Source: Oscillatoriales cyanobacterium M59_W2019_021 (lineage in GTDB: Bacteria; Cyanobacteriota; Cyanobacteriia; Cyanobacteriales; Geitlerinemataceae). Taken from it: a DNA stretch of 42,302 nt. The DNA is taken from contig DVED01000164.1 of assembly GCA_015295945.1 (NCBI GenBank), forward strand, positions 1 through 42,302, in the 5' to 3' direction. Made by a program: the position numbers and the translations under genes. Within the stretch, counting starts at the first letter, position 1. Each line of letters begins with the position of its first letter. Under the pieces are notes generated by a model. The model did not search any database. It was not told the origin of the DNA and was given only the letters and a program-made list of their open reading frames with translations. This document shows, piece by piece, positions 1 through 42,302 of the stretch.

Positions 1-40
1 ACTTAGGCAACTGATAGACGATCTGATAGAATCTGAGAAT

Positions 41-72
41 AAAAAGCCGTCCTCCGCTGCGCTAAAGGACGG
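41..72 (-). terminator. Rho-independent terminator, minus strand
   Basis: A perfect 7-bp stem (CCGTCCT at 47-53 with AGGACGG at 66-72) is followed on the minus strand by a run of five T (41-45). It lies about 150 bases downstream of the truncated band-7 gene. The hairpin resembles the GC-rich hairpins found at ends of IS200/IS605-type elements in cyanobacteria, so it could be a transposon scar. No transposase reading frame is present in the window. Confidence 0.5.
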
Positions 73-222
73 GGCTTGAAATCCTTTATTTTCGGTCACC
101 GGAACGAAACGCACCGTTTGAGTTAGCTTTTCCCGAACTCCTCTAAATCATTATTCCTGCTTTTGGGGTTGTGCGGGAACGGTGGCGCTAGAATCGAAGA
201 TGGGCAACGGCGCAGAGCCGCC

Positions 223-696
223 TTAGTCCATGGGGAGGACGCCATTCCATTTTTCGATCGCTCGTTCCTGCAATTCCAACTCCCGCAAGCGAATGCTGGC
301 TGAGGTAGCGGACTGTTGTTGGATGCGTGCAACTTCGGCTTCGGCTTTGGCGGCGATCGCTTGTTGTTCGGCTTGGAAACGGGCGGTAATTTGCGCCTCG
401 ATTGCTTGGGCAAATCGGGGCTTGCTAACAAACCCGATCAACTCAAAGGTAACCCCCACATCGGCAAATTTTTCGTTCAAACATGCTTGCACGTCTTTCA
501 GAAGTTTGCCTTGTTTGTCGCCGACAATTTCTTCGGGTTTCAATCCCGTTGCCCAAGAATTAAAACAGTTGCGCGTTTCGCGGCGAACTAATGTCGATTT
601 AAATTCGTTGGGATTTTTGAGATATTTGCCGTAAAACAGTTTTATTTTTTCGGTATTGAAAAAGGAAACATCAGCATTGACGAGGGTTCCACTCAC
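223..696 (-). pseudogene. SPFH/band-7 (prohibitin-like) protein, 5'-truncated
   Basis: This looks like the C-terminal half of a band-7/SPFH membrane-associated scaffold protein. The visible part has an alpha/beta segment with RRETRNCFNSWATG, then an Ala/Glu/Gln-rich helical stretch (about residues 105-145, AEAEVARIQQQ) and the ending KWNGVLP, which is common in SPFH proteins. A GTG at 696 gives 157 residues. The frame continues upstream through protein-like codons (INESITFG) before meeting TGA codons. No transmembrane anchor or N-terminal half of the SPFH domain is present. It is most likely the remnant of a gene of about 250-300 codons. Translation from the GTG cannot be excluded. Family assignment rests on recognition of these motifs only. 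Confidence 0.55.
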
Positions 697-780
697 CCCA
701 AAGGTAATACTTTCGTTGATGGGCGATCATTGTCAAGAATCGCCCAAATAGCTGCTCAAAGCCAACCGCTAATTGCTAAT

Positions 781-809
781 AAAAAAGAGGCGTATCGGAG
801 TACACCTCT
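781..809 (-). terminator. Rho-independent terminator, minus strand, orphan
   Basis: On the minus strand a stem formed by 801-809 and 786-794 (8 of 9 Watson-Crick pairs plus one G-T pair, 6-base loop) runs into a tract of seven or more T-rich bases (778-785). The next gene to the right is on the plus strand, so no protein gene supplies a transcript for this terminator. This suggests a non-coding transcript coming from 820-1080. Confidence 0.6.
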
Positions 810-960
810 CTAAGAAAGAGCATCCCTTTGAGATACTGGTTTAGAGGACGCGGCTCCTCTTGTTGTTTCAATTATGGATGGGGTTCGATACACAAATCGG
901 CATTGTGTAAGAAGATTCACAACCCAACCGGGGTTTGTCCAGTGTGGGCGACGGAGATCG
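781..960 (-). ncRNA. Candidate small RNA upstream of the terminator at 781-809
   Basis: The interval 697-1117 has no credible protein gene on either strand. It ends, on the minus strand, in a strong terminator. A second hairpin with a perfect 6-bp stem (AGAGGA at 843-848 with TCCTCT at 855-860) lies 35-50 bases before it, and a linker free of obvious structure joins the two. This matches the usual shape of a cyanobacterial trans-acting small RNA (open 5' part, one or two hairpins, terminator). The 5' end is not defined and the right boundary is a guess. No known RNA family was recognised. Confidence 0.35.
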
Positions 961-1117
961 TCCACAACTGGTAAGATTGTTACTTAGCGTCGAGTCCGAT
1001 CGCTCCGGACGGCAACCGACGCTCTACCCCGCCAGCCGTTAGGGGCGAGAACGTCCGCCAAGATCGACTCCCAACTTGCCAACTTTGGAAAAGTTACCCT
1101 TCGCCATTCACAAAACC

Positions 1118-1411
1118 ATGAGTCAAGACGTTTTCTCCGAAATCAGCGATCGCATCTGCAAGCACATGAACGACGACCATAGCGATGCCGTGGTTTTGTA
1201 CGCCCAAGCCTTGGGCAATTGCCCGGAAGCCACCGCCGCCAAAATGTTGTCGATTGACGCTAAAGGGATGAATCTGGAAGTGGAAGCCAACGGCGCATCG
1301 CAACCCATGCGGATTGGTTTCGATCGCGATCTCAAAGACGCTCAAGACGCCCACCTCATCCTTGTCGATTTGATGAAACAAGCCAGACAGCAACTCGGCA
1401 AAGGCACTTAG
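1118..1411 (+). CDS. DUF2470 domain protein
   Basis: This is a small cytosolic protein of 97 residues from the ATG at 1118. A TTG 14 codons upstream is in frame but gives an unlikely basic extension. The sequence has the DUF2470 signature ICKHMNDDHSDAVVLYA near the N-terminus, followed by KMLSIDAKGMNLEV and a C-terminal amphipathic helix. The same domain forms the C-terminal part of HugZ-type heme oxygenases and pyridoxamine-5'-phosphate-oxidase-like heme-binding proteins. Here it stands alone without the flavin-binding split barrel, as is common in cyanobacteria. A role in heme or tetrapyrrole handling is inferred from the family only. It is transcribed away from the orphan terminator region, and a GNAT gene follows 108 bases downstream in the same direction. 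Confidence 0.85.
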   Translation: MSQDVFSEISDRICKHMNDDHSDAVVLYAQALGNCPEATAAKMLSIDAKGMNLEVEANGASQPMRIGFDRDLKDAQDAHLILVDLMKQARQQLGKGT

Positions 1412-1519
1412 CGCTCGAATTGGCAAACGCGGAATGTCACACACCGAGTAAGATAGAGGCATCTAGAGGCGATCGAGGAAATCACCCCATCGTCGGAGAT
1501 CGAGAATTGGACAAATGTT

Positions 1520-2137
1520 GTGGACTTCTGTTTCTTTCCCCTAGGACAACCTCAACCCAGCACGGTTCGACCTCATCCGGGTTCGGCTCCATTTTCGATT
1601 CGCACTGCCACCTCCGACGACTTAAACGACCTTGCCGAGATCTTGGCAGCCAGCTTCCATTCGCGGACGGGATGGAATCGCTGGTTGTATCCCCTCTTAC
1701 GCCTCGGCATTTACGAAGATCTCAAACATCGCTTTCGCTCTAGGAACGATCACTACATTTGTCTGGTCGCCTTCTATGATGTCCCCACCCAAAACGATCC
1801 CTCCCATGGGACGACCATTGCCGGAACCGTCGAGATGAACCTGAAAACAGCATTTCCGTGGTCGGTTTCTAGCTGCCAATACCCCTACATTTCCAACTTA
1901 GCCGTTCGCGCCCAGTTTCGCAGACAGGGAATTGCCCGCCAACTCCTCCTCACGTGCGAACGAGTCGCCCAGGAGTGGGGATATACAACCCTCTACCTCC
2001 ACGTTCTCGAAGACAACGATCGAGCCAGGCAACTGTACGATCGACTGGGATATCGCTTACATCGGACTGAAACCCCCCTGTTTGGCAAATCGAAGCGCTT
2101 GTTTTTACAGAAAAGATCCATCGGGTCAACTCCGTAG
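1520..2137 (+). CDS. GNAT-family N-acetyltransferase
   Basis: The protein is 205 residues from a GTG at 1520. The first 25 residues are Pro-rich and the true start is uncertain. The GNAT fold is clear: an N-terminal beta-alpha segment (FSIRTATSDDLNDLAEIL), the central strand YISNLAVRAQFRRQGIA with the acetyl-CoA pyrophosphate loop R-R-Q-G-I-A (motif A), and a C-terminal motif B (LYLHVLEDNDRARQLYDRLGY). The layout resembles RimI-like and plant-chloroplast-like acetyltransferases, but the substrate cannot be read from sequence. It follows the DUF2470 gene on the same strand, and a separate promoter-like site lies before the next gene. Confidence 0.85.
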   Translation: MDFCFFPLGQPQPSTVRPHPGSAPFSIRTATSDDLNDLAEILAASFHSRTGWNRWLYPLLRLGIYEDLKHRFRSRNDHYICLVAFYDVPTQNDPSHGTTIAGTVEMNLKTAFPWSVSSCQYPYISNLAVRAQFRRQGIARQLLLTCERVAQEWGYTTLYLHVLEDNDRARQLYDRLGYRLHRTETPLFGKSKRLFLQKRSIGSTP

Positions 2138-2146
2138 ATTTACTGT

Positions 2147-2189
2147 GGCGGTCGATCGTTTGGTAAGCCTATAATTGTAAAAAAGGCTT
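2147..2189 (+). promoter_or_regulatory. Promoter-like site with inverted repeat before 2222
   Basis: A consensus -10 hexamer TATAAT lies at 2170-2175, about 45 bases before the ATG at 2222. No good -35 is seen at the expected distance. A 6-bp inverted repeat (AAGCCT at 2165-2170 and AGGCTT at 2184-2189) brackets the -10 and the likely start site, so it could be an operator. Confidence 0.4.
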
Positions 2190-2221
2190 ATGTCTACCCG
2201 CGATCGCAGGAAAGCATCGAC

Positions 2222-2698
2222 ATGTCCTCTCTCAGTCTGGTCAAATCCTCACAATCTTCCCAACTGATCGCCCAGCTCAACAGCGGTCAACTTCTGGTGG
2301 TAGACGGTTCGCGTCGCAATGGGTTGATTATCTACAAGCGCTATTATGCCGAATTTGCCGGTCCTGGAGCCGCAGTCGGCGGTTTTTTTGATGTCGGCGC
2401 TCCGAGAATATTCCCGGTGGGAGATCTAACGCTGACCGCACCCGAATCCTACGAAGAACGGCAGAAAGCCTACCTGATTCGCCGACACTGGATTCGCCTC
2501 ACCGAACAGCTGACGGAGAACCCCGTTCCCCTCCAGCGAGCGCATATGCTCTTAACTCAGTTCGAGCATTATTTCGATCCGCAAACCGTCAGTCAAATTC
2601 CCGACGAAGCCCTTTCCCTCTTGGTGGGAGTTCTCCCCAGTACCATTCGCATGGTACGTCGCGCCCCCAAAACCGAACAACAGTTAGCTGCTATTTAG
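2222..2698 (+). CDS. Conserved protein of unknown function
   Basis: I do not recognise this family. The 158-residue protein starts at an ATG 47 bases after a TATAAT box. It has no signal peptide or membrane segment. A compact N-terminal part carries LLVVDGSRRNGLIIYKRYYAE and a Gly-rich loop (GPGAAVGGFF). A helical C-terminal half holds several basic and aromatic residues (RRHWIRLTEQL, MLLTQFEHYFD) and ends in IRMVRRAPKTEQQ. Codon use and HIP1 content look like those of its neighbours, so it is probably a genuine resident cyanobacterial gene. It stands between a GNAT gene and the MscS-type gene with a 413-base gap behind it. Confidence 0.7.
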   Translation: MSSLSLVKSSQSSQLIAQLNSGQLLVVDGSRRNGLIIYKRYYAEFAGPGAAVGGFFDVGAPRIFPVGDLTLTAPESYEERQKAYLIRRHWIRLTEQLTENPVPLQRAHMLLTQFEHYFDPQTVSQIPDEALSLLVGVLPSTIRMVRRAPKTEQQLAAI

Positions 2699-3111
2699 AT
2701 TGGGATTCGCGCTTCACTCGCTTCGATGCCCGATCGCGCGGTCTCGCTTTCAAGGTTAATAAATCTACATTTGATTTGATTTCCCTGTAACGGACGGGGC
2801 AAACCTCGCGACTCAACGTCCCTAGAAACGACTGACCCTCGAACTCGAGAAGTCGCAAATTGTCTGAGATCAAGTAAATTCAACCGATACTTTTGCAATT
2901 CGTCCAATTTCTGTAAGATAATCCCAGTGTTGCCCCCGAGGGCAGCGATGGGGTAGCAAGTTCTGTTGCGGATAGACCCGTACCCGACGGATTTAAAGAC
3001 TTCCCCGTCACTCAACTCACACACTCAACCGGGTTCTTTGTAAAAGTCATACGGAGGGCGCGTTTTCTCTATATCTCATCTCTGAGAGTAGGGATCTGGC
3101 GTGCAAAACTT
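2699..3111. other. Intergenic region without a convincing gene
   Basis: A 109-codon frame on the minus strand covers most of this stretch but has low-complexity, unlikely composition and no recognisable domain. A compact hairpin-rich piece lies at about 2930-2985 (TTGCCCCCGAGGGCAGCGAT region). The 3' end (3050-3110) must hold the leader of the membrane protein gene. I see no tRNA or known RNA in it. Confidence 0.4.
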
Positions 3112-4770
3112 ATGGATCGACTATGGTGTATCGCACTCATACCTAAATGGACGACCGCGGATTCTCCCAAACCGCTAGCCGCCGCAGATTTTCAGGCGGT
3201 CACGCAAAGTTTGGGGAATTCGTTGGGTCCGTCTATCCTCAATTTAATCGGCGCTATTGCCATTCTCATCTTGTTCTGGATTGGGGCAACCATTATTGCG
3301 GGTGGCATCAAAGCCATTCTCAGTAGAACCGACCTGGATAACCGGGTCGCGAATTGGGCGATGGGCACGCAACGGGGAGAGAACGAACCCCCCGTAGAGC
3401 AGTGGATTTCTGCTGCGGTGTATTGGATTGTTCTGCTGTTTGGCTTGGTTGCCTTTCTCAATGCCCTGAACCTGCAAGTGGTTTCTGCACCCATCAACGC
3501 CTTTTTGGGTCAGATTTTCAGCTACTTGCCGCGTTTGGGTGCTGCCGCAGTTTTATTTGGCGTGGCTTGGTTGCTGGCAACCGTGTCAAAGTCCTTGCTG
3601 TTGAGGGGATTATCGCGCTTCCGCTTGGACGATCGCCTTGCCGAACAAACGGGTGAGGAAAGTCCGTTTCTGGTTAACGAAACCCTAGCCAATGCTCTGT
3701 ATTGGTTCATCTTCTTATTCTTCCTGCCGCTGATTCTAGACGCCCTGGAGTTGCAGGGACCGCTGGAACCGGTACAGGATCTGATGAGCAAGATTTTGCT
3801 CTACCTGCCTAACATCATCACGGCGGTGATTATCGGCGTAGTGGGCTGGTTTGTCGCCAAGATCGTGCGGGGTTTGGTCACCAATTTATTGTCTGCGGGT
3901 GGTATCGATCGCCTGGGACAAAGATTGGGTCTCAACCAGACTCAGGGAATGTCGCTGTCGTCGATTGCCGGGACGATCGTCTACGTCTTGATTCTGATTC
4001 CCATTGCCATTGCCGCGCTCAACGCCTTGAAAATCGAGGCGATTTCGGCGCCGGCGATCTCGATGTTGGAGCAAATTCTGGATACGTTGCCCCAAATCTT
4101 TACGGCGATCGCGATTTTGGTGGTGTTCTACATCATCGGACGCTATGTCGCGGCATTTGTCTCTAGCATTTTAACGGGTTTGGGCTTTAACGGCATCTTC
4201 TCGGCACTAGGGTTACAAGGTTTCTCTCAACCTGCACCTCAGACGATCGTCGATGACGAAAACCCCTACAATCCCCCGACGACGACGCGGACGCCTTCGG
4301 AATGGGTGGGGCTGATCGTTTGGGTGGGCATTATGCTGTTCGCCACGGTGGCAGCCGTTGAAGTTCTCGACTTTGCGGCACTCAATGCGATCGTTGCCGG
4401 ACTCTTGCTCATCTTCGGGAAAATTCTCGCCGGACTGGTGGTGTTTGCTATCGGGCTGTATCTGGCTAACTTAGCCTATCGGTTGGTTCTCAGTTCTGGA
4501 ACCTCCAACGCCCAGTTTTTGGGTCAGTTCGCCCGCGTTGCCATTATCATTTTCGTGGCAGCGATGGCACTGCAACAGATGGGGATCGCCCCCAATATCG
4601 TCAATTTGGCATTCGGTTTGCTCCTCGGGGCGATCGCGGTTGCCATTGCTCTGGCGTTTGGTTTGGGCGGACGCGATATTGCGGCTGACGAAATTCGCAG
4701 TTTCCTGTCTTCGTTCAGAAAGCCGACGGCTAAACCCACTGCCAAACAACCGCCTAGATCGGATGTTTAG
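3112..4770 (+). CDS. MscS-related mechanosensitive channel family membrane protein (conserved TM-helix repeats)
   Basis: This is a 552-residue integral membrane protein with roughly ten hydrophobic helices. It is built from repeated units in which a long helix pair is followed by a short amphipathic stretch: ILLYLPNIITAVIIGVVGW, ILDTLPQIFTAIAILVVFY and IFSYLPRLGAAAVLFGVAW are clearly related. This is the 'conserved TM helix' repeat seen in cyanobacterial and proteobacterial proteins annotated as mechanosensitive channels. The C-terminal helix AIAVAIALAFGLGGRDIAAD resembles the Gly/Ala-rich pore-lining TM3 of MscS. No soluble MscS beta-domain follows; the protein ends in a short Lys/Pro-rich tail. 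A role in osmotic or membrane-tension response is inferred. The ATG at 3112 is used; the first 20 residues are poorly hydrophobic. It converges on the GTPase gene. Confidence 0.8.
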   Translation: MDRLWCIALIPKWTTADSPKPLAAADFQAVTQSLGNSLGPSILNLIGAIAILILFWIGATIIAGGIKAILSRTDLDNRVANWAMGTQRGENEPPVEQWISAAVYWIVLLFGLVAFLNALNLQVVSAPINAFLGQIFSYLPRLGAAAVLFGVAWLLATVSKSLLLRGLSRFRLDDRLAEQTGEESPFLVNETLANALYWFIFLFFLPLILDALELQGPLEPVQDLMSKILLYLPNIITAVIIGVVGWFVAKIVRGLVTNLLSAGGIDRLGQRLGLNQTQGMSLSSIAGTIVYVLILIPIAIAALNALKIEAISAPAISMLEQILDTLPQIFTAIAILVVFYIIGRYVAAFVSSILTGLGFNGIFSALGLQGFSQPAPQTIVDDENPYNPPTTTRTPSEWVGLIVWVGIMLFATVAAVEVLDFAALNAIVAGLLLIFGKILAGLVVFAIGLYLANLAYRLVLSSGTSNAQFLGQFARVAIIIFVAAMALQQMGIAPNIVNLAFGLLLGAIAVAIALAFGLGGRDIAADEIRSFLSSFRKPTAKPTAKQPPRSDV

Positions 4771-4812
4771 TCGGACTTAGGTAAAATTACGGAGACCCTG
4801 GGAAGATACGAT

Positions 4813-4834
4813 CGATCGGACTTCAATCCGATCG
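4813..4834. terminator. Hairpin between convergent genes
   Basis: A perfect 8-bp inverted repeat (CGATCGGA and TCCGATCG, 6-base loop) lies between the convergent membrane-protein and GTPase genes and includes the GTPase stop codon. There is no clear T-tract on either side, so it is only a possible shared terminator. Confidence 0.3.
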
Positions 4835-6280
4835 AATCTCCCCCCTCCGCTCCCGCGAGATTTTAGCTTGCAATTCGTCTTTCAGGCGATCGAGAATCGA
4901 AGTTTCGTCGATGGACGCCAAAATCCGGGCGATCGCCGCTTTCGGGCTTTCGTCTCCCCAAGATGCTCCGTTGGCGAGATACGTTTTAGCCACTTGACCG
5001 ATGCCGTAAGTGGCAACCCCCGCTAAACTGGCTTGGCTCAACGCGACAGAAAGATAACCGCCTAATGCTAATCCCCCAGTAACGGGCGTTGCCAATCCCA
5101 ACACTCCCTTGAGGGAACTCAATCCCAGATTGACGAGCCATTCGCTCGCCCCAATTCCCCCCATTCCCAGGGCGATTTTTTGCAGCAGTTCGATCGCTCC
5201 GATGCGGGTGACGGGCAATCCGTACAGCTTGGAGAGGGTGACGATGAGAATGACATCCACCACGGCAGCCCCGACGAGATCGGCGGCGGCAATGGGATTG
5301 AGGGCAATCGCCACGGCTTTGGCGACGGTGGCTTGCCAGATGAGGCGATTGGCACTGCGATCGCGAATCTCCAGTTTCCGAGCGATGGTTTTCTGATTCA
5401 CATCATCAGCATAAAGTAAGCTATTCAGGGCGATCAGCGACTTCCCTTCCCGGTGCAAAATTTCCAGAATTTTCAGCTTCAGGTCGTCTACTTGCGGCGT
5501 ACCCGGCACTAACTCTACTTCCAAGCTGCCGTCGGGACGCCGGGTGGCTTTGGGGACGCAGGGGGCGGCGGCTGCCATGACAATGCGATCGGGGTCGAGA
5601 ATTTCGCGCACCCGCCGATCTCGAATTTGCTCGTAAATGGCTTGTCGATCGGCATCGGGATAGCGATCGATTTGATTGAAGACCAACAGCAAGGGTTTTC
5701 CGGCATCTCGCACTTGCAGCAAGCCATCGTATTCCACTTGGGTAATATCCCCCGCCACCACAAACAGTACAAGATCCGCTTGCTGGGCAACTTGGCGAGC
5801 TAACTTCGCCCGACGCTGACCGTCTACTTCGTCCAAACCGGGGGTGTCGATCAGTTCGATCCGAGAATTCCCCAAACTGGGAAACGAGGCTTGCCAAATC
5901 TCATCGCTGCTGCCTCCAACCGCTTCCCGACTCACACGCCACTGCACCGTCTGGCTGTCTTGAGTCACGCCGTGCAGTGGTCCAGTTTTAAAAATGGGCT
6001 GACCGACGATCGCATTGAGTAAGGAAGACTTTCCTCGTCCCACCATGCCAAAAACAGCAATCTGGACGGTGGCGGATTCCAACTTCTCGATCGCAGTTTC
6101 CAGTCCGCTCAACTCGGTTTCTAAGCCTTCTCGTTCCGTCGGCGTTAAATCCAGGCGGGACACCAAATCTCGCAGTGCGGTTTTGGCTCCTTCGTAATGA
6201 AGTTCGGCTTGCATTTCGGCAACCCCGAACAGGGCTTCGTCGAGGTCGCGAGCGATGTCTTGAGGGTGAGAGTCGGGCAT
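4823..6280 (-). CDS. GTPase with C-terminal DUF697 membrane domain
   Basis: The N-terminal third is a dynamin/Era-like GTPase: G1 P-loop GMVGRGKSSLLNAI, a Thr-containing switch I (GVTQDSQTVQW), G3 DTPGLDE and an NQID G4 motif. A linker follows. The last 200 residues are a DUF697 domain with hydrophobic, Gly/Ala-rich helices (VGAAVVDVILIVTLSKLYG, LGLATPVTGGLALGGYLS) that associate with membranes. A start at 6280 (MPDSHPQD) gives 485 residues; a GTG at 6313 would add 11 weak residues. Cyanobacteria usually carry several such proteins, of largely unknown role in membrane dynamics. It is followed closely upstream by another minus-strand gene (82 bases), so the two may be co-transcribed. Confidence 0.85.
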   Translation of the reverse strand: MPDSHPQDIARDLDEALFGVAEMQAELHYEGAKTALRDLVSRLDLTPTEREGLETELSGLETAIEKLESATVQIAVFGMVGRGKSSLLNAIVGQPIFKTGPLHGVTQDSQTVQWRVSREAVGGSSDEIWQASFPSLGNSRIELIDTPGLDEVDGQRRAKLARQVAQQADLVLFVVAGDITQVEYDGLLQVRDAGKPLLLVFNQIDRYPDADRQAIYEQIRDRRVREILDPDRIVMAAAAPCVPKATRRPDGSLEVELVPGTPQVDDLKLKILEILHREGKSLIALNSLLYADDVNQKTIARKLEIRDRSANRLIWQATVAKAVAIALNPIAAADLVGAAVVDVILIVTLSKLYGLPVTRIGAIELLQKIALGMGGIGASEWLVNLGLSSLKGVLGLATPVTGGLALGGYLSVALSQASLAGVATYGIGQVAKTYLANGASWGDESPKAAIARILASIDETSILDRLKDELQAKISRERRGEIRSD

Positions 6281-6361
6281 GGAGCTTTCATGAGGAGATG
6301 TCAACAGCAGCACGGCTACCGTCTGATTCTATTGTAGAACCCACCCCGATCGCACCGAGTT

Positions 6362-7651
6362 CTAAGACACTTTACTCAGGAAGGATAGGTCAGCCGAACC
6401 AAAGTTGGTACTAAACGCGACGTTCAAGTTTTCTAAGGTTTGGATCAGCCACTGCACCGTATCGTGGGTATAGCTATCGTAGTGATTGAAGAGAATGGAA
6501 AACCGCTTTTCCAGATAAGGCTTCACTTTGCGACAGACCAACACGATTTTCAAGAGCAGTGCCATTACGAATACCGGTCCGATGTTGGACAGCAGGTCGA
6601 TTAAGACGTAATGGTTGGGTTTATGAATACTCTCTACCACCAAGAAGTTCAAAAGCTGACTGCACGTGCGCACGATTAAAAAGTCGTTGAGCTTTTGGGA
6701 GTCGCTTTGCGGCAGGGTCTCTTTGATCTGCTGGTAGAGCTTATCGTTAAATAGACGCTTGCCGTATTCGGCATCGATGGTGGGGATGAGGTACTCGTAG
6801 AGATCGTCTTTGAAATCTCGAAAGGTAAGAGTTTGGCTGCTGTGGGTGATGAAATTTTGGGCGAGATCGCGGTAGGTATAGGAGCCTTCCGCTTGGCCGG
6901 CAAATTGCTTGACGGCAACGTACAGTTCGCGATCGCTCAAGAGCGTGGGATTCTGGACGGGTTGGATGACCCGCTGGCATTTAGACGCCGACAGTTGGCG
7001 AGATAGCTGAGCCTGACGCACTTTATAGGTAACGTAGCGAGAGAGATCGACTTCGTACTGTCGCTGTTTTTCGGCTTGGATTTGCAGGACGGTTTGCTGG
7101 TGTTCGTAGGCACTGCTCTCGCCGATCAGCGAATGAGCGTACAAGTACGGATATCGACCGATCAGCGTTCCCAAGGGACGGGACTTTTCTTGGACGGGGA
7201 GGTGGTTTTGCCCGTCAACGACTTGTACCAGGCGTTGCAAGTGCAGGTACTGTTCGCTGTGCGAAAATTGTTGGACGAGCGATCGCAGTTTCCGGGTGCT
7301 TCTCGATTGCGCCAGTCTATACGTACTCGAGGACGAGACTTCTTCAAACAGCTTGACTAGCTCGGGAACCGAAGCTTGACTTTTCGATTCCATCTGCCAG
7401 TGGTTGATGAGAATGTGCAAACAGCGATTGAGAATACTGTTAAATTCTTGCTCGGCTTGTTTGGAGGTGGCAATCTTCTCGATTAACTGGGAGATTTCGG
7501 GATCGGGATAGCCAACTCCGTCGATAAAAAGGGTGCGAACGCGCTCGATCAGGCGAGTTGGAGATTCGGATTTAACTAATTTCAGCAAGTGCTGATATAG
7601 CTCTTGCTCGTCCGACTGCGCCGGTTTGTCACGATCTGCTAGAATTGCCAT
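6362..7651 (-). CDS. Conserved cyanobacterial protein of unknown function
   Basis: The 429-residue protein starts at MAILADRDKPAQ. An in-frame ATG-like extension to 7708 would add 19 residues of little quality. The sequence is mainly alpha-helical and soluble, rich in Gln, Leu and Ser, and lacks a P-loop, a Cys motif or a signal peptide. One short hydrophobic patch near the C-terminus (VFVMALLLKIVLV) could touch a membrane. The style resembles large conserved proteins found across cyanobacteria, but I cannot name a family. It lies upstream of the DUF697 GTPase on the same strand, with a short gap that allows an operon. Confidence 0.65.
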   Translation of the reverse strand: MAILADRDKPAQSDEQELYQHLLKLVKSESPTRLIERVRTLFIDGVGYPDPEISQLIEKIATSKQAEQEFNSILNRCLHILINHWQMESKSQASVPELVKLFEEVSSSSTYRLAQSRSTRKLRSLVQQFSHSEQYLHLQRLVQVVDGQNHLPVQEKSRPLGTLIGRYPYLYAHSLIGESSAYEHQQTVLQIQAEKQRQYEVDLSRYVTYKVRQAQLSRQLSASKCQRVIQPVQNPTLLSDRELYVAVKQFAGQAEGSYTYRDLAQNFITHSSQTLTFRDFKDDLYEYLIPTIDAEYGKRLFNDKLYQQIKETLPQSDSQKLNDFLIVRTCSQLLNFLVVESIHKPNHYVLIDLLSNIGPVFVMALLLKIVLVCRKVKPYLEKRFSILFNHYDSYTHDTVQWLIQTLENLNVAFSTNFGSADLSFLSKVS

Positions 7652-7708
7652 TACACTATAGACCTCGAATATCTGGGCAGGACGGTCGTCTCCTGCCTTC
7701 GGTTTCAC

Positions 7709-8078
7709 GGTAGATTCCCAAATTTATTTTTTCACGATTACTAGCACCCTATTCTAAGCCTCATCATAATCAATACTTCTCAGCGTCGTCAACCAGAAAG
7801 CAGTTGGCGATGCTCCTTCTGAGAAACGGATGCGAGCCGAATCGGTTGAGTTTGAGCGAGCCGGGTGGGTTTCGATGAAAAGGGAGCGTGTTAGAAGATG
7901 CTGACGCGAGTGGAACGGTGAGGTAGGGATGAGCGATTTCGAGAATGATGAAATCGGTCGTTCAGATCTATTATCGGTGATGCAGCCCTCAAATCGGTCA
8001 AATCTTCCAATCTTTTTTTAGAGAATTGTGACGATCGCAGACGAGAGTTTGAGGGAAGGCAATTCTAAAATGCACCCA
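7709..8078. other. Intergenic region between adk and 6362-7651
   Basis: No protein frame is convincing in this stretch. It contains a T-run on the plus strand (8009-8016), an imperfect hairpin with arms CGATTTC/GAAATCG near 7935-7957, and at 8074-8090 a stem (ACCCATT/AATGGGT) that overlaps the adk stop and may help end the adk transcript on the minus strand. Nothing else is recognised. Confidence 0.35.
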
Positions 8079-8648
8079 TTAGGAATGGGTTGTCGCTTGT
8101 GGTTCTAGGGCAACTAGGAGATCCCGATGAATGTCTTCGACGGAACGATTGCCATCGATGACCGTCAGACAACCGTGCTGGCGGTAAAACTCGATAACGG
8201 GTTCGGTTTGTTCTAGGTAGACTTCCAAGCGGCGGCGGATGGTGGTTTCGTTGTCATCTTGACGTCCCCGTCCTAGCATCCGGGCAACGAGGATATCGGT
8301 GGGGACTTCAAAGTTGAGGGCGCGATCGCACGGTTGGGAGATAGCGTCGAGGAGTTCGCCCAAGGTTGTCGCCTGGGGAACATTCCGGGGAAACCCATCG
8401 AGAATCCAGCCGCGTTTCGTGTCGGACTGTTGCAAGCGTTCTTCGATGAGGGCGATGACGAGGCGATCGGGAACGAGTTCTCCGTTATCCATGTAGGATT
8501 TGGCTTTAATGCCCAGAGGCGTACCGTCGGCAACGGCTTGACGTAAGATCTCCCCGGTGGAAATGTGGGGAATTTGCCAGCGTTCGGCGAGGAGAGCGGC
8601 TTGAGTCCCTTTACCGGCGCCAGGAGGTCCGAGGAAAATTAATCGCAT
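8079..8648 (-). CDS. adk: Adenylate kinase, short form
   Basis: This enzyme interconverts ATP + AMP and 2 ADP in the cytosol. It shows the P-loop [11 protein letters not shown], the AMP-binding region [12 protein letters not shown], the GFPRN signature ([10 protein letters not shown]), and a short LID segment ([19 protein letters not shown]) with the conserved arginines. It lacks the zinc-binding extended LID, as is common in cyanobacterial short-form enzymes. The ATG at 8648 gives 189 residues, close to the family length. A longer frame to 8759 adds an unlikely 36-residue leader. It stands alone, with a conserved membrane protein upstream on the same strand. Unlike many bacteria, it is not next to secY and the ribosomal protein genes in this window. 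Confidence 0.95.
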
Positions 8649-8868
8649 CATATAACGGGGTTGATTTTTAACGAGAAGTTGTGTCAATGACCAGGGCGTT
8701 GACGGATCGAGTCTGGCGGGATTCGCGATTTGGGGCGAACCGGTTGCCATTTTTCCCATGACGGGCGAGCGATCGAGCAGTCTGGAAGAAACCCTTCTGA
8801 TGGCTGAATGCTAAATTCAGGCTTAACCTTTTTTTCAGATTTTCTTATGATACACGGAATCGATCGCC

Positions 8869-9294
8869 TTATTCTTCAGATGCACGCGCTCGGAGTTTCT
8901 CGAGATAGATTCCCCAGGTAACCGCTAGAGGGATCTCGGTAAACGGGATGCGAATAGATGCGGTTCCATCGCTCATTTGAAATTCTAGGGCGATCGATTT
9001 TCCTGTTTCGGGAGGATTCTGGGAATCGACTGGTTCCCCATCCACGATGGGGCGGATGGTTTCCACGGCATCTAAGGAAAAGGTTTGTAAATTCGCGATT
9101 CCCTGGCGGGTGGGTCGTCCCCAGGTAATTTCTCGGTTTTTTTGTCCGAGGACGGCATAGAGGTCGTATTTGGCGCGATCGAACCCGGATGCCCAGGTTT
9201 GATAGGCTTCGACTTTGCGATATTCGTTCCAACCCGCCCACGCCAGCCCGATAAAGAAAGCCAGTAGGGGCAACCACAGGAGTCCTCGTTCCAT
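8869..9294 (-). CDS. Conserved single-pass membrane protein, unknown function
   Basis: The 141-residue protein has one N-terminal hydrophobic helix (LLWLPLLAFFIGLAWAGW, residues 5-22) and a soluble remainder. This suggests a membrane-anchored protein or an uncleaved signal anchor. The rest contains mixed beta/alpha sequence such as GIANLQTFSLDAVETIRPIVDG and SIALEFQMSDGTASIRIPF, compatible with a small beta-rich domain. No catalytic motif is seen. It lies 220 bases upstream of adk on the minus strand and is divergent from the decayed ATPase at 9397. I cannot assign a family. Confidence 0.7.
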   Translation of the reverse strand: MERGLLWLPLLAFFIGLAWAGWNEYRKVEAYQTWASGFDRAKYDLYAVLGQKNREITWGRPTRQGIANLQTFSLDAVETIRPIVDGEPVDSQNPPETGKSIALEFQMSDGTASIRIPFTEIPLAVTWGIYLEKLRARASEE

Positions 9295-9396
9295 CTCACT
9301 TTTGTTTTTGGTTTGGGAGGGGACTTTTTACTGTAGCGCAATTTGGGATGGGTGCGGTGAGTTTAAGATAAAAGTGTAAAATGCCAGTTTGATCGA

Positions 9397-9948
9397 ATGC
9401 CCGTTTTAGACGACATTTACAACACCTTTACCCCAGAACCGCTACCCGCAGGTTCGCCGAAGTCCGTCGATTTTCGGGAAGTGCGAGGTGGGAATGATGT
9501 ATCGATCGAATTGGGACGGAGAATCCGGCGATCGAACGATTTCACCTGTCAGCTATTTTCAGGACATTTGGGCGGCGGTAAGTCTACGGAACTACTGAGA
9601 TTGGCAGCAGAACTCAAACAATAAGGGTGTATGATCGTCTATTTTTCGGCGGATGATGATGATATCAATCCCGAAAACGATTCCGAAAACCACTGGAGAC
9701 ACTATGAAAATCCAAAGGATTGGCAAAACACCCTCAACCTCGCCCTCTATCACGTTGCCGCCAACCAACCCGATACCGCTCAAACCCTCTACCAGCAAGC
9801 CCTATCTCAAAACGCCCCAACCGACAAAATCCGTAAGGCAATTCGCAATTTGCAAGAGTTCCTCATCGTTTTTCCTAGCAATTCCTTAGCTCAGCAAACG
9901 ATCGACCTTTTGCAGCAAAGTTCGGACTCAGAAACCCACGACAGTTAA
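9397..9948 (+). pseudogene. Decayed P-loop (AAA-type) ATPase gene
   Basis: The first part (9397-9624) encodes the N-terminus of a P-loop ATPase. It has a DDIYNTFTPEPL start, FREVRGGND, and a Walker A-like GHLGGGKSTELLRL. An in-frame TAA (9622-9624) follows AAELKQ. Reading continues in the same frame as GCMIVYFSADDDDINPEN, which is what the family normally has there (a CAA to TAA change is the simplest explanation). At about 9680 the sequence switches to a helical repeat-like tail (WRHYENPKDWQNTLNLALYH, then a TPR-like ALYQQAL), so the central ATPase body is missing. Two lesions are therefore visible: a nonsense codon and a large internal deletion. The tail could still be made from the ATG at 9631 (105 residues), but its function is unknown. 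Confidence 0.7.
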
Positions 9949-10058
9949 CTCGGAAACATTCTGTAACTGTCGATTCGGCGATTCGCTCGCAAGAATGCCC
10001 TTCAGTCCATAGAAACTACAAACACTTAAAATAGAACGATCAAACTTACCTCTAACCT

Positions 10059-10274
10059 ATGAATACACTCGAGCAAATTACCCAAATTGCCTTATCCCTT
10101 CTCAATACCCTTCGAGTGTTACTCATCGAAAGCCTGGAATTCGATATTGATGAATCCGTTCAAGCATCTTGGACGACAGTAGCCCAGCAACGGCTCAAGG
10201 AGATTCGTTCGGGTGTCGTTCAACCTATTCCCGGAGACGAAGCCTTAGCTCGAGTTCGGAAACTTCTCGGATAA
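10059..10274 (+). CDS. Putative addiction-module antitoxin component
   Basis: The 71-residue protein is of the kind found in type II modules with RelE/ParE-type toxins. It has an N-terminal helical segment (EQITQIALSLLNTLRVLLIE), an acidic stretch (EFDIDESVQASWT), and the characteristic ending with repeated helical turns (QQRLKEIRSGVVQPIPGDEALARVRKLLG). The last part strongly resembles the conserved C-terminus of the 'putative addiction module component' antitoxins. The toxin gene should follow directly. It does, seven bases later, but as a fragment. Antitoxins of this type bind the toxin and repress their own promoter; the sequence here does not show the operator. Confidence 0.75.
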   Translation: MNTLEQITQIALSLLNTLRVLLIESLEFDIDESVQASWTTVAQQRLKEIRSGVVQPIPGDEALARVRKLLG

Positions 10275-10281
10275 TCCATCG

Positions 10282-10386
10282 ATGAACTACGTTTTTCATC
10301 CAGAAGCGTTGGTGGAATACTCCGATGCTGTTCGAGATTATGCCTTAAAGAGAAATCATAAACCCAGTCGTTTTTCTTCATCCTAG
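10282..10386 (+). pseudogene. Truncated RelE/ParE-family toxin
   Basis: An ATG seven bases after the antitoxin stop begins a 34-codon frame, MNYVFHPEALVEYSDAVRDY followed by an unrelated basic end and a TAG. The first 20 residues match the N-terminus typical of RelE/ParE toxins (FHPEA-x-x-EY-x-x-A-V-x-x-Y). A normal toxin has about 90-100 residues, so nearly all of the toxic RNase or gyrase-inhibiting fold is missing. It is therefore a truncated, probably non-functional toxin next to an apparently intact antitoxin. Confidence 0.7.
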
Positions 10387-10451
10387 CAGACATCTCGTAA
10401 TGACAAACGAATCCGATCGAGTTCAACGAACTTCTCAAAAAGATGCAAAAA

Positions 10452-11036
10452 TTAACGTTTTCCCGCGAGCACTCGATCGGTAGTTAAATCAAGATTGGGG
10501 AAAATAGGAGACTGAATACGATCGGTTCCTGAAAATTCGATACTGTCATAAAGTTGATGGTCGAGGATGCAAATTAATACTTTATTTTCCAGAGGATCGA
10601 CAATCCAGTATTCGGGAATTTCTAGCAAAGCATATTCATTGCGTTTTGAACGATAGTCATCAGTTCGAGTGGATTCGCTGACCACTTCAACGACGAGATG
10701 AGGCGGAGGTTCGTTAAATTCAATGACAGCTTCGCGATTTTCCATTGCTTCCCATTGCGCGAGATCCATCACGGTAATGTCGGGTATGCGGGAAGTCTCC
10801 CAGCGTCTCCCCCGAGGAGAACGAATACCGACTAAACCCGGTAACACAACCCACGATCGAGAAGAAGATTCTGCGTTAGATAACTCAAGGGTGAGGAAAT
10901 GAATAATGTTACCATGTTTGCCTGTACCTAAGCTCATAGGACGTAGTTCTCCATCGACGAGTTCGTAGGGAATTTCTGTGCCGTTGATATAGGTTAGGTA
11001 TTCGGAGAAGCTGAGTTTTTGGGGCGCGATCGTCAT
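10452..11036 (-). CDS. Uma2-family (DUF820) endonuclease-like protein
   Basis: This 194-residue protein of the Uma2/DUF820 family has a PD-(D/E)xK-like fold. The order of motifs is typical: FSEYLTYINGTEIPYELVDGELRPM at the N-terminus with the conserved acidic residue in YELVDGEL, then RIPDITVMD (catalytic-type Asp), PPPHLVVEVVSESTRTDDYR, and KRNEYALLEIPEYWIVDP. The family is greatly expanded in cyanobacteria and has no firmly known biological substrate; annotation as an endonuclease is by structural similarity. It lies beside a second Uma2 gene on the same strand, 52 bases apart, and downstream of the truncated toxin-antitoxin pair. This is typical of cyanobacterial accessory patches. Confidence 0.85.
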   Translation of the reverse strand: MTIAPQKLSFSEYLTYINGTEIPYELVDGELRPMSLGTGKHGNIIHFLTLELSNAESSSRSWVVLPGLVGIRSPRGRRWETSRIPDITVMDLAQWEAMENREAVIEFNEPPPHLVVEVVSESTRTDDYRSKRNEYALLEIPEYWIVDPLENKVLICILDHQLYDSIEFSGTDRIQSPIFPNLDLTTDRVLAGKR

Positions 11037-11088
11037 AAAAAATCGAATTCTCCATCAAAATTAACCTTTCTATCATTCTACTGCAAAA

Positions 11089-11733
11089 TTAAGATTTTAA
11101 AATATCCTGACAGTATTGACGAAATTCTTTCAGGGCAACACCCGTTCCGCGATCGGAGGCATCCTGGAATACCCGATCGATAATTGTCGGTAAATCGAGG
11201 TTGAGAAAATAGCGACTGAAGGATGGCAATTGATACGCGCCATTTTGCAGGCTATAAATTTGCAAACCACTCTTTTTAAATAACCAAACTTCGGGAACTC
11301 GATAGGGGAGATAGTCTTCGGCTGCGGTGTAAGTCGTCACATCAATTTCAATAACTAAATCTGGAGGGGGACTGGTTTTCCAGTCAATGCGATCGCGACC
11401 GACAGCCGCTTGCCAATTGTCGATATAAAAGCAATAATCCGGCTCAATTCCTCCCTCTTCAGGCAGTTCCATTGTAATCGGAGTGAAAGCTTCATAATTC
11501 CGATTTTGACTGTCGAGTAAGGCTTTAACAATATCGGCGAGAATGTTAGCTTCTCGTCCGTGGCGGGGTAGAGGACTCATCAGTAAAATTTCTCGATCGC
11601 GGTATTTAATGCGGGGAATGGAACCATCCCCTCGACTCTCGCATAACAGGCGATAGTCTTGCCAGGTTCCGGGCATTCGCACTACAGTTCCGGGGGGAAG
11701 ATGAGTTTTTTCGCGGGAAATGAGGGCGTACAT
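11089..11733 (-). CDS. Uma2-family (DUF820) endonuclease-like protein
   Basis: This is a second Uma2-type protein of 214 residues, distinct from its neighbour in sequence. It has a PGTWQDYRLLCESRGDGSIP N-terminal region, IKYRDREILLMSPLPRHGRE, an IEPDYCFYIDNW core, PPPDLVIEIDVTTYTAAEDY with the acidic catalytic-type residues, and PYRVPEVWLFKKSGLQIYSL. The divergence between the two Uma2 genes suggests that they are independent members of the family and not a recent duplication. Its ATG is at 11733, and the upstream stretch of about 200 bases before the next terminator is AT-rich. Confidence 0.85.
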   Translation of the reverse strand: MYALISREKTHLPPGTVVRMPGTWQDYRLLCESRGDGSIPRIKYRDREILLMSPLPRHGREANILADIVKALLDSQNRNYEAFTPITMELPEEGGIEPDYCFYIDNWQAAVGRDRIDWKTSPPPDLVIEIDVTTYTAAEDYLPYRVPEVWLFKKSGLQIYSLQNGAYQLPSFSRYFLNLDLPTIIDRVFQDASDRGTGVALKEFRQYCQDILKS

Positions 11734-11883
11734 CTTTATTTAAATGGGTAAACACTTTTAGAGACAATTCTTGGTTTATCAATACGTCATAAAAACTAGA
11801 GTTTTCTTTCAATTGAAGGTTTCTATATTGTACTTCAGAAATTGCCTCTATCGAGAACGATTGCCAATCGACTGATAATTCAT

Positions 11884-11920
11884 CTAAAAAAATCCGGCTT
11901 TTCTAAGAGAAAAACCGGAT
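11884..11920 (-). terminator. Rho-independent terminator for the dehydratase gene
   Basis: On the minus strand the arms ATCCGG...CCGGAT (11892-11920) form a strong stem with A/T-rich inner pairs and run into a tract of seven T (about 11885-11891). It lies 90 bases downstream of the stop of the minus-strand dehydratase gene that ends at 12010. Confidence 0.8.
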
Positions 11921-12009
11921 GTGCGATCACGGCGATCGCCGTTATGACAAGATAGAAGAGGAGAAACTTAGTTTGCTCGATCGCCAATCATGCCGATCGA
12001 GGAAAGTCT

Positions 12010-14022
12010 TTAGGCAGCACGAGGGTTATCTAGAGGATATTTGGGCGTATATCCGGCAACCAGTTGCTCGAGTAAAAACAAAATCAAACCCGTATTATTT
12101 TGGAATGCCGCTTTCCCGAGAGCTTTGACGGTCAAATCCAACGTCTCTGGAACCATTTGGCTGGCATTGGGAACCATTAGGAGTTTTTCGTGTGCGGTCG
12201 GTTCGTACTTCTCGCCAGGAATCAACAATTCTTCAAACAGTTTTTCCCCCGGTCGCAAGCCAGTAAATTTGATTTTGATATCTCGATCGACCTCGTATCC
12301 CGAGAGGCGAATTAAATCTCGCGCCAGATCGACAATCTTGACGGGTTCGCCCATATTGAGCATGAACACTTCGCCGCCTTGACTCATCACCGAGGCTTGC
12401 AAAACCAGTTGCACGGCTTCGGGAATGGTCATGAAATAGCGGCAAATATCGGGATGGGTAATGGTAACCGGTCCGCCTGCTTCGATTTGTTTTTGGAAGG
12501 TGGGAACGACGCTCCCCCGACTGCCCAACACATTGCCAAAGCGCACCACGACAAAGGGTTTACCGCTGGTTCTTGCCGCTTGTAACACCAGCATTTCGGC
12601 GACCCGCTTGCTCGCACCCATGACGTTAGTGGGATTGATCGCTTTATCGGTGGAGATGGTCACAAACCGTTTGACATCGTACTTCAGCGCCAATTCCACC
12701 AGATTTTGGGTTCCCAAGATATTATTAGTGATGGCTTCGGGGGGGTTGACTTCCATCATGGGAACGTGTTTGTGGGCGGCGGCATGAAACACGAAGTCCG
12801 GTCGGAATCGCTCGAAAGCGTGTTCGAGGCGATCGCGAAATCGCAGGTCAGCAATAAAGCTTCTCAAGCGGGTCGGTTCCGGGGACGCATTTTTATGTTT
12901 CCCCCGCACGGCATTCGTCAGCCGTTGTTTTAATTCTTGTTCGATTTGGAACACGGAATTTTCGCCATGTCCGACCAGGAGAATTTCCGCTGGATGACAA
13001 GACATGATTTGGCGGCACAGTTCGCTCCCGATCGATCCTCCCGCTCCGGTCACCAGCACTTTTTTCCCTTTTAACAAGCCCATGACGCCTTCGATATCGG
13101 TTTGAATGGGTTCGCGTCGCAGTAAATCTTCGATCTTGACGCCGCGAACGTTGCCCAGACGGATGCGACCGTTAACAATTTCGTGAAGTCCGGGAAGAGT
13201 GGTGGTGGGGATTCCGGTGGCTTGGCAAAGATCGACGATATCCCGAATGACGGCTCCGGAAGCGGAGGGGATGGCGATGGTGATGCGTTGAATGTTTGCC
13301 GTCCGCACGATGTGGGGAATGTCATGGCGGTTGCCGACCACGGGAATGCCGAGAATGTTGAGATTGAGCTTGCCGGGATCGTCATCGACGAAGGCAACGG
13401 GGCAATATCCGCGATCGGGTTGTCGCTGCATTTCTTGCACTAGCGAGATTCCTGCCGCTCCGGCACCGACAATCAGAACTCGCTCGCCGGATTTCATTTC
13501 CCGGTGCTGGTTATGCTTTTGTTCGACGGCTCGGATGCTGAACCGCAAGCCGCCAACCACCAGAAAACTTACGAGTCCGTCTAACAAGGGTAATGATCGC
13601 GGTAACAGGTCGATCGAAAAAGTCCCGAACCGATAAAATAGCCCGAAGCACAGACTTTGGACGACGATAACCGTAGCGGCTAACTCGGCAATCTGAGCGA
13701 GTTCGCCAACGCTGGCATAGCGCCAGTAACGCTGGTAAAATCCCCATTGGTTGAGGATAAAGAATTTGATGGTGAGAAAGACGACGGTAACGGCAAGCAA
13801 GCCGATTTCATACATCGCTAGGTCGATCGCGCCGTCGAAACACAATCCCAAAGCCAGGAGTGGGGCGATCGCAAAGACGATTGCATCGGCGATCGCAAAG
13901 TGGCGATTGTTGAGCTTGAGCAATTGATCGTTGAGACCGGAGAGCGAGGCAACCATGGCTGCCTCGACCTTTTCAAACTTGAGTAATCGATCATTGAGTT
14001 GGTTGAGCTTATAAATTTGCAT
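12010..14022 (-). CDS. FlaA1/CapD-type membrane-bound nucleotide-sugar 4,6-dehydratase
   Basis: The protein is 670 residues long. The N-terminus has about four transmembrane helices (HFAIADAIVFAIAPLLALGL, then LLAVTVVFLTIKFFI), followed by a CoA_binding_3-type Rossmann domain (RVLIVGAGAAGISLVQEM). The C-terminal half is a short-chain dehydrogenase/reductase with the NAD-binding loop VLVTGAGGSIGSEL, the HAAAHKHVPMMEVNP motif and the catalytic region STDKAINPTNVMGASKR. There the usual Tyr of YxxxK is replaced by Met (MxxxK), as in PglF/CapD/WbpM enzymes. The family converts UDP-GlcNAc-like substrates to 4-keto-6-deoxy sugars for surface polysaccharide or glycan synthesis at the cytoplasmic membrane. 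It is a single gene with its own terminator. A 720-base non-coding region with regulatory sites lies upstream. Confidence 0.9.
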   Translation of the reverse strand: MQIYKLNQLNDRLLKFEKVEAAMVASLSGLNDQLLKLNNRHFAIADAIVFAIAPLLALGLCFDGAIDLAMYEIGLLAVTVVFLTIKFFILNQWGFYQRYWRYASVGELAQIAELAATVIVVQSLCFGLFYRFGTFSIDLLPRSLPLLDGLVSFLVVGGLRFSIRAVEQKHNQHREMKSGERVLIVGAGAAGISLVQEMQRQPDRGYCPVAFVDDDPGKLNLNILGIPVVGNRHDIPHIVRTANIQRITIAIPSASGAVIRDIVDLCQATGIPTTTLPGLHEIVNGRIRLGNVRGVKIEDLLRREPIQTDIEGVMGLLKGKKVLVTGAGGSIGSELCRQIMSCHPAEILLVGHGENSVFQIEQELKQRLTNAVRGKHKNASPEPTRLRSFIADLRFRDRLEHAFERFRPDFVFHAAAHKHVPMMEVNPPEAITNNILGTQNLVELALKYDVKRFVTISTDKAINPTNVMGASKRVAEMLVLQAARTSGKPFVVVRFGNVLGSRGSVVPTFQKQIEAGGPVTITHPDICRYFMTIPEAVQLVLQASVMSQGGEVFMLNMGEPVKIVDLARDLIRLSGYEVDRDIKIKFTGLRPGEKLFEELLIPGEKYEPTAHEKLLMVPNASQMVPETLDLTVKALGKAAFQNNTGLILFLLEQLVAGYTPKYPLDNPRAA

Positions 14023-14382
14023 GATGACCCTGTTATCGCTTGTGAAACACTGATGGTTCGAGATGTTCGATATCTCTACCCATCAACTTTCTTCCCGCCC
14101 AATCTCTCGCCCGACAGCGCAAGTGGGAAGATTGACAAACCAATATTCGCGGTAGTCAAACAGGTTGGGAAATGGGAGAGCAAAATCGAGAATTCAGAAA
14201 AACGGCTGACTGAGGTGCGAGGGAGTTGAGTTGAAACTTGGCTATACGATCCTCCAGGCACTTGCCGATTGACGAACCCATCGGATCGGACAGAACTTCT
14301 TCGTTCTGCTTTGTCAGACAGGTTTGCACCTCAATACTTCTAGAACAATTTTTCCGTAGATTTACAGACTTATGGCTACCTC

Positions 14383-14443
14383 CTTAACTCCTTCTTAACC
14401 AGTAATTTTACTGAAAGTAATATTCTTAACTTTTTCTTAAAAT
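14383..14443 (+). promoter_or_regulatory. Pho-box-like direct repeat array
   Basis: Two pairs of 8-base units of the type CTTAACNN separated by 3 bases are visible. They are CTTAACTC at 14383 and CTTAACCA at 14394, then CTTAACTT at 14425 and CTTAAAAT at 14436. Unit spacing within each pair is 11 bases. This is the organisation of cyanobacterial Pho boxes (SphR/PhoB sites, CTTAACCT direct repeats with 3-base spacers). The orientation points to the right, toward rdgB about 300 bases away, with no gene between. Assignment is by pattern only. Confidence 0.4.
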
Positions 14444-14683
14444 AGTAATTATACGGAAGCTTGAAGATCTTGTCGTCCAAAACGAGACTTTAGTGTCAAC
14501 CCGTTCTCGAACTGATAGCCACAATACAATTGCTTAAAACGTTTATCCTAAAAGCTTTTTCAGCGATATGCTCCATTGGAGATTTCATCCTCAACCGACT
14601 GCCTGATAGCTAAGTATTTATACGTAAGTGAATGAAACCCTCGAAATCGCGAGCCTCTGGCGATCGCCTCCTGGATAAAATGC

Positions 14684-14713
14684 TGGTTTCTCCAGTAGAG
14701 CTATTGCTATAAT
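14684..14713 (+). promoter_or_regulatory. Extended -10 promoter for rdgB
   Basis: TGCTATAAT at 14705-14713 is an extended -10 (TGnTATAAT) with a perfect hexamer. The likely start lies near 14720, which leaves a leader of about 25 bases before the GTG at 14745. The -35 region (near 14685-14690) is weak, as expected for an extended -10 promoter. Confidence 0.55.
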
Positions 14714-14744
14714 TGGGGACTTGTTGAGTTTTAAGTGACAAACC

Positions 14745-15320
14745 GTGAAAAAACCCCTCGTTCTGGCTACAGGCAATCCGGGCAAACTCAACGAAATGCA
14801 ACCCTATCTCGCTGGACTGGATTGGGAATTGCAACTCAAACCGCCGGAATTGGAGATTGAGGAAACGGGGGATACCTTTGGAGCAAACGCCCGACTCAAA
14901 GCCTCTTGCGTGGCGGAGGCGACGGGAGAGTGGGCAGTTGCCGATGATTCCGGTTTAGCGGTGGAGGCTCTCGGCGGCGCACCGGGAATCTATTCTGCCC
15001 GATACGGCAAAACCGATGCCGATCGCATTTCTCGATTGTTAACCGAATTAGCAGGACGAAGCGATCGCGACGCTCGGTTTATTTGCGCGATCGCCATCGC
15101 CCGCCCCGATGGGACAATCGCCTTGGCAGTGGAAGGCATCTGTCCGGGACGAATTTTAGAGGCGCCTCGAGGAACGGGCGGTTTCGGCTACGACCCCATT
15201 TTCTACGTTCCCGAATACGACATGACCTTTGCCGAAATGCCCCTAGACATCAAGCAAAAATGCAGCCATCGCGGCAGGGCGTTTCAAGCCTTGCTACCTC
15301 AATTGGGGGAAATTCAGTAA
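14745..15320 (+). CDS. rdgB: RdgB/HAM1-family non-canonical purine NTP pyrophosphatase
   Basis: This enzyme hydrolyses dITP, XTP and similar nucleotides to monophosphates and so keeps them out of DNA and RNA. The 191-residue protein starts at a GTG and begins with LVLATGNPGKLNEM (the nucleotide-binding loop with the conserved Asn and Lys). It continues with ETGDTFGANARLKA and EWAVADDSGLAVEAL (catalytic and metal-binding Asp), GAPGIYSARYG, FGYDPIFYVPE and SHRGRAFQAL. All family signatures are present and in order, so the gene looks intact. It has its own extended -10 promoter and converges on the coiled-coil gene at 15475, with a perfect inverted repeat between them. Confidence 0.95.
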   Translation: MKKPLVLATGNPGKLNEMQPYLAGLDWELQLKPPELEIEETGDTFGANARLKASCVAEATGEWAVADDSGLAVEALGGAPGIYSARYGKTDADRISRLLTELAGRSDRDARFICAIAIARPDGTIALAVEGICPGRILEAPRGTGGFGYDPIFYVPEYDMTFAEMPLDIKQKCSHRGRAFQALLPQLGEIQ

Positions 15321-15390
15321 TAAGTAATATGTTGATGAGGTGTGTTGGGGTACGAAACGCACTGTTTTGGTTATTTGGGGTTGGGTGTTT

Positions 15391-15423
15391 GGGGTTTTCA
15401 GAATGCAGAATTCTGAAAACCCC
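15391..15423. terminator. Perfect 14-bp inverted repeat between convergent genes
   Basis: The arms 15391-15404 (GGGGTTTTCAGAAT) and 15410-15423 are fully complementary with a 5-base loop. It lies between the convergent rdgB and coiled-coil genes and can fold in transcripts from either side. No U-tract follows directly on the plus strand. On the minus strand the arm contains A/T-rich bases, so bidirectional termination is possible. It sits in repeat-like DNA (GGGTTGGGTGTTTGGGGTT). Confidence 0.45.
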
Positions 15424-15474
15424 CGGCTTTCTATCCTTCTGCCTTACAATCCCATTACCCATCACCTACTGATA

Positions 15475-16167
15475 TTAGTCAGTGTTCGTGGGTCGATCAT
15501 GGACTCGATATGCCGATTCTTGTTGGAGTTGCTGCCTACCATTGCGAATGACGCGGAGCATATCGCTCAACTGTTGTTCGATGTTGCGCAGCACCCGATC
15601 GGCGTATTCGTCCGCTCCGGTTTCGATCGCCGAAGCTTCGGCGATCGCCCGCGCGCGCATGGCTTCGAGTTCCTGTTGCGCCTGCATTTGCAACTGTTCG
15701 ATTTCGGCGATCGTCTGTTCTTGCGCCGCTTCGCAGTCGATTTGCACCTGCTGGCGAACGCGATCGGCTTCGACTTTCGCCTGCCGCACGATCCCCATTT
15801 CGTCTAAGATCCCGTTGGCTTGTCGCTCGGCAGCTTCGACCACTTCTCGCGCGTACTGTTCCGCTTGCTGGAGAATTTCCTCCTGACGCTGCAACAAAGC
15901 CGAAGCATCCTGAAAGGCACTGGGTAAGCTCAGTCGGATTTTATCGAGGTGATCGAGAATCTGTTCCTCGTCGATCAGCGTTCGTCGTGTGAAGGGAACG
16001 CGGGGACTCTCGAGAATCATTTCTTCAAGGCGACTGAGTTCTCGTTGAATATCGACGCTGGGAGTGCGCGTCGCATCGCCTACGGGGACTCCAGTGGCGG
16101 AGGGTTCGTCGGCTGGGGAGGTGGGGTTGGATTGGGATTCGATTCCGGCTGAGTCCTGGCGTAACAT
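15475..16167 (-). CDS. Coiled-coil (DivIVA/ATPase b-subunit-like) protein, unknown function
   Basis: The 230-residue protein has a low-complexity N-terminal 45 residues (Ser/Pro/Thr-rich) followed by a long heptad-like coiled coil (about residues 85-215) with runs such as [20 protein letters not shown] and [21 protein letters not shown]. No membrane segment or catalytic motif is seen. The composition resembles DivIVA or ATP synthase b-subunit type assemblies, and such genes occur next to coaD in other cyanobacteria, but this specific role is an inference. Its ATG at 16167 lies inside the coaD reading frame (88-base overlap), so the two genes are translated in overlapping frames on the minus strand and are probably co-transcribed. 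Confidence 0.65.
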
Positions 16168-16628
16168 TTGTATATATCCAAAGCAACTGACGGGGGAACA
16201 AAACGATCGACCGAGCCGCCAAATTTGGCGATCTCTTTGACGGCACTACTGCTTAAAAAACTATACTCATTGTTGGTGGCTAAAAAAACGGTTTCGATTT
16301 CATTAGATAGGGTTTTATTCAGGTGCGCCATTTGCAGTTCCATCTCGAAATCCGATAGCACCCGCAACCCCCGCAACAGCACTTGTGCCTGTCGAATCTT
16401 AGCGTAGTGAACGGTCAGACCGTCCAAGCTGTCGATTTCTAAATTATCGAGGTGTCCAGTGCAAGAACGAATTTGCTCGATACGCTGTGACACCGGAAAT
16501 AAAGGCGTTTTATTGGGATTAGTTGCCACTGCCACGATCGTTCGATCGAAGAGCTTGCACCCTCGTTCGATAATATCGAGGTGTCCGAAGGTGATGGGAT
16601 CGAAACTGCCGGGATAGATCGCTAACAC
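16080..16628 (-). CDS. coaD: Phosphopantetheine adenylyltransferase (CoaD)
   Basis: CoaD catalyses the fourth step of coenzyme A synthesis, ATP + 4'-phosphopantetheine to dephospho-CoA. The 182-residue protein starts at the GTG at 16628 with [20 protein letters not shown], which holds the T/HxGH nucleotidyl-transfer motif (TFGHLDI). It also has [13 protein letters not shown], the [17 protein letters not shown] signature and the [10 protein letters not shown]-like [16 protein letters not shown] ending with the [11 protein letters not shown] helix. The usual protein ends near that point (about 160 residues). Here a Pro/Asn/Thr-rich tail of about 25 residues follows and overlaps the next gene. 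A longer frame upstream to 16772 is unlikely to be coding. Confidence 0.95.
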
Positions 16629-16842
16629 GGGGAATTCGAGATAGAATTTGGATACGATCGGCAAAGAGTTAGACCCGAGGATCTTAACGCTTGCGAGCGG
16701 GCGATACTGCCAGAGGGAGTCGCGATAACGCGATCGCCCGAAGCCAGTGGAGCAAAATTTTAAGTATTTCAACGATCTAGACTACTCCCAAATCCGGCAT
16801 TTAGGCAAATTCTGCCGCTAAAACGTTACAGAATCGCGGCGA

Positions 16843-17601
16843 GTGCCGACCCTCCGCCCACCCCAACTCGGACAGATCGCTAGTCACCGATGGCAGTTCG
16901 CTGATATTCTAGCCCTGGCTGGGAATCTTCAGTCCTATTACCCCCGTACGGAGAGAAGAACCTTGGGAATCGAACTGCGCAGTTACGTTTATATCGATAG
17001 CTTGCAACCGCAACACGCAGCATATATCGGCACGGTGGCGGCAGGATTTTTGCCTTTGCCAGGAGATACCTCGCTGTGGGTGGAAATTTCGCCGGGAATC
17101 GAAATCAACCGCATTACCGACGTGGCAGTGAAGTCTACGTCCGTGCGTCCCGGCGTGCAGTTTATCGAGCGCTTGTACGGTTTGCTGGAGGTGCATTCGA
17201 GCAAACAGGGCGAAACGCGAACGGCGGGAAAGGCGATTTTGGCTGCCTTGGGGGTGCGCGAACAGGATCGCCTCAAACCCCGCGTGGTTTCCAGTCAAAT
17301 TATCCGCAATCTCGATCCCCATCACGTCCAGTTGATCAATCGATCGCGCCGAGGACAGATGATTCTCGCCGGACAAACTCTGTATATTTTAGAAGTGGAA
17401 CCGGCAGCTTATGCGGCGCTGGCGGCGAACGAGGCGGAAAAAGCCGCGCAAATTAATATCCTGCAAATTAGCGCGATTGGTGCCTTCGGGCGGTTGTATT
17501 TGGGGGGGGAAGAGCAGGATATCATGGCGGGGTCTCGGGCGGCGGTAGAGGCGATCGAAAATGTAACCGGACGAGAACGAAAGAGCGATCGCCGCGAGTA
17601 A
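16843..17601 (+). CDS. Tandem BMC-like (microcompartment shell) domain protein
   Basis: The 252-residue protein has two internally related halves of the bacterial microcompartment fold type. The first half runs through [16 protein letters not shown] and ends with [20 protein letters not shown] before GKAILAALG. The second ends in [30 protein letters not shown], and [20 protein letters not shown]. This second half follows the BMC pattern of EA-x-x-A-x-x-A-A-N/K-AA, a strand, an inward loop and Gly-x-x-x-A-V helix. Proteins of this kind are conserved in cyanobacteria outside the ccm carboxysome operon. Shell association is inferred, not shown. It begins with GTG 214 bases from the divergent coaD start and lacks a signal peptide. 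It is followed by the AIM24 genes after 130 bases. Confidence 0.65.
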
Positions 17602-17731
17602 TGTAAAGAATGCTAACAATCCGAGTAAAACGAGATCGCCAACCTTGAAAAAGAAGTAATCCCTGTAAAAATTGGGTGTCTTCATAAAATTGGGTTTTGC
17701 CAACCCTGCGAATCGATAGGAGAATTCAAAC

Positions 17732-18391
17732 GTGGACTGTAAAATTCGCTATAAACCCGCTTTTGCGGCAATTTTCGTCACCCTGCAACCGGGCGAATCG
17801 ATAACGGCGGAAGCTGGGGCAATGACGAGTGCAGACGGTCGAATTGACATGACCACAGAATTTTCTGGGGGGGTTTTCGCTGCCTTACTCAAGAAGTTTT
17901 TTGGCGGTGAATCTTTATTTGTCAATACCTTTAAGAACCCAACCCAGAAACCACTCACTCTAGTTCTAACTCAAGCGACAATTGGAGATATTATCGGGCT
18001 AGATTTGCGCGGGCGATCGCTGTGTTTTCAACCGGGTGCGTATATTTGCCACACGCCTGGAGTACAGTTAGGCGTTCAGTGGGCGGGATTGAAAAGTTGG
18101 TTTTCTGGAGAAGGTTTGTTTAAACTCAAGGCATCGGGACGGGGAAAAGTATTTTTTGGTGCCTATGGAGGACTGACTCGCAAACAGGTTGAGGGGGAAT
18201 TTATCGTCGATACGGGACATTTAGTCGCGTACGAACCCAGTATCCAAATGAATATCGGATTGGCAGGCGGATTGTTAGGTTCGATGACTTCTGGAGAAGG
18301 CTTTGTCAATCGGTTGACGGGAACGGGGGAGATTTATTTGCAATCTCGCAGTATCGATGGATTGGTGAAGTTTTTACGTCCTAAATTTTAA
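17732..18391 (+). CDS. AIM24-family (TIGR00266/DUF124) protein, copy 1
   Basis: This 219-residue protein has the beta-rich AIM24 fold, which has tryptophan-attenuator-like strands and is related to mitochondrial AIM24. It starts with a GTG preceded by a good ribosome binding site (AGGAGAA, 7 bases upstream). Visible signatures are LQPGESITAEAGAMTSADG, the FFGGESLFVNTFKN block, GVQLGVQWAGLKSWFSGEGL, FKLKASGRGKVFFGAYGG, and YIVDTGHLVAYE-like FIVDTGHLVAYEPS. The function of the family is not established. It is the first of three paralogues in a row, with 23 bases to the second, and is likely part of one operon. Confidence 0.9.
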   Translation: MDCKIRYKPAFAAIFVTLQPGESITAEAGAMTSADGRIDMTTEFSGGVFAALLKKFFGGESLFVNTFKNPTQKPLTLVLTQATIGDIIGLDLRGRSLCFQPGAYICHTPGVQLGVQWAGLKSWFSGEGLFKLKASGRGKVFFGAYGGLTRKQVEGEFIVDTGHLVAYEPSIQMNIGLAGGLLGSMTSGEGFVNRLTGTGEIYLQSRSIDGLVKFLRPKF

Positions 18392-18414
18392 ACCTATACA
18401 GTTCAGAAATCAAA

Positions 18415-19092
18415 ATGAATATCGAGTTATTACACCAACCCGATAGCGCGATCGCTCGCATTCTTCTCGATGCCGGAGAAGAATTGGTTGCCGAAGCCGG
18501 ATCGATGGTGGCAATGAGCGGTTTTATTAATGCCAGTACGACTCTGCGACAAGGAAAAGGTGGGGGAATTCTCGGTGGCTTGAAGCGAATGGTGGGCGGA
18601 GAATCGCTATTTTTAAGTGTTTTTCGATCGCCCGTCGCTGGTGGTGAAATTTTTATCGCTCCCAAGACGATCGGCGATATTATTCAATATGAACTATCCG
18701 GGAAAGAGTTGGTTATCCAATCAACTTCGTATCTGGCAAGCGCCTCGGATGTCGATATCGTTTTAGGCTTCCAAGGCTTCAAGTCTCTATTTTCCGGAGA
18801 AGCCATTTTTTGGCTAACTGCAAGCGGTTACGGCTCCATTTTACTCAATTCTTTCGGAGCAATTTACGAAGTCGATGTGAACGGAACCTACATTGTCGAT
18901 ACGGGTCATATCGTTGCCTTTGAGAAAAGTTTGGATTTTGAAATCACGAAAATTGGCTCGAGTTGGCTCGGCGCTTTTCTAGGAGGTGAAGGATTAGTTT
19001 GTCGCTTTAAAGGACGAGGAAAAGTATACTGTCAAACCCATAATCCCGGCTCATTCGGTCAACTCGTCGGGACTCAATTACCACCTAGATAA
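18415..19092 (+). CDS. AIM24-family (TIGR00266/DUF124) protein, copy 2
   Basis: The 225-residue protein has the same motif order as copy 1: LLDAGEELVAEAGSMVAMSG, MVGGESLFLSVFRSP, VLGFQGFKSLFSGEAIFWLT, GYGSILLNSFGAIYEVDV and YIVDTGHIVAFEKSL. It differs at most positions from copy 1, which indicates an old duplication. The Gly-rich loops and the SFGA segment between the two halves are conserved, so the fold is probably intact. It starts at an ATG 23 bases after the copy-1 stop and is followed by copy 3 after about 80 bases. Confidence 0.9.
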   Translation: MNIELLHQPDSAIARILLDAGEELVAEAGSMVAMSGFINASTTLRQGKGGGILGGLKRMVGGESLFLSVFRSPVAGGEIFIAPKTIGDIIQYELSGKELVIQSTSYLASASDVDIVLGFQGFKSLFSGEAIFWLTASGYGSILLNSFGAIYEVDVNGTYIVDTGHIVAFEKSLDFEITKIGSSWLGAFLGGEGLVCRFKGRGKVYCQTHNPGSFGQLVGTQLPPR

Positions 19093-19174
19093 GTTGGTTA
19101 TTTGTTATTTAGACTTTGGGGTAAGTAGGGAGCGCCCCCGGAACGAAACGCACCATTACCAATCACCAATTACC

Positions 19175-19876
19175 ATGACAACCATTTCCGATATTGACTA
19201 CGACATCGAACATTCTCCAGCGTATGCCTCACTGGTGTTGAATTTACGCGCCAATCAAACAGTTTTGGTCGAAGCTGGGGCGATGGCGGCGATGGATGCG
19301 TGTATTGAAATGAAATCGAAAGTGAAAGGAGGATTGGGAAAAGGTCTGGGACGGTTGGTGAGTGGCGAGTCGTTATTTATTAGCGAGTTTACTGCCAAAG
19401 AACGACCCGGAAAATTATATGTATCGCCGGGAGTACCGGGAGATATTCAGCATTATTACCTAACAAACAAAGGGTTAATGATTCAATCTTCTGGATTTGT
19501 GGCGTGCAGTTCGACGGTTCAGTTAGATACAAAATTTCAAGGGTTTAAAGGATTTTTTAGTGGCGAATCGTTGTTTTTGCTGAAAGCGACGGGAACTGGG
19601 AATATTTGGTTTAGTTCTTATGGGGCGATCGTGGAAATCCCGGTTTCTAGGGATTATGTGGTCGATACCAGCTATATAGTCGCCTTTGAAGATACGTTAA
19701 ATTATAAAGTTGAGATGTTAGGCGGATTGTCGTTCAAAGGTTTAAAAACGGGAATTTTAGGGGGAGAAGGATTGGTATGTCGGTTCAGCGGTTCGGGACG
19801 GTTGTGGGTTCAGTCTCGCGAGATCTATGGATTGCTCAACTTCTTAAACCCCTTCCGTCCGGTTAAGAGTAATTAA
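19175..19876 (+). CDS. AIM24-family (TIGR00266/DUF124) protein, copy 3
   Basis: Translation most probably begins at the ATG at 19175 (MTTISDIDYDIE), which gives 233 residues. A frame back to 19094 runs through repeat-derived DNA and is not credible. It shows the same blocks: VLVEAGAMAAMDACIEM, LVSGESLFISEFTAKE, TKFQGFKGFFSGESLFLLKA, TGTGNIWFSSYGAIVEI and YVVDTSYIVAFEDTL. Copy 3 carries a short insertion (LSFKGLKTGILGGEGLV) near the C-terminus compared with copy 1. The M48 protease gene begins 58 bases later in the same direction. Confidence 0.9.
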   Translation: MTTISDIDYDIEHSPAYASLVLNLRANQTVLVEAGAMAAMDACIEMKSKVKGGLGKGLGRLVSGESLFISEFTAKERPGKLYVSPGVPGDIQHYYLTNKGLMIQSSGFVACSSTVQLDTKFQGFKGFFSGESLFLLKATGTGNIWFSSYGAIVEIPVSRDYVVDTSYIVAFEDTLNYKVEMLGGLSFKGLKTGILGGEGLVCRFSGSGRLWVQSREIYGLLNFLNPFRPVKSN

Positions 19877-19934
19877 TCTGAAGATCGTCACCCAAGAGAG
19901 ATAAACGAATAACCAATAACTAATAACCCTGGCT

Positions 19935-20714
19935 ATGTCAATCGATCGCAATCCTCCCCCGTCCAATCGCCAATTGCTGATTTTATTAGGACTGTTTGTC
20001 GGGTTTGTTTTAGGAGTCATTGGGTTAATCGGATGGTTCATTAACGGCTTAGTGGGATTTATTCCCCCGCAAGTCGAACAAAAATTAGGGGCGATTATCG
20101 TTCCAGCTTACGAACGACTTGCCGAAAATTCAGATACCCAACAGTCGCTCGATCGCCTCTTGGATCGCTTAGAAACTCATTTGCCACCGGAACAAAAAGA
20201 AGGACGAAATTATCGCCTCTTACTGCTTCCGGAATCGACGGTAAATGCAATGGCGTTGCCGGGAGATGCGATCATCTTATACGCAGGATTGGTCGATCGC
20301 GCGGAATCGGAAAATGAAGTGGCAATGGTATTAGGTCACGAGTTGGGACATTTTGCCCATCGCGATCATTTGCGGAGTTTAGGACGGATTTTACTGTTAC
20401 GAATGGCGATCGCTTCGATATTTGGAGATGCGGGAACTTGGGGATCGATCGCCGGTTCAGTTGTGGAATCCGTTTCCCGATCGCGCTATTCTCAATCTCA
20501 AGAACTTGCAGCGGATAAATTTGGTTTGGATTTGTTACAAAAAACTTACGGTCACGTTGGCGGAGCTACAGAGTTTTTCGAGCGAATGTCGCGAAAGGTG
20601 GGGGTAGATTTTGCCTTTTTATCGACGCATCCAGATCCGGGCGATCGGGTGGCGAAATTAAAGGCTATCATTCAAGAACGAGGATATCCCATACGCTCGA
20701 TCAAACCTTTATAG
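19935..20714 (+). CDS. M48-family zinc metalloprotease
   Basis: This 259-residue membrane-anchored peptidase has an N-terminal hydrophobic helix (LLILLGLFVGFVLGVIGLIG, about residues 14-33), a linker, and an HExxH zinc site at H135-E136-H139 (VLGHELGHFAHRDHLRS). The third ligand is in QSQELAADKFGLDLL (ELAAD motif). The C-terminal part STHPDPGDRVAKLKAII is a hallmark of the M48B/Loi group. It resembles HtpX/BepA/LoiP-type proteases that act on outer- or inner-membrane proteins. It is directly downstream of the three AIM24 genes and may share their transcript. It converges on moaD with 25 bases between. Confidence 0.9.
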   Translation: MSIDRNPPPSNRQLLILLGLFVGFVLGVIGLIGWFINGLVGFIPPQVEQKLGAIIVPAYERLAENSDTQQSLDRLLDRLETHLPPEQKEGRNYRLLLLPESTVNAMALPGDAIILYAGLVDRAESENEVAMVLGHELGHFAHRDHLRSLGRILLLRMAIASIFGDAGTWGSIAGSVVESVSRSRYSQSQELAADKFGLDLLQKTYGHVGGATEFFERMSRKVGVDFAFLSTHPDPGDRVAKLKAIIQERGYPIRSIKPL

Positions 20715-20739
20715 ACAGTGAGGCGATCGAGCAACGGTA

Positions 20740-21003
20740 TTATCCCCCACTCACCGGAGGAATCAAAACCACCTCATCGCCATCGTGCAGGATTGTATCG
20801 GCACTGACAAACTGCAAATTGACCCCAAATCGAGTCAGTCTTTCCCAGGGTTCTAACTCGGGATATTCGGCAAGGCATCGATCGAGAATGCGACGAACCA
20901 CCGTCCCTTCTGGAAATTCCCATAAAGCTTCCGACTCGCCATACGCTTCTTGGTATGCAGCAAAAAATTTTACGGTGACGGTAATCGACGAATTAGACAT
21001 CAT
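20740..21003 (-). CDS. moaD: MoaD/ThiS-family sulfur carrier (molybdopterin synthase small subunit)
   Basis: The 87-residue protein has a beta-grasp fold with the essential C-terminal Gly-Gly (IPPVSGG). Between them lie TVTVKFFAAYQEAYG, the FPEGTVV turn, LQFVSADTILHDGDEVVLIP, and the loop before the C-terminal diglycine. In MoaD the C-terminal Gly is activated by adenylation and carries the thiocarboxylate that supplies sulfur for molybdopterin. No partner moaE or moeB is in the window, so MoaD versus a related ThiS-type carrier is not fully settled. The family length of about 80 residues fits. Two ATG codons (21003 and 21000) are adjacent. Confidence 0.85.
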   Translation of the reverse strand: MMSNSSITVTVKFFAAYQEAYGESEALWEFPEGTVVRRILDRCLAEYPELEPWERLTRFGVNLQFVSADTILHDGDEVVLIPPVSGG

Positions 21004-21054
21004 AAAACATCAGTAAGGAATAAGACAGTTTCCCTGGTTTGTGGGTCATGAACT

Positions 21055-21948
21055 TTATTCATTCTCGACCCAAAAACCGATGTGATTGGCAACCGGACGT
21101 TCTCGTCCGGGGAGTTTAGTATGAATGGGAGAATTAAGAACGATCGCCCCTTTTTGTTCGTCGGCGATCGCTAATGTTGTCGAACCACCTCCATCGAGGT
21201 TAATGGCAGCATCAACCCCCAACTTTAAGAATAGATCGGTTAACTCTTTTAAGGTGACTCCTTCGCTGTAAAATGCCTGTTTGTCATCGATCGCCACGAT
21301 CCATAATTTTGTTCCGGTTTCATCAATTCCTACGGCAGTTCTCGAGTACAATCCATCGTTATTGGGAGTATTGCGCGGGAGTTGTGTGGGTTGACCGTTG
21401 GCAACGAGAACGGCACTTCCCGCCACGGCATTGAGGGTATCTGGGGGGCAGGTTCCGTCTGATCGAATTTGTGCTCTTTGTCGGTTGGAAAAACACAAAG
21501 CAGACCATCTTTTCTCGGCAGAAGAGTAAGTTTTACTATCGGATATCGCCAACCCGACCGCATTTGCCCGATCGCCACTTTTGGGATAATAATCCCACGG
21601 GGTATTTTCCCGAAAAGGGAAAAAGAAGTTCGCATTAATGGCTAAAATTGGGTTGAATTCTCGCAAAAATTCCGTCGTCGTTCGCGCGGTGATTTCGGTA
21701 CGATCTGAGGTGGGATTTCCCGGTGTGACCCCCACGCGAATTTTCGCTTCTTCGAGATTTAAAGTCACGATATGGAGTACGATCGGACGGGGAGTATCGA
21801 GAGCTTGGCGATCGTACGTAATTCCGGGAAAGAGGGATTTCTGAAGGTTCGTTCGTGGGGGACGATGCCGTAGTAGATTTCCGTAAAAAACCAGAGGAAG
21901 AGCGAGAATCGCGACACCCACGATCGACGTTTTAACCCAATCGAACAT
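21055..21948 (-). CDS. Phosphodiester glycosidase-family protein (NAGPA domain)
   Basis: The 297-residue protein has an N-terminal membrane segment (VGVAILALPLVFYGNLL), so it is probably exported or membrane-anchored. A large domain of the phosphodiester N-acetylglucosaminidase type (DUF2233/PF09992) follows. Signature pieces are ILAINANFFFPFRENTPWDY, GDRANAVGLAISD, RTAVGIDETGTKLWIVAIDD and the strongly conserved INLDGGGSTTLAI block near the C-terminus. The mammalian member removes GlcNAc from phosphodiester-linked glycans; the bacterial substrate is not known. It lies 51 bases downstream of moaD on the same strand, although the two need not be related. Confidence 0.9.
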   Translation of the reverse strand: MFDWVKTSIVGVAILALPLVFYGNLLRHRPPRTNLQKSLFPGITYDRQALDTPRPIVLHIVTLNLEEAKIRVGVTPGNPTSDRTEITARTTTEFLREFNPILAINANFFFPFRENTPWDYYPKSGDRANAVGLAISDSKTYSSAEKRWSALCFSNRQRAQIRSDGTCPPDTLNAVAGSAVLVANGQPTQLPRNTPNNDGLYSRTAVGIDETGTKLWIVAIDDKQAFYSEGVTLKELTDLFLKLGVDAAINLDGGGSTTLAIADEQKGAIVLNSPIHTKLPGRERPVANHIGFWVENE

Positions 21949-22033
21949 CTTCAGACCGTAAAAACAGTAAAATTTTAACCTACCCCATTTTAACGAGATT
22001 TCTCGGAATTAGCGAAATCGCTCGCGTTCCAGT

Positions 22034-22690
22034 TTGATTGTCGCCGTGCTAGCTTATAAATTGGGAACTTTTATAGGAGCGAGAATGCGGTTGCAGTCCA
22101 AACCCAAATTTACCCAATTTATCATTGGGGCGATCGCCGTTGCAGTTGCCGCGATCGTCCTGGAAGGGATTATCAAAACCGGATTTGGCGCGTTGGGACA
22201 AACACCGGGCGATCGAGCATGGTCTTATGTTATCGCATTGCTCGTAACTTGGGGCATTTCCGGGGCGGGATCGGCAGGGAAAGCGCTGTTATCGCCGCAA
22301 ATAGGTTCCATCTCGGAAATGATTTCCTCAGTGGCTTCTGGGGCATTTTTGGGCTTTTTCTATGCCGGAGTGTTCGCCGAAAACAATCCCCAAGTGGCAA
22401 TTGGGGGAGCGGTTGTGGGCGGTATCTTGGCACTGGTTGCGGCAATTTTATGGCGGCGTCGGTTGGTGTGGGGAATGGTGGTGGCAATTGCAGGTGCCTT
22501 GCACGGTTATGGCTTTGCATTATTGGTAGGAACGCAAGCGATCGATCGCTTAGTTGCCGGATTATTTGGGGGAGGAACGATTTGGGGAATTGTTTGTATC
22601 GTTTATCTATTTTTTAGTGTCAATTCGTTGCGGTTAGCCGTCCAAATTTTAGGTAAGCTTTCAGCTATCAGCCGTCAGCCATCAGCTTAA
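22034..22690 (+). CDS. Polytopic membrane protein, unknown function
   Basis: The 218-residue protein, with a TTG start or a GTG four codons later, has about six hydrophobic helices. Examples are FIIGAIAVAVAAIVLEGII, AWSYVIALLVTWGISGAG, SSVASGAFLGFFYAGVF, AIGGAVVGGILALVAAILW and WGMVVAIAGALHGYGFALLV. It is rich in Gly and Ala and has no enzyme motif. It is conserved in style with cyanobacterial inner-membrane proteins of unknown function. The last ten residues (KLSAISRQPSA region) are encoded by a heptamer repeat (GCTATCAGCC-type) that is non-coding elsewhere. This suggests that the original C-terminus was replaced or extended by repeat DNA. Confidence 0.7.
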   Translation: MIVAVLAYKLGTFIGARMRLQSKPKFTQFIIGAIAVAVAAIVLEGIIKTGFGALGQTPGDRAWSYVIALLVTWGISGAGSAGKALLSPQIGSISEMISSVASGAFLGFFYAGVFAENNPQVAIGGAVVGGILALVAAILWRRRLVWGMVVAIAGALHGYGFALLVGTQAIDRLVAGLFGGGTIWGIVCIVYLFFSVNSLRLAVQILGKLSAISRQPSA

Positions 22691-22710
22691 AACTCTGATG
22701 CAGCTTACAG

Positions 22711-23421
22711 CTATAAATTGCACTCTAAGAACCATTCGTATCCTTCCTTGAATTTTTGCTTGGCATCCGTGGAAACAAGACTGCCATGGGCGACGATAAC
22801 TCGTTGAAAATTCCATTCTAAAACCTGTCGTACGGACTGCTTGACTTTTTCAGTCGCTCGAGTGGCGAGTTTTTCCAGCCACGAGGGACGAAGCTTATTG
22901 TAGCTGCCGATGGTTTGCGCGAGAAACCGAGTAATTGAAGGAAAGCTTTCGTCAAAATGAAACGCGGTATCGGTTAAAATTAAAGTCTGACTTTGCCGAT
23001 GAAAGAAGACATATTCATTTAACGGAGAAGCTCCGGTTAAACCAAAGGTTCTAAATCCCTCAAATAATAAATAGTCCAACTCTTCAAACATCGTTCCTTG
23101 CCGATCGCCCATTAACCGATCGATCTTCAACTTGGGTTGTTTGACTTCTAATCCCGCTGCTGCCCAAAATTCAGCCTGGGGGTAAATAGATTTGCACTTT
23201 GCGGCGAATAAGTAGTGAGATAAGTTGGGAGCAATAATATAGCTAACCCGACCGATCGTATTGAGTTGAGCCAACAGAATTTCATTCATTTCAACTGGAG
23301 AAATGAGGACGATTTTGCCGTTTTCGAGACGAATAACCGTCATTCGAGTCCCGACATTTAAACCTAAATATTTTAAAGGTTGTTCGGCAACCCAAAGATT
23401 GGTATCGATCTCTCGCAGCAT
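22711..23421 (-). CDS. DUF4336 family protein
   Basis: This 236-residue protein is of the DUF4336 family, a metallo-beta-lactamase-like fold without an obvious complete metal site. It contains MTVIRLENGKIVLISPVEM, IGRVSYIIAPNLSHYLFAAK with a single His pair, SLIL-like QTLILTDTAFHF and a C-terminal VIVAHGSLVSTDAKQKFKEG. The spacing resembles a beta-lactamase fold in which the first HxHxDH motif is absent and replaced by PNLSHYLF. Function is unknown. Proteins of this family are widespread in cyanobacteria, algae and plants. The start is the ATG at 23421. Confidence 0.75.
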   Translation of the reverse strand: MLREIDTNLWVAEQPLKYLGLNVGTRMTVIRLENGKIVLISPVEMNEILLAQLNTIGRVSYIIAPNLSHYLFAAKCKSIYPQAEFWAAAGLEVKQPKLKIDRLMGDRQGTMFEELDYLLFEGFRTFGLTGASPLNEYVFFHRQSQTLILTDTAFHFDESFPSITRFLAQTIGSYNKLRPSWLEKLATRATEKVKQSVRQVLEWNFQRVIVAHGSLVSTDAKQKFKEGYEWFLECNL

Positions 23422-23461
23422 TATTTTTTTATAGCGGTATACCGGGAAGAAAGAAAGGCGA

Positions 23462-23525
23462 ATGGCATATAGCCTACCCTGCGGGAAGCAAGCTACGGCA
23501 TGGCTACGCTAGCGCTCCTACAATT
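23462..23525. repeat. REP-like intergenic repeat
   Basis: The stretch has alternating direct and inverted short motifs: GCCTACCCTGCGGGAAGCA followed by CTACGGCATGGCTACGCTAGCG. They resemble the cyanobacterial repeats based on GGCATGGC and CTACGGCAT units. It lies between the DUF4336 gene and truB and has no open frame. Confidence 0.5.
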
Positions 23526-23583
23526 TGGGTAAATCGAACGGAATTCATTAAATTGAGAAACGCTATATTTCACTTTTCACTGA

Positions 23584-24492
23584 TTACTTCAGATCGCCAT
23601 CGATCGCGACTAATTTCGGAACCAACAACTGCGCCGACTCCACCCAAGTCCCAATACCTAAAAAACGACCGTCCTCGTCCTGAACTCGCCGAATGGCATC
23701 GGCAGGTTTGGATGCCAAGTCACAAGGCAAATCCGCAATTTTTTGTCCTTGACACCAGCGACGCACGTCGGCATCGGCAAGGGAAATCGGAATCAAATGT
23801 TGGAGAACGGCACTCGGCGGAATGAGTTGAAACGTTCCCATTTCCATTTTGTCCGCCAGTTGTTCGAGGGTCAAACTATCGGATCGGGAAAATCCGCTGC
23901 TGTGGGTGCGAATCAACTTTGCCAACGTGCCGCCCGTTTGCAACGCACTGCCCAAATCCCGCGCGATCGCCCGGATATAAGTTCCCCCGCCGCAGACAAT
24001 TTGCAAATCCACCTCGGGAAACTTGCCATCGCGCCAGTCCAACACCTCGATGCTGTAGACTTCCACCGTCCGCTCGGGAACCTCCACTTCCACGCCCGAT
24101 CGCGCTAAATCGTACAATCGCCGTCCCCCCACTTGAATCGCGCTGTATTTGGGCGGAATTTGGCGAATCGTTCCCCGAAATCGATCTAATGCCTCTTTCA
24201 CCGTTGCCAAATCCAAGCCGGAAACGGGTTGAGACTCAATAATTTCTCCCTCGAGATCGTCGGTGGTGGTGCGAACCCCCAAACGCACCGTGGCAAAATA
24301 AGCCTTATCGTGTCGTAAATATTGCAACAATCGCGTTGCTTTGCCCACTGCGATCGGCAAAACCCCCGTCGCTGCCGGATCGAGCGTACCGCCGTGACCG
24401 ACTTTTTTGAGCCGCAACAGCCGCCGCACTTTCGCCACGCAATCGTGGGAGGTGAAGCCAAACGGTTTGTTTAAATTGAGAAATCCGTGCAT
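23584..24492 (-). CDS. truB: tRNA pseudouridine(55) synthase TruB
   Basis: TruB converts U55 to pseudouridine in the T-loop of tRNAs. The start at 24492 ([20 protein letters not shown]) gives 302 residues; the longer frame to 24720 overlaps the divergent hydrolase and is not real. Signatures seen: [29 protein letters not shown] with the catalytic Asp, the [21 protein letters not shown] block, and a C-terminal PUA-like domain ([17 protein letters not shown]...EDGRFLGIG). It is transcribed away from the hydrolase gene; the two starts are only 92 bases apart, so their promoters must overlap. Confidence 0.95.
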
Positions 24493-24583
24493 AAGTTGGG
24501 GTTTTGACTGAATGGGTATCCCGATAGGGTTGAAGAGACAGGGTAAGTTAGTAAAGAAGGTCTCACCCCTCACCCCGGACATT

Positions 24584-26299
24584 ATGCCTTTTCGCCTGCG
24601 TCGCCATCGTGCGATTAACAGAATACTCACCCCTCGATTGATCGGCAACTTTTTGGCAGGGGGAGTGTTGGCGATCTCCCTGTGCCAGATCCTCAAACCC
24701 GCCGTTGCCGCCGATCGCATTTACGCTTCCTACGCCGTCCTCGAGCGATCGATTTCCATCGCCGCCTTAGAAGAGTATGCCAAAAATGGCAAAATTGAGG
24801 AAGACTTAGCCGTATACGCCCGCTACGTCACCCCCGACGATCTCGAAGAACTGCGGAAAATTTTACGGGCGCGGGCGGATTTAGATCCGGTGGTCATTTC
24901 CCAGTTTCTCTACACCCGCCAAGGGGAAGTTCTGCTCAAACGCTTGGGGGAAGTCATCCAATCGGGATCGGGAAATTCCGGATTTTACGGCTTGCGGGCG
25001 GCGCTGATTTTAGCGGCTGCCGACGACGAGGGTTTAACCTTGCTCAACGTGCTGCGCCAGTTTCCTACCTCGGAAATTCGGGTCAACCTGCAACGGGCGC
25101 TACAAATGGCTCAAGAGTTGCAAGGATGGGTGAACCAAACCAAACGGGCGATCGATGGTGTCGAAAGATTCGCCACCGCCGATGCTCGGGAGAAAGAGGA
25201 CGACGCGATCGAGTTTGCCGAGGATTTGCAAAAACCGGGAAACCAACGCTGGCAAAAGCGATCGCTCCAATTTTCCGATCGGGGTCGCAAAATTCTTAAC
25301 ATTTCTAAAGACCGCAAACTCGATACCGACATCTACCTCCCCCAACGCAACGACGGACAACCCGCCCCCACCCTCGTCATTTCCCACGGTTTGGGTTCTA
25401 CGCGCAAAACGTTTGCATATTTAGCCGAACACCTCGCTTCTCACGGGTTTGCCGTCGTCGTTCCCCAACATCCCGGCAGCGATGCCCGCCAGTTGGAAGC
25501 ACTGATGACCGGGGTGGCGCGAGAAGTTGCCAAACCCGAAGAATTTGTCGATCGCCCCTTGGATATTACCTTTATCCTGGACGAACTTGAAAGCCTAGAG
25601 CGCAATAACCCCGAATGGAAAAACACCCTCGACTTGCAGCGCGTGGGCATTATCGGTCAATCTTTTGGGGGGTATACGGCTCTGGCACTGGCGGGTGCAC
25701 CCATCAACTTCGATCGCCTCCATCGCGACTGCCGCCAAGAAGAGGAATCTTGGAACGTGTCTCTCTTCTTGCAATGTCGGGCGCAGGATTTGAAACGTCG
25801 GGACGAGGTATTGCGCGACGATCGCATCCAAGGGGCGATCGCCATCAATCCTCTCACTAGCAGCGTTTTCGGGCAAGAAAGCCTCAGTCAAATTCAAATT
25901 CCCGTGGCGATCGTTTCCGGCGGTGCGGATACGGTTGCCCCCGCCTTAGTCGAGCAAATTCAGCCCTTTACCTGGCTGAGTGCCCCCGATAAATATTTGC
26001 TGCTGATGAAATCGGGAACGCATTTTTCTACCCTGGGACAAGAGGAAGGCGTGGTCTCCTTTCCCCCGGAGGCGATCGGTCCCAATCCCGCCCTCGCCCA
26101 ACGCTATATGAAAGCCTTTAGTTTGGCGTTCGCCGAAACCTATATCGCCGATCGATCGGCATACAAACCCTATCTCAGTTCCAGCTATATTCGCTCACTC
26201 TCCCAAGAGTCGATTCCCCTCAGTTTGATTCGATCTCTGGGAGAAACTCAGCTAGCAGAAATGCTCGGTCGGCGATCGCCGTTGTTACGGAATCAGTAA
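24584..26299 (+). CDS. Alpha/beta hydrolase with N-terminal DUF1400
   Basis: The protein is 571 residues from ATG 24584, and the region before it is weak. An N-terminal hydrophobic stretch ([19 protein letters not shown], about residues 13-31) suggests export or membrane anchoring. Residues about 35-170 form a DUF1400-type helical domain typical of cyanobacterial hydrolases. The alpha/beta hydrolase core follows, with [33 protein letters not shown], the nucleophile elbow [12 protein letters not shown] (Ser about residue 360), [15 protein letters not shown] (acid) and GTHFSTL (His about residue 480). The substrate is unknown. Family members resemble chlorophyllase-, lipase- or dienelactone-type hydrolases. 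Codon use is like that of its neighbours. Confidence 0.85.
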
Positions 26300-26319
26300 T
26301 AAGTAATAAGTAATAAGTT
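26296..26319. repeat. Heptamer tandem repeat TAATAAG
   Basis: Three uninterrupted TAATAAG units (with flanking G/T) follow the hydrolase stop. This is a short tandem repeat of the kind common in filamentous cyanobacterial genomes. Confidence 0.7.
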
Positions 26320-26720
26320 AAGATTCTGTAGCGATCGCCGTTGCCCACCCAGATTCGGGGTTTGAGCGCTCTTCAAAAAGAGTCGATCGAACTCTTACGG
26401 CAATAACGATACAGCCTAGAGCGTTGACAAATGCTTGCACCTTGATGTAGTGATATTCGCTAATAAATTTTTGAAAACTTTATAAAAAACGACCCAAACT
26501 AAATCATTCTTTTAACTAACGCATTTTTCCTCTGCCTATACTCGAAGTATGGTTCTTAACAACCAGATTTAAAGGTTGTTTAACAGCCATTATTTAACTA
26601 AAAAATATGCGATCGCGATCGCATAGAAATGAGATTTCTGTCATAGCGGAAATTCGATTTTATTCCTACTGCGAGAGTTTCAACCCAGACTTTAAGGATG
26701 TTTTGGAGAGTATAGACTTT
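26320..26720 (+). promoter_or_regulatory. Long upstream region of the PEP-CTERM gene
   Basis: About 400 bases without a gene precede the PEP-CTERM gene. They contain an AT-rich segment (26450-26520), a hairpin AACAACC...GGTTGTT at about 26559-26581, and a perfect 18-base palindrome (26607-26624) made of overlapping HIP1 sites about 97 bases before the start codon. A TATACT hexamer near 26537 could be a -10. No gene can be supported in it. Confidence 0.4.
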
Positions 26721-27623
26721 ATGACTGCCATTGCCAAAAAACTACTCATCGGTGCTTCTGTTATCGCGGGCATGAGTGCTGCCAACCCCGCCTTTGCCGC
26801 CAGCATTACCGACACTTCCCTAGGCGGAACCGCTCCGAGCGATGTTTTGCTCTACTGTGCAAACGGTGGGTTTACCGAAGAATGCGATGCCCCCTTAGCC
26901 AATATTCTCCAAGGCAATAGCAGTTCCCCCGGCGGTAACGTCGAATTGGCAGCCAGCAGCGAAAAATCCGGTTTTGACTTCAGCAAATATACCAGCCTGA
27001 CCGGGAAAGTTGACGGTCGAGATATTACCCTCAGCAGCTTGACGGCGAGCGATTGGGGTGGTGGTTTTGCCCAAAAATGGTTTGGCGAAGCACTGACCGC
27101 GAACGGTTTCGATAGCCTCTTCAACAGTTCTCAGAAAACTCAATTGTTTAATCTCTTCGCCAACTACGGTGGATTTCAGCGTTTCAGCGATCCCAACATC
27201 TCTTATGTCAATCGCGATGGCAGCACTGGGAAAGTCAGCATCGGTTTAGCCGGTCACTACCAAGCCTCCACGCTGTTAACTCAGTCGATCGATAAATATA
27301 TCGCCTCCAATCAACTATCAATGTCTCAAATGATTATGGCGAATACTGCAAAGTCTGTCTTGGCAACCAAAAACATTTTCGCCAGTGAAATCGTCAAAGT
27401 GACCTACGAAGGTCAAACCCAATTGCTGTACAGCTTCGCTCCCACTCGATCCGGTTTGGTCGCGAAGGATGACGGGTTGTCTCACACTGGAAACTACGAA
27501 GTCTCGTTGATGGGAACTGCCGATCCGCAAAAAGAGGTTCCCGAACCGACGACAATGGTAGGTGGTTTGATGGCATTGAGCGGTATGTTTGCTGCCAAAC
27601 GCAAAGCTCGCAAAAAAGCGTAA
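26721..27623 (+). CDS. Secreted PEP-CTERM anchor-domain protein
   Basis: This 300-residue exported protein starts at the ATG at 26721. Its signal peptide is KKLLIGASVIAGMSAANPAF with cleavage after AFA. The body is a beta-rich, Ser/Asn/Gly-rich domain with a C-x(8-9)-C region (LLYCANGGFTEECDAPL), SGFDFSKYTSLTGKVDGRD, and GGGFAQKWFGEALTANGFDS. The C-terminus has the PEP-CTERM sorting signal: VPEPTTMVGGLMALSGMFAA then basic KRKARKKA. This motif is recognised by exosortase for anchoring or export to the cell envelope. The upstream frame to 26607 is not coding. No exosortase is in the window. A strong terminator follows. Confidence 0.9.
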   Translation: MTAIAKKLLIGASVIAGMSAANPAFAASITDTSLGGTAPSDVLLYCANGGFTEECDAPLANILQGNSSSPGGNVELAASSEKSGFDFSKYTSLTGKVDGRDITLSSLTASDWGGGFAQKWFGEALTANGFDSLFNSSQKTQLFNLFANYGGFQRFSDPNISYVNRDGSTGKVSIGLAGHYQASTLLTQSIDKYIASNQLSMSQMIMANTAKSVLATKNIFASEIVKVTYEGQTQLLYSFAPTRSGLVAKDDGLSHTGNYEVSLMGTADPQKEVPEPTTMVGGLMALSGMFAAKRKARKKA

Positions 27624-27670
27624 GCCTATCGATTTAATGCTTCCTCAATAGTTTTCTCAGATTACTCAAA

Positions 27671-27700
27671 CCGAGAGGTCGATCGACCTCTCGGTTTTTT
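27671..27700 (+). terminator. Rho-independent terminator after the PEP-CTERM gene
   Basis: A perfect 12-bp inverted repeat (CCGAGAGGTCGA with its complement, 27671-27694) is followed by a T-tract at 27695-27700 on the plus strand. It ends the transcript of the PEP-CTERM gene. Confidence 0.85.
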
Positions 27701-27799
27701 ATAGCGATCGGCTTTTTTGTAGCTATCAGCTATCAGCTAAGTAGGTCGGTGGGGAAACATTTAACATCTTTAGTAGGGGCAGGTTTAGCAGAAAGTTTC

Positions 27800-27876
27800 G
27801 TAGGGTGGGTTAGGCACGGGGATGATTTGTAGGAAAAACCAATCCGTTTGAATCCGTGCGGTAACCCACCACCCGA
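27800..27876. repeat. MITE-like imperfect inverted repeat
   Basis: GTAGGGTGGGTTAGGCACGG (27800-27819) is almost complementary to CCGTGCGGTAACCCACCAC (27854-27872), with about 35 bases between. These GGTGGGTTA / TAACCCACC ends occur in many cyanobacterial miniature elements. It has no gene and lies downstream of kaiC. Confidence 0.55.
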
Positions 27877-27933
27877 TGTTTATTAACGTCAGTACGGGTT
27901 AACGACTCTATCCCCTGGACAAACCCAAAAACC

Positions 27934-29490
27934 TTATTCACTATCTTCGAGCTTATCTTGCACGCCTCGAACGATGCGAGACAGTTCTGTTTTTTCATTA
28001 ACACTCACCCGAGTCGGCGATCCGCTGATAATGCCTTCGTAGTGGCGGAACGAATCTTTAATTTCCGCACCTTTGTCGCTGATAGTATACTCGCGAATGC
28101 CCGTATCGTGCCACGATCCCCGCATTTTGAAGACGTTAATCGCCCGCGCCATTTCGCCGCGAATTTCCACGTATTGCAACATCAAAATGGTATCGGTAAT
28201 GGTAGAAATGTGGGAATCGGTAATGGAGTGCGATCCCATAAACTGGTCGGTGGTATTGGTGAAAAATCCGGTAATTTCTTCTTGTTTGGCGTATCCAGTC
28301 ACGCCGATGACAAACTGGCGGAAGGCATTGTTACTGACCCCTCGCGCTAAGGCCGAGAGAGAGTCGATCGCAATGCGAGAGGGTTTGAAATCGACAATTT
28401 CGGTTTTAATGATTTGCAAGTGGTCTTCCAATCCGGCAGATTCGGGATAAGCGCAAAGAATTTTCAGCAATCCTTTCCGCTCCATTGCCTCAAAATCGAT
28501 GCCCCAAGAATAGGCATTTCGCAACAGTTGAGCGCGAGATTCTTCATAAGCAAATAGGATGGCGCGTTCTCCGTTCAAGCACCCTTCCTGAACGAATTTG
28601 CTGACCAACAAGGTTTTTCCGGTTCCGGTTGCGCCCGTTGCCAAAATAATCGAATCTTTGAAAAATCCACCACCGCACATATTGTCGAGGGTTTTCACCC
28701 CGGAAGAAACGCGAACGTTGGACGATCGCTGAGTGAGGCGCATTGCTCCCAGTGGGAAAATATTAATGCCATCGTTGGTCATGGTAAAGGGATACTCACC
28801 TTTCATGTGAGTTGTCCCTCGTAGCTTCAGAATTTCTACGGTACGCCTGCGGCGTTCGCTTTCCAAAACATTTCGCAAGATGACCACATTATCGGAGACA
28901 AATTCTTCGACCCCAAATCGGGCGATCGGTCCGTATTCTTCCAGTCGTTCGGTGGTCATAACTGTCGTCGCGCCGACTTGTTTCAAACGGGCAACCAATC
29001 GGAAAATTTCCCGGCGGACGACTGATGCGGCATCGTATTGTTGAAATACAGCCGTTACGGAGTCGATCGACACTCGTTTGGCTTTATATTTGCGAATGCC
29101 GTATTGAATGCGTTCGATCAGTGCCGAAAGATCGAAATTTCCCACGACTTCTTGTCCGTCGGGATCGGGAGAGGCGTCGAGGATAAATAGTTTGCCTTCA
29201 TTGATGAGTTGCTGTAAATCCCAACCAAAACTATAGGCATTTTTAATAATGTCGTTGGGCGATTCTTCAAAGGTTACAAAAACACCGGGTTCGTTGAAGT
29301 AGCGAATTCCATTGTAAATAAACTGAATCGCAAACAAGGTTTTTCCCGTTCCCGACGTTCCGCTAACTAAGGTCGTGCGCTCGACAGGCAATCCCCCATG
29401 ACTGATGTCATCGAAACCTTCAATCATCGTGCGAATTTTATGGACGCCGACGATCGTTGAAGCGTTACTTTCTTTTTTCTTTTGATTCAT
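27934..29490 (-). CDS. kaiC: Circadian clock protein KaiC
   Basis: The core clock ATPase/autokinase is 518 residues, the length of the family. It has two RecA-type domains. CI has a Walker A GTSGTGKT at 44-51 and the catalytic Glu pair at 75-76 (FEES). CII has GATGTGKT at 286-293 and the Glu pair at 316-317. The phosphorylation sites of the clock cycle are present in SHISTITD as S429 and T430. The CII end includes the C-terminal KaiA-binding segment (RIVRGVQDKL). All key residues needed for the phosphorylation rhythm are in place. It is the last gene of kaiA-kaiB-kaiC; kaiB ends 35 bases upstream, so they are co-transcribed, or kaiBC have their own promoter inside kaiA. Confidence 0.98.
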   Translation of the reverse strand: MNQKKKESNASTIVGVHKIRTMIEGFDDISHGGLPVERTTLVSGTSGTGKTLFAIQFIYNGIRYFNEPGVFVTFEESPNDIIKNAYSFGWDLQQLINEGKLFILDASPDPDGQEVVGNFDLSALIERIQYGIRKYKAKRVSIDSVTAVFQQYDAASVVRREIFRLVARLKQVGATTVMTTERLEEYGPIARFGVEEFVSDNVVILRNVLESERRRRTVEILKLRGTTHMKGEYPFTMTNDGINIFPLGAMRLTQRSSNVRVSSGVKTLDNMCGGGFFKDSIILATGATGTGKTLLVSKFVQEGCLNGERAILFAYEESRAQLLRNAYSWGIDFEAMERKGLLKILCAYPESAGLEDHLQIIKTEIVDFKPSRIAIDSLSALARGVSNNAFRQFVIGVTGYAKQEEITGFFTNTTDQFMGSHSITDSHISTITDTILMLQYVEIRGEMARAINVFKMRGSWHDTGIREYTISDKGAEIKDSFRHYEGIISGSPTRVSVNEKTELSRIVRGVQDKLEDSE

Positions 29491-29525
29491 TTGTATCTGA
29501 TTTTATGATATTATTTTTGGAAAAA

Positions 29526-29840
29526 CTAAATATCTAAATGCCGATCATGTAACTCTTCGTACAATAAATCAAGACCGATCAATACTTTTTCGCGATCGGA
29601 TAAATCTCCAATTATTTTGCGAACGGGAGGGGGTAAAACCTTAGATAAAGTTGGCGTTGCTAAAATTTTATCTTCTTCGGCTAACTGAGGGTTTTTGAGA
29701 ACGTCAATGACTTTTAACGCATACACCCCTTGAAAGTCTTGCTCTAAAATATCGTTCAGCATTTTCAAGGCGCGAATCGAGTTAGGGGTATTTCCCGCTA
29801 CGTAGAGTTTGAGAACGTAGGTTTTCTTTGGAGCAACCAT
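29526..29840 (-). CDS. kaiB: Circadian clock protein KaiB
   Basis: KaiB binds phosphorylated KaiC and sequesters KaiA; it is the metamorphic clock protein. The ATG at 29840 gives 104 residues, matching the family (about 102-108). The sequence [20 protein letters not shown] begins the thioredoxin-like fold, then [20 protein letters not shown] and [20 protein letters not shown] (fold-switch region). A longer frame to 29936 runs into kaiA and is not used. The kaiA stop lies 56 bases upstream. Confidence 0.98.
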
Positions 29841-29896
29841 AAGTAATAGCGATCGATTGAGTGAATGGGAATACGGAACTGGCAAATCAGCGCTCT

Positions 29897-30754
29897 TTAA
29901 GATTCTCGGGGAATCGATCGGCGATACATTTCGCAAAGATGGGCGATGACATCGATTAAAGTCAAACGATAATCGAGCAAGATTTCCTCGCTGCGACCTT
30001 CCAATTTTAGCTGTTTGGTAAATTCATCCATCAACTCCATATGAAGTTCGACAATTGCAGTGACGGAAATATCCGCAAAAAAGGCAAGATCGACAAATTC
30101 ATCGATTTTTTTATTGAGGTCTGCGGGTTCGGAAAAATATTCTAAAACAATTTCGCGATAGGCGGACTTCAGTTGCTTCAGAAATTGCTGGCGTTCGGGT
30201 TCGGGCAAGTTTCTGAGGTACATCTGAGGATTTCGTTTGTAGTACACGCCTAAGTACCCCAATCGCTCTTTAAGTTTCTCGGATAAGCGTTTTTGCTGGT
30301 GCTTCAACTCGGCAATGGCGGCGGAAGTCGAGCGCGTGTTTGCCGTTCCTGTATTTTGGGGAAAATGCTCTGTGGATGAGAGTTTGAGAAACTGGGTAAT
30401 GGCTCGATCGATAGCAAGAGCGAGATCGCTCAATTTTCCGGTCGCCAGTCGCACTTCCCTCTGGTGATACAGGGGTCGATCGCTTTGAATGCCTGGGATG
30501 GCGGGATCGGGGACGATGACAGCGGGTAAAAACGCGACTCGTCGATCGATCTGGGCAATGAGCGATTCTAATTGGGGACTCTCTTGCAAAATCAGACAAT
30601 CGAGTTGGTGTTTGGATTGTTCGATACATTCCAAGAATCGATCGACCTCTTGAAAATGGTGGATGATGTAGCGTTCTCCAGTCAGCAAGCGACAAACCGA
30701 CTCAAACAGGGCATTGTTAGGGAGGAAGGTACAAATCGAGAGTTGAGACTGCAC
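29897..30754 (-). CDS. kaiA: Circadian clock protein KaiA, full length
   Basis: KaiA stimulates KaiC autophosphorylation. The GTG at 30754 gives 285 residues, close to the 284-residue form; a TTG 12 codons upstream is less likely. The N-terminal pseudo-receiver domain (residues about 1-135: [35 protein letters not shown]) is complete. The C-terminal four-helix domain ([60 protein letters not shown]) carries the KaiC-interacting surface. Many filamentous species have only the C-terminal part; here the long form is intact. It is the promoter-proximal gene of the kai cluster and is divergent from the histidine kinase gene. Confidence 0.97.
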
Positions 30755-30799
30755 GGTACGGGTGGATAGAGGACGGAAGTCGGCACACAAATGCCTCGT

Positions 30800-30851
30800 T
30801 TGTTACATACAGGAGAACGTTCGTCAAGAAACTTAATTTTTATTTAAGTTT
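30800..30851 (-). promoter_or_regulatory. Putative kaiA promoter with flanking palindrome
   Basis: On the minus strand TTGACG (30827-30822) is a good -35 and TAACAA (30805-30800), 16 bases away, a moderate -10. An 8-bp inverted repeat AAACTTAA/TTAAGTTT (arms 30829-30836 and 30844-30851, 7-base spacer) sits immediately upstream of the -35, a standard activator/repressor position. The start would lie about 40 bases before the GTG of kaiA. Assignment is by pattern only. Confidence 0.4.
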
Positions 30852-31025
30852 AGTATGACTATACGCGATCGTCGTGCCTAAAGTTTCAGTCTGCCTCGGA
30901 AATTCATACATAATTTAATTAAGTGAGATCCGGGTGCGGGCCTGTGGCGATGTCGCACGCTACTGCCAAATCCGAATTGACGGATCGGACTCACCCCTCT
31001 TGGCGATCTCCCGAACGACCCACCC

Positions 31026-33188
31026 ATGTCGATGCTCGTGACCGATTTAAGCAACTTTATCTCCCATATTCCGCGATGCTCGCCGACCGAGACGCTCCGT
31101 GGGGCATTAGACCTGTTAGAGTCCCAAGATAGTCCGTGTTTGGCGATCGTCAATGCTAAGCAGCAGCCTCTCGGTCTCGTTCACCTGCATCGCTTGCTCT
31201 TAGCCCTCCGAGATCGAGAGCGGGTTGTAGCTGCCGTCTCCACTGCCACCGGGATTGATCGATCCCTGTCCGAGATCGCGCCGGAAGACTGTCCCCTGGC
31301 GGCAGTCGCTCCCTCGCTCGTTTCGCCCCTGGCAATTTTACCCGTCAATCTCACCCTTGATCGGTTATTTCCCTACCTACAAGAACGCCGTGATCGGGTG
31401 GCTTACGCTGTCGTCGATGCCGACGACGCATTTTTGGGATTGCTCGACCCCTGGCGGCTGTTACAGTGCCTGGGAGAGCAGTTGATGGCAACCGCTCCCT
31501 CTTCGGGATTGACCGTAGCGATCGCCCGATACCAGCAACTGGCGCGGGAACTGGCGGCGAAAAATGCCGATTTGGAGCAGATCGGACGCTTGAAAAACGA
31601 ACTGTTGGCGGCGGTGAGTCACGAACTCAAAACCCCTCTCAACTCCGTTTCAAATTTGTCCGGCTTGCTCAAAGACCGTAAACTGGGTCAGTTGAGCGAT
31701 CGGCAAGCGCAGTATGCCCAGTTGATCTACCAAAGCAGTCGCCAACTGATGAGCGTTGTCAATCGGGTGTCCGAACTCAGTCGCATCGAAAGCGGCGAGC
31801 TAGAACTGCGGCGATCGCGCGTTGCCATTCTCGCCTGTTGCCAGGAAGCGTACCAGCAAGCCCTGCAACTGTGGGATTCTCCTCCGGAGAACTCCTTCGC
31901 CTTAGAAATCGAACCCGGTTTGGAGGCGATCGTCGCCGACGAATTGCGCCTGCGCCAAATTCTGATCGCTCTGCTCTCCAACGCTCTCAAATTTACCCCG
32001 CCGACGGGACGGATCGGGCTGCGGGTGAGTTTGTGGGGACGCTGGATCGGGTTTACGGTGTGGGATACGGGAATCGGCATCGCCGATGGGCAACAAGCCC
32101 AAATTTTCCAGCGGTTTCAACGCCTGGAAAACCCCTTAACCCATCGATTTGAGGGAACGGGATTGGGATTGGTTTTGGCGCGGCGGCTGGCTCGCCTGCA
32201 CGGCGGAGAAATTACGTTTACTGCCCAAACGGGGTGCGGGAGCGAGTTTACCCTGTTGTTGCCGTTTGCTGCCAGTCCCAGTATTGCCGATCGCTCCAGA
32301 CCCCCCGAAAAAGACAATCTGGTTTTGGTCGTAGAGTCGGAAGCCTCGGCAGTGGAAGCCATCTCGACGCTGCTGACCGCTTGGGGCTATCCCGTGGCGA
32401 TCGCCCGTTCGGGCCCCGAAGCCCTGGAAAAAGCCCGACAACTCCAACCCCAAATCCTGTTGCTCGATCCCCAATTGCCCTTACTGTCCGGCTGGGATGT
32501 CCTCACCTTGCTCAAAGCCGACGAAACCACCCGACACCTACGGGCGATCGTCATGGCTCCTCGATCTCGAGAATCTCAAGCTCGGCAAAACGGAGCGGAC
32601 GATTTCTTGAGTCTCCCCTGGTCGGAGGAGCAGTTGCGTCAAGCCGTCTCCTACGGCAGCCTCCCAGTGACATCCCCAACCCGGAAGTTAACGATTTTGT
32701 GGATAGCCGGGGGAGATTGCCATTTAGCCCCCAAACCCGGAGATCTGCAAGCCAGCCAGGATTTACGCGCCTCCATCCAGCAAGCCGATTTGAACGGTCT
32801 GTTTCACCACCATCACTGTCGCATCCTCGAAGTGGACGATCTCGAACAGGCCAACATCCTGGCGCGGATTTGGAAACCCGATGTAGTGCTGCTCGACAGT
32901 ATCGTTCCCTTCGCCGATCCCCAAACCTATTTAGACGAACTCGCCCAATCGTCCCACTTAGCCGATTTACCCCTCATCGCCCTCGATCCGGAAACCACCC
33001 AAGCCGCCAACCGCGCCAGCGAGCGATACGGAGGCCGGCTTCAGGTCTTTCCCTGTTTTTCACTGTCGGAATCCTGCAATGCTGAAGATCGAAACTCTAA
33101 AGGAGTCGCTGCGCGATCGGGATGCAGTGTTCCCGCTCTGTTACAAGCTATTCAGTTGGCAGTGGGGATGGGAACAATAACGAGTTAG
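31026..33188 (+). CDS. Hybrid sensor histidine kinase with CBS-like input and receiver domains
   Basis: The protein is 720 residues from ATG 31026. Domains in order: a CBS-pair-like input (about 1-150; IPRCSPTETLRGALDLLESQ, LGLVHLHRLLL), and HisKA with H199 in AAVSHELKTPLNS. The HATPase follows (N-box NALKFTP; G1 DTGIGIADG; G2 GTGLGLVLA; ends about 415). A receiver domain lies at about 430-545, with ILLLDPQLPLLSGWDVL carrying the phosphoacceptor Asp but VLVVESEAS where two acidic residues are usual. A second, diverged receiver-like C-terminal part lies at about 560-720 (DVVLLDSIVPFADPQTY) and lacks the full set of active-site residues. It is probably a two-component kinase signalling through its receivers. 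It is divergent from kaiA with 270 bases between, so it may belong to the clock output or input, but no direct link is shown. Confidence 0.9.
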   Translation: MSMLVTDLSNFISHIPRCSPTETLRGALDLLESQDSPCLAIVNAKQQPLGLVHLHRLLLALRDRERVVAAVSTATGIDRSLSEIAPEDCPLAAVAPSLVSPLAILPVNLTLDRLFPYLQERRDRVAYAVVDADDAFLGLLDPWRLLQCLGEQLMATAPSSGLTVAIARYQQLARELAAKNADLEQIGRLKNELLAAVSHELKTPLNSVSNLSGLLKDRKLGQLSDRQAQYAQLIYQSSRQLMSVVNRVSELSRIESGELELRRSRVAILACCQEAYQQALQLWDSPPENSFALEIEPGLEAIVADELRLRQILIALLSNALKFTPPTGRIGLRVSLWGRWIGFTVWDTGIGIADGQQAQIFQRFQRLENPLTHRFEGTGLGLVLARRLARLHGGEITFTAQTGCGSEFTLLLPFAASPSIADRSRPPEKDNLVLVVESEASAVEAISTLLTAWGYPVAIARSGPEALEKARQLQPQILLLDPQLPLLSGWDVLTLLKADETTRHLRAIVMAPRSRESQARQNGADDFLSLPWSEEQLRQAVSYGSLPVTSPTRKLTILWIAGGDCHLAPKPGDLQASQDLRASIQQADLNGLFHHHHCRILEVDDLEQANILARIWKPDVVLLDSIVPFADPQTYLDELAQSSHLADLPLIALDPETTQAANRASERYGGRLQVFPCFSLSESCNAEDRNSKGVAARSGCSVPALLQAIQLAVGMGTITS

Positions 33189-33235
33189 GGGTTAGGGGTT
33201 GTTCAATTACCGATTACCCATTACCCATTACGCTA
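33186..33235. repeat. Short tandem repeats between the kinase and ccdA
   Basis: TTAGGGG-TTAGGGG and TTACCGA-TTACCCA-TTACCCA-TTACG follow each other. These are typical cyanobacterial heptamer-type repeats. There is no open frame in the short gap. Confidence 0.6.
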
Positions 33236-33269
33236 CAATTCAAAACGGACGGGTTCTTTACAAATCGCA

Positions 33270-34007
33270 ATGCTAGAAACCCTGCAAACGCAACTTTACC
33301 ATTTAGAACGATTTGCCACTCACTTGGTAGACGCACAACTGAATCACTTAACCTGGGTGAGTGTGGCAACGATTTTTGGAGCGGGTTTGCTCACCAGTTT
33401 GACCCCGTGCATGCTGTCGATGTTGCCCATCACCATCGGTTACATCGGCGGTTACGAAGCCAAAAGCCGCCTCCACGCCGCCGCACAGTCGGTGTGGTTT
33501 TCTTTGGGATTGGCAACCACTCTGGCTATTTTGGGCATTCTCGCCGCGTTTTTGGGTAAGGTATACGGTCAAATCGGCATCGGACTGCCGATCGCCGTCA
33601 GTGCGATCGCGATTATTATGGGGCTAAATTTGCTCGAAGCCCTCCCGCTACAACTACCCTCCTTTGACGCCATGGGATGGATTCCCCAAAATCTTCCCAA
33701 CGGCGTGCGATCGTATCTGTTGGGACTTACCTTCGGTTTAGTAGCTTCCCCGTGCAGCACTCCCGTCCTCGCCGCACTCCTAGCTTGGGTTTCTACCACC
33801 GGAAATCCCGTACTGGGAAGCCTACTCTTACTGGCATATACCACGGGTTACGTCGCTCCCCTGATTTTAGCCGGCACGTTTACCGCTACGATTAAGAAAT
33901 TCCTAGAACTGCGCCAATGGTCGAGTTGGATTACCCCGGCAAGCGGAGCGCTCCTCGTCGGATTCGGCGTTTTCTCCCTCCTCGTTCGCTTCGTTCCCGC
34001 CGCCTGA
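33270..34007 (+). CDS. ccdA: Cytochrome c biogenesis membrane protein CcdA
   Basis: CcdA carries reducing equivalents from stromal/cytoplasmic thioredoxin across the membrane to the apocytochrome c maturation system. The 245-residue protein has about six hydrophobic helices. Key signatures are the first conserved Cys in LLTSLTPCMLSMLPITIGYI and the second in FGLVASPCSTPVLAALLAWV (a TPC...SPC pair typical of DsbD/CcdA), plus GYIGGYEAK. It is the first gene of a likely ccdA-ccs1 pair, separated by 160 bases of repetitive DNA. The length matches cyanobacterial CcdA. Confidence 0.95.
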   Translation: MLETLQTQLYHLERFATHLVDAQLNHLTWVSVATIFGAGLLTSLTPCMLSMLPITIGYIGGYEAKSRLHAAAQSVWFSLGLATTLAILGILAAFLGKVYGQIGIGLPIAVSAIAIIMGLNLLEALPLQLPSFDAMGWIPQNLPNGVRSYLLGLTFGLVASPCSTPVLAALLAWVSTTGNPVLGSLLLLAYTTGYVAPLILAGTFTATIKKFLELRQWSSWITPASGALLVGFGVFSLLVRFVPAA

Positions 34008-34011
34008 ATTC

Positions 34012-34165
34012 TTAAGGCAGAGGGCAGAGGGCAGAAGGAACTTTCTTGAGCAGGGGAGGCAGGGGAGGCAGGGGGAGAAGATGTTTGCCAATGACCAATG
34101 ACCAATGACCAACCCCAAACCCCAAATACCCAATAACCAACACCCAACCCCAAACTCCAAATGAC
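34012..34165. repeat. Short tandem repeats between ccdA and ccs1
   Basis: Purine-rich units (GGCAGAG x3, then AGGGGAGGC x2-3) and AATGACC / CCCAAAC-type heptamers follow one another over 150 bases. The latter include ATGACCAATGACCAATGACC. The block lies just upstream of the ccs1 start (34168) and is non-coding. Confidence 0.8.
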
Positions 34166-34167
34166 AA

Positions 34168-35541
34168 ATGACAGTAGATAATTCTCTTAATTCAGCGAAT
34201 CTTTTTTCAATTTCGTATCGATTTTTGCGGCGAGACGTGTTGCCGTTGTTAGCGGATTTGCGGCTGGCGATCGTGCTGTTGCTGGCGATCGCAGTCTTTA
34301 GCATGACGGGAACGGTCATCGAACAGGGACAATCTCTCGAATTTTACCAATCCAACTATCCCGAAGATCCGGCTTTATTTGGCTTCCTCTCTTGGAAAGT
34401 TCTCTTATGGATTGGGTTAGACCATGTATATCGAACGTGGTGGTTTCTAGGGTTGCTGATTCTCTTCGGTTCCAGTTTAACGGCTTGTACCTTCACCCGA
34501 CAGTTTCCAGCATTGAAAGCCGCTCGCAATTGGAAGTTTTATACCCAACCGCGCCAATTTGAAAAACTCGCTCTTTCCTCAGAATTAGAAACTGGAAACT
34601 TAGAAACGTTATCTCAAATTTTACAGCAGAAAAGCTACCGCGTTTTTGTCGAAGATAACGCGCTGTACGCCCGCAAAGGCATTGTCGGACGCATCGGACC
34701 GATCGTCGTTCATGCCAGTATGCTGCTCATTTTAGCTGGAGCGATTTGGGGTTCGATGACGGGGATCGTCGCCCAACATATGATTCCTAGCGGCGCTACT
34801 ATTCAAATTAATAATATCGTCGAAGCAGGAGCTTGGTCGTCGCGGAATATTTTCAACGATTGGTCGTTGAAAGTGAATCGCTTTTGGATTGATTACACAC
34901 CGGAAGGGGCGATCGATCAATTTTATTCGGACTTATCGATTTTAGATAAACAAGGGGAAGAGATCGATCGTCAAACCATTTACGTTAACAAACCTCTACG
35001 CTACAAAGGTACGGTTTTATACCAAACTGATTGGAGTATTGCCGGAGTCCGAGTTAAAGTTAACAACAGCCCGATTTTTCAACTGCCGATGGTTCCGTTA
35101 GATACCCAAGGCAAAGGTCGTCTGTGGGGAACTTGGGTTCCCACCAAACCGGATATGAGCGAGGGAATTTCCCTAATCGCCCAGGATTTACAAGGGACGC
35201 TTTTGGTTTACGATAAAGAAGGCGCTCTCAGCGATAGCGTGCGATCGGGCGGCGAAACTGAAGTGAACGGCGTTACTCTCAAAGTATTAGATATTATCGG
35301 CTCGACGGGATTGCAAATTAAAGTCGATCCGGGAATTCCCATGGTATATGCAGGATTCGGATTGCTGATGATTAGCGCCTTGATGAGTTACGTTTCCCAC
35401 TCTCAAATTTGGGCGCTGCAAAAGGACGGAAAGTTCTACATCGGCGGCAGAACTAATCGAGCGCAAGTTGCCTTTGAACGAGAGGCGATCGAAATTTTGG
35501 ATCGTTTAGAATCCAACAATTCTTTACCAACAAAGGTGTGA
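34168..35541 (+). CDS. ccsB: Cytochrome c biogenesis protein Ccs1/CcsB (ResB family)
   Basis: This is System II apocytochrome c maturation. With CcsA it delivers heme and keeps the apocytochrome reduced at the lumenal/periplasmic side. The 457-residue protein has three N-terminal transmembrane helices ([60 protein letters not shown]). A large soluble domain (about residues 190-400) follows, then a final helix ([24 protein letters not shown]). The motif [16 protein letters not shown] and the His/Ser of [19 protein letters not shown] are typical of ResB. It lies after ccdA. Its C-terminus overlaps, antisense, an incomplete ParA gene; the end [19 protein letters not shown] does not look damaged. 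Confidence 0.95.
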
Positions 35542-35716
35542 AAGCTAAATCTTCTGTTTCTTCCCCTAAAGCCATACCCGTCAAATTACATTGTGGATCG
35601 GTATCCACAAGAATTACCCGTTTTCCTTTTGAAGCCAGCATCCAACCTAAGTTAAAAGTTGTAGTGGTTTTGCTAACTCCACCTTTGTGATTGAACAAGG
35701 CAATTTTTTGAGCCAT
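35453..35716 (-). pseudogene. Truncated ParA-family ATPase fragment
   Basis: The first 55-60 residues match the cyanobacterial ParA/Soj-type ATPase: [20 protein letters not shown] with the deviant Walker A KGGVSKTT, then [20 protein letters not shown] and the start of [10 protein letters not shown]. After that the reading frame continues only because it runs antisense through the end of ccsB (below about 35545) and gives a meaningless tail. The real gene is about 250-350 codons. The rest of the domain is missing. It is a truncated remnant of a partition-type or chromosome-segregation ATPase and is probably not functional. Confidence 0.8.
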
Positions 35717-35764
35717 TGAACTGACCGCCTTTTAAGTTTGTAAAATGCTGTACTTACAGTCGCA

Positions 35765-36454
35765 CTACTGCGTCAACCCGTGTTCGAGTGCGTAGCGAAC
35801 CAACTCCGTGCGGCTGTTCGTCCCGGTTTTGCTAAACAAGCGGCTAACGTATTTCTCTACGTTGCGGACGCTGGTTTCCAAGCGGCGAGCGATTTCTTTG
35901 TTCATCAACCCTTCGGCAACCAATTCCAGAACGCTTTGTTCTCGGGGGGTAAAATCGATTCTAATGGGAGGCGGCGTGGGAACGATCGCGTTGCGGTTGG
36001 TCAGCATATCCTTTATTTCTTGGATTTGCCGCGCCAAACTGGCGAGATCGATATCTTCGGGTTCTTCGGCTTCTTGTGCTGCCGTACGGCGTTCCAGCAG
36101 GTTTTCGACAATGGCAACCAGTTCGTCGGGATCGAAGGGTTTGGAGAGGTAGGCATCGCATCGCGCCTGATAGCCTTGGATGCGATCGGAGGTCATACCT
36201 CTGGCGGTTAAAAAGACTACGGGAAGCGGCTTAAATTGGGGATCTTCGCGCAACCGTTTCAACAATTGATAGCCATCGACTCCCGGCATCATCACGTCGG
36301 TAATCACCAAGTCGGGATGGTTTTGCTGCACCATTTGCCATCCTTCTTCGCCGTTGGTGGCGACATCGACGGAAAAACCGAAGTTTTCCAGATAGGCTTT
36401 CACCGCCTCGCGCAAGGCGGGTTCGTCATCCACGAGCAATAATCGTTCTGCCAT
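35765..36454 (-). CDS. NarL-type response regulator (Ycf29-like)
   Basis: The protein has 229 residues. The N-terminal receiver domain (about 1-120) has acidic residues in LLLVDDEPALREAV, the phosphoacceptor D53 in DLVITDVMMPGVDGYQLL, VVFLTARG and the Lys in AYLSKPFDPDEL. A linker follows, and a C-terminal LuxR-type HTH (FTPREQSVLELVAEGLMNKE, IARRLETSVRNVEKYVSRLF) ends at 229. This architecture and sequence are typical of the NarL-class regulators of cyanobacteria and plastids (Ycf29). Its kinase is unknown. It lies beside the decayed ParA gene, which it does not explain. The gene ends 49 bases from the ParA start. Confidence 0.9.
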   Translation of the reverse strand: MAERLLLVDDEPALREAVKAYLENFGFSVDVATNGEEGWQMVQQNHPDLVITDVMMPGVDGYQLLKRLREDPQFKPLPVVFLTARGMTSDRIQGYQARCDAYLSKPFDPDELVAIVENLLERRTAAQEAEEPEDIDLASLARQIQEIKDMLTNRNAIVPTPPPIRIDFTPREQSVLELVAEGLMNKEIARRLETSVRNVEKYVSRLFSKTGTNSRTELVRYALEHGLTQ

Positions 36455-36673
36455 CAGTAACCCCTTTTTTTAGTAGCAAGCAACCAGCGACCCTGGCAAG
36501 TGTCGAGTGTCGAGGTCATGTCTTCAAAAGCTGCAAGCTAGACAGAGTAAGGTTTGGGCTGTTTCGTTACGCAACATAAAAGGCGGAGCCTGGGCGTAGC
36601 GCACGATCTGACTGCTTACTGCTATACAATATCGTTTTAATGGTAACAATTCCAACACTAGAGTAGGACATTT

Positions 36674-37303
36674 ATGCTCGACGATCGCCCTGCTGCCGAT
36701 GAGTGGATCGAAATTGGCACGATTGTCAGTCCTCAAGGGTTGCACGGACTGGTGCGCGTCCATCCCACGTCTGATTTTCCGGAACGGTTTTTGGAACCGG
36801 GAACCCGATGGCTGCGGCGTGGGGGAAAAGGGGAACCGGAAACGATCGAATTGTTAGGGGGACGGGAGGTTCCCGGCAAAAAATTGTACGTGGTGGAACT
36901 CGAAGGCGTCGAAACTCGCGATCGCGCGGAGGAATTGCGCGGGTCGGTGCTGATGGTTCCCGATAGCGATCGCCCCGAATTAGATGAAGATGAGTATCAC
37001 GTTCGCGATATCATCGGTTTGGCGGTGTTCGACCTGCAAACGGGCGATCGATTGGGAACGGTAGTCGATGTCCTCACGGCAGGTCACGATTTGTTGCAAG
37101 TCAAGCTCGATCCGGCGGTTGCCACCTCTTCTCCGGCAGAGTCGCCACCGGAACCCCCTCCAAAGCGCCCCAAAAAGAAACCCAAATCCCCGACTTCAGA
37201 TTTAGTCCTCATCCCCTTCGTGCGAGCGATCGTCCCGGAAATCGACCTAGAAGCGGGACGGTTGGAGGTCGCTCTACCGCCCGGTTTGCTGGATTTGCGC
37301 TAG
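36674..37303 (+). CDS. rimM: Ribosome maturation factor RimM
   Basis: RimM assists 30S maturation. The 209-residue protein has the N-terminal beta-barrel (EWIEIGTIVSPQGLHGLVRV, ELRGSVLMVPDSDR) and the PRC-barrel C-terminal half (YHVRDIIGLAVFDLQTGDRL, GTVVDVLTAGHDLLQVKL). They are separated from the final strand (LVLIPFVRAIVPEIDLEAGR) by a Pro/Lys-rich insert of about 29 residues (about 148-176) rich in PESPPEPPPKRPKKKPK. Such inserts occur in cyanobacterial RimM. No trmD or rpsP is beside it. A TATACAAT box near 36623 is a candidate promoter. Confidence 0.95.
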   Translation: MLDDRPAADEWIEIGTIVSPQGLHGLVRVHPTSDFPERFLEPGTRWLRRGGKGEPETIELLGGREVPGKKLYVVELEGVETRDRAEELRGSVLMVPDSDRPELDEDEYHVRDIIGLAVFDLQTGDRLGTVVDVLTAGHDLLQVKLDPAVATSSPAESPPEPPPKRPKKKPKSPTSDLVLIPFVRAIVPEIDLEAGRLEVALPPGLLDLR

Positions 37304-37423
37304 ATCTCTACTACCATCGCGTTGAGACTTTCGGATTTAGGGCAACCGCAGGCAAGGCTATTTTATTTTCCAAAACATGAGAGTTTTGTATTGTGCCTCT
37401 GTGCCAACCCTGCCCCACCGACG

Positions 37424-37903
37424 CTAAAAATCTCGAACTTGCATCCGCACGGCATCAGACAGAACGGGGATCTCGGCATACTGCCCTCGAATGGATTGAA
37501 ACACGGAATAACCGATGGCGGCAACTAAGCCGAAAAATACCGTATTATAGAGGGTTTCTACTAATAATCCGCCAGATAAACCCCCTCGGAGAAGATCCAA
37601 AATTAAACCGCATAGCAGCAAGACGATATCGAGTAGCAACGCCTGCATGGTGTTAAAGCGGATGAAATGGGCAACATTGGGGTTGCGAACGATCGCGAAT
37701 AAGAAGACGAAAAATAAAATCAGGTTGGTGAAGGGTTGTAGGGGTAAACTGCGGTAGATAACAAAGAGAACCGCAAAGACGGATTCGAGATGCAGTTGGC
37801 GAAATACGAACGCACCAAAACTCAGGCCGTCGAATAGGGGAAGGAAGTAAACGAGACAGGAAAACAGGCGATCGGTTATCGGCTGATTGTCGGATTGATT
37901 CAT
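37424..37903 (-). CDS. Tic20-family membrane protein, copy 1
   Basis: The 159-residue protein (start ATG 37903) has four hydrophobic helices (LFSCLVYFLPLFDGLSFGAF, VLFVIYRSLPLQPFTNLILF, IRFNTMQALLLDIVLLLCGL, LYNTVFFGLVAAIGYSVFQ). The Tic20-like motifs IRFNTMQALLLDIVLL and CIRG-like QSIRGQYAEIPVLSDAV are conserved. Plastid Tic20 is part of the inner-envelope import channel; the cyanobacterial role is not established. A second Tic20 paralogue follows 128 bases upstream on the same strand, and rimM is convergent. Confidence 0.85.
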   Translation of the reverse strand: MNQSDNQPITDRLFSCLVYFLPLFDGLSFGAFVFRQLHLESVFAVLFVIYRSLPLQPFTNLILFFVFLFAIVRNPNVAHFIRFNTMQALLLDIVLLLCGLILDLLRGGLSGGLLVETLYNTVFFGLVAAIGYSVFQSIRGQYAEIPVLSDAVRMQVRDF

Positions 37904-38031
37904 CAAACTTAACTCCTAGAGAGCCATCGATCGAAATTTGACAATCTTCATTTTACCGTAAATCTTCTGCGACGGACCTCAAAAACGAGCGATCCCAACT
38001 CGAACTCTTCCTCTCTCAGTTTTCTGTTTCC

Positions 38032-38535
38032 TTAGCGAACTTGCGCGTAGACCGCATCCGAAACGATGGGAATTTCGGCATACCGACCGCGAATACACTG
38101 CACGATCGAGTAAGTTGAAGCCGCTACTACAGCCAGAAAAATGAGGTTAAAGATCGCTTCGCCCAATACTGGAATTGATGACAATTCAAATCCAACAGTG
38201 CCCAGCAGTTGCAAGCACAGAGTCATCAGAGATAGGGCGATCGAAATTAAAATCGACTGCATGGTATTGTAACGAATGAAATGACGAATTCGCTCGTTGC
38301 GAACCACTAATAAGAATAAGGCAAAGAAAATCACCAATCCAATGAAGGGAAAGATACTTCCTAAAAAAGTATAAACTGCCAGAAAAGGTGCGAGGAGCGT
38401 CAAGTAGATGGCTCCGAGTTGGGGAAGTTGGTTAAATAGAGCAATGCTAAAAGGGATCGCTTCGATTAACGGTAAAATATATGGGAGGCAAGCAAACACT
38501 CTATCTCGAGGACTACTGGATCCGCGCCAGACCAT
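38032..38535 (-). CDS. Tic20-family membrane protein, copy 2
   Basis: This 167-residue paralogue of the neighbouring Tic20 protein has the same order: VFACLPYILPLIEAIPFSIA, LGSIFPFIGLVIFFALFLLV, then IRHFIRYNTMQSILISIALS and STYSIVQCIRGRYAEIPIVS. The two proteins share the RYNTMQ/RFNTMQ and IRGRYAEIP/IRGQYAEIP blocks but otherwise differ, so they arose by an old duplication. The ATG at 38535 lies after a short AT-rich leader, and the 128-base gap to copy 1 has no terminator, so they may be co-transcribed. Confidence 0.85.
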   Translation of the reverse strand: MVWRGSSSPRDRVFACLPYILPLIEAIPFSIALFNQLPQLGAIYLTLLAPFLAVYTFLGSIFPFIGLVIFFALFLLVVRNERIRHFIRYNTMQSILISIALSLMTLCLQLLGTVGFELSSIPVLGEAIFNLIFLAVVAASTYSIVQCIRGRYAEIPIVSDAVYAQVR

Positions 38536-38683
38536 ACTAATTTTCTCCTAGGTTGCAATAGTTTTAGGATAGCGCATGATGGTACAATAATTCGATCAAA
38601 AATACAAATTTTTCAAAAATTGATAATGGACAATCACCTCTCCCTAAGACGCAATTTCCAAGTTTTGTTTTAGAGATTGAATT

Positions 38684-38794
38684 CTATCGATTGGGAACTC
38701 GCGCAGCTAAACCAGAAAGCGAAATTGCCAACAGAATCGTCCCCCCAGCAACTGCCAACGCCCTAGGATGATTTTGAAATGTCTTTATGAGCAT
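38684..38794 (-). other. Short hydrophobic frame downstream of the S2P-like gene
   Basis: Directly after the TAG (38816-38818) of the S2P-like gene, the same frame continues without another stop as GLFAGSR then a 36-codon ATG frame (38794-38684) MLIKTFQNHPRALAVAGGTI followed by a hydrophobic LLAISLSGLAARVPNR end. It could be the lost C-terminal end of the S2P-like protein or a small membrane protein of its own. No ribosome binding site is clear. Confidence 0.3.
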
Positions 38795-38815
38795 CCTCGA
38801 ACCCGCAAACAAACC

Positions 38816-39373
38816 CTAGCCAAATCGAGGATTCATAAATACGAGCATTAAAATTAACAGACCGTAAGGACTCCCTTGAAACGATTTCAAGGGAGTAAAT
38901 AGCTCGCTAAAAACGTGAAACCCATCCAAAGGAGGAATGGGCAATAAATTAAATAAAAATAAATTAAAATTAACGATCGCTGCTAGAGTAAAAAACTCGA
39001 AGCTAGTGACTTCATTCCAGTTCAAGTAGACAGATAGCTGAATCCATAAAAGACATAAAATACCCAAAGTGAAGTTAAGCAGAGGACCGGCAGCCGAGAC
39101 GATAATGTTTCCCCATTTGGGCGATCGAAACTTGGTAGGATTGACGGACATAGCCCCCCAGGTAATCCCGGCAACGCAGAGAAAAATTAACGAAGGAACG
39201 CCCATATGAACGACCGGATTTAGGGTCATATGACCCGTTTTTTGGGGCGTATCGTCCCCTTGACTGAGTGCGGCAATTCCGTGTGCCAACTCGTGCAAGC
39301 TAATGGAAACAATCAGAATAACGATAACGCGCAGAAAAAAGACCGGGTTAGTCACTAAGTGGGTTAGAAACAT
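38816..39373 (-). CDS. Site-2 protease family (M50) membrane metalloprotease, possibly interrupted
   Basis: The 185-residue polytopic protein has the intramembrane zinc motif HELAHG at residues 27-32 in SISLHELAHGIAALSQGDDT. It also has GHMTLNPVVHMGVPSLIFLC, the AAGPLLNFTLGILCLLWIQL segment, and the second conserved block FNLLPIPPLDGFHVFSEL (N/P-x-x-DG ligand Asp). These match the short site-2 protease/rhomboid-like M50 family of cyanobacteria. The frame stops by TAG just after FMNPRFG, but coding-like hydrophobic sequence continues in frame for about 43 more codons. The normal protein is therefore probably longer, and this may be a nonsense mutation or a natural short form. Confidence 0.8.
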   Translation of the reverse strand: MFLTHLVTNPVFFLRVIVILIVSISLHELAHGIAALSQGDDTPQKTGHMTLNPVVHMGVPSLIFLCVAGITWGAMSVNPTKFRSPKWGNIIVSAAGPLLNFTLGILCLLWIQLSVYLNWNEVTSFEFFTLAAIVNFNLFLFNLLPIPPLDGFHVFSELFTPLKSFQGSPYGLLILMLVFMNPRFG

Positions 39374-39604
39374 TGGGCGGCGATCTCTAGCAGTTGGGTT
39401 GGCAACTTATCCACTCAACTTATCACAATAGAACTCAGGAGTTTGAATCCAAAATTAGAATAGAATTCCGTGGAACTGACGGATGAAGAAACGGCATGTT
39501 TGTACTCCATTCAATACCCAGACTTCGCGATATTCAATTCGAGACGAGTTTGAATGACCCACTCATTGATTCTGAATCCTGAATTCTGACTTCTGAATTC
39601 TTCT

Positions 39605-39808
39605 TCAATCAACATGAACTACGCGAAATCCCATTTCGCACTCAAACTGTTCCGGTTGATTTTCCGTTAATTTAGGCATAGCATGACCGCAGGTTAAGTG
39701 ACCGTGCCGCCAGCGAGGTTGTCCGGCGCGATCAGCTAATAGGCAATTCTGACAAACTTGACACGTCGGCAGAACGCGATCGTCCATTAAAATCACTAAC
39801 ATTTCCAT
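39605..39808 (-). CDS. Small Cys-rich conserved protein
   Basis: The 67-residue frame has PTCQVCQNCLLADRAGQP with a CxxCxxC arrangement and LTCGHAMPKL further on, with His between, which resembles a small zinc-ribbon or metal-binding module. The start (MEMLVILMDDR) could be one of three Met codons. It lies with about 145 bases on either side and is translated opposite the short plus-strand frames around. Composition and Cys spacing support a real gene, but I cannot name the family. Confidence 0.6.
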   Translation of the reverse strand: MEMLVILMDDRVLPTCQVCQNCLLADRAGQPRWRHGHLTCGHAMPKLTENQPEQFECEMGFRVVHVD

Positions 39809-39953
39809 AACCTCCCAGTTTGCCCAGGGTTCTCGGTTCTATTCTACCCATACTTTTCCAAATTGGAGGTCATTTTGAGTCAAAGCTTAACGCAACTGGG
39901 ATCGCGGGGATTGCCATGGAACTCTTCTACCGGTAAACTGGCAAACAGAACTT

Positions 39954-40583
39954 CTAAACTAACTCGACAAACGCACCCATGTTTTGCCAGATCGATCGCA
40001 ACAGCGGATCGGACGATCGACGTTGGTATATTTTCGTATAAAGTTCGGTAATTAATTGTTTAAATCGTTCTCCAGTGATGCGATTGCCGGGATACTCGGG
40101 CGCTAACATTAAAATCATCTCCATCGGTTCGCCCCTGTTCGACAGAGGTAAAATATAACGCACATTTTTGAGTTGTTTGGCACCCAATCTACGGTAAAAA
40201 TTGACGCGGCGCTGTCGCAGATCTCGATCGACCCCAATCTGGGGATCTTCGACTTCTAATAACAAATACTGCGCTCGCGGTTGCAGCAGTGACAGAGCAT
40301 AGCTAAAAAACTGTGCGCCGATACCTTGGCTGCGAAATTCAGCATGGGTTGCCAGATACCCCAACAATACAAATTCTTCCAAAATAGGTTCGCATAAAAT
40401 TGCCATAAAAATAACGCGATCGTCACGATTTCCTACGAATAATTGATACGTGCCGTCAGTCACTTTTTTCTCGAATGTCGCGATCGACACTCGTTCGTTC
40501 GCCGGAAACGCTTCCTCGTAAATGGCGATCGCCGCTCGAAAATCCGGGCGATCGATATCGGTCACTCGATCGAATTGCATCAT
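39954..40583 (-). CDS. GNAT-family N-acetyltransferase
   Basis: The 209-residue protein has a GNAT fold with an N-terminal strand-helix (AIAIYEEAFPANERV), the strand and acetyl-CoA loop LLGYLATHAEFRSQGIGAQF (R-S-Q-G-I-G), and a C-terminal motif B (RRVNFYRRLGAKQLKNVRYI). The substrate is unknown. Two adjacent ATG codons (40583 and 40580) are at the start. It is divergent from glyA, whose ATG lies 100 bases away, so their promoters are in the same short region. Confidence 0.85.
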   Translation of the reverse strand: MMQFDRVTDIDRPDFRAAIAIYEEAFPANERVSIATFEKKVTDGTYQLFVGNRDDRVIFMAILCEPILEEFVLLGYLATHAEFRSQGIGAQFFSYALSLLQPRAQYLLLEVEDPQIGVDRDLRQRRVNFYRRLGAKQLKNVRYILPLSNRGEPMEMILMLAPEYPGNRITGERFKQLITELYTKIYQRRSSDPLLRSIWQNMGAFVELV

Positions 40584-40683
40584 TTAAAAAAAAGGCTCCA
40601 AGGCAGAAGGTTAAAAAAATCGTCGAACCGACAGAGAAAGCGATACCATAGTCATTCTATGCAGTCATCTCTCTTGGACTTCC

Positions 40684-41967
40684 ATGACTCAGACAAACTT
40701 AGACTTTTTAGCCGCCACCGATCCCGAAGTTGCCGCAAGCATCGATCGAGAACTCCAACGCCAGTGCGATCGCTTAGAATTGATTGCCAGCGAAAACTTT
40801 ACCTCCCCTGCCGTTTTAGCCGCCCAAGGATCGGTACTCACCAACAAATACGCCGAAGGCTTGCCCCGCAAACGCTACTACGGAGGCTGCGAATTTATCG
40901 ACGAAATCGAACAACTGGCGATCGATCGCGCTAAGCAACTCTTCAATGCCGCCCACGCCAACGTCCAACCCCACTCCGGCGCCCAAGCTAATTTTGCCGT
41001 TTTCCTAGCACTCCTGCAACCGGGGGACACGATTATGGGCATGGACTTGTCCCACGGCGGACACCTCACCCACGGTTCCCCCGTCAACGTCTCCGGCAAA
41101 TGGTTTAACGTCCAACACTACGGCGTCAGTCCCGAAACCGAACAACTCGACTACGATCTCATCCGCGACTTAGCCCTCAAACACCGTCCCAAACTCATTA
41201 TTTGCGGATACTCGGCTTACTCCCGCATTATCGACTTCGCCAAATTCCGCCAAATCGCCGACGAAGTAGACGCCTACCTCCTCGCCGATATCGCCCACAT
41301 CGCCGGATTGGTTGCTACCGGACACCACCCCAGTCCGATTTCCCACTGCGATGTCGTCACCACCACCACCCACAAAACCTTGCGTGGACCCCGTGGCGGC
41401 TTGATTCTCACCCGCGATGCCGAATTGGGCAAAAAGTTAGATAAAGCGGTATTCCCCGGAACCCAAGGCGGTCCGTTGGAACACGTCATCGCTGCCAAAG
41501 CGGTTGCGTTTGGCGAAGCGTTGCAACCCACGTTTAAAACCTACTCCGGACAGGTGATTGCCAATGCCAAAGCCATGGCACAACAGTTACAAAACCGGGG
41601 GTTCAAAATCGTGTCTGGCGGCACGGATAATCATGTCATGTTGGTGGATTTACGATCAATCTCGATGACCGGTAAAGTTGCCGATCGATTGGTGGAAGAT
41701 GTCAACATTACGGCGAATAAAAATACCGTTCCCTTCGATCCCGAATCCCCCTTCGTCACCAGCGGTTTGCGCTTGGGTTCCCCGGCAATGACCACTCGAG
41801 GATTGGGCGAATCGGAATTTGTGGAGATTGCTAACATTATCGCCGATCGCCTCCTCGATCCCGAAAATGAAGAGACTGCTGCCTCCTGCCGCCAGCGGGT
41901 CGCCGCCTTGTGCGATCGCTTCCCCCTGTACCCCCACCTGAGAATTCCGGTTCCGGCACTTGCCTAG
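40684..41967 (+). CDS. glyA: Serine hydroxymethyltransferase
   Basis: GlyA interconverts serine and glycine with tetrahydrofolate and is a key source of one-carbon units. The 427-residue protein shows [20 protein letters not shown], the [11 protein letters not shown] motif, [15 protein letters not shown], and the PLP-lysine at K231 in [16 protein letters not shown]. It also has the C-terminal [13 protein letters not shown] block and [11 protein letters not shown]. All family motifs are in place and the length is normal. It is followed by a good terminator at 41985 and is divergent from a GNAT gene. Confidence 0.97.
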
Positions 41968-41984
41968 GGCAATATACGTTCGTC

Positions 41985-42019
41985 GGAGGGTAGGCTCTAC
42001 AGTTTACCCTCCTTTTTTT
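41985..42019 (+). terminator. Rho-independent terminator of glyA
   Basis: The arms GGAGGGTA (41985-41992) and TACCCTCC (42005-42012) form a perfect 8-bp stem with a 12-base loop, directly followed by seven T (42013-42019). It ends the glyA transcript about 20 bases after the stop codon. Confidence 0.9.
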
Positions 42020-42302
42020 GAGCGAATTTTTCCGATCGGAGAGGTTCAGTGCCGGTCATCGCCAGATAACGTCAGTACGGGATCGGACAGTGACCAGCGA
42101 TCGATAATTTGCCAAAGCGCGACTAGCAATTAACAAACCCCAATGCCCAATCCCTTTGCGGAGACCCCGGATTTCTAGTATCGAAGACATTTCAAAACCT
42201 TTTATAAGGATAAGATCTTGACCTATTTTTTTCTAGTCTTGAAGAGGTGCGATCGATCCGGATTTTGCTAAGATATTTCTGAGTTTACAGAAAATTTATA
42301 AT
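42020..42302. other. Window-end non-coding region
   Basis: About 280 bases with no credible frame. A TAACGTCAGTACGGG 15-mer (42068-42082) is identical to one at 27884-27898. The end (42215-42302) is AT-rich and contains a TTGACC hexamer, and the window stops in TATAAT, so a promoter for a gene beyond the window may lie here. Confidence 0.4.

Follow-up and report, generated by a model that had tools for sequence, protein, structure and literature searches.

Three AIM24 paralogues and a membrane-anchored M48 metalloprotease form a conserved gene set in cyanobacteria, with a counterpart on two Bacteroidota plasmids

In a 42,302-nucleotide stretch of cyanobacterial DNA (the window), three AIM24 genes, A1, A2 and A3, are followed by the gene of an M48-family metalloprotease. 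Because this four-gene set is old and is conserved in cyanobacteria and in two Bacteroidota, its products are likely to share a task at the cell membrane. The reading we favor, with a probability of about 0.5, is that they constitute a functional module in which an AIM24 heterotrimer would sit at the cytoplasmic face of the membrane while the protease faces the opposite side. AIM24 domains are found in all three domains of life, according to parts of PMC6162560, and PMC5822837 states that the prokaryotic proteins had not been given a role. A literature search that covered few subscription papers found no description of an AIM24 trio with an M48 protease. Three complete paralogues kept in order in two phyla, and a protease whose presence follows theirs even where the genes are apart, supply a concrete partner for AIM24 and give the family a testable assembly.

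All three AIM24 proteins are full-length matches above the curated cut-offs of the family profiles (25.7 bits for PF01987 and 96.6 bits for TIGR00266), and the protease exceeds that of PF01435 (20.3 bits), its sole Pfam match. Open reading frames and profile matches thus confirm the preliminary description of three tandem AIM24 genes followed by an M48 gene, and the spacings it gave as 23, about 80 and 58 bases were measured at 23, 82 and 58, with all four genes in the same orientation. A longer reading frame for A3, from a TTG at 19094, is an alternative to the start used here. The same description listed signature blocks common to the paralogues; these are present in all three, except that the block given as VDTG reads VDTSYIVAFE in A3. 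A regular-expression scan located a (G/S)GE motif three times in each AIM24 protein at a spacing of 62–67 residues. Promoter-like sites across 17732–20714 stand at the shuffle level (5 versus 4.8 expected), and terminator-like sites number 7 versus 4.1 (sd 1.8) expected, all four of those on the + strand lying inside A2.

Table 1. Features of the AIM24–M48 locus, in window coordinates.
Feature	Position	Strand	Details
A1, first AIM24 paralogue	17732–18391	+	219 aa, GTG start; PF01987 208 bits, TIGR00266 217 bits
A1 GE motif 1, GGESLF	17903–17920	+	motif 2 at 18104–18121, motif 3 at 18290–18307; regular-expression scan
A2, second AIM24 paralogue	18415–19092	+	225 aa; PF01987 215 bits, TIGR00266 185 bits
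A2 GE motif 1, GGESLF	18595–18612	+	motif 2 at 18793–18810, motif 3 at 18982–18999; regular-expression scan
A3, third AIM24 paralogue	19175–19876	+	233 aa from ATG 19175; PF01987 220 bits, TIGR00266 242 bits
A3 GE motif 1, SGESLF	19361–19378	+	motif 2 at 19559–19576, motif 3 at 19760–19777; regular-expression scan
M48-family metalloprotease gene	19935–20714	+	259 aa; Peptidase_M48 PF01435 93.8 bits
Predicted M48 transmembrane segment, residues 14–32	19974–20030	+	Kyte-Doolittle 19-residue mean 2.98
HELGH zinc-binding and catalytic motif, residues 135–139	20337–20351	+	H135, E136 and H139 invariant in 58 sequences

A genome search detected no AIM24 genes in the source genome other than A1–A3, and the E. 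coli control gave no match. The neighborhood survey comprised 80 cyanobacterial loci retained from a scan with A3; two loci with fewer than 1600 bases upstream and six with fewer than 1000 downstream were excluded from the respective counts. A1 and A2 precede A3 in 77 of the 78 loci with room upstream, and A3 stands alone at one locus (L136, in a genome of 2.1 Mb). The trio also occurs on two Bacteroidota plasmids, the two records that make up the Bacteroidota side of the comparison, in the order M48-AIM24-AIM24-AIM24 with genes 2–19 bases apart. In a tree of AIM24 proteins, built from trio rows longer than 180 aa and single-gene rows of at least 170 aa, Bacteroidota genes 1, 2 and 3 are one-to-one orthologues of A1, A2 and A3 with the order retained, falling within the A1 (100/100), A2 (100/100) and A3 (100/96) clades. 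The tree bears out the earlier characterization of the paralogues as ancient retained duplicates.

Structural modeling used the sequence of an orthologous trio (locus L063), with the window's own proteins entering as alignment rows. The modeled AIM24 fold matches 1yox (Z 20.9 over 191 residues) and 1pg6 (Z 19.1 over 205 residues), and beyond these two nothing exceeded Z 4.5 among the matches listed by VIA-align. When A1, A2 and A3 were modeled as a single fused chain the pTM was 0.78, versus a rough 0.30–0.37 expected for independent domains, which suggests that the trio forms one assembly; this reading rests on pTM, and the fusion itself forces the domains close while the predictor may reproduce a homotrimer. 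A somewhat unlikely competing view holds that the paralogues are subfunctionalised homo-oligomers serving different conditions, with the protease co-regulated and no hetero-complex formed. Single-copy AIM24 genes do occur in many genomes, two other AIM24 proteins have solved structures (1pg6 and 1yox), and A2 and A3 are each 35% identical to A1, a divergence at which each paralogue could have its own partner. The nearly invariant set and order of the three genes nevertheless argue against separate homo-oligomers, as does the pTM of the fused trio. So does a joint loss: in the fast-evolving trios of six genomes of one cyanobacterial family, which also have no M48, the GE motifs are mostly gone from all three AIM24 proteins (counted in reading frames above 150 aa).

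Of the 74 A3 loci with enough downstream sequence, 58 have an M48 gene; it lies within 1.5 kb on the same strand at 57 and within 400 bases at 52. No other neighbor family occurs at more than 12 of the 80 loci. With M48 matches at eight places in the source genome and an assumed 4,500 genes, the chance that a given next gene is an M48 is about 0.2%, versus the 52 of 74 observed within 400 bases, though the 74 loci are mutually related and formal statistics on them would be too strong. In a survey of 324 genomes, all but one of the 29 with the trio (28) had the M48 type of the window (E≤1e-60, a limit chosen after the matches were seen), as against none of the 295 others, and in six genomes this M48 is present yet not linked to the trio. 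This survey overlaps with that of the 80 loci (4 of 28 A3 matches retrieved from it are identical over the last 200 residues to one from the other set), and the two are not independent. Fourteen trio genomes with no adjacent M48 were searched genome-wide, a set that leaves out L136 and L159, whose stretches hold no M48. The protease was absent at E≤1e-20 from 10 of these, which are drafts in which some copies may have been missed, and one further genome has only a distant M48; the protease is thus dispensable in some lineages, which counts against a single module. No downstream family that could be a substitute appears in more than 3 of the 26 trio loci with no adjacent M48. The window protease as a blastp query (1e-5) had no match in 16 stretches, some of them short, around other cyanobacterial AIM24 genes (L065–L080), and no M48 lies close to another AIM24 tandem with three matches (G035). 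As judged from these searches, the M48 link is to the A1-A2-A3 trio and not to AIM24 generally. The functional set proposed earlier from adjacency at a single locus survives, given the 58 of 74 trio loci with M48 and the recurrence of trio and protease in a second phylum.

We also considered whether the four genes are a horizontally spread passenger cassette, their adjacency reflecting joint transfer and not joint function. The distribution is patchy (AIM24 is absent from 12 of 13 other surveyed genomes of the source genome's family), the flanks of the trio differ from locus to locus, and the Bacteroidota copies are plasmid-borne. Mere co-transfer is improbable all the same, given that M48 is retained where unlinked and that its side of the trio differs between the phyla, downstream in cyanobacteria and upstream on the Bacteroidota plasmids; moreover, none of the flanking families found at 5 or more of the 80 loci looked transposase-like by eye from its first residues. 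The M48 tree has long branches and includes four of six other source-genome M48 loci submitted to it (L008 and L010 had no profile match; L011 was not among the six). In this tree the Bacteroidota proteases fall outside the cyanobacterial clade, which may reflect either two separate origins of the pairing or fast divergence of the protein. A phage or mobile origin of AIM24 was rejected, with no relative in viral_contigs and one distant phage record. That the set is part of a TerD-type stress (tellurite) system is highly improbable: the Psychrobacter genomes studied in PMC5822837 carry a TIGR00266 gene within their ter cluster and AIM24 is said there often to adjoin TerD (the latter citing Anantharaman 2012), but the only TerD found in the source genome is on contig C40 and the trio on C35, and no TerD is among the annotated neighbors on the two Bacteroidota plasmid stretches.

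The protease was described beforehand as a membrane-anchored M48 enzyme, in agreement with its profile match and the single N-terminal transmembrane segment predicted for it. It is the only one of the four proteins with a strong transmembrane segment, so that the earlier suggestion of action at the cell envelope stays an inference. Across 69 sequences the segment has a median hydropathy of 2.91; the 15 residues preceding it are net positive in 56 of 69 and those following it are neutral or negative in 68 of 69. All 69 orthologous M48 sequences longer than 230 aa (65 distinct, the window's included) carry HExxH and a distal ExxAD-type motif. The protein is best read as a membrane-anchored zinc protease with its catalytic domain predicted in the periplasm or thylakoid lumen. 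In the module we favor, A1, A2 and A3 would form a single 1:1:1 heterotrimer, held on the cytoplasmic side of a membrane by the loops ahead of the GE motifs. These loops are glycine-rich, hydrophobic and mostly basic; they exceed the average hydrophobicity of the protein just moderately, and acidic residues occur in loop 2 of both A2 and A3, two points that count against the membrane-face model. The heterotrimer would scaffold membrane complexes or lipids, as yeast Aim24 does from the matrix side, and the protease would provide quality control at the same membrane site. The expected position of the catalytic domain across the membrane from cytoplasmic AIM24 counts against this reading, and a fused four-gene model gave no sign of the protease docking on the trio; its pTM of 0.54 is the bottom of the range expected for a trimer plus free M48 (0.54–0.64).

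Among known systems, the Ter group I loci (parts of PMC5822837) likewise carry AIM24 within a small conserved gene set, whereas in the window an M48 gene adjoins the trio and TerD lies elsewhere. The AIM24/TIGR00266 proteins of solved structure, 1yox (PA3696) and 1pg6 (SPyM3_0169), whose entries are titled by unknown function or locus name, share the family with A1–A3 and the fold with the model of the orthologous trio; the window set differs from them in having three orthologous lineages in fixed order with an M48 protease. BepA and 3c37 are the closest solved chains by sequence to the window protease, which shares the M48 catalytic domain with HExxH with BepA, LoiP and other M48 proteases, a group in which OMA1 is also placed. 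It differs from BepA and LoiP in its single transmembrane anchor and falls far under both NCBIfam model cut-offs (61.3 of the required 570 bits and 64.7 of 365 bits, respectively); identity with HtpX was likewise rejected (best model 23.6 of 369 bits). Yeast Aim24, as described in parts of PMC3975624, is firmly membrane-bound with no predicted transmembrane segment, is located on the matrix side or in the membrane, and belongs to a complex of ~400 kDa; this mitochondrial protein is tied to MICOS and cardiolipin metabolism (parts of PMC6162560 and PMC3975624). By these descriptions it resembles A1–A3 in its AIM24 domain and lack of a predicted transmembrane segment, and differs from the window set in being one gene of 391 aa. 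A broader and rather doubtful extension is that the set represents a bacterial membrane-organizing module of at least two phyla, with an obligate AIM24 heterotrimer inside and M48 proteases, possibly recruited independently, outside, as a counterpart of a mitochondrial Aim24/OMA1-type inner-membrane pairing that is itself a guess.

The three tandem AIM24 genes followed by an M48-family metalloprotease gene, as reported in the preliminary description, were confirmed by three full-profile AIM24 matches (PF01987/TIGR00266) and a Peptidase_M48 match. The genes, here called A1, A2, A3 and M48, are separated by 23, 82 and 58 bases, respectively. Within the 4.99 Mb genome carrying the window's contig (C35), A1, A2 and A3 were the sole AIM24 genes found, and M48 matches were present at eight places. 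The closest named relatives identify the organism as a cyanobacterium. The beta-carboxysome protein gene ccmP lies immediately 5' of A1, and a MoaD/ThiS-like gene follows M48 on the opposite strand. Further along the window, an open reading frame ends in what we take, by eye, to resemble a PEP-CTERM sorting signal.

Coordinates of the AIM24 and M48 genes and related features
Feature	Position	Direction	Remark
ccmP	16843-17601		
A1	17732-18391	same as A2, A3, M48	full-profile AIM24 match
A2	18415-19092	same as A1, A3, M48	full-profile AIM24 match
A3	19175-19876	same as A1, A2, M48	full-profile AIM24 match
M48	19935-20714	same as trio	Peptidase_M48 match
Window open reading frame	26607-27623		PEP-CTERM-like C-terminus, presumed
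Interruption of A2	L093:5246-7682		~2.4 kb
Separation of A3 from A2	L094:2578-8001		~5.4 kb
Bacteroidota M48 genes	L177:3463-4605; L178:3475-4593		N-terminal extension before hydrophobic segment
Divergent trios	L042; L047; L048; L050; L051/L052; L057		

An A3-profile scan of named genomes gave 174 loci, of which the best 80, a set biased toward close relatives, were retained. A1 and A2 were found upstream of A3 at 77 of the 78 retained loci whose upstream sequence spans 1600 bases or more, although the arrangement is damaged or interrupted in three of the 77 (A2 split in L093, A1 in two frames in L109 and L135); in L094, A3 is separated from A2 by an additional segment. M48 was present at 58 of the 74 retained loci with at least 1000 bases downstream; at 57 it is co-directional and no more than 1.5 kb away, and at 52 it lies within 400 bases. 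The window's other flanking genes that were tested (DivIVA-like, coaD, ccmP, MoaD-like, NAGPA-type, membrane protein, DUF4336 and truB) had no match in the 80 loci, and ccmP was absent as a trio neighbour from all of them. Clustering of all flanking proteins placed AIM24 in 80 loci, M48 in 59 and the next most frequent family in 12. On a 75-row A3 tree the M48 label requires nine changes, at least four of the changes being forced by well supported branches, and the adjacency has thus been gained or lost several times.

To assess co-occurrence, 291 cyanobacterial genomes were sampled evenly, and AIM24 is present in 63 of them. The main trio is present in eighteen, and these are the only genomes with this type of M48, defined by E<=1e-60, a limit chosen once the hits were known. 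The protease is downstream within the fetched stretch in 12 (including G056, where one other gene intervenes between A3 and M48) and elsewhere in the genome in six. A further sample comprised 59 relatives and shared 26 genomes with the first; here a three-gene tandem with main-type scores was found in 21 (11 new tandems being called by position and score alone), and this M48 in 20 of the 21. All 10 new genomes with M48 carry it directly downstream of A3; the single trio genome without it, G329, has a completeness of 61%, and its A3 is broken. With both samples united, M48 is found in 28/29 trio genomes and 0/295 non-trio genomes at this limit, while relaxation to 1e-40 admits two non-trio genomes (G004 and G018, 39-41% identity) and to 1e-30 three more (G002, G060 and G290). 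These samples overlap with the 80-locus set. Fourteen trio genomes from the scan without an adjacent M48 were searched for one elsewhere: three possess it, in one case as two open frames, a fourth contains only a distant M48 (2.4e-29), and none was found at 1e-20 in the drafts of ten (three Laspinema, three Oscillatoria and four others, two of these uncultured-genome records). In two trio genomes with adjacent M48, searched as controls, the protease was detected both times. Given 28 of 29 sampled genomes with the protease versus ten of these 14 without, M48 goes with the trio in the majority of lineages but is missing from some. Together, the conserved order, M48 adjacency and co-occurrence support and strengthen the earlier interpretation of a functional set.

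Only two of 42 plasmid hits, from Flammeovirga kamogawensis and Aureibacter tunicatorum (Bacteroidota), have three AIM24 places. In both, the order is M48-AIM24-AIM24-AIM24, with the protease first and gaps of 2 to 19 bases; M48 was absent among the annotated neighbours of six other AIM24-bearing plasmid stretches examined. In an 84-row tree, Bacteroidota genes 1, 2 and 3 group with A1 (100/100), A2 (100/100) and A3 (100/96), respectively. Because they fall one each in the three clades, the tree indicates that the A1, A2 and A3 lineages predate the split of the cyanobacterial and Bacteroidota copies, whether by descent or transfer, which upholds the earlier view of ancient retained duplicates; it did not resolve A1, A2 and A3 as one clade apart from single-copy AIM24. 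At 380 and 372 aa, the M48 proteins of the two Bacteroidota exceed the cyanobacterial ones in length. They lie outside the cyanobacterial M48 clade, so either the pairing formed twice or the protease diverged fast. Their ~105-115 residues ahead of the hydrophobic segment gave no Pfam match above cut-off and could possibly be a docking domain for AIM24.

Six genomes of one cyanobacterial family carry a divergent, fast-evolving trio, in one case split over a contig end, without this M48 type; G135, of the same family, has the main trio and M48. The four divergent trios placed in the tree still have their genes in the A1, A2 and A3 clades. The 18 divergent-trio proteins or large fragments contain 0 or 1 GE motifs, (G/S)GE, each, compared with 2 to 4 in 78 main-trio and Bacteroidota proteins; 0 or 1 is found in 4/24 other cyanobacterial and plasmid AIM24 proteins. 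The motif has thus been mostly lost from all three proteins with all three genes retained, a pattern to be expected if the proteins are parts of a single assembly. GE motifs are still present in ten main trios that lack M48, so loss of the protease does not by itself account for loss of the motif. Tandem AIM24 pairs also occur in G221 (L066) and G332, of family f17; the G221 pair, whose contig ends shortly after, are mutual nearest kin in the tree and so represent a separate duplication. In another lineage of the phylum (G035, L065), three distant AIM24 matches stand in tandem, with M48 undetected nearby.

At locus L063 the three genes share one frame, and reading through with stops as glycine yields an artificial fused protein, which was modeled with AlphaFold2 from 46 aligned rows whose placement was checked. 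The model has a mean pLDDT of 76.7 and a pTM of 0.78, where a rough formula of our own predicts 0.30-0.37 if the three domains are independent and 0.68-0.81 if they form one assembly. A four-gene read-through from locus L060 reached a pTM of 0.54, by the same formula at the bottom of the range for a trimer with independent M48 (0.54-0.64) and under that for docked M48 (0.70-0.81); assembly and docking were judged from pTM. The trio domains of the L063 model adopt the AIM24 fold of the solved structures 1yox and 1pg6. Nine segments have pLDDT <50, two being linkers and seven ending at or running into a GE motif. The loops that precede motifs 1 and 3 are hydrophobic, rich in glycine and almost or entirely free of acidic residues. 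Most of them are basic, though loop 3 of A1 is only slightly so, and acidic residues do occur in loop 2 of A2 and A3. These features suggest that the loops may form a membrane-facing surface.

M48 has a single strong transmembrane segment near its N-terminal start, preceded by net positive charge in 56/69 sequences and followed by neutral or negative charge in 68/69. HExxH and a distal ExxAD-type motif are present in all 69 (65 distinct), and 5/69 fit a crude lipobox pattern. On this charge distribution and these motifs, M48 is predicted to be a zinc protease facing the periplasm or lumen. The three window AIM24 proteins lack a strong hydrophobic segment (maxima 1.24, 1.27 and 0.99) and so, from sequence, should be cytoplasmic. 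No description of the fixed trio with its protease was found in the literature searched. Yeast Aim24 is reported to be tightly attached to the inner membrane although no transmembrane segment is predicted for it; it was placed in the matrix or the membrane and in a ~400 kDa complex, and MICOS integrity depends on it (PMC3975624). By analogy, an AIM24 heterotrimer would have the same kind of membrane role, and the M48 protease, which may be comparable with OMA1, would serve its membrane site from the opposite face. Both families, AIM24 and M48, are already known; the variant seen here is their combination into a fixed trio with its protease.
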